Shown in pieces: positions 1 to 50,022 of a stretch of 50,022 bases of DNA; positions within the stretch are counted from its first letter, which is position 1; every line of letters begins with the position of its first letter. A program made the position numbers and the translations under genes. The stretch is from a gamma proteobacterium endosymbiont of Lamellibrachia anaximandri. GTDB lineage: Bacteria > Pseudomonadota > Gammaproteobacteria > Chromatiales > Chromatiaceae. The DNA is taken from positions 1 through 50,022 of the forward strand of contig JAESPE010000012.1 of the NCBI GenBank assembly GCA_016756835.1, given 5' to 3'. Below the pieces are notes generated by a model that saw only the letters and a list, made by a program, of their open reading frames with translations, searched no databases and was not told the origin of the DNA.

Positions 1-293
1 CTTCCCCTCTGGCGCAAGGCACGCCGGGTAAGCAGTGCGGCCTCGCGGCTACCGGGGACTACCAGCCTTCGCTTCGCTCTCCATGGCTGGCAGCGAATGC
101 CTGCGTATCCACGCCCCCCAAAAAGCACCCATTCCCGTGAACAGGCACCCAACTTGAACACCAGAAAGAGACAAACGATCAATAATCTGCTACGCGTACA
201 TAAATAGTCCAGGCTTCAGTCCAACTGAAGATGGTCGCTAAAGCCAGTGTGGCATAATCGTTTACACTCAATCTGTTCATGCGGAACAACCGA
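1..293. other. Left-edge region without a recognisable gene
   Basis: No gene can be supported here. A plus-strand frame stays open from base 1 to about 207, but its translation is rich in Arg, Pro and Ser with no motif, so it could be the tail of a gene cut by the window edge or chance. Two hairpins are visible: CCAGCC (62-67) with GGCTGG (85-90), and a perfect 7-bp dyad CTTCAGT (214-220) / ACTGAAG (224-230). A CATAAT -10-like hexamer sits at 254-259, just before the GTPase gene. Confidence 0.4.
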
Positions 294-2273
294 ATGGAAA
301 AAATACGTTTTCAACAACAGCTCCAGGCCTATGGACAGTGGAAGGCAAATATCCTTCGCACCATCAGCGAGTATGGCCCTTGGCTGGAACAGAACGGCAT
401 GTCTACGCCGGAGACCCAGACTCGCATCACCCAGACCATGGAGATGCTGAAGCATGATCGCCTCACCATCGCCTTCGTCGCTGAATTCTCCCGTGGCAAA
501 ACCGAACTCATCAACGCCATCTTCTTTGCCGACCATGGACGACGCCTGCTGCCTTCCAGCGCTGGCCGCACCACCATGTGTCCGACAGAGATATTCTTTG
601 ATCACAAGCGTGAAGAGGCCTATGTCCGACTATTGCCGATCGAGACGCGGCTTCAGGACACTTTGATTTCAGATCTCCGCAAGGATGAAAAGCAGTGGGT
701 TCACTATCCACTGGAGACCGAGTCAGTGGAGCAGATGGAGGCCTCACTCGGCGAGGTGATGCAAACCAAGATGGTCACCGTGGAAGAAGCCACGCATCTC
801 GGCCTCTACAGCCCTGCTCTGCACCCGCATCAGAAAAAACCGCCGAAACTGATCGAAATCCCAAAATGGCGCCATGCCCTGATCAGCTATCCGCACACAC
901 TTCTGAAACAGGGTTTGACCATTCTCGATACTCCGGGACTCAACGCCTTGGGAAGCGAGCCTGAGCTGACACTGAACATGCTGCCCTCGGCCCAGGCAGT
1001 ACTCTTTGTGCTGGGTGCCGATACCGGCGTCACCCGTAGTGACATGGAGATCTGGCAACACCATATCAAAGGCTTTCAGAGCGGCAGGCAGCGCGGCCTG
1101 ATGGTGGTACTCAACAAGATCGACACCCTGTGGGACGACCTGCTGGAACCGGAGGAGATCAGCGCGACCATCTCCAGACAGCAAGGGGAAACCGCCAAGA
1201 TGCTCGGCGTCTCCGAAAGCGCTGTGTTCCCCATTTCCGCCCAGAAGGGGCTGGTAGCCAAGGTCCGCCACGAGAGCGAACTGCTGGATAAAAGCGGTCT
1301 GCTCTCCCTGGAGAGCCATCTGGCTACCGATGTCCTGGGCATAAAACAGCAGATCATCCTTGATACCGTTGGCGCCGATATAGGCCAGATGCTGGACAAC
1401 AGCCGCAGCGTACTCTCCGGCAAGCTCACCAATGCAAAAAAACAGTTGGAAGAGTTGGAGGAGTTGAGCGGCAAAAGCGACGATGTCATCAACAACCTGA
1501 TGGAGAAGACCCGGGAGGAACAGTCCCAGTATATGCATGACGTCGAGAGTTTTCAGGCAAGCCGTCAGAAGCTGAAGGGGCAAGCGGACAACTTACGGGC
1601 AGCACTTGACCTGGATACGCTGGACAACATCATCAACCGCAGTCGTCGTGAAATGACAAACAGCTGGACCACTCATGGCATGAAGACGGTAATGAAAAAC
1701 CTCTTCGAAGAGGTCCGCCGAAACATGCACACCGTAGTGTCACAAAGCGAACAGACCCGTAAGCTGATCCGCTCCATCTACCGAAAATTTCAGAATGAAC
1801 ACGGCTTTGCGGTCATCCAGCCCAAAATGTTCTCCATTGTGAAATACCGCGTGGAACTGGAACTGCTGCACCAGGAAGCGGAAGTTTTCCGCAACAGCCC
1901 GGTTACCGCAATGATGGAGCAGGGCTTTGTGATTAAACGCTTCTATGCCGCGCTGGTCAGCCGGGCTAGGCACATCTTCCACCGCGCCAGTGATGACATT
2001 AACAATTGGCTGGTCACCACCCTGGAGCCCCTGGTTTTGCAGATCCGGGATCACAAGGAGATGATGGAGAAGAGGCTCAACAACCTGCAGAAGATCGGCC
2101 AGTCCCGCAACACCCTGCAGTTCAGAATCGTTGAACTTCAGGACCAGTACACCGAAGCAGCCCGCCAGCTTACATCCCTTCGCAACATGGCAAACCGACT
2201 AAACAACAGTGAACTACTGAACAAAGAGAAACGGCCACGCCCCCGGCTGGTGCCCAGGCAAAATGCCTCGTAA
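294..2273 (+). CDS. Dynamin-like GTPase family protein
   Basis: Large GTPase of the bacterial dynamin superfamily, expected to bind GTP and act at membranes. G1 is seen as AEFSRGKTE (about residue 63-71), followed by a TTMCPT switch region, G3 as LDTPGL (about 211) and G4 as NKID (about 274). The C-terminal half is long, helical and charged, as expected for a stalk or coiled coil; no clear transmembrane paddle is seen. An upstream in-frame ATG at 279 exists, but the ATG at 294 has GGAA at 283-286 seven bases before it and the earlier one has no ribosome-binding site, so 294 is preferred. Many bacterial dynamins occur as tandem pairs; none is adjacent here. A palindromic repeat begins six bases after the stop. 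The specific membrane role is unknown. Confidence 0.85.
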   Translation: MEKIRFQQQLQAYGQWKANILRTISEYGPWLEQNGMSTPETQTRITQTMEMLKHDRLTIAFVAEFSRGKTELINAIFFADHGRRLLPSSAGRTTMCPTEIFFDHKREEAYVRLLPIETRLQDTLISDLRKDEKQWVHYPLETESVEQMEASLGEVMQTKMVTVEEATHLGLYSPALHPHQKKPPKLIEIPKWRHALISYPHTLLKQGLTILDTPGLNALGSEPELTLNMLPSAQAVLFVLGADTGVTRSDMEIWQHHIKGFQSGRQRGLMVVLNKIDTLWDDLLEPEEISATISRQQGETAKMLGVSESAVFPISAQKGLVAKVRHESELLDKSGLLSLESHLATDVLGIKQQIILDTVGADIGQMLDNSRSVLSGKLTNAKKQLEELEELSGKSDDVINNLMEKTREEQSQYMHDVESFQASRQKLKGQADNLRAALDLDTLDNIINRSRREMTNSWTTHGMKTVMKNLFEEVRRNMHTVVSQSEQTRKLIRSIYRKFQNEHGFAVIQPKMFSIVKYRVELELLHQEAEVFRNSPVTAMMEQGFVIKRFYAALVSRARHIFHRASDDINNWLVTTLEPLVLQIRDHKEMMEKRLNNLQKIGQSRNTLQFRIVELQDQYTEAARQLTSLRNMANRLNNSELLNKEKRPRPRLVPRQNAS

Positions 2274-2279
2274 ACTACG

Positions 2280-2372
2280 ACTGCTCTCTCCATGTGACAA
2301 TTATAGGCCAGCGCCTTGCCGTGAACGTTGGCAGGCTATCTGAACTCGCAATTCCCACATGGATAGAGCACA
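2280..2372. repeat. Palindromic repeat family 1, copy A
   Basis: About 92-bp element with terminal inverted repeats: the left arm reads CTGCTCTCTCCATGTGACAA and the right arm is its imperfect reverse complement ending GGATAGAGCAC. The core contains CGCCTTGCCGTGAACGTTG, shared with copy C at 7098-7194. It begins just after the GTPase stop and precedes the exported protein gene at 2461. No transposase is encoded, so it looks like a miniature or REP-type element. Confidence 0.8.
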
Positions 2373-2460
2373 ATGCGTTCATAATAAATACAATCTCTGC
2401 TTGCAACCCCGATTCCGGAAAAAAACTACTACCTGTATCACTCCATAGGAGGAGATTTTT

Positions 2461-2907
2461 ATGTTTTTGCACAGCTTCCGTCTGCTGGTCCTGACGACAC
2501 TCTGTCTGCTTTCACTCAATACCCTGGCAGAGAACAGCACAAGCATCCCAGGATACAAAATCCATCACAACGCCATTCCCAGCGCATTCCTCGATTCCGG
2601 GGTCGCCAATCAATATCATATTCAGCGCAGTAAATATCGTGGCATGCTCAATGTCAGCGTCATCAAAGAGGCCCCAGGCACTACAGGCAAAGCGGTGAGC
2701 GCAATTATCCTCGCCAAAGCCGTCAACATACGCGGCCAGCTAATCAGCATTCCCATGCGCAAAGTCTCTGAACCCAATGCCATCTACTACATCGGCGAAT
2801 TCCGTATCGCGGATCAGGAGACCCTGAATTTTACCCTGGAGGTCAAACCCGCAGGCGAGACACGCTTCTATACCGCAAAACTCAAGCAGCAGTTTTTCAT
2901 CGACTGA
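2461..2907 (+). CDS. Small exported protein of unknown function
   Basis: I do not recognise this 148-residue protein. Residues 1-23 form a typical Sec signal (basic-poor start, Leu-rich core, LNTLA before ENSTS), so the mature protein is probably periplasmic or outer-membrane associated. The rest lacks cysteines and further membrane segments and has an alternating beta-like pattern, for example the stretches around MLNVSVIKE and LNFTLEVKPAGE. The start is well supported by a strong AGGAGGAG site at 2447-2454. It stands alone between palindromic elements, with a repeat upstream at 2280 and a REP pair downstream at 2919 that separates it from the convergent operon. Confidence 0.75.
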   Translation: MFLHSFRLLVLTTLCLLSLNTLAENSTSIPGYKIHHNAIPSAFLDSGVANQYHIQRSKYRGMLNVSVIKEAPGTTGKAVSAIILAKAVNIRGQLISIPMRKVSEPNAIYYIGEFRIADQETLNFTLEVKPAGETRFYTAKLKQQFFID

Positions 2908-2918
2908 CAGAAAAAACA

Positions 2919-3003
2919 GTAGGCCTGATCAAGCGTAGCGGATCAGGCAAAGACCCGGCACAGCAAACTGTGCTTTCCGGTTCCGCAGGCTTGAACCGGC
3001 CTA
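2919..3003. repeat. REP-like palindrome pair (family 2, copy A)
   Basis: One unit begins GTAGGCCTGATCAAGCGTAG and a second, inverted unit ends GGCTTGAACCGGCCTAC, so the two face each other with a short spacer. It lies between two convergent genes, and the right unit is followed by a run of T at 3004-3009, so it may also serve as a bidirectional terminator. Related copies are at 19007, 22099 and 44031. Confidence 0.8.
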
Positions 3004-3021
3004 CCTTTTTTCACCAAACAT

Positions 3022-3405
3022 TTAACTTCCTGCAAGCGCCAGCTCAATCTGCGACGCTTTAACCGGCTGCACAAGAACAGCGTGCAGGGGGAATATCTCG
3101 TTGAGCTTGCCCACATATTCACGCTCGGATTTCTCCACCAGCACGATCACCCGCGTCTCTGGGGCATACTTCTGCAGGCTGAACAGAAAGACATCCAGGT
3201 TACTGATGTTGATGCCGGCGTAGTTATTGGCATACCCGTAGAAAAACTCAGCCACCACGATATCCGGCTGTTGCCGTTTCAGTTCGCTCATCACCTTACG
3301 CATCGAACGAAACTCGATCTGACGAATACCCAGCCGCCGATAGAGCGCAGAGAAATCGGGGTGTGTTGGGGATTCGAGAATCGAAAACAGCGCGGTATCG
3401 GACAT
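3022..3405 (-). CDS. Degenerate receiver-domain-like protein
   Basis: A 127-residue single-domain protein whose pattern fits a response-regulator receiver fold: a beta-3-like PDIVVAEF, a beta-4-like TRVIVLVEKSE and a beta-5-like AVLVQPVK. The usual phosphoacceptor Asp at the end of beta-3 appears to be Glu (AEF), and the acidic pair near the N-terminus is absent, so phosphorylation-dependent activity is doubtful. The start is taken at MSDTALF because GAAGGG lies six bases upstream; an in-frame ATG ten codons earlier would overlap the upstream gene. It is the last gene of a minus-strand set after ampG and the SafE-like gene, 14 bases downstream of the latter. The function is unknown; the fold assignment is inferred from pattern only. 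Confidence 0.6.
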   Translation of the reverse strand: MSDTALFSILESPTHPDFSALYRRLGIRQIEFRSMRKVMSELKRQQPDIVVAEFFYGYANNYAGINISNLDVFLFSLQKYAPETRVIVLVEKSEREYVGKLNEIFPLHAVLVQPVKASQIELALAGS

Positions 3406-3419
3406 CACAAACCCTTCGG

Positions 3420-4100
3420 CTAGAAAGACCGCCACAAAGTCACCAGACCAAATAGAATCACGAGCAATCCGGCCCCTCGGCGCACCCGTATATCCTTGGT
3501 CCAGCGGGCAAGGCTACCTGCCACCAACCCCATGGCAAAGAGGTTGGGCAGGGTCCCGAGACCAAATGCCAGCATCAGTCCAGCCCCCTTGAGCACACTG
3601 CCGGCCGAGACGGTCCAAACCAGCATGCTGTAGACAAGGCCGCAGGGAATCCAGCCCCAGAACACGCCCAACAACCAGGCCTGCCCCGGTGTATTGACCG
3701 GCAGCAGTCTGCGCGCATAGGGTTCGATGCGTTGCCAGAGCGCACCGCCTGCCTTTTCAATGCGGGACAACCCAGCCCACCAGCCTCCGAGATAGAGCCC
3801 GAGCAGAATCATAAAGATGCCGGCAAAAGCCAGCAGCACACGCTGTGCTATATAGACTGGGGCCACCTGAGCCAGCAACATGCCGAGTCCACCCATAATC
3901 GCCCCGGCAACAACATAGCTGGTGATGCGCCCCAGGTTATACCCGAGTTGATATGGTAGTGTGGCGCCGGCGCTGGAACGCAATTTTTCCGGCAGCCCGA
4001 AGGTCAGAGCCCCGACGATGCCACCACACATTCCGGCGCAGTGCACCCCGCCTAACAGACCCACGACAAATGCCGCCAGATATCCGCCCTGTTCAAGCAT
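3420..4100 (-). CDS. SafE/COG2836-type membrane protein (cytochrome oxidase/copper-linked family)
   Basis: Integral membrane protein of 226 residues with about six hydrophobic segments. It carries the conserved HCAGMCGG motif at about residue 20-27 and PCGLVYS at about 152, typical of the COG2836 'sulfite exporter TauE/SafE family / UreH-like' group. Members often sit beside ccoNOPQ-ccoGHIS genes and are thought to act in copper delivery for cbb3-type oxidase; that link is family knowledge and no oxidase genes are present here. The gene overlaps the end of ampG by eight bases, so the two are probably translationally coupled, with the receiver-like gene following. Confidence 0.8.
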   Translation of the reverse strand: MLEQGGYLAAFVVGLLGGVHCAGMCGGIVGALTFGLPEKLRSSAGATLPYQLGYNLGRITSYVVAGAIMGGLGMLLAQVAPVYIAQRVLLAFAGIFMILLGLYLGGWWAGLSRIEKAGGALWQRIEPYARRLLPVNTPGQAWLLGVFWGWIPCGLVYSMLVWTVSAGSVLKGAGLMLAFGLGTLPNLFAMGLVAGSLARWTKDIRVRRGAGLLVILFGLVTLWRSF

Positions 4101-5487
4101 GTTTTTTATACCCGCTGGATGGAATGTAGCGCATCGCCAACAGGATCAGCAGCAACACAGGCACCCCCATCAGGGTGGTGAGAAGGAAAAAAGTCTGATA
4201 ACCCATGCCGTCCACCATCACCCCTGAGAAGCCACCCAAAAATTTCGGCAACAGTAACATCACAGAGCTGAACAGGGCATATTGGGTGGCTGAGTAGGAG
4301 ATATTGGTCAGGCTGGATAGATAGGCAATGAAAGCAGCTGTCGCCACACCAGCACTCAGGTTGTCGATAGAGATTACCAGGGTCAACATCGGCACATCGT
4401 GCCCCACCCCTGCCAACATGGCAAACAGCAGGTTGGTAGCAGCTGCCAACAGGCCACCCAGTAAGAGAGTGCGCATTACACCTATCCTTACCATCAGCAA
4501 ACCACCAAGCCCCGCCCCGACCAGTGTCATGATCACGCCGTAGATCTTGGTGATGGTTGCCACCTCCCCTTTCGAGAACCCCATATCCACGTAGAAGACA
4601 TTGGCGATAACTCCCAGTACTACATCAGATATACGGTAGGTGGCGATCAGTGCCAGGATCAACAACGCCTGCCAACGGTAGCGGCTGATAAAATCGACAA
4701 AGGGGCTGATGGCGGCATTATAGAAACCTTCGGCAAACCGGCGTAGCGCCAGGGGCAGCCACTGCTGGTGCTCGATCAGAGTGTCGGTCCGGTTTTCCCG
4801 CTCCAGAGTGTGAGAATCGGCGGTGACCTCCGGCTCGCGGATAATCAGCGTGGTAACAATACCGACCAGCATCATCAGCGCCATACTCAGGTAGGCTGCC
4901 ATCCAGGCGCCCTGATGATAAATCGTATCATCCGGATCAAACAGGGCGGCAATCGCCAGCGCCCCTGCCCCACTCATGATCATGGCCAGCCGATAGCCCA
5001 TCATGTAGGTGGCCGCCATGGCCCCCTGCAGGTTCTCCTCGACACTTTCGATGCGGTAGGCATCGATTACGATATCTTGTGTGGCCGAGGCAAAAGCCAC
5101 GCCTAACGCAAGCAGCGCAAAGCGGGCAAGACTCTCCTGTGGATCCGACAAAGCCATGCCGACCAGGCCTGCAATGATGCAAAACTGGGAGAGCAGCATC
5201 CAACTGCGCCTTCGTCCCAGCAGACGGTTCAGCAGCGGCAGGGGCAGGCGATCCACCAGCGGCGCCCACACCCACTTGAAACCGTAGGCCAGCGCCACCC
5301 AACTGACAAAGCCTATCGTACTGCGTTCAACACCGGCTTCCCGCAGCCAGAAAGAGAGCGTGCCGAAGATCAGTAACAGCGGTAGCCCCGCGGAAAAGCC
5401 AAGGAACAGCATGCCCCGCACCCGGGGGTGCCAATAGACCCTGGAGGCATCCAGCCAGTTGGTGAGCGTACTGCTTGGGTTGGGCAC
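4093..5487 (-). CDS. ampG: AmpG-family muropeptide permease (MFS)
   Basis: Major facilitator protein of about 464 residues with 12-14 hydrophobic segments. In its family it imports anhydro-muropeptides (GlcNAc-anhydroMurNAc peptides) from the periplasm for cell-wall recycling. The AmpG hallmark segment near the N-terminus is clear: LGFSAGLPLLLIFGTLSFWL, followed by a SWVALAYGFKWVWAPLVDR loop and an LLGRRRSWML turn, with DIVIDAYR in helix 4-5. An in-frame ATG at 5541 exists, but the GTG at 5487 has AGGAG six bases upstream and yields the usual AmpG length, so 5487 is used. It is the first gene of the minus-strand set and is divergent from pyrE, with a palindromic repeat in the intergenic space. 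Confidence 0.85.
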   Translation of the reverse strand: MPNPSSTLTNWLDASRVYWHPRVRGMLFLGFSAGLPLLLIFGTLSFWLREAGVERSTIGFVSWVALAYGFKWVWAPLVDRLPLPLLNRLLGRRRSWMLLSQFCIIAGLVGMALSDPQESLARFALLALGVAFASATQDIVIDAYRIESVEENLQGAMAATYMMGYRLAMIMSGAGALAIAALFDPDDTIYHQGAWMAAYLSMALMMLVGIVTTLIIREPEVTADSHTLERENRTDTLIEHQQWLPLALRRFAEGFYNAAISPFVDFISRYRWQALLILALIATYRISDVVLGVIANVFYVDMGFSKGEVATITKIYGVIMTLVGAGLGGLLMVRIGVMRTLLLGGLLAAATNLLFAMLAGVGHDVPMLTLVISIDNLSAGVATAAFIAYLSSLTNISYSATQYALFSSVMLLLPKFLGGFSGVMVDGMGYQTFFLLTTLMGVPVLLLILLAMRYIPSSGYKKHA

Positions 5488-5580
5488 TGAGACTCCTGTT
5501 GTGGTGACCAATGGATTCAATCTGCAAAAAACCGCGGCCATTATAGGCGTCTCCGGCGATCATTTCCCAAGCTATCACCT

Positions 5581-5637
5581 AGTGCTCTGTCAACGTAATA
5601 ATTGCGGATTCAGTAATTATTACATTGATAGAGCACT
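5581..5637. repeat. Palindromic repeat family 1, copy B (core-deleted hairpin)
   Basis: Two 25-base arms (5581-5605 and 5613-5637) pair at 22 of 25 positions around a 7-base loop. The arms begin AGTGCTCTGTC and end GATAGAGCACT, the same termini as the copies at 2280 and 7098, but the internal core of about 45 bases is missing, leaving a bare hairpin. It lies in the ampG-pyrE divergent intergenic region, about 50 bases before pyrE, where it could affect transcription. Confidence 0.8.
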
Positions 5638-5688
5638 TGTAGGGGTACTAAGTTACAATTCGCGCATCAACATAATCGGAAATAACCC

Positions 5689-6333
5689 ATGCAGAATTAT
5701 CAGCGCGAATTTCTTGACTTTGCCTTGGACGTGGCAGTGCTGCGCTTCGGTGAATTCACCCTAAAGTCCGGTCGTATCAGCCCCTACTTCTTTAACGCCG
5801 GGTTGTTCAATACAGGAGCCAGCCTGGCCCGCTTGGGCCGCTACTACGCCCAGGCAATCGTCGATTCCGGTATCGAGTTCGATGTGCTCTATGGACCCGC
5901 CTACAAGGGAATTCCTCTGGCCGCAGTCACCGCTGCCGCCCTCTACGACCACCACGGTCAGGACGTGCCCTATGCCTTCAATCGCAAAGAGGCCAAGGAC
6001 CATGGCGAAGGCGGCATCATCGTCGGCCATGAACTGAACGGTGGCGTACTGATTATCGACGACGTCATCTCCGCAGGCACTTCGGTTAGGGAGTCGGTAG
6101 AGATCATCAAGGATCTTGGCGCCACTCCCGCCGGTGTGGTCATCGCCCTGGATCGTCAGGAGCGAGGCAAGGGGGAGCGTTCCGCCATTCAGGAGGTCGA
6201 GAGTGACTACGGCGTGCCGGTGGCCTCCATCGTGGCCCTGGAACAGTTGGTCGAATACCTGGGGGAGAAACCCGACTCCGAAGAGTCGCTATCACGCATC
6301 CGCGCCTACCGGAACGAGTACGGCGTCACCTAG
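5689..6333 (+). CDS. pyrE: Orotate phosphoribosyltransferase
   Basis: Converts orotate and PRPP to orotidine 5'-monophosphate in de novo pyrimidine synthesis, in the cytoplasm. The 214-residue length matches the proteobacterial enzyme. Visible signatures are the N-terminal [16 protein letters not shown], the [10 protein letters not shown] loop, [15 protein letters not shown] (catalytic flexible loop with Lys and His) and the PRPP-binding [13 protein letters not shown] at about residue 120. The start ATG fits the E. coli-type N-terminus. Its stop codon lies in a CTAG palindrome that also provides the stop of the convergent permease gene, so the two genes overlap by four bases. It keeps the ancestral neighbourhood with slmA, argB and coaBC. 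Confidence 0.97.
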
Positions 6334-7076
6334 CCGATAATCAACTTGCTGCCCACCAACAGGGTGACGATTTCGAAACCCCGCTTGATCCAGCGGTTCC
6401 CTTTGGTGATGGAGAGGTGGGCGCCGATGTAGCCCCCCAACAGGGAACCGATCAGCAGCACCGGCAACCACTCCCATTTGACATCCCCCAATACCCCAAG
6501 GGTGACAGCCCCGGCACCGTTCCAGAATACGCCTACCAGCACCAGCGTGTGGGCCACCGCCCGCCGATAATCGAGACCGAACCAGCGCACCAGCCAGAGG
6601 GTAACAAAAAGTCCGGTGCCGGAGGTCAATGAACCGTTAAGTACACCAATAAGAAAAAGCCCCGTCGCTCCAATCACAAACCCCGATACATTTCGATGTA
6701 TTGGAACGTACGATTGCCCTAGAGAGCGTTTGCTGATCGAGTAGACACCCAGACCAAGCGTCAGGACACCCAATGCGATCTCCGCCGCTCGATCAGGCAC
6801 CCGAAGGATCAGACTGGCGCCCAACACCACTCCCGGCAGCCCCGCTGCGAGCAGAAAGATCACGAACTGCCGCTCCAGTCCATCCTCCCGCAGATGCCGT
6901 ATGGTTGCGCCAACGCCCAGGGCAACCGACGCAATCTTGTGGGTTGCGAGGGCAATTCCGAACGGCAATCCCAAAAAGATCAGCGCCGGCAACTGCACCA
7001 ACCCGGCACCTCCCCCGGAAAATGCGGAAAAGGTGTTAGCTAACAAAGAGATAACAAAAAGGGTGAACTGTTCCAC
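6330..7076 (-). CDS. TauE/SafE-family membrane permease
   Basis: A 248-residue integral membrane protein with about eight hydrophobic segments and duplicated halves, typical of the TauE/SafE (DUF81) family that exports sulfite or sulfonate-derived anions. The family motif near the N-terminus is seen as [21 protein letters not shown], with [12 protein letters not shown] following and the second repeat containing [18 protein letters not shown]. Substrate cannot be read from sequence; sulfite or thiosulfate-derived sulfur would suit a sulfur oxidiser but is inference. It is convergent with pyrE (shared CTAG stop) and divergent from the DUF4124 gene. The gene plus pyrE is bracketed by two copies of the AGTGCTCTATC palindrome. 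Confidence 0.85.
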
Positions 7077-7097
7077 AGATAATCTATCTTAAGACCA

Positions 7098-7194
7098 AGT
7101 GCTCTATCCATGTGATAATTACGGGATCAACGCGCCTTGCCGTGAACGTTGACAAGCTAACTGAACGCGTAATTATCACATGGAATAGAGTACT
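7098..7194. repeat. Palindromic repeat family 1, copy C (best preserved)
   Basis: Left arm 7098-7123 and right arm 7168-7194 are reverse complements except for a single-base insertion and one substitution. The left arm begins AGTGCTCTATCCATGTGATA. The 44-base core contains CGCCTTGCCGTGAACGTTG, shared with copy A at 2280. It lies in the divergent region between the TauE-type gene and the DUF4124 gene. An apparent N-terminal extension of the DUF4124 reading frame (from 7112) is just translation through this repeat. Confidence 0.88.
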
Positions 7195-7288
7195 GGGGTC
7201 GCAGTATAATCCCTCTTTAGGATATAAAGGTCGGGAACAAACGGCCGCCGCCCCAGTCACTCAAGGTCGAGAAGATACCGGGTTATTG

Positions 7289-8284
7289 ATGGAAACAATA
7301 AACAACTTAATCAAACCATCCAGGCTTCTGCTTGCGACGATGTTGTCGCTGGCATCTGTCTCTTTGCCCGTTAACGCAGGAAAACTATACAAATGGGTTG
7401 ATGAGAGCGGTCGGGTCCACTACTCCGACAGCCTGCCGCCGGAGGATGTCAGGCGAGAGCACACCTATATGGACGATCGGGGGCTGATTGTCAATAAAGT
7501 GGACGCAGCAAAAACCCAGGAAGAGATCGAACAGCAGGAGGCGCTGAAACGACTGCAGAAAGAGCAGCAGGTACTGATCGAGAAGCAGCAGGCCGCTGAC
7601 CGGGTATTGCTGCGTACCTTCAGAAGCGAAGATGACATTCTGATGGCCCGGGACGGCCAACTCAGGGCAGTCGACCTCTCCCTTCAGGTGATCAACTCCA
7701 ACATCAGACAACTTAAAAACAAACTCGAAGAGATGCAGCGCAATGCAGCCAGCCTGGAACTCAGCGGCGAATTGGTTTCATCTGATTATCTTCAACGGAT
7801 CGACCGTAAACGCCAATCCTTGAAGGAATCATATCAATCCATCGTACATCGGGAACAGGATAAAAAAAGGATCCGCATAGCCTTTGCCGGTGACCTGGAA
7901 AGGTTCAGAGTGTTAAAACGGCTCAGCCGAAAACCGGACGACAAGCTGAAGTCAACGCAGTCCGAAGAGGGACTGAGCAACGTTTACCATTGCCAGGGGG
8001 AGAGTCTCTGCGAAACATCCTGGCAAGCTGCCAAGCAATACCTCCACGCTCATGCAACCACCCCGGTTCGAATGCTCGCAGAGAACATTCTGATGACCGG
8101 ACAGCCCGTAAAAGCACAGGATATCAGCGTCACTATGTCACGCCTCACTGATTCCATAACCCGGCAGACGATCATTTTTATGGACCTGCAGTGCAAGGAC
8201 ACCCCTGAAGGCACAGCCTTCTGCGCCAGTGAGCCGGTGCGCCAGATAAGGGAGGGGTTTAACGCGGCAGTTGCAGAGCGTTAA
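7289..8284 (+). CDS. DUF4124-containing exported protein with coiled coil
   Basis: About 331 residues. A Sec signal peptide (hydrophobic core LLLATMLSLASVSLPVNA) is followed directly by a DUF4124 domain, recognised from GKLYKWVDESGRVHYSDSLP. The middle (about residues 75-190 of the mature chain) is rich in Glu, Gln, Lys and Leu with heptad-like spacing, predicted coiled coil. The C-terminal part contains four cysteines, two in HCQGESLCE and two in DLQCKDTPEGTAFC, which could form disulfides in the periplasm. The reading frame extends upstream to 7112, but that part is the palindromic repeat; the ATG at 7289 begins a proper signal peptide and is chosen. The function is unknown; DUF4124 proteins are common envelope proteins in gammaproteobacteria. 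Confidence 0.8.
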   Translation: METINNLIKPSRLLLATMLSLASVSLPVNAGKLYKWVDESGRVHYSDSLPPEDVRREHTYMDDRGLIVNKVDAAKTQEEIEQQEALKRLQKEQQVLIEKQQAADRVLLRTFRSEDDILMARDGQLRAVDLSLQVINSNIRQLKNKLEEMQRNAASLELSGELVSSDYLQRIDRKRQSLKESYQSIVHREQDKKRIRIAFAGDLERFRVLKRLSRKPDDKLKSTQSEEGLSNVYHCQGESLCETSWQAAKQYLHAHATTPVRMLAENILMTGQPVKAQDISVTMSRLTDSITRQTIIFMDLQCKDTPEGTAFCASEPVRQIREGFNAAVAER

Positions 8285-8303
8285 GGCAGAATATTGGCAG
8301 GTG

Positions 8304-8893
8304 TCACGGCAGATTAAAGAGCGCGGCCTCCAGTACCCCCCATTGAGCTTCCCATTGGGTTAGAGGTGCCGTCTTGAAACGGCTGCGGCTATATTGGTGC
8401 ATCCTGCCTTCAGCAGCTGCCAGCATGAGGTTTGCCGACACGCAGGCATCGACAGTCTGCAGCCCGCCTTCCCGCAGATCACCCTCCCGCAGGATCTGCT
8501 TCAGCTGGGTTTCGAGCCGGGAAAAGAATTGGCCCACCCGTGTCTGCAAGCGTTCAGTTTCGCCAACCAGCGCATCGCCAAGCAGTACCCTGGTAATGCC
8601 GGGATTGCGTTCAGAAAAGAGCAATACCAGGTAGAGCAGCCTGCCGCAGCGCAATCTGGCATCACTCTCTTCCTCCAGTATCTGGTTGATACGCACGAAG
8701 ATGCTCTCCTCGGCAAAATCGATCAACCCTTCAAACATCTTCGCCTTACTGGCAAAATGCCGATAGAGCGCCGCCTCGGATATTTCTGCGGCCCGCGCCA
8801 GCGCAGCTGTGGTAATGCGGCCACCGGGGTTCTGTTCAAGTTCGCGGGCCAGCGCCTCGAGAATCAGCTGTTTGCGCGGTATCCTGCTACTCA

Positions 8894-8894
<1 letters not shown>
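8304..8894 (-). CDS. slmA: Nucleoid occlusion factor SlmA (TetR family)
   Basis: DNA-binding TetR-family protein that in gammaproteobacteria binds chromosomal sites and blocks FtsZ assembly over the nucleoid. The 196-residue length is typical. The helix-turn-helix is [34 protein letters not shown] (residues 27-60), and the SlmA-specific segment LLYLVLLFSERNPGITRVLLGDAL follows at about 85-108. The gene starts one base into the argB stop (TGATG overlap), so it is translated from the argB operon. SlmA beside pyrE/argB/coaBC is the conserved arrangement. Confidence 0.93.
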
Positions 8895-9796
<902 letters not shown>

Positions 9797-9836
9797 TCAA
9801 CTGTGTCAGTAAGAAAAAGCTGTTACCGAATCGGGG

Positions 9837-12386
9837 TCAAAACGGCAGTTTGAGATCCGGCTGCACCTGACCAAGAAGGTTGCGAAAGACATCCATTACC
9901 AGATTAAGCGCATCTTCGTCCTCCGCCTCGAAGCGGAATATCAGAGACGGGGTGGTGTTGGATGTACGCACCAGCCCCCAACCTTGCTCGAACTCAGCCC
10001 GCAGACCGTCAATTCTGAGCAGCCGTGCGCCGGGAAGGTCCGGCTGCTTGTCCAGTGCCGCCATGATGACGTCACACTCACCCTCTTTCAGGGCCACGCT
10101 GTATTCCGGGGTAGAGACACTCTCCGGCAGTTCGGCAAAGATCTCTGCGCTGCTACGGGGATCGAGGGTCAATATCTCCAACAACCTTGCCGCCGCATAG
10201 AGACCATCATCAAAACCATACCAACGCTCTGCAAACATGATGTGCCCGCTGAACTCACCCGCCAGCAGTGCCCCCGTCTCCTTCATCTTCGCCTTGAGCA
10301 TGGAGTGGCCGCTTTTCCACATCAACGGCCGTCCGCCGTTGGCAAGCACCACATTTGCAAGATGACGGCTGCACTTCACGTCATAGACGATATCGCCGCC
10401 TGGCTCCCGGGAGAGAACGTCCATGGCCAGATACATCAGCACCCGGTCCGGCCAGATAATTTTGCCTGAGGAATCCACTACGCCGACCCGGTCCCCATCA
10501 CCGTCGAAGGCAAAGCCGATATCAGCCTTGCTCTCCACAACCTGTTTTGCCAACGCCTGCATATTTTCGGGGCGGCTGGGATCCGGATGATGATTGGGGA
10601 AGTCCCCGTCCACTTCGCAGAACAGTTCATCCACTTCACATCCCAACTGTTGAAAAAGTTGGGTCGCCAGCACTGAGGAAGCGCCGTTGCCGCAGTCGAC
10701 CACCACTTTCATTCCCCGGGCCAGACTCACATCATTAACCACCCGGTCGGTATATTCCGGAATGATACCCCGAGTTTCGAAATCCCCGTCGCCCTGCAGT
10801 AGATTGCCCTGCTGAATACGCCGGTAGATCGATTGAACCCCCTCCGAGGAGAGACTCTCACCGCCGATCACGATCTTGATACCATTATATTCCGGGGGGT
10901 TGTGACTGCCGGTCACAACCACGCCACAACCCGCGGTAAACTCATGCGCAGCGAAGTAGAGCAGAGGGGTGGGCACCAATCCCACATCGATCACATCGCG
11001 ACCACTTCCCCGCAATCCCCGTACCAGCGCCTCCGCCAATCGTTCACTGGAATGCCGGCCATCACGCGCCACGACCACGGTCTGAAAACCCTGCTCGTAG
11101 ATTTCACTACCGACAGCACGACCGATTGCCTCAACGCCCTCTTCATTCAGGGTGTCGTCCACCAGACCACGGATATCATAGGCTCTGAAGATTGACTCGG
11201 GGACAGCCGTCACCGGGGCAGACGATAGAGCCGTCGTACGAACCGGAGGTAAACTGCGCGAATCCTCAGCCATATCAGAAGCTGAAAACAGATCTTCATC
11301 CACCGTAATGCCATGGGTGGATCCGGCATCACGCTTGCGTTTGGCGCGACGTTCGATGCGGCGTGTTCTGACCTCACGCGCCTGGTGTTCCAATATTTCA
11401 AGCGTGGCCTGCATATCCAGAAGACGGGCCATATGGCGTGAGGGCGATTTGCCTCTCATCACGCTTTCCATGAGTTCCAGAATGCTGTACTGATCCTTTT
11501 TCAAGGCCCTGCGCATGCCTTCCGCAAGCAGGAAGAGCAGCGCCGCACTCAAGACAATCGCCACCAGCCCTGGCAGCAGCAACATCAGGTCATTGGTGAA
11601 TCCCTCTTTGCCGACTGACGATTTCCAGTAGGCCACTTCCCAGATACTGCCCGACACCGGCAGCGTACCATCAGGCTGTTGCTGATCAGGCGGGATACTG
11701 CCGGCCATTGCCAACACCAGCGCGCTGGCCCGATCCACAACCTGGCGCACTTCGACCCGCCCGGCATATTCCTTCACACTGTCTACCGAATCCTGCAGAC
11801 CGCCAGCCGGGAAGGCTGCATGAATGACGCCCAATACGGACTCATCTTCCGGAGAGCGCACAGCCACCACCATCGCAACATATTGCTGGGCGCTACCAAA
11901 CTGATGGACCTCTGCGGGGGGAGTCTGCAACTGTTTCTCGGCCTGGCGCATCAGTTCCAGGGAGGCATAACCAAGGTGCGGCATCACACTGCTATCCGGT
12001 TCACGTTGTCCGGCAGGCAGTAACCTGACACGCAAAACACCGGGCACTATCTGGGTCAGCTGATCTTCCCGTTCCCGCAAAGCCATGCGGTCATTCAGAC
12101 GAAACAACGCTGTGATATTGGGATCTCTGGCTATACCTTCCAATAACTGAAGACGGAAGAGGTTTTGTTCAGAGAGCCGGCCTGCCAGCGCTTGCGCACC
12201 GGTTTCAACCTGACGTGCCGCCAGCGACTCATCCCTGTCGTGAAACTGAAGATAGACCATCGCCCAGGCCAGGATGATCAACACCATCACCCCTACTACA
12301 GCCATCAGCCAGTACCAGCGGATACCGCGGCCCGCCTGTTCTCCGCCCCTGTACGTCTGTTCGCTCTGTTTCTTCTGTCTCTTCAT
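9837..12386 (-). CDS. algC: Phosphomannomutase/phosphoglucomutase with N-terminal membrane domain (AlgC type)
   Basis: Interconverts mannose-1-P/mannose-6-P and glucose-1-P/glucose-6-P for surface polysaccharide, LPS core or exopolysaccharide synthesis. Of 849 residues, the C-terminal 460 or so are the enzyme: it starts at SIFRAYDIRG (about 395), with catalytic phosphoserine in VVTGSHNPPEYNG, metal-binding DGDGDRVG, sugar-specificity GEFSGH and phosphate-binding RTSNTTPSL. The first 390 residues carry transmembrane segments at about 24-46 and 275-295 flanking a periplasmic domain, then a basic linker (RRIERRAKRKR). This long membrane-anchored form is also known in Pseudomonas AlgC gene models. 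It lies 13 bases after coaBC, where dut usually sits. Confidence 0.93.
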   Translation of the reverse strand: MKRQKKQSEQTYRGGEQAGRGIRWYWLMAVVGVMVLIILAWAMVYLQFHDRDESLAARQVETGAQALAGRLSEQNLFRLQLLEGIARDPNITALFRLNDRMALREREDQLTQIVPGVLRVRLLPAGQREPDSSVMPHLGYASLELMRQAEKQLQTPPAEVHQFGSAQQYVAMVVAVRSPEDESVLGVIHAAFPAGGLQDSVDSVKEYAGRVEVRQVVDRASALVLAMAGSIPPDQQQPDGTLPVSGSIWEVAYWKSSVGKEGFTNDLMLLLPGLVAIVLSAALLFLLAEGMRRALKKDQYSILELMESVMRGKSPSRHMARLLDMQATLEILEHQAREVRTRRIERRAKRKRDAGSTHGITVDEDLFSASDMAEDSRSLPPVRTTALSSAPVTAVPESIFRAYDIRGLVDDTLNEEGVEAIGRAVGSEIYEQGFQTVVVARDGRHSSERLAEALVRGLRGSGRDVIDVGLVPTPLLYFAAHEFTAGCGVVVTGSHNPPEYNGIKIVIGGESLSSEGVQSIYRRIQQGNLLQGDGDFETRGIIPEYTDRVVNDVSLARGMKVVVDCGNGASSVLATQLFQQLGCEVDELFCEVDGDFPNHHPDPSRPENMQALAKQVVESKADIGFAFDGDGDRVGVVDSSGKIIWPDRVLMYLAMDVLSREPGGDIVYDVKCSRHLANVVLANGGRPLMWKSGHSMLKAKMKETGALLAGEFSGHIMFAERWYGFDDGLYAAARLLEILTLDPRSSAEIFAELPESVSTPEYSVALKEGECDVIMAALDKQPDLPGARLLRIDGLRAEFEQGWGLVRTSNTTPSLIFRFEAEDEDALNLVMDVFRNLLGQVQPDLKLPF

Positions 12387-12399
12387 GACTGTACGTCAA

Positions 12400-13611
12400 T
12401 CATCCCAGGTTAGCCTGAATATGATACCGCTCGGCGATACGCTCTGCGAGCCGTTCCGCCACCGCCGGTTTCGCCATCATCGGAATTTCTTCCCTGCCGC
12501 CTTCCCACAGCAAGAGCAGCGCATTCTCATCCCCTTCGAACCCTCCCCTGCTTCCACCTACCCGATTCGCCGCGATAAGGTCCACCTTCTTGGCGCGTCG
12601 CTTGCCCTCTGCAAAGACTTCCACATCATCCGTTTCGGCAGCAAACCCGACGGTATAGGGCGCTCCATCCAGCGCCGCCACCAGAGCGAGAATATCCGGA
12701 TTTTTCCGCAGATTCAGTTGCAAGGTTTCACTACTCTTTTTTATCTTCTTGGCAGCCATCTCAGTGGGACGATAGTCTGCTACCGCCGCCACGCCAACAA
12801 AGATGTCACAGGCACTGGCCCGCGCCATCACTGCCTCTTCCATTTGCAGCGCGGTCTCCACATCCACCCGTAGAACACAGTCAGGCGTGGCAAGCGCCAC
12901 CGGTCCGCTGATGAGCATAACCTCAGCCCCCAACCGCACCAGAGATGCCGCCAATGCATAACCCATCTTGCCGGAGCTGCGATTACCGACATAACGCACC
13001 GGATCGATGAACTCCCGGGTCGGACCTGCAGTTATCAATACGCGTTTCCCCTGCAGCGATCCAGAAGCAAAAAGCGACTCCGCCTGCGCCAACAGGACGT
13101 CGGGTTCCAGCATCCGGCCCGGGCCGGTCTCACCACACGCCTGCTCGCCCTCATCAGGCCCCCACAGCTGAAGCCCCCGCTGCCGTAACAAGCGGGCATT
13201 CTCCTGGGTGGCGGGATTCAGCCACATCTGCTGATTCATCGCAGGCGCCAGCGCAATGGTAGCGGTGGTCGCAAGGGAGAGCGTGGATAGCAGATCATTC
13301 GCCATACCGGCCGCCAGCCGTGCCATGAAGTCGGCGCTGGCCGGAGCAACCAAAACCAGATCAGCCCAGCGCGCCAGGTCGATATGGTTCATCGCCGCTT
13401 CCTGATCTGTATCGAGCAGTTCCGTATAGACACGCTCTTTGGAGAGCGCCTGGAATGTCAGGGTCGTGACAAACGCCTGGGCCGCAGGGGTCATCACCAC
13501 CCTTACTATAGCCCCTGCCTGCATCAGCGCACGGAGCAACACCGCGCTCTTGTATGCGGCAATGCCACCGGTAACACCGAGAACAATCTTTTTTCCCTGC
13601 AACACAGACAT
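12400..13611 (-). CDS. coaBC: Bifunctional phosphopantothenoylcysteine decarboxylase/synthetase
   Basis: Two successive coenzyme A steps: CoaB couples 4'-phosphopantothenate to cysteine using CTP, and CoaC decarboxylates the product with FMN. The N-terminal CoaC half shows GVTGGIAAYKS (FMN binding), the catalytic His in AAMNHIDLARWAD and the PAMNQQMW motif. The CoaB half begins at VLITAGPTREFIDPVRY with NRSSGKMG and the AAKKIKK lysines. The frame is open to 13692, but 27 extra residues lack similarity and MSVLQGKKIVL at 13611 gives the standard length of 403, so 13611 is chosen; no strong ribosome-binding site decides it. It is divergent from radC. Confidence 0.94.
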   Translation of the reverse strand: MSVLQGKKIVLGVTGGIAAYKSAVLLRALMQAGAIVRVVMTPAAQAFVTTLTFQALSKERVYTELLDTDQEAAMNHIDLARWADLVLVAPASADFMARLAAGMANDLLSTLSLATTATIALAPAMNQQMWLNPATQENARLLRQRGLQLWGPDEGEQACGETGPGRMLEPDVLLAQAESLFASGSLQGKRVLITAGPTREFIDPVRYVGNRSSGKMGYALAASLVRLGAEVMLISGPVALATPDCVLRVDVETALQMEEAVMARASACDIFVGVAAVADYRPTEMAAKKIKKSSETLQLNLRKNPDILALVAALDGAPYTVGFAAETDDVEVFAEGKRRAKKVDLIAANRVGGSRGGFEGDENALLLLWEGGREEIPMMAKPAVAERLAERIAERYHIQANLG

Positions 13612-13806
13612 CGATTTGAAATGACCACAGACTCCAGATTGGCAAGAGTACCCCATGGGACTGTTGCAGCAAAGCAGCAGTATCCAGGGCATGAGTAAGT
13701 ACTAACCTCGCCAGCGGAAAAAAAACGGAATTTCGTGACTCAGAACACGTTTTTCCGCTAACCTTAGGACGGAATTATAGAAGCCTATCTAAGACATGGA
13801 GGTCTT

Positions 13807-14481
13807 ATGCCAATCACCGACTGGCCCATCGCCGAACGGCCAAGGGAAAAACTGCTGCAAAAGGGCGCCACTGCCCTGTCCGACGCCGAACTACTGGCAA
13901 TCTTCCTGCGTACCGGCGTCGCTGGAAAAACCGCTGTGGATCTCGCTCGGGATCTGCTGCGGGAGTACGGAGGACTCAGACACCTGCTGGCTGCAGGGCA
14001 GAAGAGATTCTGCCAAAGCAAGGGCCTGGGAAACGCCAAATATACGCAGCTTCAGGCCGTCCTGGAGATGGGACGCCGTTACCTGCAGGAGGATCTGGAG
14101 CGGGGCGAACCACTCACCAGTCCCGCCGCATCCCGACGCTATCTGCAGTCGCGCCTGAGACACTATCCCTACGAGGTCTTTGCCTGCCTGTTTCTCGACA
14201 ATCGTCATCGGGTAATTGAGTACGAAGAGTTGTTTCGGGGCACCATCGACGGCGCCAGCGTCCCCCCTCGAGAAGTGGTTCGGCGCGCCCTCGAACTCAA
14301 TGCCGCCGCTCTCATTCTTGCCCACAATCACCCCTCGGGCGTCGCTGAGCCAAGCCAGGCCGACCAGCAGATCACCCTTCGCATTCGCGAGGCCCTGACA
14401 CTTGTGGATATCCGAGTGCTGGATCATTTTGTCATCGGCGATGGTGAGCCGGTGTCTTTGGCAGAGCGGGGGATGATGTAA
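13807..14481 (+). CDS. radC: RadC family JAMM/MPN+ protein
   Basis: RadC-family protein of 224 residues. The N-terminal helix-hairpin-helix region ([20 protein letters not shown]) is followed by an MPN domain with the metal-binding JAMM signature HNHPSG at about residue 173 and the preceding [25 protein letters not shown] repair role was proposed historically but is not established; the fold suggests a metalloprotease or isopeptidase-like activity. The start has an excellent GGAGGT site at 13799-13804, only three bases before the ATG. It is divergent from coaBC and precedes rpmB, the classical order rpmG-rpmB-radC-coaBC. Confidence 0.93.
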
Positions 14482-14484
14482 ATT

Positions 14485-14624
14485 AAAGGTGAAAGGATTG
14501 ACGACCTGGACTTCGCCCAACAACGGTTCCATTGCCGACAAATTTCGGAACACCCTTCAAAATTGGGTTTTCATCCGAAACACACCCAATGACCTCAAAT
14601 TTCGGAACCGTTCCTTTCACCTTT
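14485..14624. repeat. Nested inverted-repeat element upstream of rpmB
   Basis: Three nested dyads share one centre: outer arms 14485-14496 / 14613-14624 (12 bp, AAAGGTGAAAGG and its complement), middle arms 14522-14530 / 14604-14612 (9 bp, AACGGTTCC), and inner arms 14562-14568 / 14584-14590 (7 bp, ATTGGGT). A direct repeat CAAATTTCGGAAC occurs at about 14539 and 14595 inside it. It starts four bases after radC. Identity is unknown: structured RNA leader, miniature mobile element or repeat cluster. Confidence 0.6.
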
Positions 14625-14657
14625 CACCTTTCACCTTTCACCTTTCACCTTTCACCT
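14613..14657. repeat. Heptamer tandem repeat (CCTTTCA)
   Basis: Six near-perfect copies of the 7-bp unit CCTTTCA run head to tail, ending in a degenerate CCTTGCA. The first two units form the right outer arm of the nested inverted-repeat element. It lies 75 bases before rpmB, so copy-number change could alter rpmB spacing or transcription; that is inference. Confidence 0.85.
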
Positions 14658-14730
14658 TGCACCTCCCCCCCCTCTCTGCCATAATTACGCGTTTTTCGCC
14701 CCAGGGTTAACAAATTTAGAGGTTTTGACA

Positions 14731-14967
14731 ATGGCAAAAGTCTGCCAGGTAACCGGCAAGCGCCCGGTCTCGGGAAACAACGTTTCTCACGCGCACAACA
14801 AGACCAGACGCCGCTTCCTGCCCAATCTGCACTATCATCGTTTTTGGGTGGAAAGTGAGAGCCGCTGGGTGCGCCTGCGGCTCACTACGAAAGGCATGCG
14901 TATCATCGACAAGAAGGGCATCGATGCAGTGCTGTCTGACATCCGCGCCCGTGGCGAAAAGGTCTAA
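14731..14967 (+). CDS. rpmB: 50S ribosomal protein L28
   Basis: Large-subunit ribosomal protein of 78 residues. The sequence [20 protein letters not shown] and the following [19 protein letters not shown] are diagnostic for bacterial L28. A TTG six bases upstream is in frame, but the ATG at 14731 gives the conserved N-terminus and has AGAGG nine bases before it. It is followed 14 bases later by rpmG, the standard rpmB-rpmG operon, with a terminator after rpmG. Confidence 0.97.
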
Positions 14968-14981
14968 GGGAGAACTGAATC

Positions 14982-15137
14982 ATGCGTGACAAGATCAGAT
15001 TGGTATCCAGCGCCGGTACCGGCCACTTCTATACCACTACCAAGAACAAGCGAAACAAGCCGGGCAAGATGGAAATCAAAAAATTCGATCCCAAGGCCCG
15101 CAAACATGTGATGTACAAGGAAGCCAAGATCAAATAA
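14982..15137 (+). CDS. rpmG: 50S ribosomal protein L33
   Basis: Fifty-one-residue ribosomal protein starting [20 protein letters not shown], with the conserved [16 protein letters not shown] and a basic C-terminus [11 protein letters not shown]. It lacks the zinc-binding cysteine pairs found in some L33 forms, so it is the zinc-independent type common in proteobacteria. The ribosome-binding site GGGAGA is at 14968-14973. It is the second gene of the rpmB-rpmG operon, directly followed by a strong intrinsic terminator. Confidence 0.97.
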
Positions 15138-15161
15138 GGCGCCCGCATCCCTGGGACACCG

Positions 15162-15190
15162 AAACCCGCCTTTCAGGCGGGTTTTTTTTG
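15162..15190 (+). terminator. Rho-independent terminator of rpmB-rpmG
   Basis: A GC-rich stem AAACCCGCC / GGCGGGTTT with a TTTCA loop is followed by a run of T (15182-15189). It lies 25 bases after the rpmG stop. Confidence 0.93.
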
Positions 15191-15302
15191 CCACTATTTT
15201 TGCCGGATACACTGTAGACTTGGAGAAAATGGACGCTATAGATGGGTGAGGCCGCGGGTGAGATTTCCCGCCATAGCCATTGACCCCAAGGGAAGATACA
15301 TC

Positions 15303-16520
15303 ATGAAGGACATCTATGTAGGACGACAGGCCATCTTCGACCGGAAGATGCAGGTCTACGCTTATGAACTGCTGTTTCGTCAGGGCACCAACAACAACAG
15401 CAACGTCCAGCAACAGTTTGACGGGGACTCCGCCTCTTCCGAAGTCCTGATCAATACCTTCATTGAGATCGGCCTCGAACGGGTCGCCGGTCCCCACCGC
15501 GTGTTCATCAATCTTACCCGCAACCTCTTTCTAAACCACCCGGAGATCCCTTTCGACAAAGACCGGGTCGTTATGGAACTGCTGGAAGACATTCCCGTGG
15601 ACGATCAGTTGATCGAAGCCGTGACCGAGCTTTCCAAACAGGGATATATTCTGGCACTGGATGATTATATCTTCGACCCTGTCTGGGATCCTTTACTGCC
15701 ACTGGTTGACATCATCAAGGTGGAGTTTCCTGCCCTCACGCTGGAACAGATTGAACAGGGACTTCCCACCCTGCACCACCACAACGTAAAGCTACTGGCT
15801 GAAAAGATCGAAACCGAGGAGGAGTATCAGCAGTGCCTGGCGTTGGGCTTCGACCTATTTCAAGGCTACCACTTCTCCCGCCCCAAGGTGATCAAGGGCC
15901 AACGCCTGCAGGAGAACCAACTGGTGGTGCTGCGGCTACTCTCTGCCCTGAATGATCCAGATGTGGAGATCGAAGACCTGGTCAACCTGATCACCCAGGA
16001 TGCCAGCCTCAGCTACAAGATCCTGCGCTATATCAACTCCGCCGCCATCGCCATGCCACGCAAGGTCGTATCGATCCGTCAGGCGGTAGTCTTCATGGGA
16101 CTAGCGCGCATTCGCGCCTGGGCCAGTCTGCTGGCGCTCTCGCGGATGGAGAAGAAGCCGCAGGAGTATTTCACCACAGCCCTGGTGCGCGCCCACATGT
16201 GTGAACACCTGGTCACCAAGAACGGGGGCTGCGCACCGGAGATCGCCTTCAGCGTGGGACTGCTCTCCATTCTTGACCTGCTGGTGGACCGTCCGATTGC
16301 AGAGATTGTCGAAGAACTCGCCCTCTCCAATGAGATACGGGATGCCCTGCTCGATCAACAAGGACCTGCAGGTAAAGCGCTGCAATGCAGTAAAGGTTAT
16401 GAGGTTGGTGACTGGGAGAACGCCGATTACGAAGACCTCGATGTGGCGGAGATCACCGATATCTACCTGCTCGCCAGTGAACACGCCTTTGACGAGCAAC
16501 AGGCGCTGCAGGCGTGCTGA
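15303..16520 (+). CDS. EAL/HDOD two-domain signalling protein (YuxH-like)
   Basis: About 405 residues. The N-terminal half (about 1-195) is an EAL-fold domain: VGRQAIFDRKMQVYAYELLFR at the start, ALDDYIFDP in place of the catalytic DDFGTG, and FQGYHFSRP at its end. The core catalytic residues are altered (DDF becomes DDY without GTG), so it probably does not hydrolyse cyclic di-GMP. The C-terminal half is an HDOD domain (LVNLITQDASLSYKILRYIN and the RKVVSIRQAVVFMGL region). Such proteins usually act in cyclic di-GMP or twitching/flagellar signalling. The frame is open from 15246, but the ATG at 15303 with GGGAAG at 15290-15295 begins the conserved sequence and is preferred. Confidence 0.9.
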   Translation: MKDIYVGRQAIFDRKMQVYAYELLFRQGTNNNSNVQQQFDGDSASSEVLINTFIEIGLERVAGPHRVFINLTRNLFLNHPEIPFDKDRVVMELLEDIPVDDQLIEAVTELSKQGYILALDDYIFDPVWDPLLPLVDIIKVEFPALTLEQIEQGLPTLHHHNVKLLAEKIETEEEYQQCLALGFDLFQGYHFSRPKVIKGQRLQENQLVVLRLLSALNDPDVEIEDLVNLITQDASLSYKILRYINSAAIAMPRKVVSIRQAVVFMGLARIRAWASLLALSRMEKKPQEYFTTALVRAHMCEHLVTKNGGCAPEIAFSVGLLSILDLLVDRPIAEIVEELALSNEIRDALLDQQGPAGKALQCSKGYEVGDWENADYEDLDVAEITDIYLLASEHAFDEQQALQAC

Positions 16521-16533
16521 TAATCAAACAAAT

Positions 16534-16568
16534 GTAGGATACCGGTGAGCTTGCAAACCGCATCCTAC
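16534..16568. repeat. REP-like palindrome (family 3) providing the hyuA stop
   Basis: Arms GTAGGAT (16534-16540) and ATCCTAC (16562-16568) flank an interior in which CCGGT and ACCGC nearly pair. The minus-strand copy begins GTAGGATG, and its TAG is the stop codon of the hydantoinase gene. It differs in sequence from the other two repeat families here. Confidence 0.75.
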
Positions 16569-18532
16569 GGAGACACACCCCTTTCCAGGAGCAGATTACC
16601 CACCGCATCCAGCAAGCAAGACCACCCAGGCGCAACCCAAGTGGTTGAGATGGTCTCGACAATCAGCGCCGGCCCCTCGATCGACTGTTCGGCAAACAAC
16701 GCCCCCCGCTCATAAAGCGGCACAGGTTGACCCACTCCGAACAGGCTCACTTCGGTCTTTGACTCACCGGACCCAGAAGTGCGGCACTGTCCCAGTCTTA
16801 TATGAGATTCCGGCCCCCGCAGAGCTGCCCGCAGATTAACCAGCTCCACCGCCCCACCCATCCGATGCCCATAGCGCAACTCGTGCAGTTCATGAAACGC
16901 GACCTCGGCTTCAGCACAACTGCTCCAGGTCACATTCAAGGTGTAGGACTGCCCCAGATAGCGCAGATCCAATGAATACTCCACTTCGATTTGCGACCGC
17001 TCCAATCCCTCCTGGATCAACGCCTGCACACCGGCCTCACCCAGTCTCTGCAACGCCTTTTGCAGCTCAGCATCATCAAGCTCATGTAATAGCCCCAGCC
17101 AGGTACGCACCAGTTGGCGGCCCGGCGGAGCGACCAGCATCCCCAATGCCGATAACACTCCAGCTTGTACCGGCACCAGTGCCGAACGCATGCCCAACGC
17201 TTGCGCCAACGCACAGACATGCAGGCCTCCGGCACCACCGAAAGAGACCAGAGTAAAACCTCTGGGATCCACCCCACGCTGCACCGAGATCACCCGCAAT
17301 GCCCGAGCCATGCGCTCATTGGCGATGCGGATGATGCCGGCAGCAGCCTCATCCACCGTTGTTCCCATGACCTCGGCCAACCGGCCAACCGCCATACGGG
17401 CGGCAGAGAGATCGAGCTGCATGCGCCCGCCGAGAAAGGCGTCGGCACGCAGACGCCCCAAAACCAAATTGGCATCCGTAACCGTGGCATCAAGACCTCC
17501 CTGGCCGTAACAGGCCGGTCCCGGCGCGGCCCCGGCCGATTCAGGCCCCACCTGCAGCATGCCACCACTATCGAGCCGCGCGATGGAACCGCCACCCGCG
17601 CCAATGGTATGCATGTCCACCATGGGAACCGCCACCGGCCAGGGTCCGATGCATCCTTCACTCGTGAGGCGGGGCGCACCATCAATCAGCGCCACATCGG
17701 ATGAGGTGCCACCCATATCGAAGGTCAGCAGCTGTCGGCGTCCCGCTGTTGCGGCCACATAACGCGCGCCTACCAGACCGCCGGCGGGTCCTGACAGCAG
17801 CATACGCACCGCCTGAGAAGCGGCCTGCTCCGCAGCTATCGCCTCCCCGGAACTCTGCATCACCGAAACACCGGCCCCCGGCAGTCCCCGGCAGAGCCGT
17901 TCGATATAACCTGTCACCAGTGGCCCCACCCAACTGTTGAGCCAGGTGGCGATACCCCGCTCATACTCACCGGTCTCCGGCAACACCTCGGATGAGCGGG
18001 AGACGAAACAACCCTCCGGCACCACCGATTCGATTGCCCGCTCGGCACTGTCGTTTAGGTAGGAGTAGAGCAGATTGATGGCCACCGCCTCCGGCTGCAG
18101 GTCCTCCAACTGCTGAGCCAGTCTCTCCAGATCCTGTTCCGTCAAAGGCTCTAGGGACGAACCATCCGCCGCCAGCCTGCCGCCGGTTTCAAGACAGAGT
18201 TCAAACGGCACGGGAGGTAATTCGGGCGCAGGCTGCAGATTGTAGAGTTCGCGGCGTGCCTGCCGGCCGATGGTCAACAGATCCCCCAAACCCCGGTTAC
18301 CGATGTAGACGGTACGCACACCCTTTCTCTCCAGCGCCGCATTGGTCGCCACCGTAGAACCATGGATCACCCTTACCCCATTGGGGTCGAGTCCCATCTC
18401 CCGAATTCCCTGCAATATGGCCCGCTCCGGAGCATCCGGGGTGGAGAGCACCTTGTGGATGCGCAACGCGCCATCCTCGTAGAGCACGAAATCGGTGAAG
18501 GTTCCGCCGGTGTCGACGCCGATAATCTTCAA
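16565..18532 (-). CDS. hyuA: Hydantoinase A / oxoprolinase family protein
   Basis: ATP-dependent hydantoinase/oxoprolinase-family subunit of 655 residues, with an actin-like fold. Signatures: N-terminal IGVDTGGTFTDFVLY (Hydant_A_N), IHGSTVATNAALERKG, LLSGPAGGLVGARYVAA, LTFDMGGTSSDVALIDG, and the metal/nucleotide-linked IGAGGGSIARLDSGG and GPACYGQGG. Family members open hydantoin, 5-oxoproline or acetone-type substrates with ATP, generally with a HyuB partner; no hyuB lies in the neighbouring sequence, so the substrate is unknown. The last codons run into a REP-like palindrome that supplies the TAG. It is convergent with the EAL/HDOD gene and divergent from the methionine-rich gene. Confidence 0.88.
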   Translation of the reverse strand: MKIIGVDTGGTFTDFVLYEDGALRIHKVLSTPDAPERAILQGIREMGLDPNGVRVIHGSTVATNAALERKGVRTVYIGNRGLGDLLTIGRQARRELYNLQPAPELPPVPFELCLETGGRLAADGSSLEPLTEQDLERLAQQLEDLQPEAVAINLLYSYLNDSAERAIESVVPEGCFVSRSSEVLPETGEYERGIATWLNSWVGPLVTGYIERLCRGLPGAGVSVMQSSGEAIAAEQAASQAVRMLLSGPAGGLVGARYVAATAGRRQLLTFDMGGTSSDVALIDGAPRLTSEGCIGPWPVAVPMVDMHTIGAGGGSIARLDSGGMLQVGPESAGAAPGPACYGQGGLDATVTDANLVLGRLRADAFLGGRMQLDLSAARMAVGRLAEVMGTTVDEAAAGIIRIANERMARALRVISVQRGVDPRGFTLVSFGGAGGLHVCALAQALGMRSALVPVQAGVLSALGMLVAPPGRQLVRTWLGLLHELDDAELQKALQRLGEAGVQALIQEGLERSQIEVEYSLDLRYLGQSYTLNVTWSSCAEAEVAFHELHELRYGHRMGGAVELVNLRAALRGPESHIRLGQCRTSGSGESKTEVSLFGVGQPVPLYERGALFAEQSIEGPALIVETISTTWVAPGWSCLLDAVGNLLLERGVSP

Positions 18533-18618
18533 AACAACTCCAACCTGGAAAAATTACGGGGCTTCCTGCGACCCAGCCCCCGATGACGCAAGATAGCGCG
18601 AACACCGAGTTTATGGAA

Positions 18619-18635
18619 TCGTGACAGTTCCGTGA
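18619..18635 (+). promoter_or_regulatory. Putative OmpR-type direct-repeat operator, site 1
   Basis: TCGTGA-CAGTT-CCGTGA: two hexamers spaced at an 11-bp period, preceded by TTATG. The same arrangement, with identical 5-bp spacer length and the same TTATG context, is upstream of msrB at 21344-21360. It lies 97 bases before the methionine-rich gene. OmpR-family regulators bind such tandem repeats, and the response regulator encoded between the two sites is the obvious candidate. Confidence 0.6.
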
Positions 18636-18731
18636 TTGGCAGCGGAACCCCAGCTGCTTGAATAGCTCTCCAACAGCACCGAAAAAACGGCACTGTTCCA
18701 ATGAAAACAACCCCCCACAGGAGAGATTCCG

Positions 18732-18989
18732 ATGAAAACCCGATTTTCCAGTACACTTAAAGGCCTGACTTTCGTTGCACTGGCTGCGGTCATGACTGCG
18801 AGCAGCGCCGCACCCATGATGGATGATGACATGTCGATGCAGAAAGACGGCATGATGAAGATGGCCGACGACAACGCCATGCAGAAGGATACGAAGATGT
18901 CCGATGGGATGCACGGAAAGATGGAACACTCGATGGAGCCGATGAAAAAAATGAACGATGGCAAAATGAAGGAGTCGATGGATAAGTGA
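18732..18989 (+). CDS. Methionine-rich exported peptide (MXKDX-repeat-like)
   Basis: Eighty-five residues. The N-terminus (MKTRFSSTLKGLTFVALAAV, cleavage near ASSAA) is a Sec signal. The mature part of about 59 residues has 16 methionines (about 27%) mixed with Asp, Lys, Glu and His and no cysteine, in loose repeats such as MQKDG, MQKDT and MKKMNDG, matching the MXKDX pentapeptide pattern. A GGAG ribosome-binding site is at 18719-18722. Such proteins can act as sacrificial oxidant scavengers (as MrpX of Azospira does) or bind Cu(I)/Ag(I). Its neighbours, a two-component system and an exported MsrB with the same upstream operator, favour oxidant defence. A REP pair lies just after it. Confidence 0.82.
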   Translation: MKTRFSSTLKGLTFVALAAVMTASSAAPMMDDDMSMQKDGMMKMADDNAMQKDTKMSDGMHGKMEHSMEPMKKMNDGKMKESMDK

Positions 18990-19006
18990 TGCCCTGCAGG
19001 GTGAAT

Positions 19007-19097
19007 CGTAGGCCGGTTCAAGCGTAGCGGAACCGGCAACCCCTGGTATTTCAACTAGCCTTGAACGCCCGATCCGCTACGCTTGATCGGGCCTACG
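19007..19097. repeat. REP-like palindrome pair (family 2, copy B)
   Basis: The left unit begins CGTAGGCCGGTTCAAGCGTA and the right, inverted unit ends GCTTGATCGGGCCTACG; the outer ends pair exactly. It lies between the methionine-rich gene and the response regulator, where it may attenuate read-through. In both units the central triplet is GTA/TAC, while copy C has ACA/TGT in both units. Confidence 0.88.
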
Positions 19098-19127
19098 ACT
19101 TTGACAAATTAAAACAGAGTCTTTTCC

Positions 19128-19841
19128 ATGGCACGTAAAGTCCTGATCATCGAAGACGATCCCGATATCGCCCGGCTGGTGCAGCTGCACCTGCGGGATA
19201 TCGACTGCGAAGCCGACATCATCAATGACGGGGCGGAGGGTCTGCGCCACTTCCAAAAGGGCGACTACGAACTGCTGGTACTGGACCTGATGCTGCCGGG
19301 GATGGACGGCATGTCGGTCTGCCGAGAACTGCGCCGTGAAACAGACTATGTGCCGATCCTGATGCTGACCGCCAAAAGCTCGGAACTCGACCGGGTGGTG
19401 GGATTGGAGGTGGGTGCGGACGACTATCTGACCAAGCCCTTCAGCATCCCGGAGCTTCTGGCCCGCATCAAAGCCCTGTTCCGCCGCGTGGACGCACTTG
19501 GCGGCAGCGCAAAACAACCTGCGACCGACAAGGCTATCCACTACGAAAAACTCACCATCGATCCGGCGAAACATCAAGTCAGAATAGCAGACAGGGAGGT
19601 GGAACTGACCGCCAGAGAGTTCGACCTGCTACTCCATTTCGCCCGCCATCCGGGACGGGTCTTCAGCCGGGTGCAACTGCTCGACTCAGTCTGGGGATAC
19701 AACCATGAGGGCTACGAACACACCGTCAACACCCACATCAACCGCCTGCGGACCAAGATCGAGAGCGATCCCGCCAATCCCCATTTCATACTGACGGTCT
19801 GGGGCGTGGGTTATAAGTTTGCCGATACCCGTGGAATCTGA
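19128..19841 (+). CDS. OmpR-family response regulator
   Basis: DNA-binding regulator of 237 residues. The receiver domain has the acidic pair EDD at 9-11, phosphoacceptor Asp53 (LVLDLMLPGMDG), Thr in MLTAKS and Lys in DDYLTKPF. The C-terminal winged helix is clear: VELTAREFDLLLHFARHPGRVFSR, the recognition region YEHTVNTHINRLRTKIE and the wing VWGVGYKF. It is followed six bases later by its sensor kinase. Two identical 11-bp-period direct repeats (18619 and 21344) lie before the genes on either side of the pair, so those genes are the likely targets. No such site is seen in front of this gene, so the pair may be transcribed from its own weak promoter or by read-through. Confidence 0.93.
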   Translation: MARKVLIIEDDPDIARLVQLHLRDIDCEADIINDGAEGLRHFQKGDYELLVLDLMLPGMDGMSVCRELRRETDYVPILMLTAKSSELDRVVGLEVGADDYLTKPFSIPELLARIKALFRRVDALGGSAKQPATDKAIHYEKLTIDPAKHQVRIADREVELTAREFDLLLHFARHPGRVFSRVQLLDSVWGYNHEGYEHTVNTHINRLRTKIESDPANPHFILTVWGVGYKFADTRGI

Positions 19842-19847
19842 CGAAAT

Positions 19848-21323
19848 ATGTTAAAAACCCTCTACGCCAAACTCGCCACCGGCCTGGTGTTGCTGCTCGC
19901 CGCCATCGGCCTGCTCTACGCCCTGATCAGCACCACCGCCACCCGCCACTATGTGCAGGAGGTGACCCAGCAGTTCAATCGCGATTTGGCGCGCAACCTG
20001 GTGGCCGATCGCAATCTGGTGGAAGAGGGACGCATCAACAACAGCGCTCTGCAAAAAACCTTTCAGCAATATATGGTGATCAACCCCAGTATCGAGATCT
20101 ACCTGCTCGACCCGGAAGGCCGCATCCTCTCCTACTCTGCGGATCCTGGAAAGGTGAAACGCAAGCGGGTCTCACTGCAACCCATCGAGAATTTTCTGCA
20201 CGGCAGAGGGGGATTCCCCCTGCTCGGCGACGACCCGCGAAGTCACGATCGCCGCAAGGCTTTCTCGGTCACGCCCGTACCCTCCGCCGAGCAGCCGGAG
20301 GGCTACCTCTATGTGGTACTGCGGGGCGAAGAGTTTGACTCGGTGGATGATCTGGTGCGTGAAAGTTACTTCCTGCGCCTCAGTGGCTGGGCCATGACAG
20401 CCAGTCTCATCATCGGCCTGCTGGCGGGATTGGCGGTTTTCCGTCTGTTGACCCGCAGACTGCATCGTCTCTCCAACCTGATGGACAGATTCAGGACTGA
20501 CAACTTCAGTCACTATCAGCCCTATACCGAAGCACCGGGTGGAGCGGCTGACGAGGTTGACCGGCTGGGTGAAACCTTCGACCGTATGGCGTTGCAGATT
20601 CAGGCCCAGATCGACCAGCTGAAGGAGAAGGATCATCTGCGCCGCCAGCTGGTGGCCCAGGTCTCCCACGACCTGCGCACCCCGCTCTCCTCGATACAGG
20701 GCTATCTCGAGTCCCTGACCCTCAAGGCTGACTCACTCGACCCGGTGGCGCGTGACGAATACATCGCCATCGCCCTGCGTCAGAGCCGACGTCTCTCGGC
20801 CCAGGTAGAGGAGCTCTTTGAACTGGCCAGCCTGGATGCCCGTGAGACTCTGCCGAAATGTGAGCCTTTTCCTCTGGCGGAGCTGTTGCAGGATGTGGTG
20901 CAAAAGTACCGGCTGCGAGCCGAACAGCAGGAGATCCTGCTCTCCATGGATCCGCCGGAAAGCTCACCCTTCGTCTTTGCCGATATTGCGCTTACCGAGC
21001 GCGGGCTGGAGAATCTCATCGAAAATGCCTTTCGCCACACTCCTGCCGACGGCAGTATCACACTTGCCCTGGGTATCGAAGAGACCAAGGTTTCCGCCGT
21101 GGTATCCGATAGCGGCAGCGGTATCAGCGAAGCGGACCTGCCCCACCTGTTCGAGCCCTTCTTTCAATCCCGGAAAAATGCCGGCTCAAGTGGTCATGCC
21201 GGATTGGGACTGGCCATCGCCCGCCGCATCGCGGAGTTGCAGGGAGGTGAGATCACCGTCGAGAGCCGCCTCGGCAAAGGCAGCCACTTCGCCCTCTGGC
21301 TGCCGCGCACCGAAACCCGTTGA
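19848..21323 (+). CDS. HAMP-containing sensor histidine kinase
   Basis: Membrane sensor of 491 residues, the partner of the response regulator six bases upstream. Transmembrane segments lie at about 8-28 and 180-200, enclosing a periplasmic sensor of about 150 residues that has no cysteines and only three methionines (VVLRGEEFDSVDDLVRESYF ends it). HAMP spans about 200-250. The dimerisation/phosphoacceptor helix holds VSHDLRTPLS (His274), and the ATPase has N-box NLIENAFRHT, G1 DSGSGI, F-box FEPFF and G2 GLGLAIARRI. The signal is unknown; given the neighbours, an oxidant or metal in the envelope is inferred. Confidence 0.93.
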   Translation: MLKTLYAKLATGLVLLLAAIGLLYALISTTATRHYVQEVTQQFNRDLARNLVADRNLVEEGRINNSALQKTFQQYMVINPSIEIYLLDPEGRILSYSADPGKVKRKRVSLQPIENFLHGRGGFPLLGDDPRSHDRRKAFSVTPVPSAEQPEGYLYVVLRGEEFDSVDDLVRESYFLRLSGWAMTASLIIGLLAGLAVFRLLTRRLHRLSNLMDRFRTDNFSHYQPYTEAPGGAADEVDRLGETFDRMALQIQAQIDQLKEKDHLRRQLVAQVSHDLRTPLSSIQGYLESLTLKADSLDPVARDEYIAIALRQSRRLSAQVEELFELASLDARETLPKCEPFPLAELLQDVVQKYRLRAEQQEILLSMDPPESSPFVFADIALTERGLENLIENAFRHTPADGSITLALGIEETKVSAVVSDSGSGISEADLPHLFEPFFQSRKNAGSSGHAGLGLAIARRIAELQGGEITVESRLGKGSHFALWLPRTETR

Positions 21324-21343
21324 TTCATCCTGATGTTATGAAT

Positions 21344-21360
21344 TCGTGATATCTCCGTGA
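21344..21360 (+). promoter_or_regulatory. Putative OmpR-type direct-repeat operator, site 2
   Basis: TCGTGA-TATCT-CCGTGA with TTATG just upstream, matching the site at 18619-18635 in both hexamers and spacing while the 5-base spacer differs. It is 133 bases before the exported msrB gene and 21 bases after the sensor-kinase stop. Confidence 0.6.
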
Positions 21361-21492
21361 AACGTCTGTTATTCAGCAGATCCATACTTTTCTCATGCGC
21401 TATTTCCACACAAACCGCCATGCAGTTATCCGCATCAACCCACTGCAGAAAGGCTGTCACATCAGCTATATTCCAGAACACGGAGACAAACC

Positions 21493-22083
21493 ATGAAAAT
21501 TAACCGCACCCTTAAAATAGCCGCCGCTCTGGGTATCAGTGGAGCGATACTTGGCTTGATGGCGCAGGCCGCAAACCAGACTACGGAGAGCGAATCGATG
21601 AAACAGCCGATCGAACAGGCCGCCGCGCCCAGCCAATGGAGCCGTCCAAGCAACGAGCAGATCAAAGCGCGCCTCACCCCGGAACAGTTCAAGGTGACAC
21701 AGAGGAACGGCACCGAGAGTCCCTTCAGAAACGCCTACTGGGACAACCACGAAGACGGCATTTACGTCGACATCGTCTCCGGTGAGCCTCTGTTCAGTTC
21801 ACGCACCAAGTTCGACTCCGGCACCGGCTGGCCGAGCTTCAGCGCGCCTATCAAAGGCAACAATGTGGCAGAGAAAGAAGACTGGGCCTGGGGCATGAGC
21901 CGCACCGAAGTCCGCTCCAAACACGGCGACTCCCACCTCGGCCACGTCTTCGACGACGGTCCCGGCCCCAACGGTCAGCGCTACTGCATCAACTCCGCCT
22001 CACTGCGCTTCATCCCCGTTGCGAAACTGGAGGCGGAAGGTTACGGCGAGTACATAGCGCTCTTTGCAGATAGGGCAGAATAA
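21493..22083 (+). CDS. msrB: Exported peptide-methionine (R)-S-oxide reductase, single-cysteine form
   Basis: Reduces the R epimer of methionine sulfoxide in proteins. Of 196 residues, the first 27 or so ([26 protein letters not shown]) form a signal peptide or anchor, so it acts in the periplasm. The MsrB domain (about 50-190) shows [34 protein letters not shown], the [26 protein letters not shown] block with the catalytic Cys in RYC, and a C-terminal extension. The two CxxC zinc pairs of many MsrBs are absent, and the catalytic cysteine is the only cysteine in the protein, so there is no resolving cysteine; recycling must use an external reductant. A Sec MsrB next to a methionine-rich exported peptide is a notable pairing. 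A REP pair follows the gene. Confidence 0.93.
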
Positions 22084-22098
22084 CGATCTCCCGAAAAG

Positions 22099-22165
22099 CG
22101 TAGGCCGGTTCAAGCACAGCGGAACCGGCAACCCGCCCGATCCGCTGTGCTTGATCGGGCCTACG
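22099..22165. repeat. REP-like palindrome pair (family 2, copy C)
   Basis: The left unit begins CGTAGGCCGGTTCAAGCACA and the inverted right unit ends GTGCTTGATCGGGCCTACG. Compared with copy B, the central triplet GTA has become ACA in the left unit and TAC has become TGT in the right, a matched change that keeps the two units alike. It closes the methionine-repair cluster and separates it from the ABC operon. Confidence 0.88.
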
Positions 22166-22228
22166 CCGTAATTTAGCGAATAAATCCAAGCCGGTGCATC
22201 GACTGAATTTATCCTGTATCTTTCGGCC

Positions 22229-23143
22229 ATGGATGCGCTTGCCGTCACCAATAATCTCACCCGCACCTATAATGGCCGCTGCGCCCTCGATCATCTCGAC
22301 CTGACCCTCAATCGGGGCGACGTGCTTGGCCTGCTCGGCCCCAACGGCGCAGGCAAATCCACCACCCTGCGTCTGCTCAGTGGCGAACTCGCGCCCGATG
22401 AGGGAAACATCCACCTCTGTGGCATTGATCTGCAACTGCAACCGGTGCAGGCCAAGCAGTGCCTTGGTTATCTGCCCGAACAGCCGCCGCTGCTGCTGGA
22501 ACAGCGGGTCGATGAATTTCTCGGTGACTGCGCCAGACTCCATCGAATGCCAAAAGCAAGGATTCCCGCAGCGCTGGAGCGAGTCAAGCAGCAGTGTGGT
22601 CTGGAAGAGACGGGGCACCGCCTGATCCGCAATCTTTCCAAAGGCTATCGGCAACGGGTGGGGATCGCTCAAGCCATCATCCACGACCCTGCAGTTGTGA
22701 TCCTGGACGAACCCACCGACGGTCTCGATCCGGGGCAGATCCGCGAGGTGCGTGGTCTGATCCAGGCGTTGGCCAGGGAACGGGGTGTCATCCTGTCGAG
22801 CCACATCCTGCCGGAAGTGCAGGCGGTCTGTAACCGGGTTTTGATCCTGCACCAGGGGAAGCCCGTCTACAGCGGTGAAATCTCACCACCCACCACTCCG
22901 ACCCTGAAACTGGAGCTTGAACATACCCCGGATGTTGCAATTTTCAATTCCCTGCCGATGGTGGCATCTGCAACAAACCTGCACACAGACTACTTTCATA
23001 TCACCCTCACTCCCGGCGCCAAGGCCTCGCAACTGGCCGCCGCAGTGGTTGAACAGGGGTGGGGGTTGAAGTCGATGACTCCGGAGATTCTAAGTCTGGA
23101 GCAGATCTTTTTGGAGCTGACCAGCGGGGGGCCAAGCGCATGA
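22229..23143 (+). CDS. ABC transporter ATP-binding protein (GldA/CcmA-like)
   Basis: ATPase of an ABC-2 type transporter, 304 residues. Walker A is GPNGAGKSTT (about 37-46), Q-loop region GYLPEQPPLL, signature LSKGYRQRVGIAQAI (about 134), Walker B VVILDEPTDGLDP and the H-loop in LSSHILPEV. The C-terminal extension of 80 residues after the ATPase resembles that of GldA/NosF-type subunits. It overlaps the permease by four bases (ATGA), so the two are translationally coupled. The operon (ATPase, permease, GldG-like, DUF4340-like) occurs widely in non-gliding proteobacteria, where its substrate is not established. Confidence 0.9.
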   Translation: MDALAVTNNLTRTYNGRCALDHLDLTLNRGDVLGLLGPNGAGKSTTLRLLSGELAPDEGNIHLCGIDLQLQPVQAKQCLGYLPEQPPLLLEQRVDEFLGDCARLHRMPKARIPAALERVKQQCGLEETGHRLIRNLSKGYRQRVGIAQAIIHDPAVVILDEPTDGLDPGQIREVRGLIQALARERGVILSSHILPEVQAVCNRVLILHQGKPVYSGEISPPTTPTLKLELEHTPDVAIFNSLPMVASATNLHTDYFHITLTPGAKASQLAAAVVEQGWGLKSMTPEILSLEQIFLELTSGGPSA

Positions 23144-23871
23144 TCCTAACCCTGGCATTCATGGAGTGGCGGCGCCTGATGCGCACGCCGCTGGCCTGGG
23201 CGCTGCTTGCCATCGCCCTCTTTCTGTTGAGCTGGCAGTTTCTGCAGATCCTGGAGAATTTCACCGGTCTCAAACCGGAGGGACGTACCCTCGGACTGAC
23301 CCACTTTCTCACCCTGCAGCTCTACGGCTTTGCGGCGCTACTGATCCTCTTCACCACCCCGATACTCGCCATGCGGCAGTTCAGTGATACCGCTCACCAG
23401 AGCAACTTCACCCTGCTGAGCAGCGCCCCGCTCTCCCTGACGACAATCGTCTTCGGAAAATACCTGGGGCAGATACTGTTTTCGGGTCTGATCCTGTTAC
23501 TGCCACTGATACTCTCCCTCTCCCTGCTGATCGGCGTAAATCTCGATCTTGGACTGCTGGCTGCCGCCACCTTGGGGCTCTTCCTGCTGACCCTCTGCTT
23601 CAGCGCCATCGGACTCTATCTCTCTTCTCTGAGCGAATCGCCGGCCATCGCTGCGGCAGGCAGTTATGGCTTGCTGTTGCTTCTTTCCATCCTGGGGCAG
23701 AACTTTGCCAGCGAAACCAGTGGCATCCTGCGCTGGTTCGGCTGGCCAGGCCATCTGCTCAACCTGCAACTTGGGCTGGTGAAGAGTAGTGACATCATCT
23801 ACTTCCTGCTGCTGACCTTTTTCTTCATCGCCCTGACCCTTCAACGACTGAACCATCGACGCGGTCAGTGA
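23140..23871 (+). CDS. ABC-2 type permease (GldF-like)
   Basis: Membrane subunit of 243 residues with six hydrophobic segments. It follows the ATPase with an ATGA overlap, which also fixes the start (upstream in-frame codons lie inside the ATPase gene). The sequence starts MILTLAFMEWRRLMRTPLAW, a common start for ABC-2 permeases with an amphipathic helix before the first segment, and includes the conserved ATPIL-like FTTPILAMRQFS. It ends five bases before the GldG-like gene. The transported substrate is unknown. Confidence 0.87.
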   Translation: MILTLAFMEWRRLMRTPLAWALLAIALFLLSWQFLQILENFTGLKPEGRTLGLTHFLTLQLYGFAALLILFTTPILAMRQFSDTAHQSNFTLLSSAPLSLTTIVFGKYLGQILFSGLILLLPLILSLSLLIGVNLDLGLLAAATLGLFLLTLCFSAIGLYLSSLSESPAIAAAGSYGLLLLLSILGQNFASETSGILRWFGWPGHLLNLQLGLVKSSDIIYFLLLTFFFIALTLQRLNHRRGQ

Positions 23872-23875
23872 ACAG

Positions 23876-25201
23876 ATGAAGATACCGGCGCATTTTCAAA
23901 ACACACTTTTTTATCTGCAACTACTGGCAGTGCTACTGCTCGCCGCCTGGTTGAGCAGCCGTTTCGAGCTGCAATGGGACTGGACCCGCAACGGCAGCAA
24001 TACCCTCAGCAAGACGAGCATCGAGACCCTGGCACACGCTGAGGGTCCCATCACCATCACGGTCTATGCCGCAAAACAGACGGCCTTGCGGGAAAAGGTC
24101 GAATCGTTCATCGAACGCTACCACCGATTCAAACCCGACCTTACGCTAAAATTTATCGATCCGATCCAGCATCCCGGTGCAGCACGCCGTCAGGGCATCA
24201 CCCTATCCGGCGAACTCCTGATCGATTATCGGGGCCGCCAGGAGCGTCTCCAGCAGCTCGACGAAACCACCCTGACCAGCGCCATCCATCGTTTGCTGCG
24301 AACCGAGACCCACTGGCTGGTCGGCCTTGAGGGCCACGGCGAACGCAGCCTGTTGGGAGAGGCCAACCACGACCTGGGCCTTTTCGGCTCAGCGCTGCAG
24401 CAGAAGGGCATCAAAACCATCAGCCTGAACCTGGTGGACACCCCGGATATCCCGGACAACACCCGCCTGCTTGTCGTTGCATCTCCCCAGAAGGCTCTGC
24501 TCCCGGCCGAGTTGTCACGACTGCAGTCATACCTGGAACAGGGCGGCAATCTCTTGCTGCTTCTCGACCCTGGACAGGATACCGCCTTGAGACCGCTGCT
24601 CGCTTCACTGAGTTTGGAAACCCTGCCGGGCATCCTGGTGGACGCCAATGTACGGGAACTGGGCATCGAGGATCCCTCCATCGCGCTGGTATCCCGTTAT
24701 CCGCCACATCCGGTTACCCGGGACTTCAATCTCATCACTCTCTACCCCCAGGCATTGGCGCTGCAGAGTAGCGTTTCGTCTCCCTGGCGAGTCGTGCCGC
24801 TGTTACAAACGCTGCAAAACTCATGGAACGAGACTGGGGCTTTACAGGGAGAGATCCAGAGAGATCCAGACGCAGGTGAATCACCGGGACCACTGACTAT
24901 CGGTTACGCCATGAGCCGGGAGGAGAACGGCAGTACTCAAAGAGTTATTGTGGTGGGCGACGGTGATTTCCTCTCCAACGCCTATCTGGGAAATGCCGGC
25001 AATCAGGATCTGGGGATAACATTGATCAACTGGCTGACCACTGAAGAGAACCTGAACATACAGAGTCATCAGGCAACCGACATGACACTGCTGCTCTCCC
25101 CCCTCGCGCAGGGCATTATCGGCCTCGGCTTTTTGATCCTGCTGCCGCTGCTGTTGCTGGCGACCGGCGGCTTGATTCACCGGAGTCGAAAACGGGCATG
25201 A
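23876..25201 (+). CDS. GldG-like ABC transporter auxiliary protein
   Basis: A 441-residue membrane-anchored protein: an N-terminal transmembrane segment (about 10-27), a long extracytoplasmic region and a C-terminal segment (about 410-432), the layout of the GldG / 'ABC-type uncharacterized transport system' family. The beginning TRNGSNTLSKTSIETLAHAEGPITITVYA and the glycine/aspartate block RLLVVASPQKALLPAELSRL with GGNLLLLLDP match the family. Role in the complex is not known. It overlaps the next gene by four bases (ATGA). Confidence 0.85.
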   Translation: MKIPAHFQNTLFYLQLLAVLLLAAWLSSRFELQWDWTRNGSNTLSKTSIETLAHAEGPITITVYAAKQTALREKVESFIERYHRFKPDLTLKFIDPIQHPGAARRQGITLSGELLIDYRGRQERLQQLDETTLTSAIHRLLRTETHWLVGLEGHGERSLLGEANHDLGLFGSALQQKGIKTISLNLVDTPDIPDNTRLLVVASPQKALLPAELSRLQSYLEQGGNLLLLLDPGQDTALRPLLASLSLETLPGILVDANVRELGIEDPSIALVSRYPPHPVTRDFNLITLYPQALALQSSVSSPWRVVPLLQTLQNSWNETGALQGEIQRDPDAGESPGPLTIGYAMSREENGSTQRVIVVGDGDFLSNAYLGNAGNQDLGITLINWLTTEENLNIQSHQATDMTLLLSPLAQGIIGLGFLILLPLLLLATGGLIHRSRKRA

Positions 25202-25674
25202 TGAGTCGTCGCACCTGGATCAATCTGCTGCTCTTTGCCCTGCTATGCCTGTTGGCCGCACTTGGCTGGTGGCTGCAACCCACACCCCTGCCACCCCTGA
25301 CCGATCTCGATCCCGATGAAATCAATAACATCAGGATCTCAGACAACAGCGGACGGGCTATCCGACTGCACAAAAGCGACGGCATCTGGAGGATAGGGCA
25401 AACACCTGCCGACAGTAGCCGCATCAGACAACTGCTGGAGATCAGCCGCACACCAAGTTTTGATCGTTTTCCCGCCCCTGAACATCAACTGGAGGCTTTC
25501 GGTCTGCAACCATCCGCCATTCGTCTGCAACTCGATGACCTGGAACTGGCATTCGGCAACAACGACCCGATCGACAACCTGCGCTATGTGCAAATCAACA
25601 ACCTGATCCATCGCATCGGCGATGGCTTCCAACACCATCTCACCGCCCCGGAAACGGCCTGGCAGAAGAAGTAG
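25198..25674 (+). CDS. Membrane-anchored DUF4340-like protein
   Basis: A short protein of 158 residues with one N-terminal transmembrane segment (about 8-27) and a periplasmic part. The repeat NIRISDNSGRAIRLHKSDGIWRI is typical of DUF4340, which usually accompanies GldF/GldG-like ABC genes, and the neighbour order matches. It is shorter than most multi-repeat members. It starts at the ATGA overlap with the GldG-like gene and ends just three bases before mutM, so mutM may be expressed from the same transcript. The function is unknown. Confidence 0.7.
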   Translation: MMSRRTWINLLLFALLCLLAALGWWLQPTPLPPLTDLDPDEINNIRISDNSGRAIRLHKSDGIWRIGQTPADSSRIRQLLEISRTPSFDRFPAPEHQLEAFGLQPSAIRLQLDDLELAFGNNDPIDNLRYVQINNLIHRIGDGFQHHLTAPETAWQKK

Positions 25675-25676
25675 TT

Positions 25677-26492
25677 ATGCCCGAACTGCCCGAAGTCGAA
25701 ACCACCCGCCGGGGTATAGAGCCCCGCATCAAGGGCGCTGTTGTGGAACAAGTGATCATTCGACAGGCGAAATTACGCTGGCCTATCCCTGACACCCTGC
25801 CCCACGATCTGCCGAGACAGTGCCTGCAACGGGTCGAGCGGCGGGCAAAATATCTCCTGCTGCAGTTCGACCAGGGCACCCTGATCCTGCATCTCGGCAT
25901 GTCCGGCAGCCTGCGGGTACTGGAACGGGGGTCACCTCCGCAGACCCACGACCACTTCGAGATCACCTTCGACAATAACCGTATCCTGCGCCTGCGTGAT
26001 CCCCGCCGCTTCGGCGCGGTGCTCTGGACCTCGGCCCCCGCAGCCAACCACGCCCTGCTCAAAGAACTGGGGCCTGAACCCCTCGGCCCCGACTTTGACG
26101 GGACCCATCTCCACCTGGTGGGTAGCCGGCGCAGGGTGGCGGTAAAAAATCTCATCATGAACAGTAAAGTGGTAGTCGGTGTGGGCAACATCTACGCCAG
26201 CGAATCACTGTTTCGTGCAGGCATTCACCCCGCCCGGCCCGCCAATCGCATCTCGCCGCAGCGTTATGATCGTCTGGCGGCAGAGATAAGCGCCGTGCTC
26301 CGCGAGGCAATAAAAGCGGGTGGAACCACCTTAAGGGATTTCCAGCAGGAGGATGGACGGCCGGGCTATTTTGCTCAAGCGCTGCTGATCTACGGCAAGA
26401 CGGGGAAAGCCTGTCCCAATTGCGGCAAACCCATCAAAAACCGCACTATTGGACAACGATCGAGTTACTATTGCGCTCACTGTCAAAGATAG
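25677..26492 (+). CDS. mutM: Formamidopyrimidine-DNA glycosylase
   Basis: Base-excision repair enzyme that removes 8-oxoguanine and formamidopyrimidines and nicks the backbone. The protein has 271 residues and begins PELPEVETTRRG with the catalytic Pro2 and Glu3; LHLGMSGSLRV carries further active-site residues, NIYASESLFRAGIHP is the helix-two-turn-helix, and the C-terminal zinc finger reads CPNC ... CAHC. The start two bases after the DUF4340-like stop is fixed by the required N-terminal proline after methionine. All key residues are present. Confidence 0.97.
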   Translation: MPELPEVETTRRGIEPRIKGAVVEQVIIRQAKLRWPIPDTLPHDLPRQCLQRVERRAKYLLLQFDQGTLILHLGMSGSLRVLERGSPPQTHDHFEITFDNNRILRLRDPRRFGAVLWTSAPAANHALLKELGPEPLGPDFDGTHLHLVGSRRRVAVKNLIMNSKVVVGVGNIYASESLFRAGIHPARPANRISPQRYDRLAAEISAVLREAIKAGGTTLRDFQQEDGRPGYFAQALLIYGKTGKACPNCGKPIKNRTIGQRSSYYCAHCQR

Positions 26493-26570
26493 GCCACGAC
26501 TTATTATCCTTGACACCAAAGCCCCCCCCTCCTAGCATGCGGGAATTTTTTGAATAACTGTAACGGACAG

Positions 26571-27539
26571 ATGGATCTAAAGGCCATTAGCGAACTCATT
26601 GCCGACGATATGCAGGCCGTCAATCAGACGATCCTGAGCAATCTGAAATCGGACGTTGTGCTGATCAACCAGATAGGCGCCTATATCGTCAACAGTGGCG
26701 GTAAACGGCTGCGCCCGCAGATCGTGCTCCTGGCCGCTCTGGCTTGTGGTTACAAGGGTCAGGACCACATCGATCTGGCGGCGATCATCGAGTTCATCCA
26801 CACCGCCACCCTGCTGCACGATGATGTGGTGGACGGCTCCGACCTGCGGCGCAATCAGGAGACAGCAAATGCTGTCTGGGGCAATGAAGCCAGCGTGCTG
26901 GTGGGTGACTTTCTCTATTCACGCTCATTCGAGATGATGGTGTCTGTTGGACAGATGCGGGTAATGGACGTGCTCTCTCACGCCACCAACCGCATCGCTG
27001 AGGGGGAAGTGCTGCAGCTGCTCAACTGCAATAACCCGGAGACCACCGAAGCCGACTACATGGAGGTCATCAAGCGCAAGACAGCGACACTCTTCGAGGC
27101 CGGCGCCCGGCTTGGCGGTGTCATCACTAACGCCGCCCCCGAAGGGGAAAAGGCGATGGCGGATTACGGTCTCCACCTGGGGATTGCCTTCCAACTGGTG
27201 GATGACTCTCTCGACTACAACTCCTCCAACGAAGATATCGGCAAAAACATCGGCGACGATCTGGCCGAAGGCAAACCGACGCTGCCGCTGCTGCAGGCAA
27301 TGAAAGTCGGGAGCGAAACCCAGCGGAAAAAATTGCAGGAGATCATCGAAAAGGGCGGTCTCGACGAGATCGACTTCGTCATGGAGGTGATTAGAACTAC
27401 CGATGCCATCGCCTACACGGAGAATATGGCACGGCAAGAGGCCCAAAAGGCGAAAGCTGCTTTAGAAGCAATCCCGCCCTCACTCTACCGGGACGCCCTG
27501 GCCGCACTGGCCGATTTTTCCGTGTCCCGAACCAGTTAG
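26571..27539 (+). CDS. ispB: Octaprenyl (polyprenyl) diphosphate synthase
   Basis: Trans-prenyltransferase that builds the long isoprenoid side chain for ubiquinone or menaquinone. The two aspartate-rich motifs are present: HDDVVDGSDLRR (first, about residue 84) and DDSLDYN (second, about 211), with GGKRLRPQIVLLAAL before them. It has 322 residues. A TTG in frame at 26550 would add seven residues, but the E. coli IspB N-terminus aligns to MDLKAISELI at 26571, so that start is taken. A tRNA-Pro gene follows. Confidence 0.94.
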   Translation: MDLKAISELIADDMQAVNQTILSNLKSDVVLINQIGAYIVNSGGKRLRPQIVLLAALACGYKGQDHIDLAAIIEFIHTATLLHDDVVDGSDLRRNQETANAVWGNEASVLVGDFLYSRSFEMMVSVGQMRVMDVLSHATNRIAEGEVLQLLNCNNPETTEADYMEVIKRKTATLFEAGARLGGVITNAAPEGEKAMADYGLHLGIAFQLVDDSLDYNSSNEDIGKNIGDDLAEGKPTLPLLQAMKVGSETQRKKLQEIIEKGGLDEIDFVMEVIRTTDAIAYTENMARQEAQKAKAALEAIPPSLYRDALAALADFSVSRTS

Positions 27540-27630
27540 GATCCCACACGGCTCCAATTGAATCCCCTCAGGAATTCCATTATCATTCCCGCCCTGTCGC
27601 GGCTCTGGATTCATGGCCGAAACGAGTTCC

Positions 27631-27707
27631 CGGTGTGTAGCGCAGCTTGGTAGCGCACTTCCTTCGGGAGGAAGGGGTCGGAGGTTCGAATCCTCTCACA
27701 CCGACCA
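27631..27707 (+). tRNA. tRNA-Pro (anticodon CGG)
   Basis: Cloverleaf read by eye: acceptor CGGTGTG / CACACCG, D-arm GCGC-loop-GCGC, anticodon stem CTTCC / GGAAG around the loop TTCGGGA (anticodon CGG, decoding CCG), T-arm GGAGG-TTCGAAT-CCTCT, discriminator A and encoded CCA at 27705-27707. Length is 77 bases. A strong terminator follows directly. Confidence 0.96.
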
Positions 27708-27710
27708 ATC

Positions 27711-27747
27711 AAGCCCTATAGTTAGCGCGAACTATAGGGCTTTTTTG
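27711..27747 (+). terminator. Rho-independent terminator after tRNA-Pro
   Basis: A perfect 12-bp stem (AGCCCTATAGTT with AACTATAGGGCT) around a six-base loop is followed by a run of T. On the other strand the same hairpin lies after the end of clpB, so it may also help terminate clpB. Confidence 0.93.
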
Positions 27748-27763
27748 TGTCAGACCAGCTGGA

Positions 27764-30358
27764 TCAGGCCGCACCGACCTTATTGGCCTTGCCGAAGGTC
27801 AGTCCCTCATTCGAAACATCCACCTGGATGACATCACCCGCACCGAAGCGTCCACCGAGGATCTCCTGGGCCAACGGATTTTCCAGCTGTTGGCGGATCG
27901 TGCGTTTTAGCGGACGCGCACCATAGACAGGGTCGAAACCCGCCTCTCCCAGACGATCAAGGGCCGCATCTGATATCTCCAGTCCCATCTCGTTGTCGGC
28001 CAGGCGCTGTTGCAGATAGCCGATCTGGATCGAGGCAATGGATCTGATCTGTGCTCTATCCAATGGATGAAAGACCACGATCTCGTCCAGCCGGTTGATA
28101 AACTCCGGCCGAAAGCTCTGCCGCACCGCCTCCATGACCGCCGACTTCATCTCGTCATATTGGGCTTCCGAGTTCTGTTCCTGAATCATCTCTGAACCCA
28201 GATTGGAGGTCATCACAATGACGGTATTGCGGAAATCGACTGTGCGGCCCTGGCCATCGGTCAGACGGCCGTCATCCAGCACCTGCAACAACACGTTGAA
28301 GACGTCCGGGTGGGCCTTCTCCACCTCGTCCAACAGAATCACTGAGTAGGGACGACGCCGTACCGCCTCGGTAAGATAGCCACCCTCTTCGTAACCCACA
28401 TAACCGGGAGGTGCACCAATGAGCCGCGCCACCGAGTGCTTCTCCATGAACTCCGACATATCGATGCGGATCATCGCCTCCTCGGTGTCGAAGAGGAACT
28501 CCGCCAGCGCCTTGCACAGCTCGGTCTTGCCCACGCCGGTGGGTCCGAGAAAGAGAAACGAACCGTTGGGCTGACTCGGGTCGGAGAGTCCAGCCCTGGA
28601 GCGACGAATGGCGTCACTCACCGCACGCACGCCCTCAGCCTGACCGATGACCCGTCTGCCCAGCTCATCTTCCATCCGCAGCAGTTTGTCGCGCTCGCCC
28701 TCCAGCATCTTGGAGACCGGGATACCGGTCCACTTGGAAACCACCCCGGCAATCTCCTCTTCGGTGACCTTGTTACGCAGCAGTTTCATCTCCTGCATCT
28801 CCGCCTGGGCCGCCATATCGAGCTGTTTCTCCAGTTCGGGGATTCGCCCATACTGCACCTCGGACATGCGCGCCAGATCACCCGCCCGGCGGGCGGTTTC
28901 CAGCTCCAGGCGCGCCCGCTCCAGGGACTCCTTGATGTGGGCAGTGCCCTGCAAGGCCGCCTTCTCCGATTTCCAGATCTCCTCCAGATCGGAGAACTCC
29001 CGCTCCAGCCGTTCGATCTCCTCCTCCAGGTGAGCAAGGCGTTTTTTCGAAGCCTCATCGGTCTCTTTGTTGAGCGCCTCACGTTCGATTTTGAGCTGAA
29101 TGAGGCGCCGCTCCATACGATCCATCAGTTCCGGCTTGGAGTCGATCTCCATGCGGATCAGGGAGGCTGCTTCGTCCACAAGGTCGATCGCCTTGTCCGG
29201 CAGCTGCCGGTCGGAGATATAGCGGTGGGAGAGGGTCGCAGCGGCAACGATGGCCGGGTCGGTCACATCCACGCCATGATGCACCTCGTAGCGCTCCTTG
29301 AGCCCACGCAGGATGGCGATAGTGTCCTCCACACTGGGCTCGTCCACCAGCACTTTTTGAAAACGACGCTCCAGGGCGGCGTCCTTCTCCACATACTGGC
29401 GGTATTCGTCCAGCGTGGTAGCGCCGACGCAGTGCAGCTCACCACGGGCCAGGGCGGGTTTGAGCATATTGCCCGCATCCATAGCACCTTCAGCCTTGCC
29501 GGCACCCACCATGGTGTGCAGCTCATCGATGAAGAGGATGATCTGCCCCTCCTGTTTGGAGAGGTCATTGAGCACTGCCTTCAGGCGTTCCTCAAACTCA
29601 CCGCGAAACTTCGCCCCCGCGATCAGTGCACCCATATCCAGGGAGAGCAGCCGTTTGCCTTTCAGCCCCTCCGGCACCTCGCCGTTGATGATGCGCTGGG
29701 CCAGTCCTTCGACAATGGCGGTCTTGCCCACGCCAGGTTCACCAATCAACACAGGGTTGTTCTTGGTGCGGCGCTGCAGCACCTGGATGGTACGGCGGAT
29801 CTCATCATCCCGCCCGATCACGGGATCAAGTTTGCCCTGCTCCGCCCGCTCGGTGAGGTCGATGGTGTATTTCTGCAGGGCTTGGCGCTGATCCTCCGCA
29901 TTGGGATCATCCACCTTCTGACCTCCCCGCATCTTCTCTATGGCCTGCTCCAGCCGCGCCTTGTCGGCACCCGCCTTGCGCAGCAACCCGCCGATCTCAC
30001 CCTTGTCGTCAACAGCCGCGAGTACGAAAAGCTCACTGGATATGTACTGATCCTTGCGCTGCTGGGCCAGCTTGTCGGTCTGGTTGAACAGCCGTCCAAG
30101 ATCGTTGGAGATATGCAGATCCCCCTCAGCCCCCTGTACGCCAGGCAGTCGTTCCAATGAGGCACTGAGGTCCGAACGCAACTGATTGACATTGATATCC
30201 GCCTGCGTCAGCAAGTGACGCACGGTTCCACCCTCCTGATCCAGCAGGGCACTCATCAGATGCACCGGCTCGATAAATTGATGGTCACGGCCGACAGCCA
30301 GGCTCTGGGCATCTGCCAGTGCCATCTGAAACTTGCTGGTCAAACGATCCATACGCAT
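27764..30358 (-). CDS. clpB: ATP-dependent disaggregase ClpB
   Basis: Hsp100 chaperone that threads aggregated proteins through a hexameric ring, with DnaK. The protein has 864 residues. The N-terminal domain begins [23 protein letters not shown]-1 has Walker [15 protein letters not shown] (about 206), the pore loop [11 protein letters not shown] and Walker [11 protein letters not shown]; the coiled-coil middle domain (about 400-530) is full of Glu/Arg heptads; AAA-2 has [14 protein letters not shown] (about 605) and [18 protein letters not shown] lies just upstream of the ATG, and a near-consensus sigma-32 promoter is at 30395-30423. The large reverse-strand frame opposite it is a shadow of this gene. 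Confidence 0.98.
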
Positions 30359-30394
30359 GAGAAAAACTCCACAATAAAACCTTAATATTCCAAC

Positions 30395-30423
30395 AGATGG
30401 GGCGAATCCCGCTAAAATTCAAG
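30395..30423 (-). promoter_or_regulatory. Sigma-32 heat-shock promoter of clpB
   Basis: On the minus strand CTTGAA (30423-30418) and CCCCATCT (30402-30395) match the sigma-32 -35 and -10 consensus exactly, with a 15-base spacer, about 37 bases before the clpB ATG. This predicts heat-shock induction. Confidence 0.88.
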
Positions 30424-30544
30424 AATCCCAGAATAAAAATAGTGTAAAGATTGTCCAACTACTGCCGACTCAATGCATTGAGTAGCTCAGCCCAAGCTGT
30501 TTCAGGGCAAACCATAGTTTGCAAGACCCCGGAACAGCGAAACG

Positions 30545-33190
30545 ATGAAACTGACCTCAAAAAATCTCACTATCACCTATGTCGTTTTCTTCATGCTGTT
30601 GCTGGCGCTGCTGCTGGCGGGCATCGTTATTCAACGCATAGAGGCCAATCGCGCCCACCACATGGATCTTGCTGCCAACTCAGTAAAGATGACCGCCAAC
30701 GAGATCAGCCGCATGATCGGCGAAAAACGCCGTTTACTACACATCTTCTCCAATTATGAGTCCGGGTTGATAGATGCGATCGACGCGGACCCTGAAGATG
30801 AGGAAGCACAGGAGAGGCTCAACCAACGCGTACTCAGCTACTTCCCCGACGGTTTTGCCTTCACCCTGGCTGACAGAGACGGATCTCCGCTTTATGACGA
30901 TCTCAGCGGCGCTGTTGGCGAACTGTGTCAACTGAAGATCAGTGACTTTGCCGCTGGCAAGGACGATTTGATTCAGATTCACCCGAATCCGAATCAGTAC
31001 CATTTCGATATCATGGTCACCACCAGCAGACAGGATGGCCTGGTGTTTTTTGTCAGTTTTCAGACCACGCTGCTGCAAAATCTGTTACGAATCTCTCACC
31101 GGCATCAGCACCAACTAATCCTGCTCAATACCGAAAAGCCCAACCTGATCGAGGTTACCGAAGAGGGTAACCGCTACGAATTGCAACTGGAGAATCCCAC
31201 TCTCACGGAAGAGATGGCCGGGCGCATTCTGGCTCGGCAAAATGTACCCGGCACACTTTGGGAGCTGGTGGATATCGGTGCTCCGGCAACCTTCAACGGC
31301 TTTGAAAAAGAGGTCATTACCCAGGCCGCATGGGTATTCCTGGTCTTCTTCATCTCAAGCATGTTCATGGTTGGACTGATCCTGCGGGGAAAAACGCACC
31401 GTCTGCGGGCTGAACAAGCCCTGTTGGCAGCCAAAGATCAGCTGGAAATAGAGGTGGCCTCACAGACCCAACAGTTGCGTGCACGCAAGGTACTGGCGGA
31501 AACCACTCTGGCTTCGATCAGCGAGGGCGTCATTACGACCAATGCCCAAGGCGTGGTTACCGCACTCAACCACACGGCCCAGGAATTGACCGGCTGGGGG
31601 GCTAAACATGCACTGGACTGCCTACTTGCCGACATACTCAATCTGTCCGATGAAACCACTGGCGCGCCGGTCAACCTCCCTTTGGGCCAGTGCCTGACCA
31701 CTGAAGAGATAACCAAACTGGACAACCGGCCACTGATTCTCACCCAAAGCGACGGCAAGACCACGCGAATCGTGCAGTTATCAGTGGCAGTAATCAATGG
31801 TGAAAGAAACAAGAACGCCGGAAATGTGCTGGTAGTCAGAGACATTACCGATGCTCAGCACATGGCAAAACGCATCTCCTGGCAGGCAACCCATGATGCG
31901 CTGACAGGCCTGATCAACCGGCTGGAGTTCGAACGCAGGCTACAGACGGCGATGGAACTGGCCCATACCGATAATGCCGAACACGTCTTGATGTATCTGG
32001 ATCTGGATCAGTTCAAGGTGGTCAACGATACCTGCGGCCATATTGCGGGTGATGAATTGCTCCGCCAACTCACACAGATGCTGCTTGAGATCGCCCGCCG
32101 CACCGACGTCGTGGCACGTTTGGGCGGTGATGAATTCGCCATCCTGCTCGAATACTGCCCCCAACAGCAGGCTATTGTGTTGGCGGAAGAGATACGCCTT
32201 TCAGTGCGCAACTTCCGTTTCACCTGGGGCAATAAGCCTTTCACCATCGGCGTCAGTATCGGAGTGGTTCCCTTCAATGCCAGATATCGTGACCTGACCC
32301 AGATCCTCAGCGCCGCTGACAGCGCCTGTTACGCGGCAAAGGAGGGGGGCCGCAACCGGGTCCATGTATACTCCGAGGATGATGAGATAATCGAGCAACG
32401 CTATGGCGAAATGCAGTGGGTTTCCCGCATTCGGCACGCACTGGACGAGGGGCGATTTCTACTCTACTGCCAGAAGATCCAACCCATCCGCTCAAACAGC
32501 AACAGCAGCTTTCACCTGGAGATCCTGCTCAGAATGGAACAGGAGGGTGGGCAGATGATGCTGCCTGGCGCCTTTATTCCTGCCGCTGAACGTTACGGTC
32601 TGATGATCGATCTGGATCGGTTTGTCATTTCGGATACGCTGCAGTGGATGGAGAGCTGTCCCCCGCTGGATGACGGCTTTGTCTCCATCAACCTCTCGGC
32701 CCAGTCGATCACTGACCCCGACTTTCTGAAAGTACTGGAATCTCAGCTTGAAAGCAGTGGCGTGGATCCCTGCCGGCTCCTTTTTGAGGTGACGGAGACG
32801 GCAACCATCTCCAACCTTTCCAGGGCGCAACAGTTCATCGAACGCATAAAATCCCTGGGTTGCCGCTTTGCCCTCGACGACTTCGGCACCGGCATGTCCT
32901 CCTTCGCCTACCTGAAACACCTGCCGGTGGACTATCTGAAGATAGATGGTGAGTTTGTACGCGACATTGCCAGCGATCCCGTTGATTTCGCCATGGTAAA
33001 AGCGATCAATGAAGTCGCCCAAATCATGGGCATGGATACCATTGCCGAATATGTCGAGGACAGTATCACCCTCGCAATGCTGAAAGAAATCGGCATCGGT
33101 TATGGTCAGGGCTACGCTATTGCCAAACCTGAGCCATTAAGCAATTTTTACTGCGCTCTATCCACCGGGAACACACGTACCCTGCCCTGA
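30545..33190 (+). CDS. Membrane sensor with PAS, GGDEF and EAL domains
   Basis: Cyclic di-GMP turnover enzyme of 881 residues. Two transmembrane segments (about 10-30 and 262-280) enclose a periplasmic sensor of about 230 residues with no recognised subtype. A PAS domain covers about 310-440, a diguanylate cyclase domain holds the intact GGDEF at 527-531 (RLGGDEFAILLE), and the EAL domain follows. The EAL motif reads EIL (Glu659, FHLEILLRM), with the catalytic block intact as ALDDFGTGMSSF and a YLKIDGEFVRDI strand, so both synthesis and breakdown may be possible. It is divergent from clpB. Length and order match the common sensor-PAS-GGDEF-EAL class. Confidence 0.92.
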   Translation: MKLTSKNLTITYVVFFMLLLALLLAGIVIQRIEANRAHHMDLAANSVKMTANEISRMIGEKRRLLHIFSNYESGLIDAIDADPEDEEAQERLNQRVLSYFPDGFAFTLADRDGSPLYDDLSGAVGELCQLKISDFAAGKDDLIQIHPNPNQYHFDIMVTTSRQDGLVFFVSFQTTLLQNLLRISHRHQHQLILLNTEKPNLIEVTEEGNRYELQLENPTLTEEMAGRILARQNVPGTLWELVDIGAPATFNGFEKEVITQAAWVFLVFFISSMFMVGLILRGKTHRLRAEQALLAAKDQLEIEVASQTQQLRARKVLAETTLASISEGVITTNAQGVVTALNHTAQELTGWGAKHALDCLLADILNLSDETTGAPVNLPLGQCLTTEEITKLDNRPLILTQSDGKTTRIVQLSVAVINGERNKNAGNVLVVRDITDAQHMAKRISWQATHDALTGLINRLEFERRLQTAMELAHTDNAEHVLMYLDLDQFKVVNDTCGHIAGDELLRQLTQMLLEIARRTDVVARLGGDEFAILLEYCPQQQAIVLAEEIRLSVRNFRFTWGNKPFTIGVSIGVVPFNARYRDLTQILSAADSACYAAKEGGRNRVHVYSEDDEIIEQRYGEMQWVSRIRHALDEGRFLLYCQKIQPIRSNSNSSFHLEILLRMEQEGGQMMLPGAFIPAAERYGLMIDLDRFVISDTLQWMESCPPLDDGFVSINLSAQSITDPDFLKVLESQLESSGVDPCRLLFEVTETATISNLSRAQQFIERIKSLGCRFALDDFGTGMSSFAYLKHLPVDYLKIDGEFVRDIASDPVDFAMVKAINEVAQIMGMDTIAEYVEDSITLAMLKEIGIGYGQGYAIAKPEPLSNFYCALSTGNTRTLP

Positions 33191-33212
33191 AATTCGGTTG
33201 TAACAGTCGCCG

Positions 33213-33914
33213 TCACGGTGCCAGGCTGCCACCGCAGACACCGGCGGATTCGGCGTGCTTAAAGAGCCGTTCCGCATCGATAATCTCGATGTGACTGCCG
33301 TTTACCCTGATCAGCCCCTGCTCGGTAAAGTTATGCAGGATGCGGGAGAAGGTCTCGGGCTTTACCGACAGCCGTGAGGCAAGCACCCCCTTGGGGGCTC
33401 GCAGATCGATCATGTTACCGTTCTGTTTTCCCGTATCCCAATTACCCCAGAGAAACCCTGCCACCCGCCCGGTGGCGCTCTGTAAGGTCAAATCGTCGAT
33501 CTCCTTGATCAGATGCTTGAGCCGCTGACTCATGCTTGCCATGAGCCGAAAACAGGTATCGGTGGACTCCCGCAGCATATCGAGGAAGACCTGGCTGTCA
33601 AATGAACGCAGTTCAGCGCCACCAATAGACGTGGCGTTGACCGGGAAGTTCGGACTCTCCTGGAACATCAGCGCCTCGGCAAATGTGTGGCCCGGGGTGA
33701 TGATCTCGATGACCTTCTCATTACCGTTCATAGCCAAACGGTAGAGCTTGATCTGCCCCTGAGTCACCAGATAGAAACGATCTGCCTTGTCACCCACCTG
33801 AAACAGGTGCTGACCATCCTCCAGTTCGATCACCTGGCTCATCGCCTCGACCTGGGCTATCTGCTCCTCATCGAGATGGGAAAAGATGTAACACTGCTTC
33901 ACATCAAATGACAC
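33213..33914 (-). CDS. CRP/FNR-family transcriptional regulator (DNR-like)
   Basis: About 233 residues: an N-terminal cyclic-nucleotide-binding-like beta-barrel (HLFQVGDKADRFYLVTQGQIKLYR), an ITPGHTFAEALMF segment typical of the DNR subgroup, and a C-terminal winged helix (KGVLASRLSVKPETFSRILHNFTEQGLI). The FNR cysteine cluster is absent (a lone Cys near the N-terminus), so an iron-sulfur sensor is unlikely; DNR-type proteins sense NO through haem. The subgroup call is moderate. The start is uncertain: a TTG at 33920 and a GTG at 33914 share one GGGG site. Denitrification or NO genes are not adjacent. Confidence 0.8.
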   Translation of the reverse strand: MSFDVKQCYIFSHLDEEQIAQVEAMSQVIELEDGQHLFQVGDKADRFYLVTQGQIKLYRLAMNGNEKVIEIITPGHTFAEALMFQESPNFPVNATSIGGAELRSFDSQVFLDMLRESTDTCFRLMASMSQRLKHLIKEIDDLTLQSATGRVAGFLWGNWDTGKQNGNMIDLRAPKGVLASRLSVKPETFSRILHNFTEQGLIRVNGSHIEIIDAERLFKHAESAGVCGGSLAP

Positions 33915-34012
33915 TTTCAAAATACCCCAATTAATAGGAAAACCGGCTCAACGATTATGAGCCATCACAACAGTCCGACCTAACCAGGTACGACCCACCC
34001 GCCCTCCAGGCG

Positions 34013-35866
34013 CTATTTTTTCAGCTGAGACAGGTCCCGCACCGCACCCTGCGCCGCACTGGTAGTCAGCGCCGCATAGGCCTGTAGCGCCTGTGAGACT
34101 GGCCGTTGCCTGTTTTGCGGCTGCCAGGCGGCACTGCCCTGCTGCTCCATCTCCTGACGCCGGGCAGACAAAATCTCAACGGAAACTGCGACACTGATGC
34201 GACGATTGGGAATATCGATATCGATGGTGTCTCCCTCCTGCACCAGGCCGATATTGCCCCCTTCCGCAGCCTCAGGCGAACAGTGGCCAATAGATAACCC
34301 CGACGTGCCACCGGAGAAACGGCCGTCGGTAATCAGGGCACAGGCCTTGCCCAACCCCTTCGATTTCAGATAACTGGTGGGGTAGAGCATCTCCTGCATG
34401 CCGGGTCCCCCTTTGGGACCTTCATAGCGGATGATCACCACATCCCCTGCATTAATCCTGTCACCCAGGATCGCCGCCACAGCATCATCCTGACTTTCGA
34501 AAAGCCGGGCGGGACCACTGAAGGTAAGATTCGATTCATCCACCCCGGCGGTTTTCACAATACTGCCCTGCTCCGCCAGGTTGCCGAACAACACCGCCAG
34601 CCCCCCATCTTGAGAGTAGGCGTGCGCCAAATCCCGAATACAGCCGTTTTCACGATCGGTATCGAGACTTGGCCAATTTTTATTCTGGCTGAATGCGACC
34701 TGGGTCGGAACGCCACCAGGTCCCGCCAGATAGCGCTCCCGAATCTGAGCGTCCGAAGTCCGCTGAATGTCCCAATGATCGAGGGCGTCTGCAATGCTGC
34801 CACTGTGGACGGTGCCGCAATCCCGGTTCAGCAATCCTGCGCGATCCAGCTCGCCAAGGATCCCGATAACTCCACCTGCACGATGCACATCCTCCATGTG
34901 GTACTGCTGGGTGCTCGGCGCAACCTTGCACAGATTTGGCACCTTGCGGGACAGCCGGTCGATATCCTGCATGGTGAAATCGACGCCCGCCTCGTGGGCC
35001 GCCGCCAGCAGATGCAGCACGGTATTGGTGGAGCCACCCATGGCGATATCCAGTGTCATGGCGTTCTCAAAAGCCCCAAATGTGGCGACTGAGCGCGGCA
35101 GAACAGAATCCTCATCCTGCTCATAGTAGCGGCGGGAGAGATCGACAATCAGCCGTCCGGCTTCCAGGAACAATGCCTTGCGCGCCGCATGGGTGGCCAC
35201 CAGGGAGCCGTTGCCCGGCAGACTCAGGCCCAGGGCCTCGGTCAGGCAGTTCATGGAGTTGGCGGTGAACATGCCGGAACAGGAGCCGCAGGTGGGACAG
35301 GCCGAACGTTCAATGGCCGCCACGTCGCTGTCGCTCTCATTGGGATCGGCAGCGGAGACCATTGCATCCACCAGGTCCAGTTTGATCTCTCCTTTGGAGG
35401 AGAGGGTGACCTTGCCCGCCTCCATCGGTCCACCGGAGACAAAAACCGTTGGAATATTGAGTCGCAGGGCAGCCATCAGCATACCGGGGGTGATCTTGTC
35501 GCAATTGGAGATGCAGACCAGCGCATCCGCGCAGTGAGCATTGACCATATACTCCACGGAATCGGCAATGATGTCCCGCGACGGCAGCGAATAGAGCATG
35601 CCACCGTGCCCCATGGCGATGCCGTCATCCACCGCGATGGTATTGAACTCCTTCGCAACACCACCGGCCTTTTCGATCTCCCGGGCCACCAACTGCCCCA
35701 TATCTTTCAGATGGACATGACCCGGCACGAACTGGGTAAAGGAGTTGGCAATGGCGATGATCGGCTTTTCGAAATCGTCGTCCTGCATCCCGGTAGCCCG
35801 CCACAGGGCGCGGGCACCGGCCATGTTGCGTCCATGGGTGGTGGTGTGGGAACGGTATTTCGGCAT
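34013..35866 (-). CDS. ilvD: Dihydroxy-acid dehydratase
   Basis: Iron-sulfur enzyme of valine, leucine and isoleucine synthesis that dehydrates 2,3-dihydroxy-3-methylbutanoate and its homologue. The protein has 617 residues from [21 protein letters not shown], the E. coli-type start; the open frame reaches 35926 but those extra residues are not conserved, so 35866 is chosen. Cysteine ligands are visible in [15 protein letters not shown] and [20 protein letters not shown], and the C-terminal [18 protein letters not shown] and [16 protein letters not shown] blocks are intact. It lies 60 bases after the CHASE2 kinase gene on the same strand. Confidence 0.97.
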
Positions 35867-35926
35867 TTCACTCTCCGCGGGGCAGCTCAAGCGCGCATTA
35901 TGCCCCGATTTGCCGGGAGCAAACAA

Positions 35927-38563
35927 TCACAACTCCGGGTCAAACGGGAGACGCAGACAGAATTCGGCGCCTCCCGTTTCACTGTTGCATACTTCGATAG
36001 TGCCGCCATGCTTCTCGACCGCCACCTTGACGAAACTCAACCCAAGACCAACGCCGGTGCGCTGGTATTCGGTAATCTGATCACCATGCTGAAAAGGTAG
36101 AAAAATAGTTTCCAACTGGCTTTCTGCAATACCCGGACCCTGATCCCTGATACAACAGACTATCTCGCTATCGAGACAGGTCAGGTGAACGGTAATCACC
36201 GAATCTTCGGGCGAAAACTTGACCGCATTGCCCAGCAGATTCTGCACGGCACGTTCCAGTATCCCGGCATTACCGTTGAGCCAGGCCTCTTCACACTCGA
36301 TCTGCTGGTCGATACGAATACCACGCGACTGCGCCTGGATAAAAATCTCATCGACAGCACTATAGACCACTGAAACGAAATCGGTATCTGCAAATGTCGT
36401 GGCATCAACTGCTTCAGCCCGGGCCAATTGCAGAAAATCATCCGCCAGCCGCAGTGAACGCTGCGCCAATGGCCGTATCTGTTTGGCCAGCGACTCCGCT
36501 GTGCCTTCCGTTGCCTGCCTGGACTGTGTAAGAGAGAGCACCGACGTAATGGGAGAGCGGATGTCGTGAGAGAGAAAACTCAGCATCTTGGCACGGGTCC
36601 GTTCAGTGCGCTTGAGCGCACCGATAAATGAGAGCGTCACGATCATACCGAAACTGCCCGCAAGGGACTGGTCGAGGGGTTTCATCTGCACGAACAACTC
36701 GGTATCCGGCAGACGCAGCGCCTCGAAACGGATCGGCTGTTCGTTCAGTAACACACGCTGCATCAGTTCACTCCAGCAGTAACCACCCTGGATGTCCAGT
36801 TGGCTCAATAGCGTTTCAGCATCCATGCCGACCAGGGAAACCGCGTCCGCCTGACCAAGATAGAAAGCGGCGCGGGGGTTGGCCATTGCCACCTGCCCCA
36901 TGGCATCAACCACCAGCAGACCATCGTCCATCTGGCTGATCGCATTCTCGATGAAACAGCGCAGATTGTGCAGTCGCTCATGGGCATGGCGCACCTGCTC
37001 AATACGGCGTTCAACAGACTCCAGCGTTCCCCGTGGAGGGGATTTTTCAGGCAGAGAGAGTTTCGCCGCAAAATCCTCCAGCATCAGCAACTCTCTTCCC
37101 TGCGGAAACTCATCTGCGGGCCAGCGCAGGCCCAGCATCCAGCTCGTCTCACCTCGTGAGACCCGTATCCACTGATCGGGGCCAAAACGCCGCCAAACCC
37201 CAGGACTGTGCCATTGAGCCTCTCCCTGTGGGAGCGACTCTGTTGCAGGGAAATCGCCCTCGGCAAACATCGGCGCGCCATTGGTGTCACAGACCATCCA
37301 CCCGTTCAGTTTGGTGATCCGCTGGAGAAACCTCAGCCCCTGACGCAGATCTTCAAGGGACTTCGCCGAAGGCATCAGCTGGGACTCCTGTTGCAGTTTC
37401 TCCATCTCCTGATTCAGATAGCGAATGGTCTGCCCCAGACGGCGCCAACTCCATAACGGGTAGCTCAACACCAGGCCCAATAACGCCGCCGAGGGCGGAA
37501 ACCAGATACGCAGAACATGCAGCACCAGCAACACCAGACCAAACAGGGAAAACAGCAGTGCCAAGGTCACCAGCGGCGCCCAGTGGGGACGCACCAAACC
37601 ATAGAGAAGAAATACGAACGCCACCACCACCCCTGAAATCAACACTCTCCAAGGCATCTCCACCAGACTGAGAACCCTGTCCGTTCGCAGGGCCTCGAGG
37701 ATATTGGCATTGATCTCCACCCCGGCCATCGGCTGACCGTGACCGGAGACCGGTGTGGGCAGTGCATCTCCCAGACCGGTAGCGGTCACACCCACCAACA
37801 CGACGCGATCCTGAAAAGCAGCGGGCAAAAAATCCCCTGCCAGCACCTGGCTGTAGGAGTAACGGGGGTAGTGTCCGGCCGGGCCGGTGAAAGGAATCAA
37901 TCGGTGCTGATCACGGAAGATTGGCTGCATGGCCGACTGGCGCTGCGCCTGATGCAGACCCGCCCTGTTCTTCTGCCAACGCTCAGGATCCAGCCACTGC
38001 AAAACAGAGAGCATCATATGGGGCCAGTAGGCTGCTCCTACCCCTTCATAGAGGTAGATGCTGCGGCCTATCCCGTCTGCATCCAGTTCCATATGCACAT
38101 GCCCGAGGCCGGCAGCCACCGCGGACAATTCAGGCAGTGGCGAGGTCTCCACCAGTTGCCCGCCCTGTCGATACTCTTCCATGACCACGGGAAAGAAAAC
38201 CCTGCCGCTGGCTGCGGTGGATTGAATCAGCAGACGGTCTCTCTCAGGGTGCTCCCTGTCACGCTCTGCAAACAGGATATCCATTGCGATAACCTTGGCC
38301 CCTGCAGCGGTCAGACGATCGATCAGACGGGCATGCAGATCCCGCGGCCAGGGCCAGCGGCCAAGTGCCTCCAGGCTTCTGTCATCCACTGCGACAATCA
38401 CAACATCCTCAGCCGGCGGAGTGTGCCAGAGGTTGAGTTGCATATCGTAGATGAGTTGATCCCAGCGCCACAACCAATTGCTATAGACCAACAACAGGAT
38501 CAGACCGACCAGCGCAAACAGCGACCACTCGGGAAACCTGAAAACCTGGGCGGAACGACTCAT
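35927..38563 (-). CDS. CHASE2-domain sensor histidine kinase
   Basis: Large membrane kinase of 878 residues. A first transmembrane segment (about 15-30) is followed by a periplasmic CHASE2 domain (about 45-290; VVIVAVDDRSLEALGRWPWPR is typical), then three close-packed transmembrane segments (about 305-375). A PAS-like region follows (MDDGLLVVDAMGQVAMANPRAA), then the phosphoacceptor helix FLSHDIRSPITSVLSL and an ATPase with N-box NLLGNAVKFS, DQGPGI and GVGLGLSFVKVAV. It overlaps the LysM/FecR gene by four bases (ATGA), so the two are coupled. The response regulator 2 kb upstream is the likely partner. CHASE2 ligands are unknown in general. Confidence 0.92.
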   Translation of the reverse strand: MSRSAQVFRFPEWSLFALVGLILLLVYSNWLWRWDQLIYDMQLNLWHTPPAEDVVIVAVDDRSLEALGRWPWPRDLHARLIDRLTAAGAKVIAMDILFAERDREHPERDRLLIQSTAASGRVFFPVVMEEYRQGGQLVETSPLPELSAVAAGLGHVHMELDADGIGRSIYLYEGVGAAYWPHMMLSVLQWLDPERWQKNRAGLHQAQRQSAMQPIFRDQHRLIPFTGPAGHYPRYSYSQVLAGDFLPAAFQDRVVLVGVTATGLGDALPTPVSGHGQPMAGVEINANILEALRTDRVLSLVEMPWRVLISGVVVAFVFLLYGLVRPHWAPLVTLALLFSLFGLVLLVLHVLRIWFPPSAALLGLVLSYPLWSWRRLGQTIRYLNQEMEKLQQESQLMPSAKSLEDLRQGLRFLQRITKLNGWMVCDTNGAPMFAEGDFPATESLPQGEAQWHSPGVWRRFGPDQWIRVSRGETSWMLGLRWPADEFPQGRELLMLEDFAAKLSLPEKSPPRGTLESVERRIEQVRHAHERLHNLRCFIENAISQMDDGLLVVDAMGQVAMANPRAAFYLGQADAVSLVGMDAETLLSQLDIQGGYCWSELMQRVLLNEQPIRFEALRLPDTELFVQMKPLDQSLAGSFGMIVTLSFIGALKRTERTRAKMLSFLSHDIRSPITSVLSLTQSRQATEGTAESLAKQIRPLAQRSLRLADDFLQLARAEAVDATTFADTDFVSVVYSAVDEIFIQAQSRGIRIDQQIECEEAWLNGNAGILERAVQNLLGNAVKFSPEDSVITVHLTCLDSEIVCCIRDQGPGIAESQLETIFLPFQHGDQITEYQRTGVGLGLSFVKVAVEKHGGTIEVCNSETGGAEFCLRLPFDPEL

Positions 38564-39906
38564 GGGCGAGGCTGTGGTAAAGGCAGGTCGAGGCGATAGA
38601 CCTGCGATTGCCGCACATCGTCCTCACTCTCCATCAGCGCATCCACACGGATATAGTAGGTGCCCGGCCAAGGCACCGGCAGCACCCGTTCGGTATTCGT
38701 GCCAATCCGCTCCAGCAGGCGCTGCTGCAACGCGGGATCCGCGGCGACCAGAAAACGGTAACCCCAAGCCTTGTCGACAACGTTCCAGCGAACCCACATC
38801 CAGGGGCCATTGAATTGGGGCGCCTCGATCACTGGAACCTCAACCTTCACCGGTGGTGGGGGAGGGGAAGGAAGGGGGGGCGGTTCGTTCAGCAAAAATC
38901 GGTGCTCCGCACTCAGCCCCTCCAATCCCAATTCGTCGATACCCCGCACACGAATGCGGTAGCTGCCGGGAGCTAATTCCGGCAGGGTGAATTCAGGGGT
39001 TGCAAGCACCTGCTCCACGATGACCCCGGCGCCCGGCTCCCCCCGCAAAAGCTGCACCCGATAGGCTTCGGCACCCTCCAGCCCTGACCAGCGGAGAGGC
39101 GCTGCGGGCAGGTCCATCTCGACCCCAAGTCTACGGATATCAGGCGGGGTAAGCAGGGGGCGGGGCTTTAGCGGGGGCTTCCCGGGTTCGATCATGGTGC
39201 CGAACCCTGCATCGACATCCAGGCTCTCCCCACCGCCGTCAACAGCCACCCGGCCCTTCATCACCTCATTGCGCGTCAGGCCGCTCCCGGACTCGACACC
39301 GACACGGAAGCCGGTGCCCCGTACCATGGTAACCGCCGCCGGGGTGGTGATCTGAAACCGGGCACCTGTACCCTGCAAAGGCTCCACTTCACTCTCCACC
39401 CGTCCGTACTGCACCCGCACCCGGGTATCGACCATACCCGCCTCACCAAAAGCAGAGAGAGTGTCCATAGAGATCCTGGTCTCAGGGCCAAGCATCAACC
39501 GGGAGCCATCGGCAAACCTGAGTGCAAGGCTGCTCTGTCTACCGGTGGTAACCACATCGCCAATCTGTAGCTGGTCCACCTCGGAAAGCAAAATGGGATC
39601 ACTCTCCCCCGCACGAACAATGCTCACTTCACCTTCAAGAGAGAGCACCTCTGCCGGACTCGGGGTAAGCTTCAGCCACTCCAGCGGCACCTTGATTTCA
39701 GTACCCAATGGAATCCGCGTGGGATTTTCGATCTGATTGTAGTACTGCAACCTAACGGTTGAGATCTCGTTTTTCAGGTATTGAGCACTGATTTTCGAGA
39801 GTGAGTCACCGCCCCTCATGCGATAAATCCAATCCTCAGCCTGAACTGAAGAAAGGGTCAGGATCAATAGTGAGATCGCGATAAGAAAACGGGTATAACG
39901 CAACAT
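38560..39906 (-). CDS. Exported LysM/FecR-domain protein
   Basis: A 448-residue exported protein. After a signal peptide (LIAISLLILTLSSVQA), a LysM domain follows directly (YRMRGGDSLSKISAQYLK), then a FecR domain (about 95-220: VVTTGRQSSLALRFADGSRLMLGPETRISMDTL, with ITTPAAVTMVRGTGFRVGV). The C-terminal part holds fibronectin-like strands and a Pro-rich linker (LPSPPPPPVKVEVP). It probably sits in the periplasm and binds peptidoglycan. Its ATGA overlap with the CHASE2 kinase suggests the two work as one sensory unit, as seen in other genomes with FecR beside CHASE2 kinases or cyclases. Confidence 0.9.
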   Translation of the reverse strand: MLRYTRFLIAISLLILTLSSVQAEDWIYRMRGGDSLSKISAQYLKNEISTVRLQYYNQIENPTRIPLGTEIKVPLEWLKLTPSPAEVLSLEGEVSIVRAGESDPILLSEVDQLQIGDVVTTGRQSSLALRFADGSRLMLGPETRISMDTLSAFGEAGMVDTRVRVQYGRVESEVEPLQGTGARFQITTPAAVTMVRGTGFRVGVESGSGLTRNEVMKGRVAVDGGGESLDVDAGFGTMIEPGKPPLKPRPLLTPPDIRRLGVEMDLPAAPLRWSGLEGAEAYRVQLLRGEPGAGVIVEQVLATPEFTLPELAPGSYRIRVRGIDELGLEGLSAEHRFLLNEPPPLPSPPPPPVKVEVPVIEAPQFNGPWMWVRWNVVDKAWGYRFLVAADPALQQRLLERIGTNTERVLPVPWPGTYYIRVDALMESEDDVRQSQVYRLDLPLPQPRP

Positions 39907-40162
39907 CTATCTATCTTTCATGAGGTGATAGACCAACAGAAATTTCAACCGAATGGTGGAGGGGAGACTACATTCTTACGGATTGAACCGTATCAGACAA
40001 CTCCCTCTGCCTGACTACACCAATTTCACGATTATTTAGCAGGAATTGAAGGCCTGGGCGCTACGGAAAAACGTTGTAATAAGAGGTTGTTCCACTCCAG
40101 GTCTATTCAACACTGCCATCGGCCATTTCTGACCGATGGAATATGCCGAATAATTATGCAAT
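39907..40162. other. Gap with a hairpin between response regulator and FecR gene
   Basis: No gene is supported in these 256 bases. A perfect 7-bp hairpin CCATCGG / CCGATGG (40116-40139) lies about 24 bases after the response-regulator stop but lacks a T-run, so it is at best a weak terminator or an operator. Apart from a promoter for the FecR-kinase pair, which must lie here, I see nothing recognisable. Confidence 0.5.
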
Positions 40163-40879
40163 TCAGACAGTAACTGCGGGCACCATGTCATTTTTTTGCA
40201 GCTGTTCCAGACGATACCCCTGATGATAGACCGCCTTGAGTCTCCAGCCATTTTCCGGCACCAGACTCAGTTTACGCCTCAATCGGCTCATGTGAGTATC
40301 CACGGTGCGGGTCACCAGCCCCGGGCCAAACCCCCAAACCGTCTCCAGCAGGTGGTCCCGGGAGAGCAATCGGCCGACATTGGAAAAGAGAATCCAGGCC
40401 AGCTGAAACTCTTTCTCGGTCAACTCGATGGATACCTCACCGCTGACAATCATCTTGGCATCCCTGATGAGTTTGAAATTGCCGATTTCAAGCACGTCAT
40501 TGCGCGAGGTCTGACCGGTTTTACGGCGTGCCAGGGCTTTCACCCTCGCCAGGGTTATTTCACGCGAGATCGGTTTTGCGAGATAGTCATCTGCTCCCCG
40601 CTCCAGTGCTTCGACAATATCCCCTTCGCTGTCCCGGTGAGTGACAAAGAGCACAGGTATGTTCCAATCCATCTCCTTGCGCACCCAGGAGAGCACCTCG
40701 ATGCCTGTGGCATCAGGCAGTTCCCAGTCCATGATCAACAGGTCGTAGGATTCATGCCTCAGCTCCCGGATATAGGCATTCGCATCTGCAAAAGTACGAC
40801 AGACATACCCTTCCGATTCCATCCATTCACGCAGCACAACAGATTGCACCGGGTCATCTTCAAGACAAGCAATTCGCAC
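40163..40879 (-). CDS. OmpR-family response regulator
   Basis: Regulator of 238 residues. The receiver domain has the acidic pair EDD (7-9), phosphoacceptor Asp51 (DLLIMDWELPDATG), the switch Thr in VLFVTHRDS and the Lys of DDYLAKPIS. A winged helix follows: VSIELTEKEFQLAWILFSNVGRLLSR, with VDTHMSRLRRKL as recognition helix and VYHQGYRLE as wing. It is upstream of the LysM/FecR and CHASE2-kinase genes on the same strand and is the likely partner of that kinase. Its targets are unknown; the OmpA-type gene beyond it is a candidate by position only. Confidence 0.92.
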   Translation of the reverse strand: MRIACLEDDPVQSVVLREWMESEGYVCRTFADANAYIRELRHESYDLLIMDWELPDATGIEVLSWVRKEMDWNIPVLFVTHRDSEGDIVEALERGADDYLAKPISREITLARVKALARRKTGQTSRNDVLEIGNFKLIRDAKMIVSGEVSIELTEKEFQLAWILFSNVGRLLSRDHLLETVWGFGPGLVTRTVDTHMSRLRRKLSLVPENGWRLKAVYHQGYRLEQLQKNDMVPAVTV

Positions 40880-40981
40880 TACATTTCTCCTTGCTTATTA
40901 TTTTGTCTAGACTTCTGTCGCAGAGCAGCGGCACCCCAACCAGGCACCGCCGCCCATCCACATCGATCCTGAAGTGGTGTT

Positions 40982-41887
40982 TTATTTCACATCGATCTCG
41001 ACACGCCGGTTCTGATAACGGCCGTCCTTCGTGCCGTTGTCGGCCACAGGCTGAGTCTCACCCATACCTTTGGAGGTAATCTGGTCAGCCGGAACACCTT
41101 TGCTCTCCAGATAGAGCTCAGCAGATCTTGCACGACGCTCCGAAAGCACCTGGTTATATTCGGCAGAACCTGTGCTATCGGTATGTCCGATGACTTCCAC
41201 TGCACTACCACGTGAATGTGAAAGTATCTTAGCCGCGACTGCATCCAACGCCATCTTGGCCTTATCACTCAATTCAGCACTGTTGAGCTTGAAGTTCGCA
41301 TGACCAACGAGGGTGAAATCAAGACTGCATCCCGCCGAATCAACTGTTTCACCTGCGGGGGTGCTTGGGCATCTGTCCTTATAGTCCGCTACGCCATCAC
41401 CGTCGGAATCCAAGGCACAACCGTTGGCATCCACGCTGGCGCCGGCAGGGGTACCCGGGCACTTGTCCTTATAATCGGCAACGCCGTCACCGTCAGAGTC
41501 CAAAGCGCATCCAACCGCATCAACCTTCACACCCTTCGGCGTGCCGGGGCATTGATCCTTATCGTCAGTGACACCATCACCATCGGAGTCCTGCATCAGG
41601 GCACAGCCCTTCTCATCAACCTTGGTTCCTTTGGGGGTACCGGGACAGGCATCCAGGGGATCGACGACACCATCACCATCTGCATCGCCATAGCAGGCGG
41701 GGTCGATAGGGAATCCTGCGTCATAATGGTTGGATTCCCAACACTCACCATAGTTGGTGTGAATGACGCTCTTGCCCGGCTCGTGAATAAAACCGTCCTC
41801 AACCGCGTAGGCCGGCGTTGCCACTACTGCGGAAAGCATGAACGGCACTGCCGCAAGGCGCATTGTTATCTTCTTTGTCGAATCCAT
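40982..41887 (-). CDS. OmpA-family protein with thrombospondin type 3 repeats
   Basis: About 301 residues. A signal peptide (MRLAAVPFMLSAVVATPAYA) is followed by a Cys-containing segment, then four or so calcium-binding TSP3 repeats (DSDGDGVADYKDKCPGTPAG and variants), and a C-terminal OmpA peptidoglycan-binding domain (NFKLNSAELSDKAKMALDAVA, VIGHTDSTGSAEYNQVLSERRA, QNRRVEIDVK). It is expected in the outer membrane or periplasm, anchored to peptidoglycan. The start at MDSTKK is chosen because GGAGAG lies six bases upstream; a TTG four codons earlier is the only longer option. The repeats are also nearly identical at DNA level, so their number may vary. Confidence 0.93.
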   Translation of the reverse strand: MDSTKKITMRLAAVPFMLSAVVATPAYAVEDGFIHEPGKSVIHTNYGECWESNHYDAGFPIDPACYGDADGDGVVDPLDACPGTPKGTKVDEKGCALMQDSDGDGVTDDKDQCPGTPKGVKVDAVGCALDSDGDGVADYKDKCPGTPAGASVDANGCALDSDGDGVADYKDRCPSTPAGETVDSAGCSLDFTLVGHANFKLNSAELSDKAKMALDAVAAKILSHSRGSAVEVIGHTDSTGSAEYNQVLSERRARSAELYLESKGVPADQITSKGMGETQPVADNGTKDGRYQNRRVEIDVK

Positions 41888-41925
41888 TTTTCTCTCCAAT
41901 TTTTCCTAATTCAATAAACGTCCGC

Positions 41926-42747
41926 TCAGGCGGCGGCGTCTGCTTTAAACAGATGAATATCCTGTTGCGGATAGGGGATACTGATACCCTCCTTGTCAAA
42001 GGTGGTTTTGATCGTCTCCAGCAGATCCGCCCGGGTAGTCCAATAATCAGAGGACTTGACCCAGGGGCGCACAGCAAAATCGACACTGCTGTCATTCAAC
42101 GTCAGCAGCATAACCGTCGGCGCCGGATTCTCCAGCACTGTGTCGTTTGCTGCAAGTATATCGTTGATCAGGTCACGTGCCTTTTTGATATCGTCGTCGT
42201 AACCGATACCGATCACCAGATCGATACGCCGGGTGTCCCTGGCAGAGTAGTTTACAATCGTTCCGCCATAGATCTGCGCGTTGGGCATTGTGATCTCGCG
42301 GTTATCACCGGTCTTCAACATTGTATGGAAGATACGGATCTCCTCTACCACACCCATCTCGCCACCCGCTTCGATCAGATCGCCAAGTTTGAAGGGGCGA
42401 AAGATGATGAGCATGACACCTGCGGCAAAACTGGAGAGCGAGTCCTTAAGCGCCAGACCGACTGCCAGGCCGGCTGCACCGAGAATGGCCAACGCGGAAG
42501 TGGTATTGACCCCCAACTGTTCAAGGGCGGCCATGACAATGACTGCCAACAGCGATGCATAGGCGATATTGCTGAGAAAGCTGATCAGCATCTGATCAAC
42601 CTTGCCCTTAACCATCACCTTCTCCAGCCCCCGCACCAACAGGCGGGCGACCCAGCGACCGATGACGAAGACCAGCAGCGCCAGGATGATCTTGGTTCCC
42701 CAGGGGATCACATAGGCGTTAAGAATTTGTTCTACGGATATTTCCAT
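41926..42747 (-). CDS. mscS: Small-conductance mechanosensitive channel (MscS family)
   Basis: Channel that opens under membrane tension to release solutes during hypo-osmotic shock. It has 273 residues and three transmembrane segments (about 15-35, 58-80, 87-115), with the pore helix GAAGLAVGLALKDSLSSFAAGVMLI clear, then the cytoplasmic beta domain (FKLGDLIEAGGEMGVVEEIRIFHTML and ITMPNAQIYGGTIVNYSARDTRRID). It is the standard MscS length. It lies 38 bases after the OmpA gene's start side on the same strand and is divergent from the thiamine-binding gene. Confidence 0.94.
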   Translation of the reverse strand: MEISVEQILNAYVIPWGTKIILALLVFVIGRWVARLLVRGLEKVMVKGKVDQMLISFLSNIAYASLLAVIVMAALEQLGVNTTSALAILGAAGLAVGLALKDSLSSFAAGVMLIIFRPFKLGDLIEAGGEMGVVEEIRIFHTMLKTGDNREITMPNAQIYGGTIVNYSARDTRRIDLVIGIGYDDDIKKARDLINDILAANDTVLENPAPTVMLLTLNDSSVDFAVRPWVKSSDYWTTRADLLETIKTTFDKEGISIPYPQQDIHLFKADAAA

Positions 42748-43094
42748 TTCTCATTTCCCGAAATTGGTCAGATAAATTATTATTTTCCCGGCTTAATAAC
42801 TTCTTCTCCCGTCAGTAGACAGAAATAACAGTATAGCCATCGCAGAGATTTAGAACCCTGAATCGATAAAACCCATCTATATAGGTACTCAAGAACGCCA
42901 GCATAGGGGATTATCCTAAGCTGACAAAGCCACGACTTGTGAATATTTGTAAACTGGGACGTGTAAAAATTCGCAATTCGAGGGAAAAAGCGTGTGTTAG
43001 ATATTCCTGCCAAGAGCAGCTTGGGCCGTGCAAAATCATTCAATAACAGTCACTCTATATCTACCATCCCAGCAAACCTAACGAGGTAGACCCA
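42748..43094. other. Divergent intergenic region, mscS / thiamine-binding gene
   Basis: These 347 bases contain no supportable gene. They must hold both promoters. I looked for a TPP riboswitch before the thiamine-binding gene and saw no recognisable THI-box core. GAGG at 43082-43085 serves as ribosome-binding site for the gene at 43095. Confidence 0.6.
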
Positions 43095-43409
43095 ATGTCA
43101 GTACTCCTTGAATTCAGCATGTTCCCCACCGACCGGGGTGAAAGCGTCAGCACTGAGGTCAGCCAGGTCATCAAGATGATTCGCGAGAGCGGCATCAGCT
43201 ACCGCCTGACGGCTATGGGGACTATCATTGAAACCGGCGATATTCGTGAAGCACTCGATCTTGTCGAGCAGGCCTACCGGGTACTGGAGGCGCAAGGCTG
43301 CAGACGCATCTACTCATCACTGAAATTTGATATCAGAATTGGCAAGGATAACCGTCTGGAGCAGAAAATACGTTCCGTGAGGGAGAAGATCGGCGAGGTC
43401 CAGCAGTAG
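43095..43409 (+). CDS. MTH1187 / YqgV family thiamine-binding protein
   Basis: Small cytoplasmic ferredoxin-like-fold protein of 104 residues, family DUF77, members of which bind thiamine. The sequence starts MSVLLEFSMFPTDRGESVSTEVSQV, with the conserved YRLTAMGTIIETGDIREALDLV and RIYSSLKFDIRIGKDNRLEQK. The family likely forms tetramers. The ribosome-binding site GAGG sits nine bases before the ATG. No thiamine synthesis genes are adjacent; its physiological role is uncertain. Confidence 0.92.
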   Translation: MSVLLEFSMFPTDRGESVSTEVSQVIKMIRESGISYRLTAMGTIIETGDIREALDLVEQAYRVLEAQGCRRIYSSLKFDIRIGKDNRLEQKIRSVREKIGEVQQ

Positions 43410-43507
43410 TTCACCGATAACCGGACATAGATGCCGCCGCACAGCGCCCCCTATATCCTGGAGACCTTATCCCTGTTTGGGATATTCTATTCCCTATTTT
43501 TCCTACC

Positions 43508-44011
43508 ATGCGAAAAATACTTCGCCGCCAACGACCTATCATGCCATCCGAACCAGCATCCGCCACACAGCTTCAATCCGCAATCGATCTCTGGAAAGAG
43601 AGCTTTTCCGGCGTACTATCCACCCAATCAAAAGGTGAACCTGGGTTTCCCTTCGGTTCGGTGGTGCCATTCTGCCTGGATGGAGAAGGCAATCCGCTTC
43701 TACTGCTCTCGCACCTGGCGGAGCATACAAAAAACCTGGACGAAGTCAGCGCCTGCTGTCTTACCGTCATGGAACAGGGGAACGGAGATGTGCAGAAGCT
43801 CGCCCGCCTCTCCTGTTTGGCGCGCGCCGCACAGATCGAAACACCGGCACCCTCCCTGGTGGAACGTTATTTCCGCGACTTTCCCGACACACGCCCCTAC
43901 TTCGAAACGCTGAATTTTCGCTTCTACCGACTACAGCCGGTACGTTTCTATTTTGTCGGAGGTTTCGGCGCCGCACGCTGGTTCGACAAGAGCCGTTTAG
44001 TCTGCAAGTAA
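43508..44011 (+). CDS. HugZ/pyridoxamine-oxidase-like FMN-binding protein
   Basis: About 156-167 residues with the flavin-binding split-barrel pattern of HugZ-type and pyridoxamine 5'-phosphate oxidase-like proteins: GVLSTQSKGEPGFPFGSVVPFCLDGEGNPLLLLSHLAEHTKNL and YFRDFPDTRPYFETLNFRFYRLQPVRFYFVGGFGAARWF. HugZ enzymes degrade haem, but the C-terminal haem-binding region of the long form is missing, so this may be a general FMN reductase-like protein. Two starts are possible (43508 and MPSEPAS at 43541); neither has a good ribosome-binding site. Confidence 0.82.
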   Translation: MRKILRRQRPIMPSEPASATQLQSAIDLWKESFSGVLSTQSKGEPGFPFGSVVPFCLDGEGNPLLLLSHLAEHTKNLDEVSACCLTVMEQGNGDVQKLARLSCLARAAQIETPAPSLVERYFRDFPDTRPYFETLNFRFYRLQPVRFYFVGGFGAARWFDKSRLVCK

Positions 44012-44030
44012 AACCACTAACGTGTCGGAA

Positions 44031-44061
44031 CGTAGGCATGATCAAGCGCAGCGGATCAGGC
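44031..44061. repeat. REP-like single unit (family 2, copy D)
   Basis: One unit beginning CGTAGGCATGATCAAGCGCA and continuing GCGGATCAGGC, matching the left unit of the pair at 2919 with small changes; no inverted partner follows. It lies in the apparent 5' extension of the next reading frame, which argues against a start as early as 44022. Confidence 0.75.
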
Positions 44062-44165
44062 AAAAGACCCGGCCTTTCAGACAGTGTCTGCCAGTTCAGC
44101 ACTCGAACAGATCATCAGCATCGGCTAACATAGCCGCCCTGCAACAATCGAAGAGCCGCACCATC

Positions 44166-45365
44166 ATGACCTCATCTGCCATTCTCGGCCCCCTGAGCAA
44201 TCTGCATGAAATGCAGGCACAACTTGTGGAGTCTCTCACTTCTGAGGAAGCGGCTCAGCAGTACCATCCTGAACTCGGCTCCCTCAACTGGCAGTTTGGC
44301 CAAGCGGTCTATCAGGAACTCCATTGGCTGCGTCTGATCGTTGCCGGTGATGATGACCTGAGCAAGCGGGTCGCCCACCTGTTCACGCCAGGCAAGCTCA
44401 GTATCGAGGAGCAGTGCAGTCAACTGCCGCCCACCGATCACCTGCTCAACTGGGCTGCCGAGATCCGCGACGAACACCTCATGCGGCTGGCCAATCCAGC
44501 CACTCTGCCGGATCATCCGCTGCTCGCCAATGAACGGCTGCAGTGGTTTTTGCTGCAGGAGCAGGCCAAACGCTATGAAACGATGTTGCTGCTACTGAAC
44601 CAGCGCAGCCTGCAGATCGACACCAGCGGCTATCAGGTCACCCAGATACTCAAGGCTGCCGTGCCCCACTGGGAAACCAAGGAGCTTTCCCGGGGACACT
44701 ACCGCGTCGGCGCCAGAGACCTCCCAGCCGCCTACGACAACGAACTACCGGCCCAGGCGGTGGAACTCACCAGTTTTCGGATTGCACTGGACCCGGTCTC
44801 CAATGCCGAATTCCTCGCCTTCATGGAAGCCGAAGGCTATCAGAACCCGGAACTCTGGGATGAAACAGGCCGTTACTGGCTGGAAAAACACCCAGTCAAC
44901 CATCCAGAATACTGGTGCCAGGACACAATGGGTAACTGGTACGTCATGGGTGTCAACGGTCCCAGCGACCTGCCGCCGGATGAACCGGTATCCGGCATCA
45001 ATCGTCACGAGGCTCAGGCCTACGCCAACTGGATCAGCTCTTTGGGTGGGAAATTCGAAGGGGCCGTTCTGCAACACGAATACCAGTGGGAGATTGCTGT
45101 GCGAACCGGGGTGATAAAAAACCTGGGGCGTGCCTGGGAGTGGTGCAGCAATCCCTTCCACCCCTATCCCGACTTCCAGTCCTTCCCTGCAAGGGAGACC
45201 TCCGAAGCTGATTTTGACGAGCACCATTTCACCCAGCGCGGCAGCAGTCTGCACACTCAGCGCGTGCTGCGCCGGCCCAGTTTGCGGGATCGCGCCCGGC
45301 CTGAGCAGCGTTTTCAACTGGTCGGTCTGCGACTGGTCTTTCCACCGCTGCACGAGTGGACCTGA
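44166..45365 (+). CDS. EgtB/SUMF1-like protein with degenerate iron site
   Basis: About 399 residues: an N-terminal DinB_2-like helical domain and a C-terminal formylglycine-generating-enzyme-like (SUMF1) domain (TSFRIALDPVSNAEFLAFMEAEGY, INRHEAQAYANWISSLGG, WEWCSNPFHPYPDF). This is the layout of EgtB, the ergothioneine sulfoxide synthase. However, the EgtB iron histidines look lost: the WHxGH-type motif is NWQFGQAV, and the HxxQHQEL motif is EQAKRYETMLL. Iron-dependent C-S bond formation is therefore doubtful, and the function is unknown. The frame is open from 44022, but that region holds a REP unit, so MTSSAIL at 44166 (GAAGAG upstream) is chosen. Confidence 0.82.
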   Translation: MTSSAILGPLSNLHEMQAQLVESLTSEEAAQQYHPELGSLNWQFGQAVYQELHWLRLIVAGDDDLSKRVAHLFTPGKLSIEEQCSQLPPTDHLLNWAAEIRDEHLMRLANPATLPDHPLLANERLQWFLLQEQAKRYETMLLLLNQRSLQIDTSGYQVTQILKAAVPHWETKELSRGHYRVGARDLPAAYDNELPAQAVELTSFRIALDPVSNAEFLAFMEAEGYQNPELWDETGRYWLEKHPVNHPEYWCQDTMGNWYVMGVNGPSDLPPDEPVSGINRHEAQAYANWISSLGGKFEGAVLQHEYQWEIAVRTGVIKNLGRAWEWCSNPFHPYPDFQSFPARETSEADFDEHHFTQRGSSLHTQRVLRRPSLRDRARPEQRFQLVGLRLVFPPLHEWT

Positions 45366-45398
45366 TGCGCCTGTTCCCGGAAAAACGACTGATCAGGA

Positions 45399-45746
45399 AT
45401 GCATTTCTCAGCTTTTGAGGATATCGTCACAACTCCGGGTGGTCTGCCTAAAGATTCCACAATAACTGCCAACAACCCGGTTAGAGGAAATGCAACCAGA
45501 GTTCAGCAGATGGCAATCAACTCGATCGTGGGACCGGCCGTTCAGGGCATCCAGCGGGGATTCCAGGGCATGCGCCGTGTCGCCTCGGAGATCGCCAGCG
45601 TCAACCAGACAGAAAAACAGAGTCCCACCGACCTCTCCCGGGCGATGGTGGAGATGAACCAGCAGGCGCACCAGGCCAAAGCCTCGGCCCAGGTGCTAAA
45701 GACTGCCGACGATGCCATCGGCACCCTGTTTGATGAGCGGGCCTGA
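45399..45746 (+). CDS. Small flagellar-rod-like conserved protein
   Basis: Up to 115 residues, 78 if it starts at MAINSIVG (45510), which is where conserved sequence begins. The pattern GPAVQGIQRGFQGMRRVASEIASVNQ ... DLSRAMVEMNQQAHQAKASAQVLKTADDAIGTLFDERA resembles small proteobacterial proteins related to flagellar axial components, whose C-terminal helix has the same NAKVLKTADDMLGTL-type end. No flagellar genes are adjacent. Neither start has a strong ribosome-binding site. Function is not established. Confidence 0.62.
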   Translation: MHFSAFEDIVTTPGGLPKDSTITANNPVRGNATRVQQMAINSIVGPAVQGIQRGFQGMRRVASEIASVNQTEKQSPTDLSRAMVEMNQQAHQAKASAQVLKTADDAIGTLFDERA

Positions 45747-45807
45747 AGCCGCGGGGTCGTTCGTATTGAGATGATGACAAGAACAACTGCCCACTCAATG
45801 TTGCCGA

Positions 45808-46644
45808 TCAGTAAAAAAGCATCGACAGATCCACAGCCGTAACATCCTTGGTCAGATCACCCACAGAGATATCATCCACCCCGGTCTCGGCAATCCCCCG
45901 GATCGTCTCCAGATTGACGCCACCCGAGGCCTCCAGCCGCACTTTGCCTGAAACAAGGGTGACCGCTTCGCGCAGCCCATCCAGGGAAAAGTTATCCAGC
46001 AGCACCCGCTCAGCACCGGCTTCCAGCGCCTCGCGCAGTTCATCCAGCGACTCCACTTCAATCTCAATACCCACGCCGCCAGGGGCCAAATTCTGAGCCG
46101 CGTCTAACGCCGCAGCGATGGAACCGGCGGCGTGAATGTGATTCTCCTTGATCAGTATCGCGTCGTAGAGGCCGATGCGGTGGTTATCACAGCCACCGCA
46201 GGTTACCGCATACTTCTGCTGCAGCCGCAGACCAGGCAGGGTCTTGCGGGTATCAAGAATTCGCACGCCGGTTCCCGCCACCCGATCAGCATAGATACGC
46301 GCCCGGGTCGCTGTTCCGGAAAGGGTTTGCAGATAGTTCAGCGCGGTGCGCTCCCCACTGAGTAGGGCACGACTGTTCCCCGTCAGGGTACAGAGCTGTT
46401 GATCCAGCTCCACCCGATCACCGTCTGCAACACGCCATTCGATGGCAATCTCCGGATCGAGCTGGCGGAAAACCTCATCGAACCAACCTGTTCCACAGAT
46501 TACGGCGGACTGCCGGCAGACCACCTCGACGCGGCTGACGGCATCCACACTGAGCAGACCGGCGGTGAGGTCTCCTGAACCGATATCCTCGTCGAGAGCA
46601 TCCCGCACCTGGCGGGTTATCAACTTCGGCGCGGGAAATATCAC
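45808..46644 (-). CDS. nadC: Nicotinate-nucleotide pyrophosphorylase (carboxylating)
   Basis: Quinolinate phosphoribosyltransferase: makes nicotinate mononucleotide from quinolinate and PRPP in NAD synthesis. It has 278 residues with the family blocks [53 protein letters not shown] and [12 protein letters not shown]. The start is GTG at 46644, one base after the frame-restored stop of the upstream FKBP gene, so the two were an operon. All substrate-binding arginines and lysines of the visible motifs are in place. Confidence 0.95.
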
Positions 46645-46645
46645 G

Positions 46646-46989
46646 TCAGTTCACAGAGAGCAGTTCCACGTCAAAGACCAGGGTGGCATTCGGCGGAATC
46701 ACACCACCCGCACCGCAGCGCCATATCCAAGCTGCGACGGAATGGTCAGTTTGCGCTTGCCGCCCACCTTCATCCCGGCGACACCCTCATCCCAACCCCG
46801 GATGACCATCCCTCTGCCGAGAGAAAAACTGAAGGGTTCGTTACGATCCACTGAGGAATCAAATTTGCTGCCATCGGTGAGCCAGCCGGTATAGTGCACA
46901 GAGACAGTCTGGCCTGCGGCAGCCACTTCTCCGTCGCCTTCGACCAGATCGTCATATTTCAAGCCGGAATCGGTAATTTTTTCGCTCAT
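46646..46989 (-). pseudogene. FKBP-type peptidyl-prolyl isomerase, frameshifted
   Basis: Small FKBP protein: [38 protein letters not shown] and TIPSQLGYG are canonical. As read, the frame ends at 46699 after [10 protein letters not shown]. Deleting-back analysis shows that one missing base just after GGC GCT (near 46717) would restore [19 protein letters not shown] and the usual final strand, ending at 46646, about 114 residues and one base before nadC. The lost part is the last beta strands, which complete the fold and the active-site wall. Either a real recent frameshift or a sequencing error; the clean restored reading frame favours either a very recent mutation or an error. Confidence 0.8.
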
Positions 46990-47147
46990 GAATTAAATCT
47001 CTTTTAGAGTGGATGTATCGGGGAAACAGCCGTGCAGTGAACGAACTTAATTGCAGCGAAGGAAAGTGTCAACGACAGGAGGGCTATCGGCTAAATCCAC
47101 TTAATCCGAAAACCCGGCGATCAATAGGGGGGTTGTTCCAGGTTTCG

Positions 47148-49439
47148 TCAGGCCGATCCGGCAGCCGTCCCGGTATGTTTCAGTGCATCCAACATGGCCC
47201 CGAGCGCCCGATCCATAATCGGGGCGTTCGCAACGTCCAGCACCTCGGCGCTGCCGTCACGCAGATGCATGGCAAGGCCATCCACTGTCAGCTCAAGGGC
47301 CTTGACCCCTTTGCGGTTGACGAAGACAAAGACATCAGTGACATCGCTCTTCCAGGATAACTTGACCCGCTTCTTCTCTTCACCGTCAAACAGCGCAAGC
47401 CAGGTTCCAATTTCCAACGACTCAGCCTGTTCGGTGAACTTATCGTGGATCGCCACAACGGCAGTCTCAGGCTCAAGATCATCCACCAATAAGGAAGACT
47501 GGTTGATCAACTGGCTGTCGGGGAAACTGATATGCAGATCCGTAACCGTATCGACTCCGGCAGAGAGGCTTTTTCCCCGCAGACAGGCAATATGGCAATT
47601 CTGCAGCTCTTTAAAAAGCCGCGCCATTTTGTGCTGATCAAAAGAGATCGCGTTCAGTCTCTCCCGCAGGTTCCGCAGAAGTTCAGGAATATTACGCAGC
47701 AACTCCTGCCGCTCCGCATACTCTTTTTTCGGCGCGACACTCCAAAGCAGCTTATCGACTATCTCCAGGGACTCCTTCCACTCTTCACTCTCTGGCCCCT
47801 GCCGCAGATAGTTGAGCAGCAGTACGTCTTTCCAACCATCGCGCAATAGTGATATTACCGCATCGGGCAGCTGTTTCTGGAACTGCAGCCGTTTGTTCAA
47901 TTCATCTGTAACAGCGGCCTTGGCTGCACGTAACTGCTCCTTGCCACGGGTTACCTGATTGGTGCGCTGTTCCGCCACATCCGCGCCGCGCTGCTCCCGC
48001 TCCCACCATTCATTGAAATCGTCATTCAATACCGTGAAGATAGCAGGATCGTCGTCGAAATCCGTCAATACACGCTTAACGATACTTTCGATCATGCCAA
48101 ACAGACCGCCGGACGATCGGTCACCGTCATCATTCCAGCCAATCGCCGCCTGTGCCAGGTTGTTCAGCAGCCGTCTGGCAGGGTGCACCTTTTTGCTGAA
48201 GAAGGTCTTGTCGATGATGGCGACCTTGAGCATGGGAATCTGCAGGCGGCTCAGCAGGGCCTTCATGGCATCCGGCAAGCTGTGGTCGTCCAGAATGAAC
48301 TCAAAGAGCATGGAGATGACGTCGATCGTATCGTTGTCCGCCTCTCCCAGCGCCCGGTGGGTTCTACCCTCTTCCAACATGCGCAGATCACTGGCCAGAC
48401 GCGCACGCAGGTTGCCTTCTCCCTCGTTATCGAGGGGCACCATTACTGTATTGGATTGCTGCAGAGAAGAGAGCGCACTGAGCAGCTCGACCGTCTCCAC
48501 CAGAGGCACCGAGATCGGCACCCCGCCGGCACCTATCGGCATCCGCCCCGGTACGGCAGACCCTCCGGCAGGAGCTACACCCCGCCGCAGGTTCAAAAGC
48601 TGCTGCAACGTCTCGAAAACCTCGGTTTGCAGATCACTCCGTTCATCAGCAACCTCGCCGACCCTTCCGTCGGTCTGTGCTTCACGACGGGCACGGCTGA
48701 CCGCCGGAGAGACCGGGTTACGCCGTACCTGCTGGGTCAGTTTGGGTATGACGCCAGCCTTGCCCAGCACCAGATTAAGCTCGTCGTAAAGTCCGCCGAT
48801 GAAGTGCATGACCTGCTTATCGAACAGCTTGTAGATGACCAGCTTGACCGGCAGATCAACTTCGACATTCCGCATCGCCTCCTGGAAGGCATTGCAGACC
48901 ACACCGGGTGCAAGTGGATTGTGCTGCTCGCTCACCTCATCCGTATCACCGGTCAGCTGAGCAAAACGCTGCCCCAGGGCATACAGCTCTCTGGAGTAGC
49001 GGTTCTCGCTTTTGGATATCATGTTGGTGATGGCCAGAGAGTCTTCCAACTCATCCTCGCCCAGCAGGGACATCTCGGAGTCGCGACTCAGTTCGGCAAA
49101 GGTCCGTTGATTGACTGGAGCCTCACCCGTCTCCCAGAAACGGTCGAACTTCTGCAACACTTCCCGGCTGAACACCCGGTCGATCCGAGCCCGCTCCTTA
49201 CGCAACTCACGCATCGCGTCGAAGTAGGTTGTCTGCACGGAATCATTGCCGGACTTGTCGGCCAGCTCGTACATTGCGTCATCGAGCTTTTCGAACAATC
49301 CGCTCATCAATTGGGGGAGTGTTCTGACGACGTGTTTACGACAAGCGTCGACGATCTTGCGACCCTTCGCATCAAGAGAGATCTGCCGCTTGCGCGTTGC
49401 AGAATCACCGAAAGAGATTATGTTGTCTTGCCGCTGCAT
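47148..49439 (-). CDS. DUF1631 family protein
   Basis: Large cytoplasmic protein of 763 residues that I recognise as DUF1631 from its N-terminal region (FDAMRELRKERARIDRVFSREVLQKFDRFWE), a central HPARRLLNNLAQAAIGW block and the C-terminal GTWLALFDGEEKKRVKLSWKSDVTDVFVFVNRKGVKALELTVDGLAMHL, which resembles a PilZ-like beta barrel. No enzymatic motif is visible. A PilZ-like end could bind cyclic di-GMP, but the RxxxR signature is not clear. It lies 160 bases after the FKBP start and has no obvious partner; function unknown. Confidence 0.85.
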   Translation of the reverse strand: MQRQDNIISFGDSATRKRQISLDAKGRKIVDACRKHVVRTLPQLMSGLFEKLDDAMYELADKSGNDSVQTTYFDAMRELRKERARIDRVFSREVLQKFDRFWETGEAPVNQRTFAELSRDSEMSLLGEDELEDSLAITNMISKSENRYSRELYALGQRFAQLTGDTDEVSEQHNPLAPGVVCNAFQEAMRNVEVDLPVKLVIYKLFDKQVMHFIGGLYDELNLVLGKAGVIPKLTQQVRRNPVSPAVSRARREAQTDGRVGEVADERSDLQTEVFETLQQLLNLRRGVAPAGGSAVPGRMPIGAGGVPISVPLVETVELLSALSSLQQSNTVMVPLDNEGEGNLRARLASDLRMLEEGRTHRALGEADNDTIDVISMLFEFILDDHSLPDAMKALLSRLQIPMLKVAIIDKTFFSKKVHPARRLLNNLAQAAIGWNDDGDRSSGGLFGMIESIVKRVLTDFDDDPAIFTVLNDDFNEWWEREQRGADVAEQRTNQVTRGKEQLRAAKAAVTDELNKRLQFQKQLPDAVISLLRDGWKDVLLLNYLRQGPESEEWKESLEIVDKLLWSVAPKKEYAERQELLRNIPELLRNLRERLNAISFDQHKMARLFKELQNCHIACLRGKSLSAGVDTVTDLHISFPDSQLINQSSLLVDDLEPETAVVAIHDKFTEQAESLEIGTWLALFDGEEKKRVKLSWKSDVTDVFVFVNRKGVKALELTVDGLAMHLRDGSAEVLDVANAPIMDRALGAMLDALKHTGTAAGSA

Positions 49440-49829
49440 TTTAATAATTGTGATAATGGCCTCAGCCGTTTGGCGGATTATCTCAACCCGCCGATTCCAT
49501 TTACTTCCAAGTCACATTGGGAGACTATGTCAACAACCTTGTTATGACTGCGAATGTCTTCACAAAACCACCTATATCCGGTCATTCTACTAAAGAAGTG
49601 TCTCCGCTCCACCATGCAAGATGCTGGGAAATTAGCACTTTATCCCATAGCATTCAATTTGGTTCAGTAATTATAGCGGCATTCCTGACGATAGCTTAAC
49701 GAGCCGCGCTCATTTCATGATCAAAAATCCCGATCCGACTGGGGAATCCGGCTTGAAGAGCGGTAATTTCTTAACAAAGCACTCATCCTGGGTTATGGTT
49801 TAGCTAATTTATTTCTGGGTTCCCAATTT
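49440..49829. other. Intergenic region before the right-edge genes
   Basis: About 390 bases without a supportable gene. The short plus-strand frame at 49517-49699 has no motif or ribosome-binding site and is not accepted. The region must hold the DUF1631 promoter; I recognise no repeat family or hairpin with T-run in it. Confidence 0.5.
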
Positions 49830-49931
49830 ATGCGATTGATCCGGCATCTCGCCACCTCTCTGCTGGACAGCACCCGTGATCTGCTCCCCATTATCGCAGT
49901 CATCGCTTTTTTTCAGACACTGGTCAAGTGA
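49830..49931 (+). pseudogene. Truncated DUF1538-like membrane protein N-terminus
   Basis: A 33-codon frame reading MRLIRHLATSLLDSTRDLLP then IIAVIAFFQTLVK, which resembles the start of DUF1538-type membrane proteins (a short amphipathic stretch, then RDLLP and a hydrophobic FFQ helix). A stop follows where family members continue with further membrane helices, so only the first segment remains. I infer a truncated remnant; the call rests on recall of the family start and is tentative. Confidence 0.4.
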
Positions 49932-50022
49932 GTCTTCGACCTCGTGAAAGATTTTGGGACATCCCAGTCCCCAAAATCGACTCGGCCTTCGACAGCCTGT
50001 TTGTGCCCCGGCCGTCCCGGAG
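49928..50022 (+). CDS. Unidentified partial reading frame at right edge
   Basis: An open frame beginning with GTG that overlaps the stop of the DUF1538-like remnant (GTGA) and runs off the window. It reads VSLRPRERFWDIPVPKIDSA followed by FDSLFVPRPSR. The composition looks protein-like but no family is recognised and no ribosome-binding site precedes the GTG, so it may be a fragment joined after the truncation point. Confidence 0.35.
   Translation, partial: MSLRPRERFWDIPVPKIDSAFDSLFVPRPSR

Follow-up and report, generated by a model that had tools for sequence, protein, structure and literature searches.

A methionine-rich peptide, a two-component system and an exported one-Cys MsrB as an apparent cell-envelope defence cassette of a tubeworm-symbiont-type bacterium

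The stretch of DNA analysed here (50,022 nucleotides; referred to as the window) carries four genes in line, all on the + strand. The first (18732..18989) is an ORF for a Met-rich exported peptide of 85 aa, the proposed methionine oxidant sink. It is followed by the gene of an OmpR/PhoB-type response regulator of 237 aa (19128..19841; Response_reg and Trans_reg_C domains, presumed phospho-Asp 53) and by that of a sensor histidine kinase of 491 aa (19848..21323; HisKA, HATPase_c and HAMP, presumed phospho-His 274), in which HAMP scored 24 bits against a Pfam cut-off of 25. The fourth gene (21493..22083) encodes an exported one-Cys MsrB (methionine-R-sulfoxide reductase) of 196 aa (SelR, 167 bits). 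The signal-peptide calls come from inspection by eye and a crude hydrophobicity script rather than a dedicated predictor. The ORFs and profile matches confirm the line-up given in the original prediction, namely a Met-rich, Cys-free exported peptide, an OmpR-type regulator, a HAMP kinase and a one-Cys exported MsrB.

With an approximate signal-peptide cut, the mature window peptide has 60 residues, including 16 Met and 2 His, and contains neither Cys nor aromatic residues. At E≤1 it matched no model of NCBIfam or Pfam, TIGR02953 (pentapeptide MXKDX repeat protein) included, which rules it out as a member of a known named family. The peptides of this kind contain 25% Met; Cys occurs in 0 of 34 and aromatic residues in 5 of 34. 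A different peptide family had been predicted. This holds for the window peptide, but the family does not stand wholly outside the MrpX/BcrX kind, since nine of the 34 peptides do match TIGR02953 at E≤0.001; among eight peptides shown with scores, L086 exceeds the cut-off of that model (41.3 vs 41). Every one of the 16 Met of the mature peptide is conserved among five congeneric sequences (the window plus four relatives), whereas conservation extends to 26 of the 44 remaining mature positions (Fisher p = 0.0013, without correction for relatedness). We surveyed 80 loci of the kinase family (1.31 Mb; counts are based on 75 loci per side and on 70 with room on both sides). Of the ORFs that are equally Met-rich, 33 lie immediately upstream of the regulator and two elsewhere, neither of the latter resembling the peptide, and the position of the peptide is therefore beyond chance.

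The window MsrB scored 206 bits with TIGR00357 (cut-off 113), and its second-best NCBIfam model was PRK14018 (bifunctional MsrA/MsrB). Its sole Cys lies in the motif RYCIN, and where the best solved match has its other Cys (KFDSQCGWPSF), the window protein has an aligned Thr. We assign it on sequence grounds to the one-Cys MsrBs, with a SelR domain, a predicted catalytic Cys and no second Cys. MsrB reduces only the R form of its substrate. The protein is the only PF01641 match in its genome, which also encodes two MsrA, one with a signal-like N-terminus. PF00174 (MsrP-type) gave no match in this genome, and DUF1223 was not found there either, which rules out the latter as reductant partner in this bacterium.

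Candidate operators were detected ahead of the peptide gene and of msrB. The former (18619..18635, + strand) is an exact match to TCGTGA-N5-CCGTGA, with two half-sites 11 bp apart. The latter (21334..21360, + strand) has three half-sites at 11-bp steps, TGTTA (21334–21338) followed by TCGTGA-N5-CCGTGA (21344–21360). The exact sequence occurs twice in the window and three times in the whole 4.14-Mb genome; the third copy (L139), which falls within an ORF that looks aspartokinase-like by eye, was treated as a chance match. The putative −10 element TTGAAT of the peptide promoter (18658..18663, + strand) is spaced from the operator as is the A/T preference in 60 operator arrays, and CATACT, the putative −10 element of the msrB promoter (21383..21388, + strand), shows the same spacing; both are weak candidates. 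The common operator, which the original prediction did not name, supports its suggestion that the four genes look like one circuit.

Among relatives, the 11-bp direct repeat recurs in a strand- and spacing-specific manner. YGTGA-N6-YGTGA was found near the cassette of the 80 relatives 102 times on the forward strand and twice on the other; flanking DNA of 2.7-fold greater length gave 10 and 1. With spacers of 4, 5, 7 or 8 instead of N6, 0–3 sites per strand were found near the cassette. The core CGTGA-N6-CGTGA also lies ahead of the peptide in L057–L060. In relatives, repeat sites precede the genes of peptide, Msr, spondin, DUF1223 and regulator, and a −10-like preference is seen at a fixed distance from them. 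An exact repeat is present no more than 350 bp away from 22 of the 33 peptide genes and 22 of the 43 Msr genes. In the congener G005, no peptide was found at the equivalent place: the regulator is directly adjoined by an ORF with a transposase domain, and there was no repeat match. Across the window's genome the loose pattern is not enriched (18 sites vs 19 for the reversed pattern), and a large genome-wide regulon is thus not supported. Outside the cassette, 15 of 16 loose sites overlap an ORF of >150 aa, though several such ORFs may well be spurious, and only the site on C254 (L185) is free.

Of 75 loci, 33 have a Met-rich exported peptide ahead of the regulator; Msr comes after the kinase in 43 of 75, and 24 of 70 loci carry both. 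The remainder of the 70 comprises eight loci with the peptide but no adjacent Msr, 18 with Msr but no separate peptide (four of them with a Met tract in the Msr gene) and 20 with neither, of which 12 have a spondin-type gene and eight none of these genes. By itself, the association of peptide and Msr is modest (Fisher p = 0.027, not corrected for relatedness). A lack of co-occurrence elsewhere, which would have counted against the predicted circuit, is not what was found: its three gene types stand together in many genera. Cultured Marinobacter species have peptide, sensor pair and MsrAB together, which makes the sink idea testable; in cultured Sedimenticola strains, peptide and pair are present and an adjacent Msr was not found. 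Five plasmid-record homologues have Msr beside the sensor pair in two cases and lack it in three.

The Msr slot is occupied by MsrB, MsrAB, MsrB with DUF1223, or MsrP(Q). MsrP takes this place in L077, L078 and L080 (PF00174 confirmed), and DUF1223 accompanies Msr in 15 of 75 loci. Judged from gene content, the reductase is an exchangeable part of the cassette. Four of the loci that lack a separate peptide (L088, L093, L111 and L126) have a Met-rich tract in the MsrA/MsrB gene itself, with 12–13 Met per 40 aa; the remaining 41 of the 45 Msr proteins do not exceed 5. The frames of L111 and L126 encode no intact MsrAB. The tracts are, in our view, genetic evidence for a joint action of tract and reductase.

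Spondin-type exported proteins occupy the upstream slot in 18 of 75 loci (Spond_N above cut-off in 14 of 15 scanned). Such proteins are not known as redox proteins. Their presence would suit a general envelope-stress regulon with peptide, spondin-domain proteins and Msr as separate outputs and the peptide as a disordered chaperone or spacer, as would the finding that Met is, besides Ala, nearly the sole hydrophobic residue of the mature peptides. However, this explanation does not account for the Met-specific conservation in congeners, the pairing with alternative Msr arrangements or the Met tracts within Msr genes, and we consider it very unlikely. Separately, the window's genome has one Spond_N copy, on C235, with no repeat match in the stretch examined there.

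The periplasmic domain of the kinase (approximately residues 30–185) contains a GDDPRSHD motif, no Cys and an invariant Met76, and a PAS-like fold is predicted for it. A fold search matched PAS-like domains and the CusS, CzcS and WalK sensors, none at E≤0.001; for this reason we propose no ligand. When solved structures were searched by sequence, a single weak match resulted (E 0.073). The CusS sensor was the second-ranked structure match (E 0.011, non-significant), which points in the direction of a copper/silver cassette, in which the peptide would be a SilE/PcoE-like periplasmic metal buffer, the sensor CusSR-like, and MsrB would repair metal-binding methionines. The layout is similar to that of silE, which adjoins silRS, and pcoE, which adjoins pcoRS, and several His occur in some peptides (seven in L077 and L098, nine in L133). 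In E. coli, CusSR moreover induces msrPQ (PMC9302797). However, His is absent from 9 of 34 peptides and single in 13, and regulator and kinase score far below the cut-offs of the heavy-metal two-component models (186.4 vs 279.2 bits for TIGR01387; 139 vs 292.55 bits for TIGR01386). None of the recurrent ORF clusters within 9 kb either side of the kinase looked like a copper/silver transporter (judged by eye, not annotated individually), the E. coli CusR/HprR box, CATTACAAAATTGTAATG, differs from the repeat (PMC9302797), and the Met tracts inside Msr genes also argue against a metal role, which appears improbable to us.

The peptide might instead be a feedback partner of the kinase and not a bulk sink: its reduced form would hold the sensor off, oxidation would release it, so that the peptide would act as a reporter of methionine oxidation and Msr would reset it. 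In favour of this, the peptide gene adjoins the regulator in the 33 of 75 loci, lacks an adjacent Msr in the eight of 70 and has the same operator. But the peptides have diverged strongly (mean column identity 19%) while the sensor domain is highly conserved (71%), and such sequences are ill-suited to a specific peptide–sensor interface. Many loci, in addition, have the kinase without a peptide. We regard feedback as an unlikely role.

We favour the interpretation, at a probability of roughly 0.78, that the cassette protects the cell envelope as a methionine-redox defence under two-component control, and that it is an MsrB-type branch of an OrhKR-like family. On the evidence of its genes, a tubeworm-symbiont-type bacterium appears to possess a four-gene envelope defence, whose sensor pair would switch on a putative sink peptide and a putative repair enzyme. 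Oxidants such as hypohalous acids, chlorite or peroxides would enter the periplasm, where the Cys-free sensor domain, perhaps via the invariant Met76, would activate the kinase. The phosphorylated regulator would then bind the tandem YGTGA half-sites at 11-bp steps, which the peptide gene and msrB share, and activate both genes. By analogy with MrpX, the exported Met-Lys-Asp peptide would be oxidized in place of other proteins. The exported MsrB and the separately encoded, exported-looking MsrA could reduce the methionine sulfoxides, so that the sink is regenerated and damaged envelope proteins are repaired; in relatives, MsrAB, MsrB with DUF1223, or MsrP(Q) may take the part of the repair enzyme. 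It is conceivable, at somewhat less than even odds, that across several proteobacterial classes periplasmic methionine redox is controlled by one old sensor family with the YGTGA direct-repeat operator. This family would detect Met oxidation directly through the invariant Met of its sensor and would combine any Met sink with any Msr; among these would be self-contained proteins in which MsrAB carries its own tract as a tethered, continuously regenerated antioxidant. The operator offers a handle for finding further regulon members. Vestimentiferan hosts live at oxic-sulfidic interfaces, and for their symbionts the proposal names a specific envelope oxidant defence that could be searched for in transcriptomes.

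Periplasmic repair of the MsrA/MsrB type is established in Neisseria, where PilB is a periplasmic MsrAB. It is likewise described for MsrAB of Haemophilus influenzae (PMC9404787). The window MsrB differs in that it stands alone and has one Cys, and co-control with a Met-rich peptide is not known from those descriptions. In E. coli, HprSR-MsrPQ similarly places periplasmic methionine repair under two-component control, but with another operator and with MsrPQ, and the accessible parts of the sources name no Met-rich peptide (PMC10151825, PMC9302797); the window regulator scored 157 bits with the HprR equivalog NF008567, below the cut-off of 353. The MrpX-YedYZ(MsrPQ)-SigF/NrsF system of Azospira suillum and perchlorate islands uses a Met-rich peptide in periplasmic methionine cycling against hypochlorite, and in two perchlorate islands MsrA and MsrB are predicted to be exported (PMC4623255). 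There, control is by ECF sigma and anti-sigma factors and the main reductase is MsrPQ (PMC4623255), whereas the window has a response regulator and a histidine kinase. BcrXQP-BcrS/AbcS of Brucella melitensis resembles the cassette in its MXKDX Met-rich peptide and Msr, is HOCl-inducible, and differs in its ECF16 sigma factor, NrsF-type anti-sigma factor and MsrPQ (PMC8315932). Chlorite dismutase neighbourhoods have also been linked with Msr systems (PMC9751292), a link that brought no further information on the present sensor pair. In the text of a Riftia symbiont proteome paper, the terms 'methionine', 'MsrB' and 'two-component' are all absent (PMC7787665).

OrhKR of uropathogenic E. coli, described together with C3566–C3568, is a peroxide-responsive two-component system over a periplasmic Msr and a small Met-rich peptide, for which peroxide induction and direct regulator binding have been published (PMC8550376). 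The plasmid locus L190, in which kinase His278 and regulator Asp55 match the published OrhK/OrhR numbers (PMC8550376), served as proxy for OrhKR. The window regulator is 54.5% identical over 231 aa and the kinase 36.8% over 468 aa (33% in its N-terminal half), these values referring to L190 and not to OrhKR itself. L190 carries an MXKDX-like peptide (38.8 vs cut-off 41), an MsrP-like gene and a cytochrome b gene. Shared features are thus the homologous sensor pair, a linked Met-rich peptide and periplasmic Msr, and the TGTGA half-site (PMC8550376). In contrast, the reductase there is MsrPQ-like (divergently transcribed in L190) and not MsrB, the half-sites are proposed to be inverted (TCACA-N15-TGTGA) and not direct at 11 bp (PMC8550376), and the L190 peptide has two Cys where the window peptide has none. 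Because the sensor pair is homologous to a locus that matches published OrhKR with an MsrPQ-like pair and a Met-rich peptide, the concept is already known. The cassette had been put forward as an undescribed variant; with OrhKR in print, this no longer applies to a two-component system over a Met-rich peptide and periplasmic Msr (PMC8550376), but it may still apply to the MsrA/B-type branch, of which, as of the direct-repeat operator and the sink-reductase fusions, we found no description in one open-licence library (subscription journals and preprints being outside this scope). The examples of MrpX, BcrX and OrhKR may thereby widen into a rule, in which one homologous two-component system with a recognizable operator is combined with a Met-only sink and a methionine sulfoxide reductase that can be exchanged.

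All four genes of the original prediction are present on the + strand at 18732–22083: a methionine-rich, cysteine-free exported peptide (18732–18989), an OmpR-type regulator (19128–19841), a HAMP histidine kinase (19848–21323) and an MsrB with predicted export (21493–22083). The mature peptide (~60 residues) contains 16 Met, no Cys and no aromatics. MsrB has a single Cys; where the closest solved structure carries a further Cys, MsrB has Thr. PF01641 matches no other protein of the 4.14 Mb draft genome. No match to PF00174 (MsrP-type protein) was detected anywhere in this genome. Two MsrA copies were found, one with a signal-like N-terminus; the operator repeat described below was not seen in the sequence examined around either. 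An inverted-repeat element (GTAGGCCGGTTCAAGC...GCTTGATCGGGCCTAC) was seen by eye in two similar copies, at 19008–19097, separating the peptide gene from the regulator, and at 22100–22167, 3' of msrB; the copies are REP-like and perhaps mark transcript ends.

The proposal that these gene types form one circuit is supported by an exact repeat, TCGTGA-N5-CCGTGA, common to the peptide and msrB upstream regions. Its two copies in the window end 97 and 133 positions before the respective start codons; the genome holds three, the third within an aspartokinase-like ORF. The usual site layout of OmpR/PhoB regulators is an 11-bp direct repeat. We scanned one genome each of 84,980 species with an alignment of the kinase N-terminus and analysed the best 80 of 285 relatives. 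Near these 80 cassettes (351 kb), there were 102 coding-strand occurrences of the degenerate form YGTGA-N6-YGTGA and two on the opposite strand; the corresponding counts in the outer flanks (959 kb) were 10 and 1. Spacers of 4, 5, 7 and 8 bp gave 1, 0, 2 and 1 coding-strand matches near the cassettes, and the reversed pattern gave none there. From the same relatives we compiled 60 operator arrays (loci non-redundant at 90%). Three exact half-site copies were present in 19/60. The last pair was preceded at a distance of 11 bp by a degenerate half-site, and 38–43 bp past the start of the pair the arrays favoured A/T in the manner of a −10 box; the window reads TTGAAT (peptide promoter) and CATACT (msrB promoter) there. 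At the level of sequence, peptide gene and msrB share an operator. Because the loose pattern was not enriched genome-wide (18 sites vs 19 for the reversed pattern), a small, local regulon is likely.

Of 74 genomes searched at E≤1e-60, counting that of the window, 25 had the kinase. Its closest named relatives, with N-termini 95–99% identical, belong to the vestimentiferan tubeworm symbionts of Escarpia and Lamellibrachia, which points to a host of this type for the window's bacterium. Conservation across classes is evident from the titles of the best 80 of 285 relatives, which include Sedimenticola, Marinobacter, Tamilnaduibacter, Saccharospirillum and Thiodiazotropha as well as MAGs titled Alphaproteobacteria and one titled Mariprofundaceae. 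The kinase on L122 (AASF01001883.1), a contig filed as Candidatus Endoriftia persephone, shares just 59% identity with that of the window and groups near Thiodiazotropha-type loci; this is either a second kinase copy or a foreign contig.

Among the best 80, we counted genes upstream of the regulator where at least 500 bp were available (n=75) and downstream of the kinase where at least 1200 bp were (n=75). Methionine-rich exported peptides preceded the regulator in 33 loci, spondin-type proteins in 18 and both in 2. An Msr followed the kinase in 43 (MsrA/B type 41, MsrP 3, one locus with both). The predicted co-occurrence was found elsewhere: 24 of the 70 loci with both sides had peptide and Msr, 8 peptide alone, 18 Msr alone and 20 neither (Fisher p=0.027, uncorrected for relatedness). 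Thinning at 90% identity of the kinase left 65 loci, for which the counts were 25/62 (peptide), 32/61 (Msr) and 18/58 (both). Gene types were assigned by BLAST and motifs, and Pfam checks of samples agreed (Spond_N 14/15, the L084 fragment failing; PF00174 3/3 MsrP; DUF1223 3/3). Elsewhere in the 1.31 Mb of loci, two further ORFs were equally methionine-rich. The Spond_N proteins (18/75 loci; L117 7592–8308, L104, L116–L118) are exported, at times tandem and often preceded by the 11-bp direct repeat. Since peptide-bearing loci fall on either side of the kinase tree's midpoint root, with uneven support, the pairing is old or recurrent.

Across 34 mature peptides, Met made up 25%, Lys 19%, Asp 16% and Glu 8%; Cys occurred in none and aromatics in five, and His was absent from nine. 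The MXKDX model TIGR02953 matched 9/34 at E≤0.001, and the window's peptide did not match at this threshold. In five congeneric sequences, conservation was methionine-specific: 16/16 mature Met were kept vs 26/44 other positions (p=0.0013). A sixth congener, G005, lacks the peptide at its cassette, and neither repeat was seen in that region. A PF05598 transposase-domain ORF adjoins the regulator in its place (L004 3792–4472). The peptide would act as a sink and be reduced by MsrB.

The repair enzyme is exchanged between loci. Signal-like N-termini were scored for 42/45 Msr proteins by a crude rule. At L077, L078 and L080, MsrP comes after the peptide and sensor pair, accompanied by MsrQ in L077 and L078. 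Thiodiazotropha-type loci combine DUF1223 with an MsrB that has at least five Cys. The DUF1223 family bears a CSSCPP motif, is a relative of PDB 2axo and is a candidate periplasmic thiol donor for Msr. DUF1223-type proteins follow the kinase in 15/75 loci of the best 80, where they accompany Msr (L088 11530–12309, L090, L102, L120 and others). Methionine tracts also occur inside Msr genes, at 12–13 Met per 40 residues in four proteins; none of the remaining 41 exceeds 5. The MsrA–MsrB protein of L088 and L093 has its methionine-rich repeat after the signal peptide and ahead of MsrA; in L111 and L126, the tract follows MsrA, just ahead of the frame end in L126. In L111 (11601–12856, a Saccharospirillum MAG), MsrA and MsrB occupy two overlapping frames around the tract, which starts the MsrB frame; the break is either real or an assembly error. 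All four loci lack a separate peptide. We count two events because the four form two sister pairs in the kinase tree.

The periplasmic sensor domain (approximately residues 30–185) lacked Cys and kept Met76 in 81/81 sequences, and four distant homologues agreed in both respects. Met76 sits two residues ahead of one of two patterns used to pick relatives, so its conservation could partly reflect hit selection. In the AlphaFold2 model (mean pLDDT 73), the elements follow one another as in a PAS-like domain; the solved structures that matched it best were PAS-type sensors, none of them significantly. We infer that the cassette kinase senses an oxidant and that its targets are activated.

Distant homologues of the pair occurred in 95 plasmid records, and we examined five loci. 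No Msr was annotated beside the pair in Klebsiella aerogenes, Candidatus Methylocalor or B. pyrrocinia. The K. aerogenes pair (L188 3690–5877; regulator annotated in three pieces) adjoins rumB and artJ, and no methionine-rich ORF was found there. In Candidatus Methylocalor (L189 3396–3411), the direct repeat of the cassettes faces an exported protein gene divergent from the pair. In Burkholderia multivorans (L187 1–2955), the pair is divergent from msrB-dipZ-msrA, a DipZ-type gene flanked by two Msr genes. On Klebsiella pneumoniae pKP22-2 (L190), it is divergent from genes for a cytochrome b, an MsrP-like protein and an MXKDX-like peptide, with kinase His278 and regulator Asp55 at the positions reported for OrhK/OrhR. 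Because gene order and these residues agree, we took this locus as OrhKR-type and as a proxy for OrhKR itself. The 11-bp direct repeat was not found in the L190 intergenic region or in L187; the half-sites seen there, TGTGA and CGTGA, are single and point away from each other.

The cassette is a variant within an already known kind of system. PMC8550376 describes OrhKR as peroxide-responsive, raising peroxide resistance and binding its target promoter by EMSA, with TCACA-N15-TGTGA repeats proposed. The MrpX and BcrX systems (PMC4623255, PMC8315932) have peptide and Msr in common with the window's cassette and, unlike it, are under ECF control.
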